From positions 1 to 42,057 of the IMG/VR virus record IMGVR_UViG_3300023196_001369: a DNA stretch of 42,057 bases, one strand, 5' to 3'. Made by a program: the position numbers and the translations under genes. The stretch is from a virus. The notes under the pieces were generated by a model, which was not told the origin of the DNA, did no database searches, and saw only the letters and a list, made by a program, of their open reading frames with translations. Below are positions 1 to 42,057 of the stretch, in pieces (positions within the stretch are counted from its first letter, which is position 1; every line of letters begins with the position of its first letter).

Positions 1-22
1 GTTTATATTTTGTGGTACTCAT
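1..22 (-). CDS. Start of a gene running off the left edge (partial)
   Basis: Only seven codons are visible (M S T T K Y K). The start is supported by a GGAGA ribosome binding site at about 29-33 and a perfect late-promoter box at 44-51, giving a predicted leader of about 16 nt. It lies downstream of gp23 and the tRNA cluster on the same strand. The product cannot be identified from seven residues; a late structural protein is likely from the promoter type. Confidence 0.6.
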
Positions 23-43
23 ATCTTATCTCCATGTTAATAC

Positions 44-51
44 TATTTATA
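44..51 (-). promoter_or_regulatory. T4-type late promoter (TATAAATA)
   Basis: On the minus strand this reads TATAAATA, the gp55-dependent late consensus of T4. With the box at -13 to -6 the transcript would start near 38, just before the GGAGA site and ATG of the gene leaving the window at position 1. Confidence 0.75.
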
Positions 52-62
52 GCAGTTAAGAT

Positions 63-100
63 AAAAAAAAGGATCAGCTCAATTAAGAACAGATCCTTTT
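63..100 (-). terminator. Rho-independent terminator
   Basis: Minus strand: AAAAGGATC pairs with GATCCTTTT across a 16-nt loop and is followed by a run of U. It ends the transcript arriving from the 365-393 promoter and any read-through from the tRNA genes, immediately before the late promoter of the next gene. Confidence 0.75.
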
Positions 101-359
101 GTACCATTTAGTCAGTTATTTTACAAGGAGACTAAAATCCTTCTGATAAAAGTGATAGGGAGGATTACAGTCTACCTCCAACAACCTAGTAAGTATTCCA
201 TACCTTCAGTTGCGCCTAGTATCAAACAGTTACGTTCGAAATACGTGTCTTCATGTCTCCATGCTCATACGCTGCCACTACGGCTACTAGCCAAGTTATT
301 GTCCTTACAAAACAACATTTCCTTGCACTATCTAACTCCGGGATATCTCCCAAGCTATG
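66..359 (-). ncRNA. Candidate ~290-nt non-coding RNA
   Basis: This stretch has no credible gene on the minus strand but is bounded by a good sigma70-like promoter (365-393) and a terminator (63-100), so a discrete transcript of about 290 nt is predicted. Within it are short hairpins: GGGA/TCCC at 340-351, GGAGG/CCTCC at 159-179 and AAGGA/TCCTT at 125-142. Only minimal open frames (about 10-17 codons) occur, none with a well-spaced ribosome site. I do not recognise tmRNA, 6S or RNase P signatures. It could also be a long 3' trailer of the tRNA transcript. Confidence 0.4.
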
Positions 360-364
360 TATAT

Positions 365-393
365 AATATAGCATATATAGATACCATTGTCAA
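365..393 (-). promoter_or_regulatory. Sigma70-type promoter TTGACA-17-TATATT
   Basis: On the minus strand a perfect -35 box (plus 388-393) is separated by 17 nt from TATATT (plus 365-370). It lies just beyond the 3' end of tRNA-His and directs transcription into the gene-free interval 66-359. This is the early/host-polymerase type, unlike the late boxes elsewhere. Confidence 0.6.
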
Positions 394-412
394 CACTTTT
401 TTAATTTTTTTT

Positions 413-489
413 TGGTCCTACCTTCTGGAATCGAACCAGAGACCTCCTGATCCACAATCAGGCGCTCTAACCTACTGAGCTAAGGTAGA
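413..489 (-). tRNA. tRNA-His (GTG)
   Basis: A 77-nt cloverleaf on the minus strand with anticodon GTG in loop TTGTGGA, T-loop TTCGATT and an encoded CCA end (plus 413-415). The acceptor stem is TCTACCT/AGGTAGG. The discriminator is A73 and the base before position 1 is T, so the usual tRNA-His identity pair G-1:C73 is absent. A73 without G-1 is known from a group of Alphaproteobacteria whose HisRS tolerates it. It is the last of three tRNA genes in the array. Confidence 0.93.
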
Positions 490-495
490 ATTATT

Positions 496-572
496 TGGTC
501 AGGGTAGCTGGACTCGAACCAACGACCTTCGCATTCCAAGTGCGACACTCTACCAGACTGAGCTATACCCTG
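496..572 (-). tRNA. tRNA-Pro (TGG)
   Basis: A 77-nt cloverleaf on the minus strand: acceptor stem CAGGGTA/TACCCTG is fully paired, anticodon loop CTTGGAA gives anticodon TGG, T-arm GTTGG/CCAGC with loop TTCGAGT, and CCA is encoded (plus 496-498). It is the middle gene of the Trp-Pro-His array. Confidence 0.95.
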
Positions 573-581
573 TTATGTTTT

Positions 582-655
582 TGGCACAGGTGAGGAGAAT
601 CGAACTCCTGCTTCTGGTTTTGGAGACCAGTGTGATACCATTTCACTACACCCTC
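582..655 (-). tRNA. tRNA-Trp (CCA)
   Basis: A 74-nt cloverleaf on the minus strand with anticodon stem CTGGT/ACCAG, loop CTCCAAA (anticodon CCA), T-arm AGGAG/CTCCT and encoded CCA (plus 582-584). The outer acceptor stem is weak: positions 1 and 3 are G-U and position 2 is an A-G mismatch, so the stem depends on four Watson-Crick pairs. It lies 12 nt downstream of the kissing-loop RNA at 668-737. Confidence 0.88.
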
Positions 656-667
656 ATTTTTTAAAAA

Positions 668-737
668 CACACTATCTTTGACCCTTTCGAGGCCTCTGTC
701 TCTGCAAAGACACCTTATTGCAGTAAGGCGTAGTGTG
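668..737 (-). ncRNA. Compact structured RNA with two perfectly complementary (kissing) loops
   Basis: A 7-bp closing stem (668-674 with 731-737) encloses a minimal CCT/AGG hairpin (683-692) and two abutting 5-bp hairpins with 6-nt loops: 697-712 (loop CTGCAA) and 713-728 (loop TTGCAG). The two loops are exact reverse complements, so they can form a 6-bp loop-loop helix. The minus strand is preferred because a U run (667-663) follows the closing stem there and because it sits in the tRNA transcription unit. It resembles a tRNA in outline but has no canonical D, anticodon or T arms. The family is unknown. It may act as terminator, processing signal or small RNA. Confidence 0.55.
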
Positions 738-742
738 CTTAT

Positions 743-776
743 AAAAAAGCCCCCAACAAATTAATGCTAGGGGCTT
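743..776 (-). terminator. Rho-independent terminator
   Basis: Minus strand: AAGCCCC pairs with GGGGCTT around a 16-nt loop and is followed by TTTTTT. It lies between the promoter at 896-924 and the tRNA array, so it should end or attenuate a short transcript of about 140 nt. Confidence 0.75.
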
Positions 777-805
777 GTATAAAATAACTTTATTAAAAAG
801 TCACA

Positions 806-865
806 TCAAAACATTCCCCATTCGCATGGCGGCCAGTAAGTAATATGTACTGTAGTTGTTGACAT
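806..865 (-). CDS. Possible 19-aa micro-ORF (low confidence)
   Basis: In the short transcript predicted between the 896-924 promoter and the 743-776 terminator, the minus strand has an ATG at 865 followed by 18 more sense codons and TGA. The peptide begins MSTTTVHIT and is rich in aromatic residues and cysteine near its end. There is no convincing Shine-Dalgarno sequence. The transcript may instead be a small RNA or simply the leader of the tRNA operon. Confidence 0.2.
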   Translation of the reverse strand: MSTTTVHITYWPPCEWGMF

Positions 866-895
866 GTTTAAATCTTTCTAATTGCTTATATACTT

Positions 896-924
896 AATAT
901 AGTACATCTTGACACTAATGTCAA
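896..924 (-). promoter_or_regulatory. Sigma70-type promoter TTGACA-17-TATATT (tRNA region)
   Basis: On the minus strand TTGACA (plus 919-924) is followed after 17 nt by TATATT (plus 896-901). The -35 box is half of a perfect inverted repeat, TTGACA-CTAA-TGTCAA read on the plus strand (909-924), which could also be an operator. It lies just after the gp23 terminator and faces the tRNA array. Confidence 0.6.
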
Positions 925-935
925 GCCTTAAAGGT

Positions 936-962
936 AAAAAAAGGCACCGAAGTGCCTTTTTT
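936..962 (-). terminator. Strong terminator after gp23 (bidirectional)
   Basis: An 11-bp A/U-flanked hairpin, AAAAAAGGCAC with GTGCCTTTTTT, with a 4-nt loop that reads TTCG on the minus strand (UUCG tetraloop). It lies 20 nt past the gp23 stop codon and ends the head operon. Its symmetry would let it work on the plus strand too. Confidence 0.88.
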
Positions 963-982
963 ATTATTATATGTTAACGCTA

Positions 983-2143
983 TTAAGCAAATGCTAGGTT
1001 GTTTGAAGTAACTGCGATTGCTGCTAGATAGTCTGCTGCATTACCAAGCGATGATGCTTGGTTACTTAGTTCAACATATCCGTAACGAGTCATGAATGAC
1101 ACAACTGGTTCGAATGTTGCTGGATCAAGTACAGTGCCACTTGACATTAGTGGGATGTATGGGCAATAGAACGCTGCTGCGTCTGTCTCTGTTGACCCTT
1201 TATATCCTACTAGTACGTTGTCGTTTGCTGCGTACTGGTTTACATAAATGCGCATAGTACCGTTTAGTGTACCAACGAATTTTGTGTTTGTAGGTGCTTC
1301 AAAAGGACCTTCAGTTGTACGTGCAAATGCTGATGTAGTCGCACTCTGTAGTACTGTTAGTACTGTTGGAGAAACAACTGCCCAGTTACCTGCGCCACGA
1401 CGTGTACGTGCAGCAATTGTGTTTGCGTTTTTGTTGATTAGAACTGCAAGAGCTGCATGCTCGTCACCGACAAAAGTAGCTGTACCACTTACGCCTGCTT
1501 GGTCGTATGTGTCTGTAGCTGCGCCAGCAAGACTTGTTAGACTTGAGATGATTTCTTGGTCGATCTCAGCAGTAATCTCTTGGGCTAGTGCTTGCATGAT
1601 TTCTGCTTCAACGTCTAGGCCGTGCATTGAATTAGCATCTTGTGCCGCTTCGAATGTCCAACGTGCTGATAGCTTACGTGTTTTTGCTTCAACAGTTTGC
1701 TTGAGTACTTGAATACTCATTTTCTTACCTGCTGCGCCTTCAAGACTCGAAGTTGAGTCTGCACGGTTTGTAGTCGCATTACCTGAGTATCCAGTTGCGA
1801 TTGCAAATGGGCTTAGGGCTTCGTCACCAGCTGTTGCTGAGTCAAAAGTTTCTGCGTATCTCACACGTAGAGTATGAATTTGTCCAACTGGGCCTGTCAT
1901 AGGCTGTACACCAACGATTTCGTTAGCAATAACAGTTGGCATAACACGTCTGATTACTGGAAGAATCACTTTGTTTAGTGTAGCAATGTTACCTGCTTGA
2001 GTAGCACCAGCTGACGCAGATTCTGCGATGTAGCGTCTTGTGTTCTCAAGTACTGATTCCATTACTTGCTTCTTTGTTCCAGATAAACCATCTGTGAGGG
2101 CTTCTTTAGTAGCGCCCCAATTTTCCATTAGGTTGTCTGCCAT
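983..2143 (-). CDS. 23: Major capsid protein (gp23-like)
   Basis: Forms the hexamers of the icosahedral/prolate head. The T4 gp23 signature is clear at residues 59-90 (VILPVIRRVMP, then the GVQPM.GP.GQ block), followed by EAK.R.L, the AQD...HGLD block and the C-terminal VGYKG...Y.PY..L run. At 386 aa it is well short of T4 gp23 (521 aa) and of usual marine relatives; the missing length fits loss of the surface insertion domain. A gp21 cleavage site of the (I/L)-x-E type lies at IAE (residues 39-41), which would remove a 41-residue propeptide. It has a good AAGGAGA ribosome site, follows gp22 after 16 nt and is closed by a strong terminator. Confidence 0.96.
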   Translation of the reverse strand: MADNLMENWGATKEALTDGLSGTKKQVMESVLENTRRYIAESASAGATQAGNIATLNKVILPVIRRVMPTVIANEIVGVQPMTGPVGQIHTLRVRYAETFDSATAGDEALSPFAIATGYSGNATTNRADSTSSLEGAAGKKMSIQVLKQTVEAKTRKLSARWTFEAAQDANSMHGLDVEAEIMQALAQEITAEIDQEIISSLTSLAGAATDTYDQAGVSGTATFVGDEHAALAVLINKNANTIAARTRRGAGNWAVVSPTVLTVLQSATTSAFARTTEGPFEAPTNTKFVGTLNGTMRIYVNQYAANDNVLVGYKGSTETDAAAFYCPYIPLMSSGTVLDPATFEPVVSFMTRYGYVELSNQASSLGNAADYLAAIAVTSNNLAFA

Positions 2144-2159
2144 TTTCGGTCTCCTTAAC

Positions 2160-3263
2160 TTATTGTATACCGGCTAATTTGCGAAGGTTCACAATGTTAG
2201 CATCAACATTAGCTTCTGCTATCGTTGTTTTTCCACCAGTGATCTCTTTTGAGGATTCACTAAGTACCTTCGTATTTTTAGTTTTAGTTTTTGTTGCTGT
2301 GCCTTCGTTCAATACTGAAGGAAGGTACTTGTTAAATGCGTTTTGTAAATTAATAGTCTTAGTAGACTCCAATAATGCATTCATTACTTCTTTATGTTGT
2401 TTCGAAAGCGGTGCCATCATCTCATTCATGATTAGCTTGCGTTCAGCATTGTCAGTAGCAATACGTGATTTACGTGTTGATTCTGCAAGTTGAACTTCTT
2501 TTTTCGCAATATTTTCGTTTGCTTCATCGAGTTTAGCATTTAGCGCATCTATCGATTTGTTCATTTTAGCAACTTCAGTACCTTCATTGAGGTAGCTGCC
2601 CATAAACTCTCCAGCAAATGTTTCAAAAATCTTACGTCCAAATGTGTTTTCTTTAGCCACTTGAATGTCTTCTTTAAGTGATGTAAGTTCAGTCTTGATT
2701 GTTGATTCAAGAATGTTTTCCACCTTGTTTGCTGCAGTTTCGATAAACTTGCGTTTAGTTTGCTCGATAACTTTTTTGCCTTCTTTTATCATTTTGACTT
2801 TTGCTTCAACTAGTGAGCGTTTGTCGTCATGAAACTCGTTTAGCTCTTTTGTAAGTTGCTCAAGAACAAAGCCTTCTAACTGTGCCATGTTCTTATCTGC
2901 TACTTCACGGTCTTCACGCAATTCGTTAATTTCCTTGCGTAATGTTTCCATCACAAAATCATTCAGTACATTTGCATGTTCTGACATATGCTTGCGATAT
3001 GCAACACGATCTTCAGCTACTTTGGCTTTGTCTGCTTGGAACTCTTCGAGTTCTTTCGCAATAACTTCACCAATCATTGTGTCCATTGCTTCTACAATTT
3101 GCGATTTGTCATTTTCATAACGTTCTGCAAATTCTTCACGTAGTTCTGACGCAACTTCTTCACGTAGTTCAGCTTGCTTAGTTTCCCATGCTTCGCTGAT
3201 TGAAGATCTAACCTCTTCCGAGAGCTTTCCGGAGCTTAATAGTTCATCTATTGAGTGAGCCAT
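2160..3263 (-). CDS. 22: Prohead core scaffolding protein (gp22-like)
   Basis: Highly charged, almost wholly alpha-helical 367-aa protein with long coiled-coil stretches (roughly residues 20-170 and 225-270), few aromatics and many Glu/Lys. This, and its place between the gp21 protease and gp23, identify the T4-type core scaffold around which the prohead forms. Several I/L/V-x-E tripeptides could be gp21 cleavage sites, as expected for a scaffold degraded during maturation. The C-terminal part (300-367) is less charged and may contact the capsid. ATG is preceded by GGAGAG; only 1 nt separates it from the gp21 stop codon, suggesting translational coupling. Confidence 0.9.
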   Translation of the reverse strand: MAHSIDELLSSGKLSEEVRSSISEAWETKQAELREEVASELREEFAERYENDKSQIVEAMDTMIGEVIAKELEEFQADKAKVAEDRVAYRKHMSEHANVLNDFVMETLRKEINELREDREVADKNMAQLEGFVLEQLTKELNEFHDDKRSLVEAKVKMIKEGKKVIEQTKRKFIETAANKVENILESTIKTELTSLKEDIQVAKENTFGRKIFETFAGEFMGSYLNEGTEVAKMNKSIDALNAKLDEANENIAKKEVQLAESTRKSRIATDNAERKLIMNEMMAPLSKQHKEVMNALLESTKTINLQNAFNKYLPSVLNEGTATKTKTKNTKVLSESSKEITGGKTTIAEANVDANIVNLRKLAGIQ

Positions 3264-3264
3264 A

Positions 3265-3906
3265 TTAATCTCTCCTATATCTTAGGTTCTCTATAAAGTT
3301 CGTTACTTCATCTTTCAAGTAACGCTGTGCTCGGTCGTCGTGCTTAATAGCAGAAGCAACATCCATCAATACATTTCCCCGTTTATGATTCATAATTCTT
3401 TCATAAATTGGATCGGGGTAAGCACTTGGAGCACTCGGATTTGCAACAATATCAACAGTAATAATCTCAAAATCTTTGACTATTCCTTCGTCGTTAACAT
3501 TGCCACTGCCTCTGCTTGACACGCCTAAATTACATCCACTCTCTATAAGGGTTTTACATATATTTCCCATTGGAGTAGGTAATAATTTCAGCTTACCAAT
3601 ACCGTTTGCACCATCAGTATCCATTTCTGTGATAATGTGTGATACACGATCTAGATTAATATTTAGATCATCCGGGTGATCAGCTTCGCCTAATACACTG
3701 TATCCATTCTTGATTTTTTCAGTAATTGCTTTAACAGCATTATGAATTTCCTCTTTTGTATAGATACGGTTGTTCTGATTTCGTACATCGCCTTCAATAA
3801 AGATACCTTTCATATACAAGCTCTTACCGCCGTTGCCGTCGTCTTTCGATTCAGTAACAATATTTGCTTGTTTAAATGTTAAGTGTTCTTTTAATGATGT
3901 TGACAT
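3265..3906 (-). CDS. 21: Prohead maturation protease (gp21-like)
   Basis: Serine protease of the T4 gp21 type that cleaves scaffold, core proteins and gp23 inside the prohead. The 213 aa match T4 gp21 in length (212). The candidate catalytic residues are visible: His77 in GEADHPDD and Ser130/Ser131 in LGVSSRGSG, followed by the VDIVANPSAP block typical of the family. Gene order acidic core protein-21-22-23 is as in T4. It starts 1 nt after the upstream stop codon. Confidence 0.95.
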   Translation of the reverse strand: MSTSLKEHLTFKQANIVTESKDDGNGGKSLYMKGIFIEGDVRNQNNRIYTKEEIHNAVKAITEKIKNGYSVLGEADHPDDLNINLDRVSHIITEMDTDGANGIGKLKLLPTPMGNICKTLIESGCNLGVSSRGSGNVNDEGIVKDFEIITVDIVANPSAPSAYPDPIYERIMNHKRGNVLMDVASAIKHDDRAQRYLKDEVTNFIENLRYRRD

Positions 3907-3907
3907 A

Positions 3908-4675
3908 TTACTTCATCTCTCTTTTTGGTGCTGGTGCTGGTGTTGGTGAACCTGCTTCTTGTGGTCCTGTTACACCCATGTCTTTAGCTGCTGGCGCTTT
4001 GCCACCTGCTTCTACTGTACCACCTGAAATATCAACTGGTTTGGCATTGGACAATGAATTGTCTCCTGGTCCAACTGTTGATTTAGCATTTGTATCATTT
4101 CCTTCGGAATGTGATACACTTACTGCTGATAATGATGCGGCTTCTTCAACTGCTTCAACTTCGTCGTCGCTGTCGTCTGATTCAAAAGCAACTTCTTCTT
4201 CCATTTCTGGTTCTTCAGCTGGTTCATCGTCCATCATATCTGCAAATGCTGCACGTAGTTCTGCGATTGCGTCTTCTACATTAGCTAATGCTTCTTCTGG
4301 TTCTGCGGCTTCTTCTTCACCACTGTCCATGTCCATTTCTGGCTCTTCGCCGTCTATGTCCATTTCTTCTTCACCTTCGTGGTCGTCTTCACCATACACT
4401 TCTTCAGCTTCAATTTCGTCTTCAGCTGTTTCGATGTCGCTTAAAAAGTCTTCTTCAGCATCGTAGTTATTGATGCCTTCTTCAACTTCGTATGTTTCGT
4501 CTAGATCTTCGTCTTGAATATCATCCTCAACTGACTCATCACTCTCTGAAAGTGACGCCCAGTGATTCTTTGCTTTCTCAACAAATACATCATGTAAAAG
4601 GTCTGACGCTTTTTCACGATCTTCGTTGACAAGATATTCGAGGACTTTAACTAGTGAATCCTTATGATTACTCAT
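3908..4675 (-). CDS. Acidic prohead core protein (gp67/gp68 position)
   Basis: A 255-aa very acidic protein. Residues 1-40 form a short helical head (SLVKVLEYLV, DLLHDVFVEKAK) like the start of T4 gp67. Most of residues 40-175 are Asp/Glu-rich low complexity, then a Pro/Ala/Gly-rich tail ends in PAPAPKREMK. In T4 the gene between portal and protease codes for small internal core proteins gp67 and gp68; this looks like an enlarged member filling the prohead with negative charge. AAGGAGATATAAA precedes the ATG, with a late-type box about 50 nt upstream. Assignment rests on position and composition more than on sequence. Confidence 0.7.
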   Translation of the reverse strand: MSNHKDSLVKVLEYLVNEDREKASDLLHDVFVEKAKNHWASLSESDESVEDDIQDEDLDETYEVEEGINNYDAEEDFLSDIETAEDEIEAEEVYGEDDHEGEEEMDIDGEEPEMDMDSGEEEAAEPEEALANVEDAIAELRAAFADMMDDEPAEEPEMEEEVAFESDDSDDEVEAVEEAASLSAVSVSHSEGNDTNAKSTVGPGDNSLSNAKPVDISGGTVEAGGKAPAAKDMGVTGPQEAGSPTPAPAPKREMK

Positions 4676-4724
4676 TTTATATCTCCTTAAAAATTCAGGC
4701 TTACCATTACTGGTTTACAAGTAT

Positions 4725-4732
4725 TATTTATT
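4725..4732 (-). promoter_or_regulatory. Late promoter, AATAAATA (one mismatch)
   Basis: Minus-strand AATAAATA differs from TATAAATA at one base and lies 50 nt before the ATG of the acidic core protein, directly after a terminator. It would restart late transcription for the core protein-21-22-23 unit. Confidence 0.5.
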
Positions 4733-4752
4733 ACCAATACGTTTTACCATAG

Positions 4753-4815
4753 AAAAAAGGCATAAAAACTGTACTTTTTGGTGGAATTACCAAGATAAGT
4801 AAGTTTTCATGCCTT
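4753..4815 (-). terminator. Long-stem terminator between portal and capsid units
   Basis: Minus-strand RNA folds as a 14-bp stem (4802-4815 with 4757-4770) around a 31-nt loop that itself contains a TTGGT/ACCAA hairpin, followed by six U. One stem position is G-U on the minus strand but A-C on the plus strand, which points to the minus strand as the functional one. Confidence 0.7.
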
Positions 4816-4833
4816 AATTTGTTGTAGGTTTTT

Positions 4834-5037
4834 TTATTCTCCGGAAGATTTGCGGTATATTTGCTGTACTCGTTCAGTACGTGTAGCATGTTCTGTCTTG
4901 TGAATTTCACGTTGTTTACGTAGTCTATTAATATGTTTTAGTGTTAATCTACTACGTCGAACATCATCAATTTTACGATTTGAGTACTCGTTGTCTTCAT
5001 CTTCATAATATTCTAATAAGAATTCATTACTGCGCAT
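4834..5037 (-). CDS. Small basic protein after portal gene (67 aa)
   Basis: A 67-aa protein beginning MRSNEFLLEYYEDED, with an acidic N-terminus (residues 8-18) and a strongly basic helical remainder (RSRLTLKHINRLRKQREIHK). An upstream in-frame ATG exists at 5124, but the start at 5037 is chosen because GGAGGAGAAGACA precedes it. Using this start the gene overlaps the portal stop codon by 11 nt, so translation is probably coupled. In T4 a small core protein gene follows gene 20; here the charge is opposite to T4 gp67, so equivalence is uncertain. Function unknown. Confidence 0.75.
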   Translation of the reverse strand: MRSNEFLLEYYEDEDNEYSNRKIDDVRRSRLTLKHINRLRKQREIHKTEHATRTERVQQIYRKSSGE

Positions 5038-6700
5038 TGTCTTCTCCTCCTTCTGGTGCTGTTGCATTTTCAGCACCACTAATTGGTGATTCGTCTGAAC
5101 CAGTATCACCAGTATCCATATCACCTATATCATCACTGCCTACATCAAAGCCACGTACACCGACGCCGCCAAGACCGGGTGTGCTATCTGATGGTGGTGT
5201 TGCACCTGATTTGTTTTCTTCCATCCACATTTCTTCATTCTTGAGGATTTCGTCTTCTGATAGTCCAAGGTACTTACTTAACATAAATCGTCTACTTAGA
5301 TAATCTACACCTTCAAGTGATCCAAATACATTTGCTCTTGCGGCATGTACTTCGATTTCTTTGTATTCACTAAAGCTCTGTGGTTCTACAAACTGTAGAT
5401 CAAAAATACTACTGTCAATATTGATGCCTTTGTTCTTCATAAACAGTTTAAATTCGTTATCAAATACTGGAGCAATAATATTTTGTAGTCGCTGACAGTA
5501 TTGGTTAAATCTGTACTCTTGTATAAATGCTGTACCTACTCTGCCATCTACATAACTTGCTGTTCCATCATCTGGACCTGTTGGCAAATAACTGCTCGGC
5601 ACACGCAACGCTCTTAGCATTTTGTTTGTAAAGTAACGTAGATCATCAATTTGACCTAGATTCTCACCGCCTGGTAATACTTCAACTTTACTACCTCTGC
5701 CTTCAGCAGTTTGAGCAAAGAAGTAATCTTCCATTATTGACAGTGGATTGTATGCTGAATCCATAATACTATTACCACCGCCTGTTTTACTTGGAATACG
5801 CTTTTGGTGTATTTCATTTTTAACACGCTCTACAAAACCCATGGCTTTGTTAGCTGGCATATTACCTACATCAACATAAAATACACGGCGTTCTGGCGCA
5901 CGTTGTACTCTATAGATAATAATACTGTCTTCTAGAAGTTCTTTTTGTTTGTATGTTTTAAAGATTGGATCAAGTATACTAGCACCAAATGGGAAGTTAC
6001 TATCCATGCCTTCTGTTAATGCCGCATGTACTATGTGTGTAGCATCAACATTATATTCTTGAATGTTACCTAAACTGTTGCTGTATTCTGCGCCACTTGC
6101 TCCGTAACCATTGCGGTCCATTGTCTGGCCACGCATCATACTGTTTACACTAGCATGTGAATCACTGTGTTTAATTGGTTCACTTACAGTTTTGTTTTGC
6201 ATGTTTAAGTCAATGTTCTTTAGAACATATTGCTCAGGCTCTTTGCCTTTGGACTCGTTAACAATAACTTTAGTAACGTCAACTGGATTTACATAATACA
6301 TTTCCCAAGTTTCTGGATCACGGATAAAAAACTGATCGCCATACTTAACAGCATTGCGGAATGTTTTAAAAATACGTTTGTCCCAGTCTTGTAGCTTACA
6401 CCACTGACGCAGTGTTTGCTCTAGAATTTTTGTTTCACTTTCAGTAACATCACCAACATACGCTAAACTAAACGGTAGTTGTGTTGTTTCATCTTTTTGT
6501 GTACTAAACTCGCTGATAATGTCAAGTGCAGCGTTAACTTCACTGTCCATATCCATTTGGTCATATTGAGAGTATCTCTCAACACGATTAGGTTGTCCAC
6601 TGTATACTTCAGGTAGCCAACTTTGAAAACGACTAGAACTACTAGGTTTCATTTCTTGACCTTGTCCTTGATAGACAGTGAAGTGTTTTTTCCAACTCAT
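5027..6700 (-). CDS. 20: Portal vertex protein (gp20-like)
   Basis: Forms the dodecameric ring through which DNA is packaged and the tail attached. The 557 aa are close to T4 gp20 (524). Recognisable blocks are the N-terminal RYSQYDQMDMDSEVNAALDI, the FRNAVKYGDQFF region, the RVQRAPERRVFYVDVGNMP block and the LRALRVPSSYLP.G segment. The last 60 residues are Asp/Gly-rich low complexity. It has its own late box 32 nt upstream (6732-6739). Confidence 0.95.
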   Translation of the reverse strand: MSWKKHFTVYQGQGQEMKPSSSSRFQSWLPEVYSGQPNRVERYSQYDQMDMDSEVNAALDIISEFSTQKDETTQLPFSLAYVGDVTESETKILEQTLRQWCKLQDWDKRIFKTFRNAVKYGDQFFIRDPETWEMYYVNPVDVTKVIVNESKGKEPEQYVLKNIDLNMQNKTVSEPIKHSDSHASVNSMMRGQTMDRNGYGASGAEYSNSLGNIQEYNVDATHIVHAALTEGMDSNFPFGASILDPIFKTYKQKELLEDSIIIYRVQRAPERRVFYVDVGNMPANKAMGFVERVKNEIHQKRIPSKTGGGNSIMDSAYNPLSIMEDYFFAQTAEGRGSKVEVLPGGENLGQIDDLRYFTNKMLRALRVPSSYLPTGPDDGTASYVDGRVGTAFIQEYRFNQYCQRLQNIIAPVFDNEFKLFMKNKGINIDSSIFDLQFVEPQSFSEYKEIEVHAARANVFGSLEGVDYLSRRFMLSKYLGLSEDEILKNEEMWMEENKSGATPPSDSTPGLGGVGVRGFDVGSDDIGDMDTGDTGSDESPISGAENATAPEGGEDNAQ

Positions 6701-6731
6701 GTGATTTTTCTCTTTACTTGTTTATAACATA

Positions 6732-6739
6732 TATTTATC
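6732..6739 (-). promoter_or_regulatory. Late promoter, GATAAATA (one mismatch)
   Basis: Minus-strand GATAAATA about 32 nt before the portal ATG, with a predicted leader of about 26 nt. The same GATAAATA variant recurs at 8743 and 40271, so it seems an accepted form of the late box in this phage. Confidence 0.6.
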
Positions 6740-6771
6740 CATATGTCAACTACTAGATTTATACTGTGAAT

Positions 6772-8724
6772 TTATGGGTTATTAGATTTTACGGTAAGAC
6801 TTTGTGACAAAGCATTCATTAGCCGCCATAGATTGCGATCGTTCGGGCCTTCTACCACATTTCCTCTACCACCTTCGACTGGCTTTGTTTCATCACCTAT
6901 TAATACAACATATTGCGGCTTATCACGACTATAGGCGGCAGCTATACCTGTCCCCATGGCCATCGTTACTAAAGCTGCGTCTAAATTTTTGAGAACACCC
7001 CCAAATTTGCCCGCAAACGGTGCTAGATGCTCGGCCATTTTTTCGATTGGCACACCAGCGGCATCTGCTACTGCTCGGAAAAGTAGTGCTCGTTCTGCTA
7101 ATATTTCTGGAGTATCTTTGCCATCATTGCCAATACCAGCAACTGACATAAGCCCTTGCGCACCACTAGCTAGTGTTGCTACTTCAGCAATAAAATTAGT
7201 TGCTCCTACAAATGTCTCACTAGATGGTAATTTTTCTAGTTTATTAATAAACCCCATGAGTCCATCTGGATTATTAACATCAACATTAAATGCTTTTAGC
7301 GTACTACCCATAATTGTATTTTGTAATTCTGCAGCAGCAGTATTGATTTGGTTAACCATACCTGACAATGCTGTTCCAGCTCTGCCAGCTGAAGATTCAA
7401 GTATGGTCATATTTTCGTTAACTTGATCAGCAACAGTCTTTCCTTGTTGTGTAGTACTAGCAAATGCTTCCATACGAGTTTGAAGAATTGCCTGTGCGCC
7501 TGCTTGACCAGCACCAGCTCTCGATAAAAGACCATCATCAACATCAATATTAGCAAATTGATCAACTAACGCCTGGGATGCAGCTGCTATAGTCTCTTTA
7601 TCAGCACCAGCATTTACCATTTGAGAAAATTCTTCTAAGTTTGATCGCAAATCAATACCTTCTGCACTTGCAGCGGCCGAAAGTTGTGTGAATGAATCGT
7701 TAAACTTATCCATTGGTACACCAGCAATTAAATTTGTCAATGCTGTTTGTATTGGTCCACCAGGACCACCGGCACTTCCCAATGCGGATAATCCTTCAAC
7801 TAGTGTTTTTTGTGACTCAAGTTGTTCTTCACTCATCCTAGATGCCGCAGCAGCTACAATAGCATTTTTTCTAAATTCGTTACGAGCTTTTATTCTATCT
7901 TGAACATCTTGACCGTTTAATCCAGCCATAACTTCATTTAGCTTTAAGTTTTCTTTCATACTTTCAACCATTTGATCTCTAGTGTTTGCTTCTAAAAAAG
8001 CTTCATTTCTAGTACTGCGTCTAAGTTCAATTTCGTCTATTAGCATTGTAGACATTTCTTTAGAACCCATGCCAAAGAACCCCATGTCTCTTGTTGCTTC
8101 ACGTAATGATCTGTTTAGTGCTAAAAATTGGCTTGTTCCGTCTGTAGTATTAACGCCAAGTGATCGAATAGCATTTCCATTTTCAACAGTAATTTTGGAA
8201 AGTGTTTGCATATCTAAACCAACAGCAGCAGCATCAGTACGCAATTGTACTAGATCTACACCAAGTCCACCGCCTGTTCGACGCAATGCGCCCAAGGCCG
8301 ATCCAAATTCTTCCATAATACCAAATAGTGTACCAACTTGAGCACCCATTACGGTTAACCCCATTGCCCCAAGTATTCCGTCTTTTCCTGCTAACCCACT
8401 AAGTGATTCAGAACCAGTTGATCTATTAAGCGCACTGCTTGCACTCATTGCGTTCATTGATCGCAGATTTTTGTTTAATTTGGCAAAGTTTTTGTCTTCG
8501 TCTGAATTACCTTTTTTAATTGCTGAGGTTAAATCTTTATTACTTTTTGTTTCTTGCCGATCGTTCTGGATACTAATACCCATGGATGCCGCAATTTTTT
8601 GCAGTGCGTCTGTTTGACGGCTTGCTTGCTCAAGAACGTCTTGCTGTGTTCCTTCCATAGCGAAATCAGGTATGTTTACTGTAACTCCTGGAGTCCCACC
8701 GTATGGTATATTAACTGATGCCAT
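6772..8724 (-). CDS. Candidate tail tape measure protein (gp29-like)
   Basis: A 650-aa Ala/Gly/Met-rich, mainly helical protein. Hydrophobic Gly-rich segments lie near residues 110-150 (GILGAMGLTVMGAQVG) and 565-605 (FGGVLKNLDAALVTMAMGTG). Charged helices fill residues 25-95. Size is close to T4 gp29 (590 aa). No diagnostic motif is seen; the call rests on length, composition, a late promoter and divergence from a gp26-like gene whose -1 frameshift extension resembles tape-measure chaperones. Another tail or virion protein is possible. Confidence 0.55.
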   Translation of the reverse strand: MASVNIPYGGTPGVTVNIPDFAMEGTQQDVLEQASRQTDALQKIAASMGISIQNDRQETKSNKDLTSAIKKGNSDEDKNFAKLNKNLRSMNAMSASSALNRSTGSESLSGLAGKDGILGAMGLTVMGAQVGTLFGIMEEFGSALGALRRTGGGLGVDLVQLRTDAAAVGLDMQTLSKITVENGNAIRSLGVNTTDGTSQFLALNRSLREATRDMGFFGMGSKEMSTMLIDEIELRRSTRNEAFLEANTRDQMVESMKENLKLNEVMAGLNGQDVQDRIKARNEFRKNAIVAAAASRMSEEQLESQKTLVEGLSALGSAGGPGGPIQTALTNLIAGVPMDKFNDSFTQLSAAASAEGIDLRSNLEEFSQMVNAGADKETIAAASQALVDQFANIDVDDGLLSRAGAGQAGAQAILQTRMEAFASTTQQGKTVADQVNENMTILESSAGRAGTALSGMVNQINTAAAELQNTIMGSTLKAFNVDVNNPDGLMGFINKLEKLPSSETFVGATNFIAEVATLASGAQGLMSVAGIGNDGKDTPEILAERALLFRAVADAAGVPIEKMAEHLAPFAGKFGGVLKNLDAALVTMAMGTGIAAAYSRDKPQYVVLIGDETKPVEGGRGNVVEGPNDRNLWRLMNALSQSLTVKSNNP

Positions 8725-8742
8725 TAACTGCTCACTTTATTA

Positions 8743-8750
8743 GATAAATA
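8743..8750 (+). promoter_or_regulatory. Late promoter, GATAAATA, for the gp26-like gene
   Basis: Plus-strand GATAAATA whose predicted start site is near 8756, leaving a 22-nt leader with AGGTG just before the ATG at 8778. It lies within the leader of the oppositely transcribed tape-measure candidate. Confidence 0.6.
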
Positions 8751-8761
8751 ACTTATATATG

Positions 8762-8769
8762 TATTTATA
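8762..8769 (-). promoter_or_regulatory. Late promoter, TATAAATA, for the tape-measure candidate
   Basis: Perfect late box on the minus strand, predicted start near 8756 and leader of about 32 nt to the ATG at 8724. It lies inside the leader of the plus-strand gp26-like gene, so the two promoters are crossed. Confidence 0.7.
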
Positions 8770-8777
8770 GGTGAAAA

Positions 8778-9611
8778 ATGACAAAAACACTACAAGACTT
8801 TTACAGACACAAAGAGATATACATAAAGTTGCCAACCGAGGGCAAATGGTATACATCTCAAACAAATTTAAACGATCAAAATGAGATTGGCGTACTACCA
8901 ATGAGTTTCAAAGATGAAATGCTGTTAAATATTCCTGATAGTGTATACAATGGTGAAAGCCTATTTGAAATCTTAAAGAGCATACTTCCTGATATGGAAA
9001 ATCCATATGAAATCTTAATGCCAGATGTAGACATTGTCTTGCTAGCTAGTAGAATCAACAGTAATGATGGTGAGATGTCTGTTGACGCAAAATGTACACA
9101 CTGTGGTACCCAAGAACAATACTCTATAAAGATAATTAATATCTTAAATCAAATTAAGCCTATTGAACCAATTGAACTAGAACTGTCTAACGGATTAATT
9201 GTGTCATTTAAACCAAATAGTTTGCGTAGTGTAACTACTAACCAAATTAAAATAACTGAAATGTCCAGTATACTCTCAACATTTAATAAAGATGATGATA
9301 AAGAAACACAGCATAAACTCTTTTCAGAAAGTTTAGAAAAAACAGCAGCAGCTAATCTAGTTTTGATTGCTGACACTATTGAATACGTACTACTGCCATC
9401 TGGAGATAAAATTACAGACTTACAAGCTATACTTGATTGGATTAGTAACAGTGATAGTAACACTGTTAAAAAGTTACAAACTATGTCGAATCAAATTAAT
9501 GAAAATGGACTTAACAAAAACTTTAAATTTGAATGTAGTAATGAGGAATGTGGGAAAGAGTTTAACTCACCGGTGGAATTTAACCCAACTTTTTTTTTCA
9601 CCAACAACTAA
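8778..9611 (+). CDS. 26: Baseplate hub / tail-assembly protein (gp26-like)
   Basis: A 277-aa protein of the family annotated as gp26 in T4-like marine phages. Seen directly: N-terminal KLPTEGKWY, then LPMSFKDEMLLN.PD..., a CTHCG pair near residue 111, a C-terminal CSNEECG pair near 254 and the ending VEFNPTFFF. The cysteine pairs suggest a zinc-binding fold. In T4 gp26 takes part in assembly of the central baseplate hub. The last codons run over nine T (9590-9598), from which the -1 frame is open for 80 more codons, so a longer 354-aa product is likely. It is the only plus-strand unit between two minus-strand blocks. Confidence 0.8.
   Translation: MTKTLQDFYRHKEIYIKLPTEGKWYTSQTNLNDQNEIGVLPMSFKDEMLLNIPDSVYNGESLFEILKSILPDMENPYEILMPDVDIVLLASRINSNDGEMSVDAKCTHCGTQEQYSIKIINILNQIKPIEPIELELSNGLIVSFKPNSLRSVTTNQIKITEMSSILSTFNKDDDKETQHKLFSESLEKTAAANLVLIADTIEYVLLPSGDKITDLQAILDWISNSDSNTVKKLQTMSNQINENGLNKNFKFECSNEECGKEFNSPVEFNPTFFFTNN
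9590..9599 (+). promoter_or_regulatory. Putative -1 ribosomal frameshift site (poly-T slippery run)
   Basis: Nine T at 9590-9598 read in frame as ACT TTT TTT TTC, giving slippery heptamers T-TTT-TTT and T-TTT-TTC. The zero-frame stop is at 9609-9611. A -1 shift enters a frame without stops until 9841 that includes the 63-aa downstream ORF. Transcriptional slippage on the run would give a similar mixture. Confidence 0.65.
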
Positions 9612-9649
9612 GAGCTAATCCGACTAATAGTCAAGCCTTAGTTGATGAG

Positions 9650-9841
9650 ATGAATGAAATCAATAAAAATCTAAGAAAACAAGTATATGATATTGTACTG
9701 TATACCGAAGGCGCATTTTCGGTAAAAGAGCTATATCATATGCCATTATATCATTCAACTGAAATTATTAATTCATTCTCAGAAAAGAATAAACGAGAGC
9801 AAGCTGCCATAGAAGCAGCATCAGGTAAGAAGACATTTTAA
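9650..9841 (+). CDS. gp51-like extension, probably translated by -1 frameshift from the gp26-like gene
   Basis: A free-standing reading begins at ATG 9650 (63 aa, MNEINKNLRKQVYD...), but there is no Shine-Dalgarno site before it and the same frame is open upstream through the poly-T run at 9590. Read from there it adds FHQQLRANPTNSQALVDE before this Met, so this is most simply the C-terminal extension of a 354-aa fusion. It is helical and charged. Lambda and many other tailed phages make tail chaperones G and G-T this way; T4 hub chaperone gp51 is the positional analogue. Independent initiation at 9650 cannot be excluded. Confidence 0.65.
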   Translation: MNEINKNLRKQVYDIVLYTEGAFSVKELYHMPLYHSTEIINSFSEKNKREQAAIEAASGKKTF

Positions 9842-9883
9842 TCTGAAGTGTTCATTTATATCTAAGTAAGTTTTATCATTACT

Positions 9884-9901
9884 TGATGTCTTACGACATC
9901 A
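9884..9901 (+). repeat. Perfect hairpin in intergenic region
   Basis: TGATGTC and GACATCA pair around TTAC, 43 nt after the stop codon of the frameshift extension. No U run follows, so it is not a classic terminator; it could protect the 3' end of the plus-strand transcript. Confidence 0.5.
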
Positions 9902-9937
9902 TCAATCTTCACTATCGTTCGATTGAATCATTTCATT

Positions 9938-10003
9938 CGATATATTCGAATATCATATCATATCATATATCATTATGATATATATTATATATATTATTGA
10001 TCA
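9938..10003. repeat. AT-rich repeat and palindrome tract
   Basis: Almost pure A/T with three tandem TATCA units (9951-9965) running into a 19-nt palindrome, ATATATCAT-T-ATGATATAT (9965-9983), followed by alternating AT. It separates the convergent gp26 unit and the GIY-YIG/ncRNA region. It may be an easily melted site, a late transcription end or a protein-binding site; no known origin motif is recognised. Confidence 0.5.
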
Positions 10004-10018
10004 TTACCATGAACTAAA

Positions 10019-10236
10019 GTCGCACTTAGCCTGATTTAGGCCAAGCACGACAAAAGAGTCTGATATTACCAGTCACCTTGTACACCCTTATAGCAAAACT
10101 AGTAAAATACTAGCAGAGGCGGTTGTGCGATACCCCTTTACATGCTGCTTTCAACGCAAGCTACCAAGTTGCAATAAAGGCTACTAACTTGGAAATACTC
10201 GTGGGTTACAATGGCGCAGTAGAGCCCACTCTTTTG
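10019..10236. ncRNA. Structured non-coding RNA candidate (about 220 nt)
   Basis: Gene-free, less AT-rich than its flanks and full of exact pairings. These are a 14-bp hairpin (10019-10051), a perfect 9-bp long-range helix (10051-10059 with 10228-10236), and hairpins at 10099-10113 (CTAGTA/TACTAG), 10164-10192 (CCAAGTT/AACTTGG) and 10201-10229 (GTGGG/CCCAC). A competing helix joins TCGCAC (10020-10025) with GTGCGA (10125-10130). In the 14-bp hairpin three non-Watson-Crick positions are G-U on the minus strand but A-C on the plus strand, favouring minus, downstream of the GIY-YIG gene. One pair in the 10201-10229 hairpin favours plus, so strand is open. No tmRNA, RNase P or clear group I core is recognised. 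Confidence 0.55.
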
Positions 10237-10298
10237 GTTTGTTTTCCCCCAGCAAATTCCGTTGTCTAACAAATTTAATTGCGACTCCTCGATGCTTG

Positions 10299-10733
10299 TT
10301 ATAGAGGGGGTATAATATTTTTTAGTGATTCTTTAAGAGCCTGAGATCCGCCAATGCGGACATTTATGATGCCGTTATAGTATTCGTCAGTGAGTAATAC
10401 CGCTCTGTCGAATTGTTCTTTTGCCTCAAGGTATGAAAGTTGGCCACGTGTAGTACAGAAATATAAAATTTCTCTACTAAAATTTTCTGGGCCTAATTCA
10501 GTTATGTCTGCCAATAAGTGTTCTGAAGATCCCCAGTATGTCTGCCAATCGCTTTCTACTAGTGATTTTCTTTTACGTTTTTTGCCTTTTAGGGGTGGCC
10601 GAGTTTTTTTAAACTTGGCTAATTTTTTGCCTATGTATTTTTTGTTGTTAGTCAGATTAGTAATGATGTATACAAACCCAATATATTGGTCAGCTATCTC
10701 TTCAACAAGATTGCCATTGTATTTCCATTGCAT
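10299..10733 (-). CDS. GIY-YIG nuclease (stand-alone, Seg/homing type)
   Basis: A 144-aa protein with the GIY-YIG core at residues 19-35 (GFVYIITN...KKYIG), a very basic stretch (residues 36-58, KKTRPPLKGKKRKRK) likely to bind DNA, and the SDWQTYWGSS motif found in phage members of the family. The later Glu in EAKEQFDR is the candidate metal ligand. Such genes are often homing endonucleases without introns or phage DNA nucleases. There is no Shine-Dalgarno site before ATGCAATGG, unlike neighbouring genes, and a 45-nt gap separates it from the phosphomannomutase gene. These features fit a later insertion. The structured RNA lies directly downstream. Confidence 0.8.
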   Translation of the reverse strand: MQWKYNGNLVEEIADQYIGFVYIITNLTNNKKYIGKKLAKFKKTRPPLKGKKRKRKSLVESDWQTYWGSSEHLLADITELGPENFSREILYFCTTRGQLSYLEAKEQFDRAVLLTDEYYNGIINVRIGGSQALKESLKNIIPPL

Positions 10734-10778
10734 GTATCGTATATATCATTTGTCATCATAAATCTACTGATTATGGTA

Positions 10779-11486
10779 TTAAAATTGTGTTTTTAGAATG
10801 TTGTATGTTTCTTGCCAATTTTCTACGTTAAAACTTTTGCCATATGGGAGTTCATCTGTTGCTGTGCCAATATCATAATCGTTGCCGCCAGGACAAATTC
10901 TATCACCAAAAAAGTAAATTAATGATGTGTCATCAAATTCGTCAAGTATTTGTTTTTTGCTTTTGCCTCTTTGGAATATATCTAAGCCTGTTTCGCCGCC
11001 TAATACTGCCTCAAGTTGTGGATACAACTCATTAAATTCTTTTGCCAATTTTTCTCTTGCTTGGTGCCGATGGTTCCACTCAATAAACACAGCTCTATCT
11101 TGTAAATCTGCGTTTCTTCCTGGAATACTTAAATTTGCTGAGCCTGTGCGTTTTTCTAAATGATTGCCACGTTTAAAGGGGTATGGAATTTCTTTTAGTT
11201 TATCTAATAAAAACCATTCTTGTTCTGTATTAAGTTGCCATTGTGATTTGTATATATTTTTGCCTTTGCTAACATGATGATTACCGCTGCATGCGAATAT
11301 GGTATCAAACTTGTTAGTTAATTCTTTGCCTAATTGTTCTTCAATTTTATTATAGTCACTACCTGAACAGATATGACATGAGTGCTTGTTAGTAAGCTCA
11401 TGTAAAAATTCTTCAAACTGTGGGTCTATGTACTCTCTGGCATTAGTTAGTGTGCCGTCGAGATCAAAAATTAAATCATTCGTCAT
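10779..11486 (-). CDS. Eukaryotic-type phosphomannomutase (HAD superfamily)
   Basis: Predicted to interconvert mannose 6-phosphate and mannose 1-phosphate, the step before GDP-mannose. The 235 aa follow human PMM1/PMM2 (246 aa in PMM2) along the whole length: FDLDGTLT with nucleophile Asp8 and acid/base Asp10, SGSDYNKIEEQLG (41-53), KRGNHLEKR (105-113), the SIPGR motif (119-124), GGETGLDIF (163-171) and FFGDRICPGGND (192-203). This is the alpha-PMM family common in eukaryotes, not the bacterial ManB/AlgC type. It overlaps the preceding 83-aa gene by 11 nt in the gp47-46 unit. Related HAD phosphatase activity is the main alternative. Confidence 0.85.
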   Translation of the reverse strand: MTNDLIFDLDGTLTNAREYIDPQFEEFLHELTNKHSCHICSGSDYNKIEEQLGKELTNKFDTIFACSGNHHVSKGKNIYKSQWQLNTEQEWFLLDKLKEIPYPFKRGNHLEKRTGSANLSIPGRNADLQDRAVFIEWNHRHQAREKLAKEFNELYPQLEAVLGGETGLDIFQRGKSKKQILDEFDDTSLIYFFGDRICPGGNDYDIGTATDELPYGKSFNVENWQETYNILKTQF

Positions 11487-11727
11487 CTATAACTCCATTA
11501 TTATACATTTTTGCCCAAATGTCAATCGGTAATTCACCTTCATCACGTAAATTTTTACGTCTACTATCGAAATCAAATAATCCGGCTGTGTCAATAGTTA
11601 CAGTGCCAGAATTTTGCAAGGTACTAGTACTAAGGCTAATATCACTAATACAAGGACTAGAATCATAATCGCCATAATGCTCAATGGCCCCCATTGGGAT
11701 TGTAATAGTTAAAGTGTCATCTTCCAT
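11476..11727 (-). CDS. Hypothetical protein, 83 aa, related to its 56-aa neighbour
   Basis: Unrecognised. Start chosen at 11727 (MEDDTLTITIPMG) because GGAGACGGATA precedes it, rather than an in-frame ATG at 11754. The start overlaps the previous stop codon as TAATG, so it is translationally coupled. The N-terminal half is Ser/Thr-rich and probably beta-stranded; the C-terminus has GELPIDIWAKMYNNG, matching the end of the 56-aa protein upstream. It ends 11 nt inside the phosphomannomutase gene. Confidence 0.75.
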   Translation of the reverse strand: MEDDTLTITIPMGAIEHYGDYDSSPCISDISLSTSTLQNSGTVTIDTAGLFDFDSRRKNLRDEGELPIDIWAKMYNNGVIDDE

Positions 11728-11897
11728 TATCCGTCTCCATATAACTTGTACCAAATATCAATTGGCAATATTCCGTTAGAAAGCAAAAATATAGGATGCT
11801 CAGGACTAGGTCTACTACGTACTGTTTTGCCTTTGTCAGGAGACTCAAATATCATGCCTCCCAGACTTTGTAGTAACTCTTTGTCAATATCATCCAT
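11727..11897 (-). CDS. Hypothetical protein, 56 aa, shares LPIDIW motif with next gene
   Basis: A short gene between gp46 and the 83-aa protein. ATG at 11897 overlaps the gp46 stop codon by 8 nt; it ends TAATG on the start of the 83-aa gene. The product begins MDDIDKELLQSLGG and ends NGILPIDIWYKLYGDG; the LPIDIW.K.Y..G end is shared with the next protein, so the two are partial paralogues. It fills an otherwise unexplained 135-nt gap in a tightly packed operon, which supports it being real. Function unknown; no membrane segment or signal peptide. Confidence 0.75.
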   Translation of the reverse strand: MDDIDKELLQSLGGMIFESPDKGKTVRSRPSPEHPIFLLSNGILPIDIWYKLYGDG

Positions 11898-13665
11898 CAA
11901 TATCTGAAATCTCTGTATCTACACTAAACGAAGTGAATCCGTTTTCCTTGATAACTTGTAGGATAGTATTAACCCTACCTTGTAGTTCATCTCGATGTGA
12001 GATAAGGAAAACATTTTTCCCACGTTCACGTTCCATCTTCTTTAGTACACTAAGCGCACTATCAACACCATTGGTATCCATGCCACTGTCAACAAGCTCG
12101 TCAATAGCAAGGAAGTTAATTGGCGTATTCATATTTTCAAATACATCTCTAAAACTCCAACTGAGCCCAAGTATAAGTCTGTTACGCTCGCCTCTGCTTA
12201 GATTGTCAAAGTCTAGTTCTCTACCTAGCTCTGTAATTTCTACATTGAGATCTGGTTGGAATTGTACTTCATGTGGCAATCCAAGTTTAGTCAAATAGTA
12301 AGCAAGTCTAGAATTTAGATACTGTAAGTTTTGTTCAATAATACGTTTACGTATAAAGCTATCTTTGTTTGTTAACAGTTTGTACAGGAAGTCCTGGTGT
12401 TCTTTTATCTGCACAAGTTCATTCATCTTATCCCAACTAACTTCTTGTAGTGCAGTCTCCTTTAGACTGTTAATTTGTTCTTGATAGGTATCATTTTCAT
12501 TTTGTTTATTTGAATACTCAGACAGTAACTTGTCAACTTGACTTTGGTGTTGATATGCTTCTTGTTCTGTGTTATACAATGTTGCTGGAATTTGTCCTAG
12601 ATCACCGATGCTATTTACCACATCCAAGTGTTCAGTTAATTGAGAACTATTAGATAAGATTTGCATTGCTGCTTCTTTGTTCTGTTCTTCTTTAGAAGCA
12701 AGAATGCTCTCTTGTTTATCATCATGCATTTCCTGACCACAAGCATAACAAGTATGTTCTTTCAACAATTTGATTTCGTTTTCAAGTTTAGAAATAACTT
12801 TTTCTTGTTTCTTATCGTCAGATTCAATACTATTGATCCAGCGTACTGCTTCGTCTAGCTGACTTTTCTTTTTCAAGTATTCAGCTAGTTGTGTGTGTTT
12901 GTATAGCTCTGCTTCAATATCAACTTTATCTAAGACATTAATAGCGGTTTCTAATTCTTGCAGGGTCTCTTGTTTTTTATTTTGCCAGAGAGATTGTCGA
13001 CGCTCAAGGTCACTAATACTCTTTGCAATTGTTTGATTTGCATCTTCAACTGCCTTAATTCGATACTCTTCTTCTTTGATTGCATCTTTGTTTAGCCTTT
13101 GCTGTTCTTTAAGAGCTTCCGCTTTCTCACTTAACATAGTGATACCAAGTAGCTGTTCAATAATCGCTCGTTGATCATTTGCTCGCATACTAAGGAAGGG
13201 CTCTGTATATGTATTTAAGGCGACAATATGTTTGAACATATCGTGACTCATTTCAAACAGTTTATCTACTTGACCTTGTGTCTGACGGTTCTCGCCTTGT
13301 GCTTCATTACCGTCATCAGTATCGATATCATCAACATAAAACTTAAAGATGTTAGGCTTGCGCCCACGCTCAATTCGATACTGAATACCATTCTTTTCAA
13401 AATCAAGTGTTACTAACATGCCTTTGCCATTAGTTTTATTGATAAGATTGTCTTTGCGTATATTTGTTAGCGCATTACCATACATAGCATAGCTAAGTGC
13501 GTTAATAATTGTGGTCTTACCAGTGCCATTACGACTACCGTCTCCTCCTAAGTCAATATTGTTACCCAGTACGAGTGTAAGACCATTGTCGTTAAAACGA
13601 ACAGCCTGTGTTACGTTACCCACACTCATAAAGTTTTTTATCGTGATGTCTTTAATAATAATCAT
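11890..13665 (-). CDS. 46: Recombination exonuclease subunit, ATPase (gp46-like, Rad50/SbcC family)
   Basis: Large subunit of the gp46-gp47 nuclease that resects DNA ends for recombination-dependent replication. In 591 aa (T4 gp46: 560) are a Walker A motif (GDGSRNGTGKTT, 41-52), two coiled-coil arms around a zinc hook CYAC at Cys306/Cys309, an ABC signature LSRGERNR near 490 and a Walker B FLAIDELVD near 520 followed by ISHRDEL. It starts within the gp47 stop codon (ATGA overlap) and overlaps the 56-aa gene downstream. Confidence 0.95.
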   Translation of the reverse strand: MIIIKDITIKNFMSVGNVTQAVRFNDNGLTLVLGNNIDLGGDGSRNGTGKTTIINALSYAMYGNALTNIRKDNLINKTNGKGMLVTLDFEKNGIQYRIERGRKPNIFKFYVDDIDTDDGNEAQGENRQTQGQVDKLFEMSHDMFKHIVALNTYTEPFLSMRANDQRAIIEQLLGITMLSEKAEALKEQQRLNKDAIKEEEYRIKAVEDANQTIAKSISDLERRQSLWQNKKQETLQELETAINVLDKVDIEAELYKHTQLAEYLKKKSQLDEAVRWINSIESDDKKQEKVISKLENEIKLLKEHTCYACGQEMHDDKQESILASKEEQNKEAAMQILSNSSQLTEHLDVVNSIGDLGQIPATLYNTEQEAYQHQSQVDKLLSEYSNKQNENDTYQEQINSLKETALQEVSWDKMNELVQIKEHQDFLYKLLTNKDSFIRKRIIEQNLQYLNSRLAYYLTKLGLPHEVQFQPDLNVEITELGRELDFDNLSRGERNRLILGLSWSFRDVFENMNTPINFLAIDELVDSGMDTNGVDSALSVLKKMERERGKNVFLISHRDELQGRVNTILQVIKENGFTSFSVDTEISDIDG

Positions 13666-14669
13666 AATGCGTTATATATGTCCACTAGTAGTTTCTTGTC
13701 AATCATTTCACTGTCTACAGCATTTAAGCTATTGTACACAATTTGGTCTACATTTTCAACTTCAATGTCATCAACTTGTCGCCAATCTTGCGCATGTTCT
13801 TCTTTCTTGCTGGGCATTAGTGTAATATCACGTAATTGATATTGTGCCGCAAATGTTTCTTTAATAAAGTTTGCTTCTTCGTATGTAATGTTTACATCTA
13901 ATACAGCACGACAATAAGTGTTGTGGTTTAAGATGTTTTCAGCATCATCAATCAGTCTACTAAGTGGAACAGTTCTATAACGTGGACCATCAAAGTCAAA
14001 GTATTCAGGCTTTCCGCCCCAAGACAATTTCATCATACCCCTGTCGTCATCCCAAGCGTCAGCATAGTTGTGCGGAAAGGGAGACCCAAGGTAATGAATA
14101 TTACCTTTATGCTGACGCTTGTGGAAGTGGCCACTGAATACGTATTCAGGGCCTGACAGATGTTCTACATTAATGCCGCCATGATCTGGCATTTCTACCA
14201 TAGCATTCATTTTAAAATGCGGCAGTTCAAAGTGTCCAAACATATAACGAGCTTGTACTTTATGTATGCGTTTCCATTCATCGCCTACTAACCAAGGTAC
14301 TAGTGCTACATCATCTTGTTGTAGTATATTTTCTACCAGTGTAACATTGTCAAAAACGTCTGCGTACGGCAAACTATTAAGGTCTCGCTTTTCACGATAG
14401 TATAGATCATGGTTTCCCATAATCATATACACCTTTTCAAAGTTTTCGCTTAATTTCTTTACAGCCTGTACACTGTGATTTAGCGTACTGATATTGATAC
14501 CTGATCTATGATGATGAAAATCACCTAAGAAAATACAGGTCTCGCAGTCTTTACTATTATCGACAAACCAATCAATAAACTTGTTACAATCATCATTGTA
14601 TTGTTTACTGTTGTTTTTTTGTCCATAATGGATATCACTAAAGCAAGCTGCTCTATTAAAAAATGTCAT
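13662..14669 (-). CDS. 47: Recombination nuclease subunit (gp47-like, Mre11/SbcD family)
   Basis: Calcineurin-like metallophosphoesterase partner of gp46. All phosphoesterase motifs are visible in 335 aa (T4 gp47: 339): SDIHYG (Asp12, His14), GDFHHH (Asp50), GNHD (86-88) and the SGHFHKRQHKG block near 175-185. The C-terminal part (about 230-335) would bind gp46. A sigma70-like promoter lies between it and gp55 (14698-14726), consistent with early/middle expression. Confidence 0.95.
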   Translation of the reverse strand: MTFFNRAACFSDIHYGQKNNSKQYNDDCNKFIDWFVDNSKDCETCIFLGDFHHHRSGINISTLNHSVQAVKKLSENFEKVYMIMGNHDLYYREKRDLNSLPYADVFDNVTLVENILQQDDVALVPWLVGDEWKRIHKVQARYMFGHFELPHFKMNAMVEMPDHGGINVEHLSGPEYVFSGHFHKRQHKGNIHYLGSPFPHNYADAWDDDRGMMKLSWGGKPEYFDFDGPRYRTVPLSRLIDDAENILNHNTYCRAVLDVNITYEEANFIKETFAAQYQLRDITLMPSKKEEHAQDWRQVDDIEVENVDQIVYNSLNAVDSEMIDKKLLVDIYNAL

Positions 14670-14697
14670 AGAATACTTTCCATTATTGTATAATGTT

Positions 14698-14726
14698 AAT
14701 TTACAATGTTATTGTATGATTGTCAA
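14698..14726 (-). promoter_or_regulatory. Sigma70-like promoter TTGACA-17-TAAATT for gp47-46
   Basis: Minus-strand TTGACA (plus 14721-14726) abuts the end of the gp55 gene and is followed after 17 nt by TAAATT (14698-14703). The ATG of gp47 is about 30 nt further on. Confidence 0.5.
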
Positions 14727-15605
14727 CTAGAAATTTGTTCCAGTAGCTTCTTTGCGATCTTTCTCGCTTTTTTCGTCCCATTTTGCTTTTTCAGCCGCTT
14801 CATGGTCAAGTTGTCTACTAAAGCTAGGGTTAAATCCGTTCTCTTGTAGCAGGTCATCACGTATATTTTGATTACGTTTCTCAAGGTTAAGTACCCGTGT
14901 AAAGCTATTTGTAACAACAGCCGTATAATACGCAAAAGGATTTTGACTTTTGTCTTCATTAAACTTTAAGCCTATTTGAGATAGTTGCATAAGAGCATGA
15001 CTTCTCATTTCGTCTACATAAGTGTATCCACGCCAGTTACTACGCATACTATAACGTTCACATAGTTTGATATACATTTTTGCTAATTCGTTTGTTGTAT
15101 AACCATGTGTTGTACTAAACGATCCATTGTCAATACCACCTTCCCAGTGGCTTCGTACTACTTCTTGTACTTCTCCATCACGTTTAGCATAGTGTTTAAA
15201 TGGTGGAAAATTAACTTTAACGTGTTGATCTGCTTCTGTTTTTGGATTAGTTTTGCGCTTTGCATCACCTGGTACATGATCAAATGTCATTAGACGAAAA
15301 ATTAATTCATCTGGATCAATGTCTTCTGGATGTACTCTGGTCTCAGCTTGTTTTGGTTTGTCCTTAACACGCTTGCCACTTGCTTGCCATCTAGCATAAG
15401 ATTCTTCATAGCCTTGTGAACTTAGCACACTGGCTCTATTTTCTCTTGCTTGTTGGATAATATCTGGATCAAAAATATCTTCATAACTGTTTACAATGAT
15501 ATCAAATCTACTATAATTTTCATCTACTAGATGACAATATGTTAGTTTACTCTTGTGAATTTCTTTTAACATATCTTTGTTGTTTAGATAATTTTGTTTT
15601 CTCAT
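14727..15605 (-). CDS. 55: Late-transcription sigma factor (gp55-like)
   Basis: Binds host core RNA polymerase and directs it to TATAAATA promoters, several of which are present in this window. The gp55 core is at about residues 170-260 (ELAKMYIKLCERYSM, the RGYTYVDEMRSHAL block, then FAYYTAVVTNSF and LNLEKRNQ). At 292 aa it is much longer than T4 gp55 (185 aa), mostly through an N-terminal extension of about 150 residues containing a Lys/Pro/Asp-rich segment. The start codon is the first in frame; an AAGGAAAG sequence lies just upstream. A sigma70-type promoter at 15629-15656 drives it. Confidence 0.9.
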   Translation of the reverse strand: MRKQNYLNNKDMLKEIHKSKLTYCHLVDENYSRFDIIVNSYEDIFDPDIIQQARENRASVLSSQGYEESYARWQASGKRVKDKPKQAETRVHPEDIDPDELIFRLMTFDHVPGDAKRKTNPKTEADQHVKVNFPPFKHYAKRDGEVQEVVRSHWEGGIDNGSFSTTHGYTTNELAKMYIKLCERYSMRSNWRGYTYVDEMRSHALMQLSQIGLKFNEDKSQNPFAYYTAVVTNSFTRVLNLEKRNQNIRDDLLQENGFNPSFSRQLDHEAAEKAKWDEKSEKDRKEATGTNF

Positions 15606-15628
15606 AAATCTTTCCTTAAATTACTACG

Positions 15629-15656
15629 AATATAACACATATTCTACCTTTGTCAA
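15629..15656 (-). promoter_or_regulatory. Sigma70-type promoter TTGACA-16-TATATT for gp55
   Basis: Minus-strand TTGACA (plus 15651-15656) and TATATT (15629-15634) with 16-nt spacing, 24 nt before the gp55 ATG. Host polymerase would make gp55 before late genes are read from the divergent late promoter at 15689. Confidence 0.65.
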
Positions 15657-15688
15657 GTCCTTCTAATTATACTAGCACTTATTGATGC

Positions 15689-15696
15689 TATAAATA
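15689..15696 (+). promoter_or_regulatory. Late promoter TATAAATA of the baseplate operon
   Basis: Perfect late box; predicted start near 15702 and a 13-nt leader that is almost entirely the ribosome site AGGAGA before ATG 15715. It can drive the long plus-strand baseplate unit. Confidence 0.8.
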
Positions 15697-15714
15697 GTAT
15701 TATAGGAGAACGAC

Positions 15715-16305
15715 ATGAGATACGCACAACTTAATGAAGCTGAAGCAACTGACATTGCTGTATTCTACGGAGGACGGTTTCAGCCTATGCACAGTGGCCA
15801 CCATAAAGTGTATATGGACCTTGTTCGTAAGTTTGGTTCTTCAAATGTATTTATCGCCACTACGATAGCCAAGAATGCACAGCCAGAAAAGGATCCGTTT
15901 AGTTACGAAGAGAAAACTGGCATTATGACTGACATGTTTGGTGTACCGGCTGATAAGATTATACGTACTAGTCCGTATCAGCCTGACGTTAGCGCAACTG
16001 GTAAAGATCCAAACAACACTGCGGTACTGTTGGTATTCAGTGAAAAAGATGCTGGACGTTTAAAAACAGGTGGCTATTTACGTATGTATAAAGACGGTGA
16101 ACAATTAACATCAAGTGACGAAGCAGGTTACATTTATACTGTTCCTGTTAAAGATGATGGGCGTAGTGCTACTACGTTTAGAAATGTAATGCGTATGGAT
16201 GGTATTGAAGACAAAAAGAAGCGTGAAGCATTTCAAGACTTCTTTGGTACATTTAATCCAAAAGTATATAACTTTGTAAAAGGAAAATTAAATGGCAGTC
16301 AGTAA
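15715..16305 (+). CDS. HxGH nucleotidyltransferase (cytidylyltransferase-like)
   Basis: A 196-aa protein with the FYGGRFQPMHSGHH motif (residues 17-30), where His26-x-Gly-His29 is the HxGH signature of the nucleotidylyltransferase superfamily (CTP:phosphoalcohol and NMN adenylyltransferases, HldE-type sugar-phosphate enzymes). A second phosphate-binding block is RTSPYQP (near 84-90), replacing the usual ISTSS form. Similar genes sit beside structural genes in marine T4-like phages, often named cytidylyltransferase; the substrate is not known. It has a perfect late promoter and overlaps the next gene by 14 nt, implying expression with virion proteins. Confidence 0.8.
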   Translation: MRYAQLNEAEATDIAVFYGGRFQPMHSGHHKVYMDLVRKFGSSNVFIATTIAKNAQPEKDPFSYEEKTGIMTDMFGVPADKIIRTSPYQPDVSATGKDPNNTAVLLVFSEKDAGRLKTGGYLRMYKDGEQLTSSDEAGYIYTVPVKDDGRSATTFRNVMRMDGIEDKKKREAFQDFFGTFNPKVYNFVKGKLNGSQ

Positions 16306-16885
16306 TTCAGCAAGAGCAAAATTAACTGGACCATCATTGTATTATGCTGGCCCAGCTGCAATATTACAACAGACTGGCGGGTTAGTTTTTCCTATACAAC
16401 CAGATATTGTGTACCAACAATCAGTTAATTACACTCCATATAATTTAACACACACTAACTATACATCACACGCATACGGCGGAACACCAAGTCCGTCAAT
16501 ACAAGTAACAGCACAATTTAGTAATGTTACTCGAGAAGAGCATTTATATACACAGGGCGTAATACATTACTTACGTAGTGTAACAAAAATGTTTTATGGG
16601 TTTGGGGACCAAAATCAAGACCCAGTAGCAGGTACTCCACCTCCTAAATTAAGATTTAGTAGTTTTGGGTCAAATCAATTTGATAAAGTGCCAGTGTATG
16701 TTGGCAGCGTAAGTATTCCATACCAAAGTGACACAGATTTAGTTGAAGTAGATGGACAAGCATTGCCAGCGATACAGACTATTTCGCTTGATTTACTTGT
16801 TAGTATGAATCCAGCTAGACAAAAAAGAGAATTTAGTAAACATCAGTTTATTAGTGGAAACGCATATAGTAAAGGATTTATCTGA
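16292..16885 (+). CDS. Baseplate tail-tube cap/initiator protein (gp48/gp54-like)
   Basis: A 197-aa protein resembling the tube-fold part of T4 gp48/gp54, which close the baseplate and start tube growth. Seen: VNYTPYNLTHTNYTSHAYGG (residues 46-65), VTAQFSNVTREEHLYTQGVIHYLRS-type helix, GTPPPKLRFSSFG and a beta-rich end. T4 gp48 and gp54 are 364 and 320 aa, so this is a minimal version. It precedes gp53 with a 1-nt overlap. Which of gp48 or gp54 it replaces cannot be decided. Confidence 0.65.
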   Translation: MAVSNSARAKLTGPSLYYAGPAAILQQTGGLVFPIQPDIVYQQSVNYTPYNLTHTNYTSHAYGGTPSPSIQVTAQFSNVTREEHLYTQGVIHYLRSVTKMFYGFGDQNQDPVAGTPPPKLRFSSFGSNQFDKVPVYVGSVSIPYQSDTDLVEVDGQALPAIQTISLDLLVSMNPARQKREFSKHQFISGNAYSKGFI

Positions 16886-17184
16886 TGGCAAATTATTCTA
16901 ATTCCAGCAGCTATGCGGCAACTCCGCAAAATTTAAAGTACTTGGATATATATCAACCAAAACTAACAGATGCTTCACTATCACAAGAAGCAAAACTTAT
17001 GCGCATTGGTAATAGATACAACCGTAGACCAGATCTACTTGCTTTTGACATGTATGGTAGCAGTAGTTATTGGTGGATATTTGTACACTATAATCGTGAC
17101 AAACTTCGGGATCCAATTAATGATTTTGTAGCAGGACTTGAAATTAAAGTACCTTCAAAGTCAAGTGCCTTCGGAGCTAGTTAA
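16885..17184 (+). CDS. 53: Baseplate wedge subunit (gp53-like, LysM-type)
   Basis: Ninety-nine residues matching the gp53 core: RRPDLLAFDMYGSSSYWWIF (about 47-66), then RD..NDF..G..I.VPS, the small LysM-like fold that locks wedges to the hub. T4 gp53 is 196 aa, so this keeps the essential domain. Tight overlaps with both neighbours (1 nt each) place it in the baseplate operon. Confidence 0.8.
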   Translation: MANYSNSSSYAATPQNLKYLDIYQPKLTDASLSQEAKLMRIGNRYNRRPDLLAFDMYGSSSYWWIFVHYNRDKLRDPINDFVAGLEIKVPSKSSAFGAS

Positions 17185-20100
17185 TGTCACCAACACCTCC
17201 TAGCAATCCTCCATCATTTGAATCACAACTTAGTTTCATTAACCATGAAATGGGAACTGGTGACGGTGGTAATGTGGCTAGCCAATTTCAAAATAATCCT
17301 AACATGTCAGTAAATCAAGCTGCTACTATATTTGAAAACCGGTACGAAAGAGCTGGCGGACATGCTCTTAGTACACGTATTGACAATGCTAATAATGTAT
17401 TCAGCGCAGCACAATCTGGTACACTTAGTTCAATAAGTCCTAATGTGTCAAGCGCATTTAATTATTTTACCAGTCAAGGATTCACTCCACAGCAAGCAAG
17501 TGGTATTGTTGGTAACTTAATGGCGGAAAGTACTAGTAGGCTTGATCCTGACGCATTTAATACAGCTGGCGGAGGTGATGGTGCTTTTGGTATTGCCCAA
17601 TGGCGTGCTGGAAGACAAGACAATGTACTTAACTGGGACGGCACGGCAATAATCCCATCAGAAGATTTTGTACCTGATCCAACCAATAATGTTGAAACTA
17701 TTAATAGTCCAGAAGCCGCGGCCCAAGCCGTAAATGGAGAAACAACACCAAATACAAGCGGTGAATCATTTTACAAAGATAATATCTTAAACAAGTATGA
17801 AGGCTATACTTATAGTTGGGCAATACATATGATTAACCCAACTCGTGCTCAAGAATTTGAAAAAAACCTCGAACAAGGTACTTTTATTACATTAGCTGAA
17901 TCTGGAGTTGAAAATGAGATCAGTATTGAAACAGTAATACAACAAACAACGTTGGCATTTGTAAGAGAAAATAGAAACTCAGTCTCGAATAGCTTTGATA
18001 TTTCCTTTACTGAAGCAAAGGGTATGACATTTCTTAATCGAATTATGCTAGCTGCCAGTGAACTTGGTATTAGAAATCATCTTGAAGCAAATTATCTACT
18101 TGAGCTCAACTTTCGAGGATGGAATACGTCTGATACTTCAATAAAAGATGAGGAAATTGGACCGTTTTATTATGTAGCAGGTATAACAGATTTTCAAATG
18201 AAACATACTGATAGTGCAACTAACTATCAAGTTACATTTATTGAAACTGAATACGCAGCTTACCGTCGAATGGACCTACACTTAAAAACTGACATAACAG
18301 TTACGGCTAGTAACTTTGGAGATTTTTTAGATAATTTTACTACTGAAGTTAATAAAGAAGTTAAAAGACAAGTTGAAACTACAATAGCAAGACTATATCC
18401 AAACGAATATGTATTTGGTACAAATGGAGAATCTGATGAATGGCGTAGTTGGGAATTTGATGCCATTGTTGGTTCTAATTTACAAGAAAGTCGCAATATT
18501 AGTGTTTCGTCATCTGGTGGAACTGTTACATTTGATTTAAAAAAAGGTACAGCTATGACAGCTGCCATTTCTGCAGCAGTATTACAAACTAGAAATTTTA
18601 AAAGGATACCACTTGTTGGAAATAATCAATTTGCTAAAGATAATACTAATGCTGGTACAATTGGAGATTACCAAAAACTAGCGGATCTAATGAAGTGGTT
18701 TATGTTTAAAACAAAAGTAGAATATCTAGTAGATTATGATCCAGTTGCCAAGCAATATCCAAGAAAATTTACATACAACATTACAGCATATACTATACCA
18801 CAAGGCATCCATGATCCTCTTAGTTTCACGAGACTGGCTGATGATGAGACGGCACAACGAACTCGCTTAAATAATATATTAAATTATGGATTATTGCGTA
18901 AACGATATGATTATACATATACTGGACTCAACAGTGAAGTCCTAGACCTTGATCTATCATTAAACACGATCTTTTTCGTTACTCAACCTATGGCTGGAGG
19001 AGGACTTGGTGCTGATGGGTTATTTCCTGGATTAACGCAAGCACAAAGTAGATCTCTTGCTACTGCAGACAGATATCGAGATGCTGTAAATGAAGTAACT
19101 CGGTTAGAACGTGAAGCTACAGCATTAAATGAAGAATTACAAAGTGCTGATCCAAGAAACGAAGATGGGCGAGTTGGACAAATTCGTACACAACTATCAG
19201 CTAATGCTAGTAATCAAGCGGCCGCAAGAAGCGTTTTAAACATGCGGAACAATGCAGTTAGATTAGCAGGGGAACAACTAGACGCTCAACGAAATACTGG
19301 TACTGTCGAGTTCACACCAACTAAAAACAAGTATATAACACAAACTGATCTTTATAGCAACAGTGATAGAGAAAAAATGAATAATTCAGTGCAGTTTGAT
19401 TATAGAAATGTTAGCGATAGTTTAGCTACTAGTGGTGTTGATGCTCAAGACGATCCCGGGGCAATGATGCTGGGCGCCTTAGAACTTAATCTTAATTCTA
19501 CTGGCGAGTTAGTTGAACAACGGCTATCTATTAGAGGTGATCCTTATTGGTTAGGTAAACCAAAAGGTGCAGCAGCAAGTAATGATAATCAGGCTGATTA
19601 TGATTTTGGCGGGCTAGGGTACTTTTTTAACATGAAATTTCCAGTTTATGAAAATGAAACTACTGGATTAATGCCTAAACAAAATTTTGGTGTAACAGCA
19701 TTGTACCGGGTTAGTACAGTAACATCACAATATATGATGGGAGAATTTAAACAAACTCTTGAATCAATACGAGACACAAATACAAACAATGAAACAATGA
19801 TACAACAGTTAATATCTGGTCAAATTGTTGGTGGACAAACTAGAACTCTACAACAAAAATACACTGATACAAATAATTCTGATAATGAAAACCCAAATCC
19901 AAACGGTGTTCCAGTGGACGATACTAGCACCACGCTTGATCCAGCAGCATCTGGAAATGCGCCAGGTAACATTAGCGGTGATACTGCTGGTGTTGATAAC
20001 AGATTATTAGCCGCAATGGGAGTTGCTGGCGCACAAACTGGATTAGATATGGTTGTAACAAGTGGCAATCGTGGTCCTGGTGGCAGTGGTAGACATAATG

Positions 20101-20432
20101 GATTTGCAGCTGATTCACAACTTCGAACTAGTGATGGTAGAGTACTAAGTGTTGAAAATCCTGCTGATCTAGCACTTATACAAAACTATACACAGGCCTT
20201 TTTGAACGAAACTCGTGCGCAAGGGTTAACACCAAGTGTAGGCATAGCTAACCCAGCATTCGGGTCTGGCAGTGAGCTATATATGAGTGGAACATCACAT
20301 CACTTTGATATTGCGATGACACCTGGCAGTGGCGCCAGTTTAAGCCCAACAGCAGCCCCATATTGGGGTGGCAGTACTCGTACAAAACACCACAGGCCAC
20401 CAACTTGGCTTGTGAACATGTATAATAGTTAA
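17184..20432 (+). CDS. Baseplate hub (gp27-like) with N-terminal lysozyme and C-terminal M15-like peptidase domains
   Basis: A 1082-aa modular hub. Residues 83-150 are the first half of a phage tail lysozyme domain (QGFTPQQASGIVGNLMAES with candidate catalytic Glu115, then GAFGIAQWRAGR). Residues 15-60 (QLSFINHEM...AATIFENRYERAGG) resemble that domain's second half, so the order looks circularly permuted. Residues about 210-600 look like a gp27-type hub (SFTEAKGMTFLNRIMLAASE, YLLELNFRGW). Residues 619-705 are a coiled-coil insertion. Residues about 940-1082 carry GSGRHNGFAAD and GTSHHFDIA, the H/D metal-ligand pattern of M15 (VanY/VanX) peptidases. It probably cuts peptidoglycan during injection. 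Function of each lytic module is inferred from motifs. Confidence 0.8.
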   Translation: MSPTPPSNPPSFESQLSFINHEMGTGDGGNVASQFQNNPNMSVNQAATIFENRYERAGGHALSTRIDNANNVFSAAQSGTLSSISPNVSSAFNYFTSQGFTPQQASGIVGNLMAESTSRLDPDAFNTAGGGDGAFGIAQWRAGRQDNVLNWDGTAIIPSEDFVPDPTNNVETINSPEAAAQAVNGETTPNTSGESFYKDNILNKYEGYTYSWAIHMINPTRAQEFEKNLEQGTFITLAESGVENEISIETVIQQTTLAFVRENRNSVSNSFDISFTEAKGMTFLNRIMLAASELGIRNHLEANYLLELNFRGWNTSDTSIKDEEIGPFYYVAGITDFQMKHTDSATNYQVTFIETEYAAYRRMDLHLKTDITVTASNFGDFLDNFTTEVNKEVKRQVETTIARLYPNEYVFGTNGESDEWRSWEFDAIVGSNLQESRNISVSSSGGTVTFDLKKGTAMTAAISAAVLQTRNFKRIPLVGNNQFAKDNTNAGTIGDYQKLADLMKWFMFKTKVEYLVDYDPVAKQYPRKFTYNITAYTIPQGIHDPLSFTRLADDETAQRTRLNNILNYGLLRKRYDYTYTGLNSEVLDLDLSLNTIFFVTQPMAGGGLGADGLFPGLTQAQSRSLATADRYRDAVNEVTRLEREATALNEELQSADPRNEDGRVGQIRTQLSANASNQAAARSVLNMRNNAVRLAGEQLDAQRNTGTVEFTPTKNKYITQTDLYSNSDREKMNNSVQFDYRNVSDSLATSGVDAQDDPGAMMLGALELNLNSTGELVEQRLSIRGDPYWLGKPKGAAASNDNQADYDFGGLGYFFNMKFPVYENETTGLMPKQNFGVTALYRVSTVTSQYMMGEFKQTLESIRDTNTNNETMIQQLISGQIVGGQTRTLQQKYTDTNNSDNENPNPNGVPVDDTSTTLDPAASGNAPGNISGDTAGVDNRLLAAMGVAGAQTGLDMVVTSGNRGPGGSGRHNGFAADSQLRTSDGRVLSVENPADLALIQNYTQAFLNETRAQGLTPSVGIANPAFGSGSELYMSGTSHHFDIAMTPGSGASLSPTAAPYWGGSTRTKHHRPPTWLVNMYNS

Positions 20433-20440
20433 GGAAAAAA

Positions 20441-21808
20441 ATGTCAAATAAAGAACAAAATAGAAGCACTGGCAGTAATAGAGATTCGATAGGCGTACCA
20501 GCATCATATTCTAGTGGTACTCGTTCTGGATTTTCAATGCCCACTGGTGTGTATGTAGGTAAAGTTGTTGAATCAGCTGACGGTGATTTCGGTGGCTCCA
20601 TATATGTGCAAATAGTTAATAGTCAGAAATGGGGGTCCACAGATACCCGAGAAGACAGACAAAAATTTACTAAAGTTAGAGCAGTTTCGCCATTTGGTGG
20701 TTCAATTACTAGTGCTGATGCTACAGTTACATATGGAGCAAGTTTTCCGCCTCCTGCTCCTGGTACTGAAGTATTAGTTGCGTTTACTGGTGATGGTCCA
20801 ACTGGATTTTTACTTGGTGTATTGCCAACTGTTGGGCGCAATGGATCAGTACCAGGATTACCAGCAAGTCAAATATCAGAATCTGATAATACTATTGGAC
20901 CGAGTATTGATCCTGGATTACAACAAAATAGCAATGTCCGCCCACGTCATCCAGTAGCAAATTCAGTTGCTGAACAAGGCACAGGATTAGATCCAATACG
21001 TGGTGTTGGTAGTAGTGGCGGTAGAAGAGAATCGCCAAGCAACGTAGCAGGGTTTTTAACACCAGCTGGGCATAGCTTTGTAATGGATGATGGCACAGTT
21101 GCTCATAAAGAAGGTGAGAACTATGTCCCAGACCAAGCTCGTGAAGAAGGTGAAAATAATCTAGTACGTTTACGCAGTGGTGGCGGCGCACAGATGCTAT
21201 TTAATGATAGTGCTGGTATTGTTTATATAACAAACCAAAAAGGTACTAGTTGGATGCAAATGGATAGCGATGGTAATGTTGATGTATATGCGGCGGGTAG
21301 TGTAAGTTATCACGCAGAAGAAGATTTTAATTTTTACGCAACTGGCGACATTAATATGGATGCCGACACATTTAATATTAAAGCAAGAGGTGCTGCAGGA
21401 ATACAAGCAGAAACAGCTACAGGACCAATACAACTTAAATCAAACAAAGATATACGCTTAACAACTGATTTAAACCTACAACTTAAAGCTAATGGGTATG
21501 GTAGAATTAGTACTGATGGTATGTTAGATTTAAACGGTCCAACAGCATTGGGAGCAGTAGGCCCAACAAGCGGAAGTTTAAGTGTAAACCGAGGTGTAAA
21601 AGAAAGTATTAATCCAAGAGTACCAGAACATGAACCTTGGGGCGGACACAGTGCCCAAGGAAGCAAGGTAGCAGCACAAGCACCAAGTAGCGCACAAACA
21701 ACAGTAAAAGATTATGATGTAACTAATTTAGAGTATCCTAACACTCCCCCACCGGGTACAAATAATAATGATGCTGTTAATACAGGAAGAAGAGCAGGTC
21801 CACAATGA
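20441..21808 (+). CDS. 5: Baseplate central spike (gp5-like, OB-fold and beta-helix, no lysozyme)
   Basis: A 455-aa spike. The N-terminal OB-fold (residues about 30-150: PTGVYVGKVVESADGDFGG, APGTEVLVAF, FLLGVLP) sits on the hub. After a linker, residues about 200-390 form short beta repeats typical of the gp5/VgrG triple helix (GHSFVMDDG, LRSGGGAQMLF, and the NVDVYAAGSVSYHA, GDINMDADTFNIKA, DIRLTTDLNLQLKA repeats). T4 gp5 (575 aa) carries a lysozyme between these parts; here it is absent and a lysozyme domain is found in the upstream hub. The tail is Pro/Asn-rich. Its stop overlaps the next start (ATGA). Confidence 0.85.
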   Translation: MSNKEQNRSTGSNRDSIGVPASYSSGTRSGFSMPTGVYVGKVVESADGDFGGSIYVQIVNSQKWGSTDTREDRQKFTKVRAVSPFGGSITSADATVTYGASFPPPAPGTEVLVAFTGDGPTGFLLGVLPTVGRNGSVPGLPASQISESDNTIGPSIDPGLQQNSNVRPRHPVANSVAEQGTGLDPIRGVGSSGGRRESPSNVAGFLTPAGHSFVMDDGTVAHKEGENYVPDQAREEGENNLVRLRSGGGAQMLFNDSAGIVYITNQKGTSWMQMDSDGNVDVYAAGSVSYHAEEDFNFYATGDINMDADTFNIKARGAAGIQAETATGPIQLKSNKDIRLTTDLNLQLKANGYGRISTDGMLDLNGPTALGAVGPTSGSLSVNRGVKESINPRVPEHEPWGGHSAQGSKVAAQAPSSAQTTVKDYDVTNLEYPNTPPPGTNNNDAVNTGRRAGPQ

Positions 21809-22689
21809 TTTTACAAAAATATAATACTGATTGGACTGAGTTTACTCTTAAAGATGCTGAATGGGACACATCTATATTCATTGACGATATATATGCTAGT
21901 GATATTATAATCCTAGTGACACTCAATATGGCACGTTATGTTGGCTACAATCAAACTGGATATAGTATTGCTGGTGCCAAACGAGGTATTACTGAACAAG
22001 AAGCATATGATATCTGGACTAAAGATTTTCAAAATAATCAAAGATTATTAATACGCCAGTTGAAATCATTTGGATTAACAAGTATACCACAGTGTGTATT
22101 TGATGGACTATTATTATACTACATTATTAATGGTGATGTGTTAACTGTTACAGCAGATGAAGGCGTATATGAAATACGTGATTATATTGCTGACAGTGAT
22201 TGGACAACAGTAGCTAGCATGATTAAGCGCAGTAATTTTAACAGACTGTTTTGTGTACAAGCAGCTAGTATTATAAGATTGAGTGATTATGGTAAATCAA
22301 AATCACGTAGCTGGATGAGACAAACTGGTATATTCGAAATGCGTGACAAGAATGAAATAAGAGCACTAGACGAAAATAATTTAGAAAGAGCAAGGTTTGC
22401 TTACTACGCAGAGACCTTAAAATTTCTTCCTAATACACCAGAAGGTATAAAACGAACTATCGCTAAAGCATATGTTAACACGTTGGTTGTTGAAAACTTT
22501 ACGCATAGTGACAGTAATGTATATACAATAACAAATAGTCCTAGTATGGAACCAGTGGAAAAACTTCTGGTAGAAGTAAATGGCGAAGCAATTCAACATT
22601 ATTTTGACTTTACTTTACTTAATAACGTTATTACTATAACTAAATCCTTAAAAACTGGTGATATTGTGCGATTTACTACTAAAATCTAA
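21805..22689 (+). CDS. Baseplate-operon protein of unknown function (lysozyme-like pattern without catalytic Glu)
   Basis: A 294-aa protein between the spike and gp25. Residues about 45-175 have an order of short blocks like GH24 lysozymes (YVGYNQTGYSI, ITEQEAYDIW, FDGLLLYYIINGD, a later R..WMRQTGIFEMRD), but no glutamate sits where T4 lysozyme has Glu11, so an inactive structural fold is more likely than an enzyme. The C-terminal 80 residues look beta-rich. No sure family. It may be a baseplate or tail component. Confidence 0.6.
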   Translation: MILQKYNTDWTEFTLKDAEWDTSIFIDDIYASDIIILVTLNMARYVGYNQTGYSIAGAKRGITEQEAYDIWTKDFQNNQRLLIRQLKSFGLTSIPQCVFDGLLLYYIINGDVLTVTADEGVYEIRDYIADSDWTTVASMIKRSNFNRLFCVQAASIIRLSDYGKSKSRSWMRQTGIFEMRDKNEIRALDENNLERARFAYYAETLKFLPNTPEGIKRTIAKAYVNTLVVENFTHSDSNVYTITNSPSMEPVEKLLVEVNGEAIQHYFDFTLLNNVITITKSLKTGDIVRFTTKI

Positions 22690-22709
22690 AACGTAGCAGT
22701 TAATTTTGC

Positions 22710-22717
22710 TATAAATA
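22710..22717 (+). promoter_or_regulatory. Late promoter TATAAATA abutting the gp25 start codon
   Basis: Perfect box ending 5 nt before ATG 22723. If the box spans -13 to -6 as in T4, transcription would start at the A of the ATG and give a leaderless mRNA; there is no Shine-Dalgarno site in the gap. Confidence 0.7.
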
Positions 22718-22722
22718 TCAGT

Positions 22723-23088
22723 ATGGTTACATACGTTGGATATAGCACAATTGACAGAAATGACATTAATACAGTCCTAGTAGACAAGGACTTGGCTCTT
22801 CGTGACTTAATGAATCACTTTTACACACGTAAAGGTGAAAGAGTTATGAATCCAAATTTTGGATCAATACTACCTGATTTAGTTTTTGAACCTTTAGACG
22901 ATATTACAGAACAGGCCGCGAGAGATGATGTACAAAATATTATTGACAGCGATCCGAGATGGATTTTTAGTGAAGTAAATCTAAGTAAGCCAACAGATCA
23001 TCAACTTGATATACGAGTACGTGTTGTTTACGATGACACAGGATTGGCTGAAGAACTATATTTAACATACACAAGTGAGACAACATAA
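22723..23088 (+). CDS. 25: Baseplate wedge subunit (gp25-like)
   Basis: The 121 aa match the gp25/GpW-lysozyme-like family (T4 gp25: 132 aa). The core is LMNHFYTRKGERVMNPNFGS (residues 30-49), then ILPDLVFEPLDD and the DPRW segment. It is part of the sheath-initiator platform beside gp6. The N-terminal YVGYSTID is conserved in marine gp25 proteins, so ATG 22723 is the true start despite having no ribosome binding site. It overlaps gp6 by 1 nt. Confidence 0.9.
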   Translation: MVTYVGYSTIDRNDINTVLVDKDLALRDLMNHFYTRKGERVMNPNFGSILPDLVFEPLDDITEQAARDDVQNIIDSDPRWIFSEVNLSKPTDHQLDIRVRVVYDDTGLAEELYLTYTSETT

Positions 23089-26000
23089 TGGCACAAGGCG
23101 CAAGACAGAGCAGTTTATTTGCTGCTGAAGATTTTAGTGTAATATATGAAAGTTTTGCGCAAGCAAACTTCCAAGCATACGATTTTGACACTATTAAGAA
23201 CGCAATGGTAGAGTATATAGATACTAACTACCCAGAAAATTTTAATGACTGGATTAGCTCAAGTGAGTTTACAAGTTTACTAGAATTAATGGCATTCTTG
23301 GGACACAACTTAGCGTTCCGTAATGACCTTAACTCACGTGAAAATTATTTAAGTACAGCAGAACGCAGAGATAGCGCCCTCCGCATTGCTGAATTTTTAG
23401 GATACAATCCAACACGTAATGTAGTAGCTAGTGGTTATTTAAAAATTGATAGCATCAAAACAACTGAAACAGTATACGATGTAGACGGAAACAGTCTTGC
23501 GAATGTTGATTTACAGTTTGAAGATGTTACTGATCCAACAGCATACCAAAACTTTATTACAGTAATGAACAGCATGTTTGGTAGCAGTAATCAATTTGGT
23601 ACACCATTTAGTAGAAGTGTACGTGATGGTATTACAAATGAAATTTATAGAACGACTAGCACAGGCACAGAGCCATCATACGAGTTTAACGGAAGCATTA
23701 GTGGAAGTCGAGCAGTATTTGGTGCTCACAGTTTGTATCTTAATAGCAGTACAAACCGTATTCAAGAGAAAAAACCAGATCCATATGGCGCACTTGATAT
23801 AGTATATAGAAATGACAATGGTGGATTTAGTAGTCCTGATACAGGGTTCTTCTTTGGATTTAAACAAGGCTCACTACATTTTAAAGACTTTAACATTACT
23901 GACGGATTACCAAATCTTGTACTTGATATTAACGACACTAATGTAGCAAATGGAAATATTTGGGTACAAAATGTTGATGAAATTGGACAAGTGTTGACAG
24001 ACTGGAATCAAGTTGATCGTATCTTTGGACTAAACGCAATATACAATAATATTAATAATAACTTTAGAAACATTTATACTGTATCAAGCAGAGAAGATGA
24101 CAAGATTAGTATTGTTTTTGGTGATGGATTGTTTGGTAACATACCACGTGGTATTATTCGTGTTTGGTATAGAACTGGATTAAATCGTAGTTATACATTG
24201 AACCCTGAAAGTTTTGGAGCATCATCATATTCATTTAACTATCTAGGTATTGATGGAAATACATACCGTGCTGTGCTTACGGCAAGTTTAAAATCTAGAG
24301 TAAGTAATGCTAGTCAACGTGAAAGTTTACAAAGCATTAAAGACAATGCTGGTAGATTCCATAGTACACAGGATAGACTTGTTACAGCAGAAGACTATAG
24401 TATTTTCCCATTAACAGTAAGCGAAAACATTCGCAAGATTAAGAGTATTAACCGTGTACACAGTGGACACAGTCGCTTTAGAGATTTCAATGATCCAACT
24501 GGTAGTTATAGTGATGCTATACAGTTTTTAGATGATGGATATCTATATAGAGAAGACGTAGCAGCTCGTAGTGTAGTTAGTTTGCCAACAAATTTAAACA
24601 GTGAGCAAACATACAGTAGATTTATTAAGCCACTGTTAGATAATCCAGAAGTTAAAAACTTCTTTTATGATAGACAGTATTATGGACCAGATGGATCCTT
24701 TACACCAGCCAGTCAATACACCAATACAACTGATAATGTTGTTTTCCACAATGCGGACGGCAGTGCGCTAAACACATTCCGTTGGAATCAAGTTACTAAA
24801 GGCGCAAACACAAGTACAGGATACTTAACTGACGACACTAGTACTATACAACGTGTTAAGACCAATGGTGTTGCTCCTATGAATAAAATTGATATAAACT
24901 CAATCATTGAGTTTGTAACTCCTCCTTATAAAATTGGATACATCAGTAATATTAAAATAACCTCCGCAGGCAGTGGATACACATCATCCCCAACAGTCAC
25001 GATAACTGGCGCCGGAACAGGAGCAACTGGTACAGCAAATATTGATGGCAGCGGAAATTTAATTAGTATTACTATTACAAATGCTGGACTAAGTTATGAT
25101 AGTGCCACAAGCATTACTCTTACTGGCGGCGGCGGTGCGGGCGCAACAGCAACGGCTGTGGTATCAAGTGCTAATACAAAATGGGTAAGAGTAACTGGAA
25201 TTTATAATGATGGATTGGGAATTGACAACAGTGTCGGTACAACAACAGGTATTGACTTGAATGGCCGTGGCAGTATTACTATCAGTGGAGTTATTCCAAG
25301 CGGCGCTCGTATTAAGCGTATCTTGCCAAGCTGGGCTAACGACTTAACTAGTACTATTAAAACTGATGTACTTAATCTTATTACAAACAACAACAGTTTT
25401 GGCTTACGTTATGATGCCGCAACACAGGCTTGGGCAATAGTTACTGGCAGTAATTTAGTTACTAATTCACTTACAAATAACAATCCAAGTAGTTGGAATA
25501 GAACATATGAAGGTGATACAAACGGTACAGGTCTTGACAACAGTTGGATTATAAGACTAAACTATACCTCATCACAGTGGGAAATTGTAACACGTAAGAC
25601 ACGTTATATATTTGGTAGTGATGAGCAAATTAAGTTTGCTAACTTAAACTTCGCTGAAACATTTAGCAGTGAAACACTGAAGCCAAGTATGGACAATATT
25701 AAAGTACTAGGCATTAACAGTAAAAGTAAATCAAACAGTCTACCAATTGGATCAGATTACACTATGAACGCATTTGGATACTTTACATACCCAGATGGAT
25801 ATACTGATCCTAATAAAATTAGACTAACATTATCAAGTCCTACTAATGATGGGTTTCCAGTAAATCCAAGTGCTTTTCATGATATTGTTGGAGATGAAAC
25901 AATCTCACTTAGTGAAAAAGTTGTTGATGGTTTTGCTTACACGGTACATGATGCTAGTGGCGGAACATCAGTAACTGGTCGCAGTGGATTGGCGAGCAAG

Positions 26001-26627
26001 TATACAAGAATTGCTGATGTTAACCAAGTTATTGATCCAGCAACAACCAACATTATTGATACATATGTATTGTTATCAACATACGAAACTAGTTTTAGAA
26101 CATGGGCAAAATATGATGGTAGAGGATATACTAAACCAAACCCGCCAACTATCTCTTCACTAAACGACATGTTTAAAAGTTTAGACAATAAAAAATCAAT
26201 CAGTGACCAAGTTATCTATCGCCCAGTTAAGTACAAAATACTGTTTGGTGATTTAGCTAGTAGTGAACTACAAGCCAAATTCAATGTAACTAAAACTGCT
26301 AACTCTACACTAAGTGATACTGAAATTAAGCAAGAAGTAATCCGTTTGGTTAATCAATATTTTAGTATTGATAATTGGGACTTTGGAGATACATTTTATT
26401 TTACTGAACTAGCAGCATTCATTCACAATAATACAGTTGGACAAGTAGCGCAGATTAATATCGAATCAGTAGACAATCAAGCAAAACCAAACGCTTTATT
26501 CGAAATAATTAGTGACAGCGATGAATTATTTTTACCAGTTATAGCAACCAGCAACGTTACTGTAAGTAAGAGTACAGTTTTTAATCCTACATCAATAGCA
26601 GCAAATACCGGAGTTAATATTAAATGA
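23088..26627 (+). CDS. 6: Baseplate wedge subunit (gp6-like), enlarged
   Basis: Wedge ring protein of the baseplate. The N-terminus is typical gp6 (YIDTNYPENFNDWISSSEF, AFLGHNLAFRNDLNSREN, ERRDSALRIAEFLGYNP), and the C-terminal core returns after residue about 1030 (VIYRPVKYKILFGD...). At 1179 aa it is nearly twice T4 gp6 (660). Part of the excess is a Gly/Thr-rich beta insertion at about residues 617-700 with SAGSGYTSSPTVTITGAG, a module also present in the giant protein next door. It overlaps that gene by 4 nt (ATGA). Confidence 0.9.
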   Translation: MAQGARQSSLFAAEDFSVIYESFAQANFQAYDFDTIKNAMVEYIDTNYPENFNDWISSSEFTSLLELMAFLGHNLAFRNDLNSRENYLSTAERRDSALRIAEFLGYNPTRNVVASGYLKIDSIKTTETVYDVDGNSLANVDLQFEDVTDPTAYQNFITVMNSMFGSSNQFGTPFSRSVRDGITNEIYRTTSTGTEPSYEFNGSISGSRAVFGAHSLYLNSSTNRIQEKKPDPYGALDIVYRNDNGGFSSPDTGFFFGFKQGSLHFKDFNITDGLPNLVLDINDTNVANGNIWVQNVDEIGQVLTDWNQVDRIFGLNAIYNNINNNFRNIYTVSSREDDKISIVFGDGLFGNIPRGIIRVWYRTGLNRSYTLNPESFGASSYSFNYLGIDGNTYRAVLTASLKSRVSNASQRESLQSIKDNAGRFHSTQDRLVTAEDYSIFPLTVSENIRKIKSINRVHSGHSRFRDFNDPTGSYSDAIQFLDDGYLYREDVAARSVVSLPTNLNSEQTYSRFIKPLLDNPEVKNFFYDRQYYGPDGSFTPASQYTNTTDNVVFHNADGSALNTFRWNQVTKGANTSTGYLTDDTSTIQRVKTNGVAPMNKIDINSIIEFVTPPYKIGYISNIKITSAGSGYTSSPTVTITGAGTGATGTANIDGSGNLISITITNAGLSYDSATSITLTGGGGAGATATAVVSSANTKWVRVTGIYNDGLGIDNSVGTTTGIDLNGRGSITISGVIPSGARIKRILPSWANDLTSTIKTDVLNLITNNNSFGLRYDAATQAWAIVTGSNLVTNSLTNNNPSSWNRTYEGDTNGTGLDNSWIIRLNYTSSQWEIVTRKTRYIFGSDEQIKFANLNFAETFSSETLKPSMDNIKVLGINSKSKSNSLPIGSDYTMNAFGYFTYPDGYTDPNKIRLTLSSPTNDGFPVNPSAFHDIVGDETISLSEKVVDGFAYTVHDASGGTSVTGRSGLASKYTRIADVNQVIDPATTNIIDTYVLLSTYETSFRTWAKYDGRGYTKPNPPTISSLNDMFKSLDNKKSISDQVIYRPVKYKILFGDLASSELQAKFNVTKTANSTLSDTEIKQEVIRLVNQYFSIDNWDFGDTFYFTELAAFIHNNTVGQVAQINIESVDNQAKPNALFEIISDSDELFLPVIATSNVTVSKSTVFNPTSIAANTGVNIK

Positions 26628-29600
26628 ACAAGTTCCACGCCAACCCAATTATAGCGAAGATATCTACTAGACCTGGCGAAAGTTCTGAGTATGTTGGTAC
26701 ACGAAATACTGTAGATTTACTTCCAGCAATTTTCCAAACAACTGTTAACAAAAAGTTTTTAAACAGTACTCTTGAACAGTTAATGTCAAGTGGCAGTATG
26801 GAAGCTGTTAACTATTACTTGGGCGATACACAAAATAAAGATGTCGCTGCTGACAGATATATATCTGACAACAGAGCAGCAACTAACTATCAATTTGTGC
26901 CTGGCGGAGTTGTTCGTGATCAAGACCAAAACATTACTGAAGCAATGACATATGACGACTTAATTGACATATTAAAATATAATGAAGTAGACACTGCTAA
27001 CACAAACGGTATTTTTAACGAAACTGGTTATACATTGGACTTGCCAATTGACTATGATATGTTTATTAACTATCATCATTACTTTTGGTTAGTAGATTTC
27101 TTGCCAGTGTGTGTAGCTGAAGCAACTGTATCTGATCCAATCGCAATAGATGATATTGTTGGACAGCCGTACTATAAAACACCAACATTGACAAATAACA
27201 AACAACTAGGCTTATTAAACGGTATGCGAGTTAAGTTTACTGGTGCCAATGTAACTGGAAATAGTGATTATACTGTTGATGATATTTACATCGTGGATGG
27301 GGTTGGTACTAGTATACAACTTACTCGACAGTTTGATGGAACTGGTGCTTTTGGTTATGGAAAAAGAGTATGGTTTAATGATACTATATATGGTGTACAA
27401 GAACCAAGTCAGTGGGATGGTAGTGAAACTGATTTTGTTTATCCAAATTATGATCTCACTGAATACGAAGTATTAAGCAGAGATTATGTGGTGGAAGAAC
27501 GCCAGTCTTTAGACCAAAGTGCTTGGAGTAGACGTAACTTATGGTTACATGAAGAAACTGTATCTGCCATTTGTATATTCAATGACGTAACAGCAAGTGA
27601 TTTTACGCTGGATAAATTCCGTGGTGTTCGACCAATTATTGCGTTTAGAGCTAGCATTGAAAAATACAACTTCGCCAAATCTTCTATAGGTAGTATTACA
27701 CATATTGTAGATAATGTCAATGACCCATCTACTGAAATTATTGGTGTTACTAACTGGAATTTAGCAGAACAAACAATTACTGAATTATGGGATACTATTG
27801 GTTACCAATTTGGATCAAGTATTAAATTGGTTAGCAATGGTGTTTCAAGTTTTTGGAATTGTATAAAAACACATACTACTAGTAAAAACCCAAGTTATAC
27901 GGAAAATGCTGAATATTGGAGTCGGGTACAAGCACGTACACTTCAGAACGATGATACTATTTTATTTTTAAACCCAACAAATGTTAGTTATAGTAATAAT
28001 ATCTATACAGTACAAGTAGATGGTAGTAATGTTGTTACTGGGCTTACTCAACTATATGGAGACAGCTCAACTACGGTACCTACTCATGCTGGTGTTAATG
28101 TTAGAATAGGCTATAACAATGTATTAGGAGAAACTTATCCTAACAACATCTACAGTGGTAGTGAATGGTACTGGGACGGAAATGCTTGGGTATATGCTCA
28201 ACAAAAAACTAGTCGGAGTCAGGGCATTAAGTTTAACTTATATGATACCAATAGTACGTTACTTAACAACGCCACTACGTATCCAAACAATGACTTTGCT
28301 GGTGATTACATTTTTAACTATGGTAGTACTGACGCCACAAATGTTGACACTGCTCTTGGATTTAGTCCAAGATATGTAGATTATGGTAATGAACCAGGAC
28401 TAAGTTTTGATCTTGAACTTGGCAGTAAACGATATAATTATATTAATCTAAACTCAACAGATTCAACAGCAAACAGTGATGCTGCTAATACTTCTGAAAT
28501 ATTGGGATATTACTACTATAAAAAACTTAGTGATAGTTCTTATCATAATGGTTGGGTAACTGTTCGTGGACAACAACCTGTTAAAAAACATATACAAAAA
28601 ACTGTAACAGACACAAAACCAATTGTAATTGATATTGGTACGTCTGACATTGAATCATCTGATACATTTAAGATATCAAAACGCAATGATAAATTACAAG
28701 TGTTCCAGTGGAATAGTACACACACTACAGCAGATTTAGAACGTGTCAACGGATTAAATCCAGCACTCTTTGTTGATAGAACAAAAACATATAATATATC
28801 AACAATCTTTGATATTAGTGACCTAGAGTTTGTAAACACAGACGGCACAGCGTTAACTAATGTAACGCTTAGTACACCTGTTGGTAATACTCGTACATTA
28901 ACTGTAACTAATTCCTTTGTTGATGAAACAATTGTATATCGACTTGTTAGTGATAACAGTGTAAGTGGATTAATATATGTAAACAGTAATTCAATACCAG
29001 ACAACCTAACAGTTACAAAAAATGGTGAACCGTATACTGTGTATACATTAGCTGATAACAAGATAACTATTCCAGGTGGATTTCCTATTGATGATCTTTT
29101 TGATGTAGTTTGGCATACTAACGATAATATTACACAAGGTACTAACATGCCAGCTGATACGCATGTATTAAATCCACAAAATGAAGTACTAACTGATGTT
29201 AGTTTTGGCGATATGTTATCACACATGCAGAAACAGATGCAAAGTATCCCTGGATTTACTGGTAGTTTCTTTGGAGTTAACAACTATAGACATTTACCAC
29301 ATGTACATGAATTTGGCGGCACTATTCGTCAGCAACCATACTCAACAGAACTAATAAATCAAACATCAATGTTCACTGATACAAATATGTTTAGTAGTAT
29401 TAAGTTTGCTATGAATAGTTACAGTAACTTTAAGCTGCAATTCATACAAAAGTGTACACAGCTACATAGCACACTTGACACCACAGTTAGTGTTATATCA
29501 CTAGTTGACCAAGCATTAACTAGTATGAATATTGGAAAAACACGTAACGATTTATTTGCTAATAGTGAGATGGTAAAATACAAAGAGTATGAAGAAATTA

Positions 29601-32600
29601 ACAGTAGTTGGACCGCAAGTGATTCACCTGTATTTAATTTACCACAAACTATTAATACGTATGATGATACTAGTAATCATATACAAATAAGTATACGTGA
29701 AGGCGACGGAGCTACTGGTACACAATGGCGTTCTCTTGTTAAGGATCAAGACTATACTATTACACAAAATAAACTAACTATTACTGCTAGTGTTACATAT
29801 GATAGTACTGGCAACGTATTGGTTAATGCCAAATGGTACCCGTTAACAAGTCCTAGTTTTGTACCACCAAGCGCAGTTAAACTAGGATTATTAGACAAAT
29901 ATAGTTTAGAAGTAGACGCAAATAATATATACGGACACGATGGATCAATAACTCTTCGCAAGGGTACTGAGTTGTATAATAGAAATTCATCAGGCTTTAA
30001 TATTGTAGATGCTGTGTTGTTTGAGTTTGAAACTCGAGTGTTCAATAACTTAGATAATGTTTCAACTGTAAGCTACAAAAAGAATATGCCGTTGGCAAGT
30101 CGTCCAAACAGGTATAACTGGACGGATTTAACTGAAGCATTGCGCAGTACCTTTAACAAATGGAAAACTAAAAACAATGTTACTAGTTTACATGATGCTA
30201 CTGAGTACAGTGTTGGAGACAAATTTACTTGGAACTACAGTAGTGTAACACCAAATATTGGTGGTTGGAGAGGTATCTATACTTACTACTTCAATACAGA
30301 TCGTCCTCATACACATCCTTGGGAAATGTTTGGTTATAATACAAAACCAAGTTGGTGGGATACAAATTATAGTTGGACAGACCCAACTAAACGAACAGCA
30401 TTGATTTCAGCATTAGAATCTGGTCATTCAAACGATCCAGCGTTAAGTCCAAAAAAATATTCCCTAACATATTCTTATAGTGCTTATGATTGGCAAACTG
30501 ATACTCTAGTAACAACTGGCGGAGTATTAAATGATCCAGTGACCGCAAATGTTGTTGCATCACCAACAGCATCACAAGCAATGGCTGAAATGGTGTTTGG
30601 TGATTGGGGTACTGTTGAAAATAACTGGCGTCAATCAAGTGATTATAAAATTGCGTTATTTTACGCATTACTTAAATTGCGTCCATTAAAAATAACAAAC
30701 GATTATTTCCGTAGTAAATCAAGATCAGTAAGAAGTTTTAACACAATACAAACATTGTTTACTGATACAAAAATGTTAGGTAATAATAAGTTAGTACAAC
30801 TATCAAATAAAGATTATGAAGATAACATTGTAGAATTAGTTACTATTAAAGATGGCGGGAGTGGGTATGCAAGTGCGCCGCCACTTAGCGTGTTCAGTAA
30901 CTTTGGCAACGGCGCATTATTACAAGCAACAATCGACAGTGGTGTTATTACCTCAGTGGCAGTTACTAATCCAGGTGGCAATTATCAAACAGTACCAGCA
31001 GTAATACCTGATTCTGGTTCTGCTACATTTAATGTATTCCTAGCTTCAGGTGCTAGACGTTATACAGCTGGATTAAACAACGCAGTGGTTAATTTTGCTC
31101 AGTATAATAACACATCGGTTTCAATAATTGAAGATCGCTTTAAAAATTATACTACTAATCCAATTATCAAAGCTGGTGGGTTTATTAACAGCAATCAAGA
31201 GATTATTCTTGAGAGTAGTCAAGATAAAGGCCGTGTCAATATTCCAGAGGAAAACATTAACACAGTGCTGTACACTAGTCAACCAAAAGAAGAACTATTT
31301 TTTGGTGCTATTAAAATAACAAAAGTATCTGATGGTTATCAAGTAGCAGGTTATGACACCACTAAGCAAACCTTTTCATACTTTAAACCAAATAAAGATT
31401 CTGGCAGAGTAATAGTTAATGCTGGCAATACAAGAGTTGACAAATACAAATATCATTCAAGTGATGTCAGTTTACTAGATTACAATACAGTATTAAGTAG
31501 TATACAAGATTTGTATGAATTTATAATTGGACATGGCTTATACTTAGAAAGTAAAGGCTGGACAGCAACTTGGCCAAGTACTGGAGGCAACACAGTAATT
31601 TGGTCTGAAACAGCAAAAGTAACTGATATACACTATGCTATACCAAATGTTACAAAAATAGAAGTTAAAGAAATTTCAAACGGATACTTTAGTAATATCA
31701 CTAACAAGTTTGATGGACAACACAATGTAGTAAGCAAAGCTGGACTACAAATACAAAACAACAAACTTATTATTACTCGTGATGTAATTGGCGAGGACGA
31801 TGCGGTTACTATAATTGAAGCCAGAGCTGGCACAGAAATTTATGGTGTCCGCTTATATCGTGTTGAAATAGAGCATGCAATGGTTATAGATAATGAATCA
31901 AACTTTGATGATTTAATTTATAATCCAGCACTTGGCGTACGTCATAAAAGAGTTATCTGGAGAGGTAGCCGTAGTAAAAACTGGAATGGTAAACTATTTG
32001 CTCCAGGTTACATTGTAAACGGAGACAATGTTGTACCTAACTTTGATACAGTAGCTAATGAAATTGATCAGTACTACGGTCCTGGCAATACATTAAGCAA
32101 CCAACAGCAAGTTGACGCAGCAAGATTTAATACTGGATATAACAAGCCAGCATGGAACGATATTGTTGGACTAGATGATGACACCTTATTCAACTTTGTT
32201 AAAGGTACTCGTAAGTACAGAGGCACACGCCACGCACTAAACGCATTTATGCGCAACACAGCTTTATTTGGTACATTGTCAACAGCAACAGTACATGAGG
32301 AATGGGCAATACGCACTGCTGATTATGGTGACACACGTAGTAGAAATACTCTAGAGTTTGAACTAACAAAAGATTTAATGAAAACAAATCCACAACCAGT
32401 ACGCTTCAGCTCCACGGAGCTGAATGACGTTCTAAGTGATATCATCATTGATGTAGACTTTAATAGTCCACTGCTAGTTAACGGCGCACCAGGAAATAAC
32501 TTTACAACTAGACCAGCAAAAACATTTAACTATACAACTATAGAACAAGAAAATATATACGCAAATGATTTCGTTACAGCAGGGCTGCCGTTGTTGACTG

Positions 32601-35600
32601 AAACAGATTACCGTGTATTGAATAAAGATGACTTTGTACAATTTCCAACAGAAGTAAAAGAAGCATATAACTTTGATGGTAACTGGAGAGATATCGAGCA
32701 ATGGGATAACAAAACAGCATACAAGTTTCAAGACAAAGTAATATATGCTGGTAGAGTATGGGAAATGAAAGATCCTGATGGCACAAGTGGACTCACAAAA
32801 CCAAATGACCCTATTGAAACAACTGCTACTGTAACACTCCCAGTTATTCCTAATACAGGCGAAACGGTCGTTATTGATGGAACAACTGTCAACTTACAGC
32901 AAACAACTAACACAACTACTTTTGGTACTATCAATATAACTGGAACACAAGACATTAACACTACTGATGTTGTTGTTGACAATTCAACGCTTGTACTAGG
33001 GTCAACTAGTACAAATGCTAGAACAGTTACATTTGATAGTACATCTACAAGTACTGAATATAATGATGTTAGTATTGTTGGTGATATAATAAATCCACAA
33101 ATTGAAGGCAGCGCAACAAAGACGTTAATTATTGAAAGCACTACTATTGACTTTGATGAAACAGAAACACTTGCGTCTAATATAGATGCTAATACAGCAT
33201 TTACAAACGCCTTTACCAACAGTTGGACTACCAACACATCAAATATTTTTACAACTTCTTCTGCTAGATGTACTGTAATCAACGCCTTGCGTACCGCATA
33301 CATTAGTGGGAACAGTAGCGCAGCATGGGTTTCTTGGTTAGGAGATTACTTTAACACTAGTAACGCAGGACTAAACATAACACAGCTTGTTACAGAAATT
33401 TCAGCATCACCAGCTTGGGAAGCAGAACTCACTGCTCTAGTTGAAAATGATGTAACTATTATTAATAGTATACTAAACAGAACTTATGTAGCTGCTGATG
33501 TAGCGGCGGGCACTGAAACTGTAACTGCGCAAGATATTATTGATGCGCAAACTGCGATGGCTAGTGGAACATATGTAACCGCAACTAAAAATTGGTTAGT
33601 AGCAAACCCAACTACGTCATTTACTACAAATACAATAATATTAGCTTCAACCGCAACATTGTTTAAGACATATAGCTTAACACAAATTATTGATAAAATT
33701 AATGCTGAAGGCATAGCAAATACAACAGCAAGCAACAGTAATAACCGTCTTGCCATTACAAAAACAACAACCACACCAAATACTGAGTTTACACTCACAG
33801 TTAGCGTTGGCACTGCCAACGCTGAAGTAGGATTTAGTACTGTTGGAGCAACTACTGAAACAAGTAGTGGTACAATTGTATCAAATAGTCCAAACTTAAC
33901 ATTAGCACAAGTTGTTAACGCAATTAATAACGCAAACGTCACTGGCATTACTGCTCAAGCAGGTGGTGTTAATAATAACGTATTACAGCTTAACAGTAAT
34001 AATGAAACATTATATATTGGCGCAGGATCAGCAAATACTACAATTGGCCTAAGTGGCGGTATTACTAACGCACCAATAACAACCACAACAGTTTCAGCTA
34101 CAGTTGATCTTAACTCAATAATTAATATTATCAATAACGCCACAATCAGTGGCATTGGTGCTAGCAATAGTAATAATAGACTTAAATTAACAAGTACTAA
34201 CTCTACATTAATTATTGGATCAGGTACTGCTAATACTACATTAGGCTTGACAGCACAAACACTTAGTGCTACACAAACAACAACAAGTAACATCTTTAAT
34301 GCGTTTGTTGGAAGTGACGGCAATCAAGTCTTCCAACAAATGACCAATGATCCTCATATTTTTAGTATTTGGCTTGCAGATAATGTTGGCGACAATGACA
34401 GTAACAGTGGCTATGCGGTATATCAAACAATGGATTTTGGTATGAGTATTACCAAAGCATGTGCTGGTATAAATGATGCTGACGATGCGCTGATTTCAGT
34501 TAAACTTAGTGATGGAAATATACAAGCACATAACCTTGCTGCTGATGATTATGTGTTCATTACAGGCAGTAATACAGTGCCTAGTATTGATGGAATACAT
34601 CGTGTTACCGCAGTTAGTTCAAGTAACATACTTACATTTTATATTGATGAATATATTCAAGAAGAAGGAACAGTTGGTAATATCTATCCGTTACGCAATG
34701 TTAGGTTCGCTGATTTTAACACACTCGATAACAATACTAATAGTACAGTAAACGGTGTTTTCAAATATAATTTTGAAGGATTTAGACAAAATAATCAGCA
34801 GACACCAAAGTATGCGTTTGTTGACGATGATGGTAATGGTAGTCCAGCAGTTTATAGATGGACAGGTAGCTATACTAATAATACTGGGCATACTGGTACT
34901 AGCTGGACAAAAGTTAGAGAAAGTGCTCCACAAGCACGTAATGATCTTATTGAAAGTGTGAAACTTTATGACGCCTACACAAAAAGTACCATCACACAAC
35001 TTGAAATATTTGATCCAGCTAAAGGAATCATCCCAGGATTTATTGACGAAGAAATTGATTTTATACTAACTGCTGACATAGCAAGTTACAATTACAATAC
35101 AGTTAATGGATTTAATGAAAACACCAAGTCTTGGACAACTGAGCAAGTTGGATTACGTTGGTGGGATATTAAAACTTCTGTATATGTTGATTATGAACAA
35201 AGCAGTATTGATTACAAACAAGCATACTGGGCTAGATTATTTGACGGCGCAAGTATTGATGTGTATGAATGGACTCGTAGTAGTGTTCCACCTGAAGAAT
35301 GGAAAACACTTGTTGATAGAGGCGGAGTTATTGATGGGAACCCAGCAAGTGGAACTCCGCTAAGTGTTGACATTGATAATGAAACTGTGTATAATTGGAC
35401 AGAGGAAAAGTTTTACAACAGTCAATCTAAACGTACAGAGAAAAGCTACTTCTTCTGGGTTAAAGAAAAACAAAACGCAACAACCAAACGTAACTATAAC
35501 ACATACCAGCTGGCTAGACTATTAGAAAATCCAAGTTCGTTTAATATTAGTTGGGCAGCGGCTGCTGGCAGTAGTGAATTATTATTGTCAAATATTGACT

Positions 35601-37594
35601 TAGCTATCACAAATAACACAGTTGTACAAATTAACCAAAGAGTAGATAGTAACGCACTACCACTAAGTGAGTGGACATTGCTATCGGAAAACGATCCCGC
35701 AAGTATTATTCCAGAACAGTTACACATTAAAATGCGTGACAGTTTAACTGGATACAACAGACATACTGAAAGATATACATATACAGATTGGAACAATGGT
35801 GCAGTATATCCGCTTAACGCAGTTGTAAAAGAAGGCAATAACTTTTATATTAATCTACTAGCTGGCAACACAAATAGCCAACCAAGTTTAGACACTAGTA
35901 TGGAAAAATGGGCTAGAATTTATGACTATAATTTACCAGATGGTACACCAGAATCTGATATTGATATTAGCCGCCCACATGCGCTGCCAGATTTAGACTT
36001 ACATCCGTACAATCGTTACGGACACTTAGTGCGTCCAAGGCAGAGTTTAGTAAGAGAAATTCCAATAGCAAGACAGAACTTTATTGAAACTGTTAATGAT
36101 TTACTAGCAGATATGCCATTAGTTGATGGAAGTGATTCATGGGAAACAGTCATGAATAAAACTTTTATTGAGGGTGTAGTGACATATAGTGTGTCACCGT
36201 ATTGGAACTATACTGATTACATTAGAAAAACATATGACAATAATGATAGTTTAACATACGAATACAATACTAGTATTACAGCAAAATATACCGCAGAAAG
36301 TAAATCTGAGCTATATGGAGAACTAGGCGTACCGTTTCCTTATGTTAATGGAGATACATTAAAAATCACTACAGTTATACATAGTGATGGTGTTAACAGA
36401 CCTGAAATTTATAGTCGTGTAAATGATGAATGGGTTCTTGAATACAAAGTAAAAGGCACAATTCAACTAAGTGAAGAGCTTTGGAATACACAGAAGTTCG
36501 GATTAGGTTATGACATTAGTGGGTTTGATATAGATGGGTTTGATAATTCAGTTGATGGAATACTAAGCAATGTATTTGATGGATTGCGCAGTCATATATT
36601 TGTTGGAAGACATCAAGTTAAATATAACAAACTTTGGTTTAAGTGTTTGTATCAAGCAATTGTTGATAACACAGCAGATGACTTTGCGTTTAAAACTACG
36701 TTTGTAAAACTAAATGTTGATCATCCATTGCTTACAAATAAAGAAAGATATGGAAACTATAATGTAAATGTTGTTGAAGAATTCTTTAATACAATTAAGC
36801 CGTTCCATACTAAGTTACACAGCATAGCAGATCGCAACACCCATACTGACTCATGGGAAAATGAAATCAGTGAACTAAGTCGCAATGGTGTTATCACGAT
36901 GAAGTATGAGGACCATACTGAAAGAACATGGGATGGAGATACTATACTAACTGGTGGTACATTTACTACAGCACCTGACAATACAGATGCTATAACATTT
37001 ACAACAGTAGATGGTGATATAGAGTATGTATATGACGCCAATGTATTCCAACAGGCAGTATTAGAAGGCTGGGGCAATGAGCTTTATCCAATGGATGTTC
37101 ATGAGAATATTAGCCTATTAGTACAAACTAATCCAAGTGGTAATACTGAAACTACTGATACCCGTTCATTCCGTATGAATATCTGGGAACAATATAACAC
37201 ATATGAAAGCACAGTTATTGAAACTGCAAAACAAACAACATTAAGTTCTGCGGTATCAATTAGTGATGATGAATTACAAGTAACAGACGCCGCAATACTA
37301 GATGATAGTGGAGTAGTTTGGATTGGAAATGAAAGAATTGAGTATGGAGCAAAAGACGGCAATGTGTTACGTTACTGTACTCGAGGAACATACGGAACAC
37401 CAGCAGTAGCACACAGCAGTAGTGATGTTGTTACTAACGCAGGTGTTTCATCAAGAATACCTATACTAGAAAACTTTGGCCATTACGGTGATAACTTAAA
37501 ACTAGCATATAACGACAGTGGCGTGAGTCTCGCTGCAGCCGGGACTTCCCCAGAACATACTTTCATTAGAAATGCAGGTTCTGGATCTATATAA
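26624..37594 (+). CDS. Giant baseplate wedge protein at the gp7 position (3656 aa)
   Basis: The largest gene here, 11 kb, directly after gp6 where T4 has gene 7 (1032 aa). The N-terminus (RNTVDLLPAIFQTTVNKKFL, STLEQLMSSGSMEAVNYYLG) and repeated WW/WWD-containing blocks (for example QVGLRWWDIKTS, VYEWTRSSVPPEEW) are like large structural proteins beside gp6 in other marine T4-like phages. Residues about 1409-1462 carry the SGYASAPP module shared with gp6. Residues about 2332-2555 hold three flagellin-IN-like repeats with GSANTTIGLS-type ends. A C-terminal block has IGNERIEYGAK and RGTYGTPAVAHS. Long Thr/Asn/Ser-rich beta stretches suggest a fibrous or star-shaped baseplate arm. No frame break is seen. 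Confidence 0.75.
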   Translation: MNKFHANPIIAKISTRPGESSEYVGTRNTVDLLPAIFQTTVNKKFLNSTLEQLMSSGSMEAVNYYLGDTQNKDVAADRYISDNRAATNYQFVPGGVVRDQDQNITEAMTYDDLIDILKYNEVDTANTNGIFNETGYTLDLPIDYDMFINYHHYFWLVDFLPVCVAEATVSDPIAIDDIVGQPYYKTPTLTNNKQLGLLNGMRVKFTGANVTGNSDYTVDDIYIVDGVGTSIQLTRQFDGTGAFGYGKRVWFNDTIYGVQEPSQWDGSETDFVYPNYDLTEYEVLSRDYVVEERQSLDQSAWSRRNLWLHEETVSAICIFNDVTASDFTLDKFRGVRPIIAFRASIEKYNFAKSSIGSITHIVDNVNDPSTEIIGVTNWNLAEQTITELWDTIGYQFGSSIKLVSNGVSSFWNCIKTHTTSKNPSYTENAEYWSRVQARTLQNDDTILFLNPTNVSYSNNIYTVQVDGSNVVTGLTQLYGDSSTTVPTHAGVNVRIGYNNVLGETYPNNIYSGSEWYWDGNAWVYAQQKTSRSQGIKFNLYDTNSTLLNNATTYPNNDFAGDYIFNYGSTDATNVDTALGFSPRYVDYGNEPGLSFDLELGSKRYNYINLNSTDSTANSDAANTSEILGYYYYKKLSDSSYHNGWVTVRGQQPVKKHIQKTVTDTKPIVIDIGTSDIESSDTFKISKRNDKLQVFQWNSTHTTADLERVNGLNPALFVDRTKTYNISTIFDISDLEFVNTDGTALTNVTLSTPVGNTRTLTVTNSFVDETIVYRLVSDNSVSGLIYVNSNSIPDNLTVTKNGEPYTVYTLADNKITIPGGFPIDDLFDVVWHTNDNITQGTNMPADTHVLNPQNEVLTDVSFGDMLSHMQKQMQSIPGFTGSFFGVNNYRHLPHVHEFGGTIRQQPYSTELINQTSMFTDTNMFSSIKFAMNSYSNFKLQFIQKCTQLHSTLDTTVSVISLVDQALTSMNIGKTRNDLFANSEMVKYKEYEEINSSWTASDSPVFNLPQTINTYDDTSNHIQISIREGDGATGTQWRSLVKDQDYTITQNKLTITASVTYDSTGNVLVNAKWYPLTSPSFVPPSAVKLGLLDKYSLEVDANNIYGHDGSITLRKGTELYNRNSSGFNIVDAVLFEFETRVFNNLDNVSTVSYKKNMPLASRPNRYNWTDLTEALRSTFNKWKTKNNVTSLHDATEYSVGDKFTWNYSSVTPNIGGWRGIYTYYFNTDRPHTHPWEMFGYNTKPSWWDTNYSWTDPTKRTALISALESGHSNDPALSPKKYSLTYSYSAYDWQTDTLVTTGGVLNDPVTANVVASPTASQAMAEMVFGDWGTVENNWRQSSDYKIALFYALLKLRPLKITNDYFRSKSRSVRSFNTIQTLFTDTKMLGNNKLVQLSNKDYEDNIVELVTIKDGGSGYASAPPLSVFSNFGNGALLQATIDSGVITSVAVTNPGGNYQTVPAVIPDSGSATFNVFLASGARRYTAGLNNAVVNFAQYNNTSVSIIEDRFKNYTTNPIIKAGGFINSNQEIILESSQDKGRVNIPEENINTVLYTSQPKEELFFGAIKITKVSDGYQVAGYDTTKQTFSYFKPNKDSGRVIVNAGNTRVDKYKYHSSDVSLLDYNTVLSSIQDLYEFIIGHGLYLESKGWTATWPSTGGNTVIWSETAKVTDIHYAIPNVTKIEVKEISNGYFSNITNKFDGQHNVVSKAGLQIQNNKLIITRDVIGEDDAVTIIEARAGTEIYGVRLYRVEIEHAMVIDNESNFDDLIYNPALGVRHKRVIWRGSRSKNWNGKLFAPGYIVNGDNVVPNFDTVANEIDQYYGPGNTLSNQQQVDAARFNTGYNKPAWNDIVGLDDDTLFNFVKGTRKYRGTRHALNAFMRNTALFGTLSTATVHEEWAIRTADYGDTRSRNTLEFELTKDLMKTNPQPVRFSSTELNDVLSDIIIDVDFNSPLLVNGAPGNNFTTRPAKTFNYTTIEQENIYANDFVTAGLPLLTETDYRVLNKDDFVQFPTEVKEAYNFDGNWRDIEQWDNKTAYKFQDKVIYAGRVWEMKDPDGTSGLTKPNDPIETTATVTLPVIPNTGETVVIDGTTVNLQQTTNTTTFGTINITGTQDINTTDVVVDNSTLVLGSTSTNARTVTFDSTSTSTEYNDVSIVGDIINPQIEGSATKTLIIESTTIDFDETETLASNIDANTAFTNAFTNSWTTNTSNIFTTSSARCTVINALRTAYISGNSSAAWVSWLGDYFNTSNAGLNITQLVTEISASPAWEAELTALVENDVTIINSILNRTYVAADVAAGTETVTAQDIIDAQTAMASGTYVTATKNWLVANPTTSFTTNTIILASTATLFKTYSLTQIIDKINAEGIANTTASNSNNRLAITKTTTTPNTEFTLTVSVGTANAEVGFSTVGATTETSSGTIVSNSPNLTLAQVVNAINNANVTGITAQAGGVNNNVLQLNSNNETLYIGAGSANTTIGLSGGITNAPITTTTVSATVDLNSIINIINNATISGIGASNSNNRLKLTSTNSTLIIGSGTANTTLGLTAQTLSATQTTTSNIFNAFVGSDGNQVFQQMTNDPHIFSIWLADNVGDNDSNSGYAVYQTMDFGMSITKACAGINDADDALISVKLSDGNIQAHNLAADDYVFITGSNTVPSIDGIHRVTAVSSSNILTFYIDEYIQEEGTVGNIYPLRNVRFADFNTLDNNTNSTVNGVFKYNFEGFRQNNQQTPKYAFVDDDGNGSPAVYRWTGSYTNNTGHTGTSWTKVRESAPQARNDLIESVKLYDAYTKSTITQLEIFDPAKGIIPGFIDEEIDFILTADIASYNYNTVNGFNENTKSWTTEQVGLRWWDIKTSVYVDYEQSSIDYKQAYWARLFDGASIDVYEWTRSSVPPEEWKTLVDRGGVIDGNPASGTPLSVDIDNETVYNWTEEKFYNSQSKRTEKSYFFWVKEKQNATTKRNYNTYQLARLLENPSSFNISWAAAAGSSELLLSNIDLAITNNTVVQINQRVDSNALPLSEWTLLSENDPASIIPEQLHIKMRDSLTGYNRHTERYTYTDWNNGAVYPLNAVVKEGNNFYINLLAGNTNSQPSLDTSMEKWARIYDYNLPDGTPESDIDISRPHALPDLDLHPYNRYGHLVRPRQSLVREIPIARQNFIETVNDLLADMPLVDGSDSWETVMNKTFIEGVVTYSVSPYWNYTDYIRKTYDNNDSLTYEYNTSITAKYTAESKSELYGELGVPFPYVNGDTLKITTVIHSDGVNRPEIYSRVNDEWVLEYKVKGTIQLSEELWNTQKFGLGYDISGFDIDGFDNSVDGILSNVFDGLRSHIFVGRHQVKYNKLWFKCLYQAIVDNTADDFAFKTTFVKLNVDHPLLTNKERYGNYNVNVVEEFFNTIKPFHTKLHSIADRNTHTDSWENEISELSRNGVITMKYEDHTERTWDGDTILTGGTFTTAPDNTDAITFTTVDGDIEYVYDANVFQQAVLEGWGNELYPMDVHENISLLVQTNPSGNTETTDTRSFRMNIWEQYNTYESTVIETAKQTTLSSAVSISDDELQVTDAAILDDSGVVWIGNERIEYGAKDGNVLRYCTRGTYGTPAVAHSSSDVVTNAGVSSRIPILENFGHYGDNLKLAYNDSGVSLAAAGTSPEHTFIRNAGSGSI

Positions 37595-37597
37595 ATA
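37590..37597 (+). promoter_or_regulatory. Late promoter TATAAATA overlapping the giant gene's stop codon
   Basis: A perfect box at the very end of the 11-kb gene; its TAA stop (37592-37594) lies inside the box. Predicted start near 37603, 14 nt before ATG 37617. Confidence 0.75.
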
Positions 37598-37616
37598 TTA
37601 TAAATGGAAAAAGATT

Positions 37617-38216
37617 ATGAGTGTAAATAAAACTGAAAAAACAATGATAGGTGTAGAAGGTCACATTACAATATGGGATCCTGAAAGTGGTGAAGTATTA
37701 ACAAGACGCCGCAATGCCGTTAACTTTGAAAATATGAGCGTTGCTCTTGCTAACTTATTAGCAAATGAAGCAGGGTCAACTGGATCACATCACATTGGTA
37801 CAATGAGATTTGGCAATGCTGGTACAACAATTAATGGTCTAGGTGCTGTAACATACAAAGCAACTAATACAACATTGTCAAGTGGTGTATTATATAACCA
37901 AACGTTTAGTAAAGTAGTAGACGAAGCAGTTAGTGGATCAGCATTAAATAGTGTAGAAGCAGTACATACAAGTACAAACTTATACAGTGATGTTGTTGTT
38001 ACATGTACACTAGATTACGGCGAGCCTGTAGGTCAAGATGCTACTGATACCGCAACTAACATGGATGGTACATATGTATTTGACGAATTAGCACTATTTT
38101 CAGCTAATGACGATCTACTAACACACGTAATTTTCCATCCAGTACAAAAAAGTGCCAACAGAAAAATACAAGTAATATACACACTCAGATTACGCACATC
38201 GTATAGTGATGTTTAA
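37617..38216 (+). CDS. Virion structural / tail appendage protein, 199 aa
   Basis: Start at 37617 (MSVNKTEKTMIGVEGHI) is preferred over an in-frame ATG at 37572 because the late promoter at 37590-37597 lies between them. The protein is beta-rich: N-terminal EGHITIWDPESGEVLTRRRN, a middle HHIGTMRFGNAGTTINGLG and an end TYVFDELALFS...VIFHPVQKSANRKIQVIYTLR. The pattern fits phage baseplate or fibre-attachment proteins, but I cannot name a family. Placed between the giant wedge protein and fibre-like proteins. Confidence 0.65.
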   Translation: MSVNKTEKTMIGVEGHITIWDPESGEVLTRRRNAVNFENMSVALANLLANEAGSTGSHHIGTMRFGNAGTTINGLGAVTYKATNTTLSSGVLYNQTFSKVVDEAVSGSALNSVEAVHTSTNLYSDVVVTCTLDYGEPVGQDATDTATNMDGTYVFDELALFSANDDLLTHVIFHPVQKSANRKIQVIYTLRLRTSYSDV

Positions 38217-38225
38217 GGAACAGAT

Positions 38226-39143
38226 ATGCCATATACAATAAATTATTCAGAAAGCGGCAAGAAGCCAATAGTAGTAAACGACGGTACAGTTGATACTAGT
38301 ACTAGTTTAAAACTAATTGGTAAGAATTATAATAGGTTTGGCGAATTTCTTAACGAAGACTTGCTACACTTGTTGGAAAACTTTGCTGGAGTAAATGAAC
38401 CATCCAATCCAACTGAAGGACAACTTTGGTATGATACAAGTGAAAGTTATTTAAAAATATATGAAAGTGGCAAATGGTATACAATCGGCTCACCAGCTGG
38501 TAATACTAGAATGGAAGTAAGAACAAGACTTGACACTAACGGAGTTTCACACTATACTATAGAAAATATTGTTGATAGTGTTATTGTTACTATACTTGTG
38601 GACGACACAGTTGCTTGGACACCTGCTACTACTGAATACTTGGAAGATGGTGTTACTGTACTAACGTCACAATTCCCAGTTATACAAGCTGGTGTTAACA
38701 TGAATACAACATCAAATTTTAAATTTAGAGGCCTAGCTACTAGTGCTGAGTATGCCGATCTTGCGGAACGCTATCACGCAGACAAAGTATATCAACCAGG
38801 CACAGTAGTAAAAATTGGCGGAGATAATGAGATAACACAAACACTTACAGAATGTGATGAAAATGTATTTGGCATCATATCCACCGCTCCAGGATTTGAA
38901 ATGAACAGCGCAGCTGGCGGTGACGACACACATCCGTTTGTAGCATTAGCTGGGCGTGTGCCTTGTCAGGTTATTGGCACAGTACAAAAAGGCGACAGAA
39001 TAGTATCTAGTAGTACACCAGGTTATGCTAGAACTGCGCATATGACAGATATATTAGATTATAGAATTATTATAGGGAGAGCTCTTGCTGATAAGACCGA
39101 CGACGGCGAAGGTCTAATTGAAGTAGTGGTAGGAGTGAAGTAA
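38226..39143 (+). CDS. Tail fibre-like protein with peptidase-G2-like C-terminal domain
   Basis: A 305-aa protein. Residues 1-90 match the common marine-phage appendage N-terminus (NRFGEFLNEDLLHLLENFAG, EPSNPTEGQLWYD, LKIYESGKWY). Residues about 170-300 contain the SAEYADLAERYHADKVYQPG block, followed by FGIISTAPGFEMN and ALAGRVPCQVIGTVQKGDRI, a pattern shared with G2-type self-cleaving or trimerising C-terminal fibre domains. It is likely a short tail fibre or its attachment module. AAGGAACAG precedes the start. Confidence 0.7.
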   Translation: MPYTINYSESGKKPIVVNDGTVDTSTSLKLIGKNYNRFGEFLNEDLLHLLENFAGVNEPSNPTEGQLWYDTSESYLKIYESGKWYTIGSPAGNTRMEVRTRLDTNGVSHYTIENIVDSVIVTILVDDTVAWTPATTEYLEDGVTVLTSQFPVIQAGVNMNTTSNFKFRGLATSAEYADLAERYHADKVYQPGTVVKIGGDNEITQTLTECDENVFGIISTAPGFEMNSAAGGDDTHPFVALAGRVPCQVIGTVQKGDRIVSSSTPGYARTAHMTDILDYRIIIGRALADKTDDGEGLIEVVVGVK

Positions 39144-39144
39144 T

Positions 39145-40248
39145 ATGCCAGCATCAGCAGGTACCACAGTATTAGCTGCAGAGTATAATGCGGTAGCAGA
39201 ACTTGTCAACAAGATTTTTGGTGACAAGTATAGTGCTGTTCTTGTTACTGATGCTGACAGATCCGATCATAAGTTTGGTTGGGGAGCTGTTAATATTGAT
39301 GATGCGTTAATTCAAGGTACATTAATCACTGCTGAACGTTTGCAATCTATGGTTAACCGTTCCAATGTTATGGTGGACCATGTTAACATTAACGACACTA
39401 TATTAGTGTTTAGCGTACCATCAAACCGTACAGACATACTAGCTAGAACACTAATACGTGCTGAAGATTTAAATGTAATTGAAACCAAAGTTAATAATAG
39501 CATACTTTTAAATAATGCTCACTTAACAATAGATCCAACAAATGCTAGTTCTTTTATAGTTACCCCAGGTACATCATATGCTAGAACAACTCCTTGGAAT
39601 AATCAGTTAATTGGTGAGCATAAATGGACATTTGGTAGTTATAATCATGCTCGATATTTCTTTAACAGTGGCGGACAACTACGTCTAAATATGGAAATGA
39701 CTGGCGGAAGTACTGCTGGTTATCACAACTGGGCAGATATTATTAACGAAATTGGTGTGCTAAGTTTAACTTGGGATAACGTAGTACAAAGTAGTAGTCG
39801 TACACAAGGTACTAGCGAAGGCAAAGGATTTTATGACTTAACAGATTCATATCAATTATTGTTTACTAGTAGTGGTGTTACAGCACCTCCAAGTGGATAC
39901 GGTTATGGTTATGGTTATGGTTATGCAGCCGCAGGTTTGTATATATATGACAATGCTTTTGAAAGTGCGTATCCATTAGGTGATGCTAGTGGATATGGTT
40001 ACGGATATAGTAGTTATGCTAACCGTTATATGAAACTTTATGGAAAATGGGCGGATAATGGTAAAGACGTTGATCTTAAAATTGAATTAGATGATACGGC
40101 ATTTGCGCAATTTACTGATGGATCGTTTGAAACAAGCATAAGCTATTTGATGCCAGACATTATAACACTCAATGATGCTACTTTTGATGTTAACCCAAAT
40201 CCAGTATTCGCAATAACTAATAATTTTGATACTGCTGACGACAGCTAA
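39145..40248 (+). CDS. Putative tail fibre/adhesin protein with Tyr-Gly repeats
   Basis: A 367-aa protein starting 1 nt after the previous stop. The N-terminal half has paired similar segments (ALIQGTLITAERLQSMVNR and DILARTLIRAEDLNVIETK, near 50-120). The middle is beta-rich. Two Gly-Tyr runs, GYGYGYGYGYAAAG near residue 252 and SGYGYGYSSY near 283, come from GGNTAY hexamer DNA repeats. Glycine-rich loops are a known way for T4-like adhesins (gp38) to make receptor tips; that parallel is inference. No enzymatic motif. Confidence 0.6.
   Translation: MPASAGTTVLAAEYNAVAELVNKIFGDKYSAVLVTDADRSDHKFGWGAVNIDDALIQGTLITAERLQSMVNRSNVMVDHVNINDTILVFSVPSNRTDILARTLIRAEDLNVIETKVNNSILLNNAHLTIDPTNASSFIVTPGTSYARTTPWNNQLIGEHKWTFGSYNHARYFFNSGGQLRLNMEMTGGSTAGYHNWADIINEIGVLSLTWDNVVQSSSRTQGTSEGKGFYDLTDSYQLLFTSSGVTAPPSGYGYGYGYGYAAAGLYIYDNAFESAYPLGDASGYGYGYSSYANRYMKLYGKWADNGKDVDLKIELDDTAFAQFTDGSFETSISYLMPDIITLNDATFDVNPNPVFAITNNFDTADDS
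39895..39924 (+). repeat. GGTTAT hexamer repeat coding for Gly-Tyr
   Basis: Five consecutive GGNTAY units (GGATAC then four GGTTAT), with a shorter related run GGATAT-GGTTAC-GGATAT at 39991-40008. In-frame hexamers can change number by slippage without breaking the gene. Confidence 0.8.
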
Positions 40249-40258
40249 AAATAAACAC

Positions 40259-40286
40259 TTGACATTCCCTGATAAATAATTATAAT
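40259..40286 (+). promoter_or_regulatory. Consensus sigma70 promoter with embedded late box
   Basis: TTGACA (40259-40264), 16-nt spacer, TATAAT (40281-40286): both boxes perfect. Within the spacer lies GATAAATA (40271-40278), the late-box variant used elsewhere. The pair would allow both early host-polymerase and late gp55-directed transcription of the genes from 40314 on. Confidence 0.75.
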
Positions 40287-40313
40287 AGTAGTTAACTTAT
40301 AGGAGAACATCAT

Positions 40314-40661
40314 ATGGATGATAGGCTTGAAAAGGCTTTGGAGTTCGGTAATTATCGTACGACACTTAGTAATCAAAAGAAAAATGTAATCGCACGTATG
40401 CAAACATTACAACTAGTTCATCATAACAATGGTTCATTTACAGCAAATCCACAAACAATCAGTTTTGTACAAGCTCTAATTACAGTAGGAAAGACTAGCA
40501 GTGTTATACTAGACACTAAAGAAAATCCAATTGAAATCGCTAACCTATCAGACTTTTTAGAACTATTAGTTGGTGCGTATACCGAAGGTGTTAATGAGTA
40601 CAAAATACAGATGGATAAACTTAAAAAGTCTAGAAATATTAAGAAAATTATGGACTGGTAA
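40314..40661 (+). CDS. Conserved small protein of marine T4-like phages, unknown function
   Basis: A 115-aa, probably mainly helical protein (MDDRLEKALEFGNYRTTLSNQ...), with a central FVQALITVGKTSSVILDTKENPIEI and a basic end KKSRNIKKIMDW. It resembles hypothetical proteins I recall from other T4-like marine phages, without known function. AGGAGA precedes the ATG by 7 nt. It shares a 1-nt overlap with the glycosyltransferase gene after it and is controlled by the dual promoter at 40259-40286. Confidence 0.75.
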   Translation: MDDRLEKALEFGNYRTTLSNQKKNVIARMQTLQLVHHNNGSFTANPQTISFVQALITVGKTSSVILDTKENPIEIANLSDFLELLVGAYTEGVNEYKIQMDKLKKSRNIKKIMDW

Positions 40662-41572
40662 TGACAGAGAATAAAGAAGAATCTGGCATTTGTATGTTCG
40701 CATACAACAACGAAAAGATGGATTATGTTAAGTTTGCGCATATTGCAGCCGCATATGTAAAGCGTAATATGAAAAATAACAAAACCTGTCTCATTACTGA
40801 TACTGGAACGTATGGGTATCTTAAAGATTCTGTACCTTCTGAGTTTCATGACAGTTGTTTTGATCATGTTGTAATACAAGACGTAGAACATTCATCAAAC
40901 CCACGTAGACATTTTGATAGTCCGTGGACAGAGTTTAGCACACAGTTTAGTAATAGTAACAAACATGATGTTATTAATTTAACACCGTTTGAAAAAACAA
41001 TGTTAATTGATACTGATTACTTTGTAATGAACGACTTTTATGATCATATCTTTGAAACTGATGTATCAATAGCAATGCACAAATATGCTCGTTATATGGA
41101 GCACCAACCACCATACCTAAATGAACAAACACTTAATGAAGCAGGAATTCATCACTGGTGGAGTACAGTAGTATACTTTGACCAAAGTGAAGAGAGCCGC
41201 ATATTTTTTGACACATGGGAACATGTTAAAGACAACTGGGATTATTATCACTTACTATACCAATTCCCTCCAGGGTTATTTAGAACAGACTTCTGTGTAA
41301 GTATCGCAAACCATGTCATGAATGGCTTTAATGAAAATAACTTTATGAATGATTTTGGTGGTGTACCATTAATCAATATGGATCAAAAAGACGATATTAT
41401 TGAAGTTAAAGATGTTAACGACTACATTATGCTAAGTCATAACAGAAATGAAGCCTGGAAGAATATTTTAACTCGACAAACTGATACTAACTTACACTTA
41501 ATGAATAAGTTAGCAATAGCTAGACACTCTGATAGTATTATCAGTAAACTAACTGATGGAGAATATCAATGA
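40661..41572 (+). CDS. GT-A type glycosyltransferase-like protein
   Basis: A 303-aa protein with a nucleotide-sugar transferase pattern like GT8: N-terminal CMFAYNNEKMDYVKFAHIAA (Rossmann-like strand and helix) and the metal-binding DxD at MLIDTDYFVMND (Asp117, Asp119). The HHWWSTVVYFDQSE block near 160 resembles the acceptor side of GT8 enzymes. No membrane segment. The donor and target are unknown; phage DNA, virion protein or host surface glycan are possible. It overlaps the next, related gene by 4 nt (ATGA). Confidence 0.65.
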   Translation: MTENKEESGICMFAYNNEKMDYVKFAHIAAAYVKRNMKNNKTCLITDTGTYGYLKDSVPSEFHDSCFDHVVIQDVEHSSNPRRHFDSPWTEFSTQFSNSNKHDVINLTPFEKTMLIDTDYFVMNDFYDHIFETDVSIAMHKYARYMEHQPPYLNEQTLNEAGIHHWWSTVVYFDQSEESRIFFDTWEHVKDNWDYYHLLYQFPPGLFRTDFCVSIANHVMNGFNENNFMNDFGGVPLINMDQKDDIIEVKDVNDYIMLSHNRNEAWKNILTRQTDTNLHLMNKLAIARHSDSIISKLTDGEYQ

Positions 41573-42057
41573 GTAAAGGATTTCTACTACTTGGTATCGA
41601 TACTGGTCAAGATCAAATTAAATATGCTTATACTACTGCGCTAAGTATTAAAACATGTGATCCAGAAGCAAGTATTTGTTTGATTGTTGAAGACATAGAA
41701 AAAGATTTAATCAGTGGATATGAAAATGTATTTGATTATATCATTGAGTTACCATTTGGTAATACAGCATATAAAGATGGGTTTCACGGATCGAACATTT
41801 GGCAACTACGAGAAGCAACACCATATGACGAGACAATTTACATAGATTATGATACATTATTTTTAAACACCGATATCAATCAACTATGGGAAATACTCGA
41901 CGTCTATGATATCGCAATGCCTAATATATCAAGATCATTTAGAAATCAACCATTGGATAGAAGACAACTTTTTGAGTTTGAGAATCATTATAAATTCCCC
42001 ATGCTTTACAGTAATTTTATCTACTTTAAGAAAGACAGCCAATTGGCAATTGACTGG
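41569..42057 (+). CDS. Second GT-A type glycosyltransferase-like protein (cut by window end)
   Basis: The first 163 codons of a gene that continues past the right edge, starting MSKGFLLLGIDTGQDQIKYA. It has the same layout as the previous protein: strand and helix with YAYTTALSIKTC, then the DxD motif ETIYIDYDTLFLN (Asp93, Asp95) and a later YSNFIYFKK block. The ATGA overlap implies coupled translation. It is probably a tandem paralogue with a different acceptor. Confidence 0.65.
   Translation, partial: MSKGFLLLGIDTGQDQIKYAYTTALSIKTCDPEASICLIVEDIEKDLISGYENVFDYIIELPFGNTAYKDGFHGSNIWQLREATPYDETIYIDYDTLFLNTDINQLWEILDVYDIAMPNISRSFRNQPLDRRQLFEFENHYKFPMLYSNFIYFKKDSQLAIDW

Follow-up and report, generated by a model that had tools for sequence, protein, structure and literature searches.

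What is the short structured RNA that lies directly upstream of a tRNA-Trp gene in a 42-kb virus record, and why do two of its hairpin loops mirror each other exactly? This record, from a marine phage and analysed over its whole 42,057 nt (hereafter the window), carries T4-like head genes (gp23-type major head protein, portal and protease), and the closest named relatives of its gp23 are found in PA5oct and Vibrio phage 2.275.O (~70%). Downstream of gp23, the minus strand carries in succession a promoter, a leader ORF, a terminator, the element in question, tRNA-Trp, tRNA-Pro, tRNA-His and a manA-type RNA. As initially annotated, the element adjoins tRNA-Trp on its upstream side. The features on which the argument depends are the following.

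896..924, minus strand: sigma-70-type promoter (TTGACA-17-TATATT) of the leader transcript, from a consensus scan, with an equivalent promoter in most homologues
806..865, minus strand: leader ORF of 19 codons, MSTTTVHITYWPPCEWGMF; its Trp codon is invariant
816..819, minus strand: 5' side of the antiterminator (GGGG), at the end of the leader ORF; GG is invariant and the codon's first base is free, with compensated changes in L083 and L097
770..773, minus strand: CCCC in the 5' arm of the terminator, alternative partner of 816-819 in the truncated-leader fold
743..776, minus strand: conserved intrinsic terminator, from a terminator scan, with a 12-bp stem (747-776) and a U-run to 743; -20.5 kcal/mol
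665..740, minus strand: the element, including all 10 bp of the closing stem P1, with four-way junction P1-P2-P3-P4, matched by covariance model R1 at 102.9 bits, with covarying pairs
712..729, minus strand: P2 hairpin, GCCUUA-CUGCAA-UAAGGU, with loop L2 (CUGCAA) at 718-723; varies across 31 close copies by a single wobble pair only, replaced and compensated in a divergent copy
698..711, minus strand: P3 hairpin, GUCU-UUGCAG-AGAC, with loop L3 (UUGCAG) at 702-707; complementary to L2 in 32/32 copies, three of the six loop pairs being changed on both sides in L302
680..694, minus strand: P4 hairpin, GGCCU-CGAAA-GGGUC, with two covarying pairs
657..662, minus strand: A-run between the element and tRNA-Trp, pairing with the U-run 743-748 and lengthening P1 when the window and 10 homologues are folded
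582..655, minus strand: tRNA-Trp (CCA), first in the cluster Trp-Pro-His (ARAGORN and Rfam)

Downstream of tRNA-His, the cluster also includes the manA RNA motif (RF01745; 149-353, minus strand), which scores 47.3 bits (E 7.6e-11), below the gathering score of 55.2.

Trp-codon attenuator architecture upstream of the element

Copies of the element found next to tRNA-Trp are preceded by a conserved terminator and by a short ORF that has a Shine-Dalgarno-like stretch; in most cases a promoter can be recognised too. To enter our parsed set of 85 leaders, a locus had to have a Trp-type anticodon loop or the element downstream. An unconditioned search, the pattern of which was the end of the ORF alone, with neither Trp nor tRNA as part of it, returned 76 stretches, 62 of them new. 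The next gene is tRNA-Trp in 61 of these new loci according to ARAGORN, and the sequence at that place in the last one (L256) also reads as tRNA-Trp. The element is absent from all 62, which makes it an optional cassette, needed neither for the attenuator nor for the tRNA.

All 45 distinct leader ORFs contain TGG, and the codon before a conserved Gly is TGG, AGG, GGG or CGG in 42 of them, a variation implying that GG is fixed as RNA sequence and that the amino acid is free to change. The leader GGGG pairs with CCCC in the 5' arm of the terminator, which excludes the terminator, and in the window the truncated leader folds as antiterminator at -19.3 kcal/mol vs -20.5 kcal/mol for the terminator. 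Two leaders with other terminators carry matching changes, their own pairings (-14.0 kcal/mol in L083 and -20.1 kcal/mol in L097) being better than swapped ones (-6.7 and -9.5, and -9.5 and -14.8, respectively). Antiterminator pairing is seen in nearly all distinct leaders, L119 and L157 fitting more poorly. In 35/45 leaders, the distance from the first Trp codon to the downstream GGGG is 13 or 16 nt, a geometry in which a ribosome at the Trp codon would leave GGGG largely free, while a ribosome that had reached the stop codon would mask it. In L083 and L119, the tRNAs are Cys then Trp and the leader codons Trp-Cys, a hint that leader codons follow the tRNAs that are controlled.

Judged from sequence, then, this architecture has the parts that define a trp-type leader attenuator (cognate codon, terminator and mutually exclusive antiterminator), and the upstream module resembles ribosome-mediated attenuation of a phage tRNA gene. 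It predicts that scarce charged tRNA-Trp would let transcription enter the phage tRNA-Trp gene, and the attenuator should hence boost transcription of that gene under scarcity, amounting to feedback on tRNA supply. Our search of the literature found no report of leader-peptide attenuation of phage tRNA genes or tRNA operons. Since the element lies downstream of the leader terminator, it cannot control it. The U-run that follows the element was also considered as a terminator and rejected, the true terminator lying upstream of the element (776-747, minus strand).

The element is a conserved RNA family

The element is a real RNA family, matched by Infernal at E 1.6e-27. A scan of IMG/VR with a 17-base pattern returned 92 stretches, 80 of which are true copies, with nearly always identical spacing; 31 of these ~80 copies, all in viral contigs, are distinct and make up the alignment of close copies. 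Standard pairs fill 99.7% of its cells when the nested stems P1-P2-P3-P4 and the loop pairs are counted, vs at most 44% in slid controls. Two-sided changes affect six pairs, four in P1 and two in P4, and L2, L3 and five of the six P2 pairs do not vary. Each of 34 whole records has one copy, a count per record since all are fragments. The fold of the element itself reaches -21 kcal/mol (z -2.2), with equally good folds in 5/200 shuffles.

Much of the structure proposed in the initial annotation was borne out. On the minus strand, P2 and P3 are indeed two abutting hairpins, the 6-nt loops of which (CUGCAA and UUGCAG) are exact complements, and the presumed third mini-hairpin is a genuine 5-bp hairpin (P4), the pairs of which covary. 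The closing stem exists as well, but it has 10 bp (665-740) rather than the 7 first assigned, or more still if the U-run 743-748 pairs with the A-run 657-662, so that P1 closes a four-way junction of ~76 nt that includes the two abutting hairpins.

That the RNA belongs to no named family also held, there being no Rfam 15 match at the gathering score or at E <= 5, although it may have been described earlier under another name. BLASTN with both types of element against 50,697 phage records gave short partial matches only, no named phage among them carrying it, and a free-loop pattern found none in GTDB genome contigs. We rejected an HDV-like (theta) ribozyme since the covarying P1 joins both ends around a nested four-way junction and Rfam gives no HDV match.

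Loop complementarity is kept in a divergent homologue

Whether loop complementarity is lost in homologues, an outcome that would speak against the initial annotation, was checked in a divergent homologue, which came from searching the whole records of Trp loci that lack the element. Present in two records (G056 and G057; 37.8 bits, E 6e-9), it forms the intervening segment (IVS) of a permuted tmRNA. Its L2 reads AUACAC and its L3 GUGUAU, and all six loop positions still pair, three of the six pairs having changed on both sides (C-G to A-U, G-C to A-U and A-U to C-G). P2 has likewise been replaced, with four two-sided changes. With the divergent copy added, the alignment has two-sided changes in 15 pairs, a number that 0/500 shuffles reach and slides (four at most) do not approach; this copy was fitted to a covariance model that holds no loop-loop pairs. 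Each set of loops pairs with its own partner at -6.1 and -4.3 kcal/mol, vs +0.7 and -2.1 kcal/mol for crossed loops. The unconstrained nested minimum-energy fold of the divergent copy is -22.6 kcal/mol, vs -17.8 kcal/mol for the family fold computed without the loop contact.

Complementary hairpin loops kept by compensatory change, the mark of kissing loops, are thus seen in these sequences for one divergent lineage, and within that lineage the comparison indicates that the loop match is under selection. This is a single lineage in the strict sense, because the only divergent loop variant found occurs in two contigs with an identical element sequence. A refined model (R2) run on 57 records found no further divergent members, and patterns freeing L2, L3 or both, or freeing P1-P3, found no other loops in true copies, their extra matches being due to chance.

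How the two loops meet is a separate matter. The initial annotation held that they can pair fully; their complementarity and its selection stand, but complete pairing within one molecule is doubtful. P2 and P3 abut with zero linker, and by simple A-form geometry six loop pairs arranged as a coaxial kissing complex would put the stem bases 41-48 A apart, vs a backbone reach of 6-7 A; full pairing within one molecule is therefore unlikely, as the abutting hairpins would have to span that distance. This modelling suggests that the loops pair only partly, side by side, or between molecules, and makes contact between molecules likely.

Two slots in precursors of stable RNAs

Copies of the element either precede tRNA-Trp (or Cys-Trp) or form the IVS of a circularly permuted tmRNA. 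In the Trp-type loci, it lies ~75-82 nt before tRNA-Trp (counted from P2), two loci having it before Cys-Trp. In the tmRNA type, ARAGORN and Rfam put it exactly between ...CCACCA and GGGGCTGA, the position of the IVS, and on folding P1 reaches almost to the acceptor stem. No tmRNA adjoins the copy in the window, which is therefore not an IVS; that description applies to its tmRNA-type homologues. In one Trp-type record (L115), the element precedes tRNA-Trp and the tmRNA has a plain 37-nt hairpin as IVS.

Both slots can hold other RNAs. A second, unrelated RNA is found in each of them, the insert in the Trp slot of L258 and L271 aligning with the tmRNA IVS of G006 at a score of 64 (best of 2000 shuffles, 38), and the Trp slot of G006 itself holds the 70-nt element. 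This second RNA is stem-closed, and its core around AAGCAACAGA and CTGATAAACTGGGA is shared by L258 and L271 (terminator to tRNA-Trp) and by L308 (331-389, tmRNA IVS). Nine named phages (RcXuper, RcSimone-Hastad, Melnitz, Cp1R7A-A1, DSS3P8, RpoS-V10, EliS-L02, MD18 and DSS3_MAL1) have stem-closed structured tmRNA IVSs of 88-142 nt, mutually unlike at a glance except for those of MD18 and DSS3_MAL1. In the latter two (L287 and L286, respectively), the insert has 98 nt and a structure that includes a tRNA-like T arm, and a GOLLD RNA match lies just upstream. In L253 and L284, the slot between terminator and tRNA-Trp is taken by a small ORF instead of an RNA, and this ORF (MTDSEYWRWMKSQVE) has two Trp codons. 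The short tmRNA IVS of L105, considered as a deleted element, shares only a few letters with it and is not claimed as such. These arrangements make the slots look like places where cargo RNAs are carried, to be cut free with tRNA or tmRNA.

What the element might do

The reading that we favour, with moderate confidence, is that the element is a cassette RNA released with tRNA or tmRNA processing and acting in trans, with its loops pairing mainly between molecules. The cassette occupies one of two slots, each within the precursor of a stable RNA: in the first it lies just 5' of tRNA-Trp and follows the Trp-codon attenuator, and in the second it separates the CCA end of a permuted tmRNA from its 5' end. 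The RNase P cut at the mature 5' end of tRNA or tmRNA, together with 3' processing in the case of tmRNA, would free a small stable RNA, which would then act in trans; we infer this mode of action because there is one copy per record, phages differ in the slot they use and the element is missing from most Trp loci. Its loops would kiss hand in hand, mostly from one molecule to another, or else pair only in part inside a single molecule. A bolder extension, which we regard as speculative and rather doubtful, is that in T4-like marine phages the two processed stable-RNA slots are interchangeable cargo-RNA holders and that the element self-assembles through its loops into dimers or rings.

An unlikely alternative is a cis-acting processing or insulation module, whose fold would aid maturation of the neighbouring 5' end by RNase P or distance the terminator hairpin from the tRNA. 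In its favour, every copy is immediately 5' of an RNase P site, either that of the tRNA or the GGGG end of tmRNA, and P1 extends nearly to it, but a spacer is not needed, since the first tRNA call begins at the first base past the matched terminator in 42 of 56 element-less leader loci, simple 29-37 nt hairpins fill the same place in some phage tmRNAs, and a processing spacer leaves unexplained both the near-invariant P2/L2/L3 core and the compensated loops. A ligand-binding aptamer, tuning in riboswitch-like fashion how the precursor of the tRNA or tmRNA is processed or how stable it is, is improbable, despite the compact junction, almost invariant core and loop-loop contact known from aptamers and despite a riboswitch candidate of marine phages, the manA-type RNA (PMC2864571), in the same tRNA cluster; the terminator is upstream and there is no expression platform downstream, and the divergent copy has altered most of P2, L2 and L3, P4 and its 3' junction being better preserved.

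The two-state switch suggested in the initial annotation, opposing P3 to a helix between UCUUUG and CAAAGA (675-680/705-710), was rejected as main mechanism and is quite improbable in any form. Its helix does exist, 94.6% of cells being pairable across the 31 copies and the forced fold only 2.8 kcal/mol worse, but not one of its pairs shows a two-sided change and one fails in five sequences. That the element is a decayed tRNA, a functionless remnant, is scarcely credible. Its topology is cloverleaf-like and the tmRNA IVS insert of MD18 and DSS3_MAL1 has that T arm, but neither Rfam nor ARAGORN matches the element to a tRNA, five unpaired nt separate P4 from P1, CCA is absent, and an RNA this strongly conserved, with compensatory changes that extend to the divergent copy, is not decaying.

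Comparison with known systems

The upstream module shares with the trp operon leader a short leader peptide with a Trp codon, a terminator and an overlapping antiterminator, but it precedes a phage tRNA-Trp gene rather than biosynthetic genes. As for the element, it adds a small phage RNA family that is supported by covariation and has a rare feature, complementary loops. In phi29 pRNA and the bicoid mRNA dimerisation domain, hairpins on a junction have complementary loops that pair between molecules. The element is like them in carrying complementary hairpin loops on a junction, although we know of no sequence relation and nothing suggests a role in a packaging motor or in mRNA localisation. 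Theta ribozymes, which are HDV-like, also adjoin phage tRNAs (PMC10879173); the element is like them a small phage RNA at a tRNA border, but it has a nested four-way junction with an end-to-end P1 instead of the HDV double pseudoknot.

ROOL and GOLLD occur in phages and prophages close to tRNA islands, and kissing loops between molecules assemble them into homo-oligomers (PMC12286853). They are likewise structured RNAs borne by phages beside tRNA genes, with conserved loop-loop contacts, but they have several hundred nt vs ~76 for the element, which has no Rfam match to them and is also found in tmRNA IVSs, and for which the steric argument suggests putative oligomers. Finally, in the literature on tmRNA the IVS is regarded as missing from the mature molecule, and one case of a tRNA-Ala within an IVS is mentioned (PMC11915505). 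In tmRNA-type phages, the element is exactly this segment of the permuted (two-piece) tmRNA (RF01849/RF04321). Unlike the usual bacterial IVS (mostly 5-29 nt in a sample that ARAGORN could parse, with three longer and none resembling the element), it is a conserved RNA and is found away from tmRNA as well, which suggests that the IVS of phage tmRNA, usually considered waste, may hold conserved cargo RNAs that are found elsewhere too.

Follow-up and report, generated by a model that had tools for sequence, protein, structure and literature searches.

The gp26-like gene that opens at position 8778 of the window (the whole stretch of DNA analysed, 42,057 nucleotides of the IMG/VR virus record IMGVR_UViG_3300023196_001369) very probably encodes a T4-like tail assembly chaperone that is produced in two forms, through a -1 slip of the ribosome on a T run and a pause at a hairpin; we put the probability of this reading at about 0.92. 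According to this reading, the majority of ribosomes would remain in the 0 frame and terminate at 9609, giving a short form of 277 aa, and a minority, while decoding T_TTT_TTC, would pause at the hairpin 5 nt downstream and slip back one base, with both tRNAs re-pairing with UUU, and would then read on to 9841 in the -1 frame; the product would be a long form of 354 aa with an additional C-terminal domain of about 80 residues. Such a -1 programmed frameshift had been proposed in a preliminary description of this DNA, and it is strongly supported by the conservation of the heptamer, the open frames, selection, the hairpin and the codon evidence given below. Slippage presumably occurs at some efficiency, and the short and long forms would, by analogy with lambda gpG/gpGT, jointly chaperone the tape-measure protein. 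The features concerned are listed in Table 1.

Table 1. Positions of the features discussed in the text (window numbering, unless another locus or phage is named)
Feature	Coordinates	Strand	Remarks
650-aa virion structural protein, tape-measure candidate	6772..8724	-	divergent from the chaperone gene
Shine-Dalgarno AGGTGA	8769..8774	+	serves short and long forms; 3-nt spacer to 8778
gp26-like 0-frame ORF (TAC-N, short form)	8778..9611	+	277 aa; PF12322 / phrog_150
Open -1 frame, full extent	9584-9841	+	
Slippery run T9C, phase T_TTT_TTT_TTC	9590..9599	+	nine T at 9590-9598, then C9599
Overlapping heptamers in the slippery run	T_TTT_TTT 9590-9596; T_TTT_TTC 9593-9599	+	
-1 frame extension FHQQLRANPT...KKTF*	9596..9841	+	C-terminal domain of the putative long form
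Predicted stimulatory hairpin	9605..9644	+	starts 5 nt past the heptamer; includes the 0-frame stop
Outer 8-bp stem of the predicted hairpin	CAACUAAG 9605-9612 / CUUAGUUG 9637-9644	+	
0-frame stop TAA	9609..9611	+	
63-aa ORF nested in the -1 frame	9650..9841	+	ATG at 9650, 41 nt downstream of the 0-frame stop
Predicted -1 fusion junction in phage 121Q			...YDPSHFFR then VMLLQSSPEEIQEVLK; one protein of ~350 aa
Loci open in +1, approximate spans	L012:3663-3874; L047:2300-2550; L048:2700-3000; L049:2540-2780; L052:2680-2880		

Slippery site and predicted hairpin

Because of the phase in which the T run is read, two overlapping -1 heptamers are present at the site, of which T_TTT_TTC lies 9 nt upstream of the 0-frame stop. 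The coordinates put forward earlier for the nine T, the stop and the end of the open -1 frame were all exact, and the sizes of the normal and the shifted product were the same when recomputed (273 + 81 = 354 aa for a shift on the T run). The earlier wording that the frame ends on nine T was correct as to the run and the stop, but the gene end itself lies four codons past the run (TTC-ACC-AAC-AAC). The window's ORFs comprise 12,911 codons, among which in-phase T_TTT_TT[T/C] occurred a single time, at this site; runs of nine T were rare in the window (two on the plus strand). Within other ORFs, none of 2,916 control positions had a -1 frame open for 84 codons (mean, 5.5). Synonymous constraint at the T run, which had been suggested as a check, was evident, as the first Phe codon of the FF pair was TTT in 40 of the 40 loci tested; TTT was kept although the gene favours TTC elsewhere (3:12 in L024, 3:12 in L031 and 3:8 in L025), including in GC-rich relatives, and the invariance corresponds to log10 P = -10, provided that the loci are independent.

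The predicted hairpin had an energy of -13.4 kcal/mol (z -4.56), and a 5-nt spacer is typical for frameshift stimulators. Its stem was unchanged in the related loci L001 and L003, with a different loop in L003; L004 kept 5 of the 8 stem pairs and had a z of -0.6 though it belongs to the same clade. Upstream of the T run, no structure beyond chance was found. Since the stem yielded no compensatory changes (the sequences being too few and too similar) and z was below -2 in only 11 of 40 loci across the family, we regard a role of the predicted hairpin in frameshifting as likely but unproven.

Conservation among relatives and alternatives to ribosomal slippage

Loci were searched for with the N-terminal domain alone as the query, and the survey was therefore unbiased toward the slippery site. 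Six IMG/VR contigs (65-86% identity) all had the same T9 and -1 frame, and in the cultured jumbo phages (PA5oct, Atu_ph07, 121Q, GAP32, XaC1, Phosso, SCTP-2 and Vibrio 2.275.O; 23-30% identity), T_TTT_TTC was in phase and the -1 frame was open. The survey was extended to cyanophages, Melnitz-1, Vibrio schizotequatroviruses, Moby, SRB7757, XacN1, Muenster and two more IMG/VR groups; a scan of genome contigs with P0001 gave no relatives, and an alignment-based scan gave no new loci. A slippery heptamer in phase was present in all 43 loci with the terminal Phe-Phe motif (window counted), down to approximately 20-30% protein identity (T_TTT_TTC in 40 and T_TTT_TTT in 3), at 0-33 nt upstream of the 0-frame stop and with 53-82 open -1 codons past it; as these loci share ancestry, the count does not represent 43 independent events. 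A missing T run or a stop between the two frames in homologues, which the preliminary description had named as evidence against a frameshift, was seen in 0 of these 43. In L051 and L053, the heptamer was 17 and 12 codons upstream of the stop, respectively. The exceptions were T4 and phiAS4, which have two separate genes; the Ackermannviridae loci L014, L027 and L028, in which the -1 frame is open and encodes a similar C-domain, without a canonical heptamer (ends, GTT_TTC, GTT_TTT or ATT_TTC); and L044, which had neither an open -1 frame nor a canonical heptamer. Apart from the classic T4 group, nearly all of the relatives surveyed appear to share the design with a slip on a T run.

The -1 frame is under purifying selection: in six pairwise comparisons within the window clade, its dN/dS was 0.14-0.45, as against 0.67-2.86 when the same bases were read in either of the other frames. 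The stretch that separates the heptamer from the internal ATG is only 17 codons long; where it varied, silent substitutions outnumbered amino-acid-changing ones. At an overall identity of 81% across the region, the window and L001 share a run of 84 identical bases (9576-9659) that spans the site and the hairpin. What is looked for in the second ORF of a lambda G/GT-type frameshift was thus found here, namely, an ORF open in -1, without its own ribosome binding site and under selection at the protein level.

An addition of T by RNA polymerase on the T9, by which a share of the mRNAs would carry the long form in one frame, is an improbable source of the two forms. Nine consecutive T are long enough for polymerase slippage, and T9 is found in all loci of the window clade; however, most relatives have T6 followed by C in a fixed codon phase, which is the ribosomal heptamer and a poor site for polymerase slippage, and the hairpin is placed at the spacing expected for the ribosome.

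Less probable still are two separate genes, with the C-domain translated alone through reinitiation or coupling past the 0-frame stop. An ATG in the -1 frame overlaps or adjoins the stop in 17 of the 43 loci, so that some additional reinitiation is possible there, and small separate ORFs are annotated in database records. However, ATG, GTG and TTG are all absent from the -1 ORF of L007 and L024, which excludes a separate gene in those two, and many loci lack a start codon near the stop. The window is among the latter: its ATG is distant from the stop, and, as had been noted earlier, the 63-aa ORF is without a usable Shine-Dalgarno sequence, the best match being GAG abutting the ATG. Separate genes would also leave the invariant heptamer unexplained, as well as the constraint on the -1 frame upstream of the ATG. 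The 63-aa ORF is most likely not a separate gene.

A sequencing or assembly error that conceals one continuous ORF can be practically dismissed, since homopolymers are error-prone but the T9 is identical in the independent assemblies L001-L006, and finished genomes of cultured phages have the same two-frame design with T6C.

Protein family, known systems and loci open in +1

The N-domain matched PF12322 at 49.6 bits (curated cut-off, 24.5) and phrog_150 at E=4.7e-15. T4 gp26 and gp51 are paralogues that both belong to PF12322/phrog_150; each has a gene of its own, gp26 being the short form and gp51, with a C-terminal extension, the long one. AF2 gave a good model of the N-domain (pLDDT 83.5), and this model matched predicted viral proteins only, mostly T4-like gp26 relatives; Foldseek against the PDB gave no match at E<=0.001 and no solved chaperone, and a sequence search of the PDB gave weak matches to unrelated proteins only. 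Thus, we placed the protein in the T4 gp26 family and not as a fold-level member of the lambda/HK97 group, and it can be said by analogy to work like lambda G/GT.

By profile comparison, the C-domains of the window clade matched those of the Atu_ph07 group (E 5e-10) and of the GAP32 group (3.5e-6). The C-terminal part had been called gp51-like in the preliminary description; its position and a MAFFT alignment with the gp51 extension agree with this, but the profile comparison with T4 gp51 was not significant (hhalign probability, 0.14%). The C-domain of the cyanophage group gave no significant profile match to that of the window and had an hhalign probability of 56.7% with T4 gp51.

The lambda slippery sequence is G_GGA_AAG, as against T_TTT_TTC in the window; the window gene also differs from the lambda system in being divergent from its structural neighbour, and no lambda or HK97 chaperone was found by the fold search with the window N-domain. 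With T4 gp26/gp51, the window gene has in common the family (PF12322/phrog_150) and the short and long forms, but T4 has two separate genes and the window one gene with a putative frameshift. In the cyanophages S-SSM5, S-RIM8 and ACG-2014f, which carry gp26 and a gp51 annotated as 'baseplate hub assembly catalyst', T_TTT_TTC is likewise located three codons before the stop and is followed by 62-64 open -1 codons that run into the annotated gp51; these loci differ from the window in the large tail or lysis gene directly after, as well as in the C-domain profile. The tail assembly chaperone of phage Adele (Vandenendeviridae/Andersonviridae; PMC12846349) is alike in its -1 shift on the poly-T GTTTTT at the 3' end of TAC-N and in a -1 frame open over >200 bp; it comes from other phage families, and the likeness is one of design.

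That gp26/gp51 are connected with tail assembly chaperones had been published before and is not new here: passages in PMC10885494 and PMC12846349 cite Vladimirov, Gautam and Davidson 2022 (Virology 566:9-15) for the identification of gp26/gp51 as such chaperones. With the same citation, a passage of the PRFect paper (PMC10885494) states that, in some T4-like phages, the short and long chaperones come from two genes and not from frameshifting, and a passage of PMC12846349 mentions that TAC-N genes of T4-like phages contain slippery poly-T signals. The lambda gpG/gpGT frameshift is credited in PMC10885494 and PMC12859696 to Xu, Hendrix and Duda 2004.

Five loci (L047, L048, L049, L052 and L012, the last from S-SCSM1) were open in +1 and not in -1. 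In these, a stop closes the -1 frame shortly past that of the 0 frame, and the +1 frame encodes a chaperone-like C-domain; a T7-GG run is common to L047 and L048, and L049 has CTT_CCC_A. The four loci scanned against PF12322 (L012, L047, L048 and L052) were above the cut-off. A +1 or -2 shift, or an indel error in single cases, would explain these loci. It is possible, at slightly less than even odds, that PF12322 has kept the short-plus-long design by varying means, with a -1 slip in most lineages, +1 or -2 shifts in others, and a duplication of the gene in T4 and phages close to it. The T4 two-gene solution would be one of several routes to a short and a long chaperone. Where gp26 is annotated together with gp51 or a hypothetical protein, as in cyanophages, Vibrio phages and jumbo T4-like phages, the pair very probably represents a single frameshifted gene, and the small ORF would be mis-annotated. 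The cultured phages 121Q, GAP32, PA5oct and Atu_ph07 offer direct test systems.

Neighbouring genes

The gene order portal, structural protein, chaperone is conserved. The divergent structural protein showed a profile match (90.8%) to the 121Q/GAP32-type virion structural protein, and its syntenic counterpart in PA5oct carries an ESI-MS/MS note. Tape-measure profiles did not match this product, and its AF2 model (pLDDT 41.7) was of too low a quality to decide whether it is a tape measure. A 1082-aa virion protein encoded at 17184-20432 contains a 58-residue match to phrog_9570 (tail length tape measure; E 1.9e-17) and is an alternative tape-measure candidate.

Downstream of the -1 frame, the non-coding stretch 9842-10298, beside a GIY-YIG homing-endonuclease-like ORF (10299-10733, minus strand), is unusually conserved, with 196 bases identical with L003 from 10036 and 75% identity over the region; identical runs still longer than that at the slippery site thus occur further downstream, in or next to this stretch. 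Rfam gave nothing above the gathering score for 9842-10298, and the fold of its minus strand is somewhat more stable than those of shuffled sequences (z -1.9). Three tRNA genes, for His, Pro and Trp, are found on the minus strand at 413-655.
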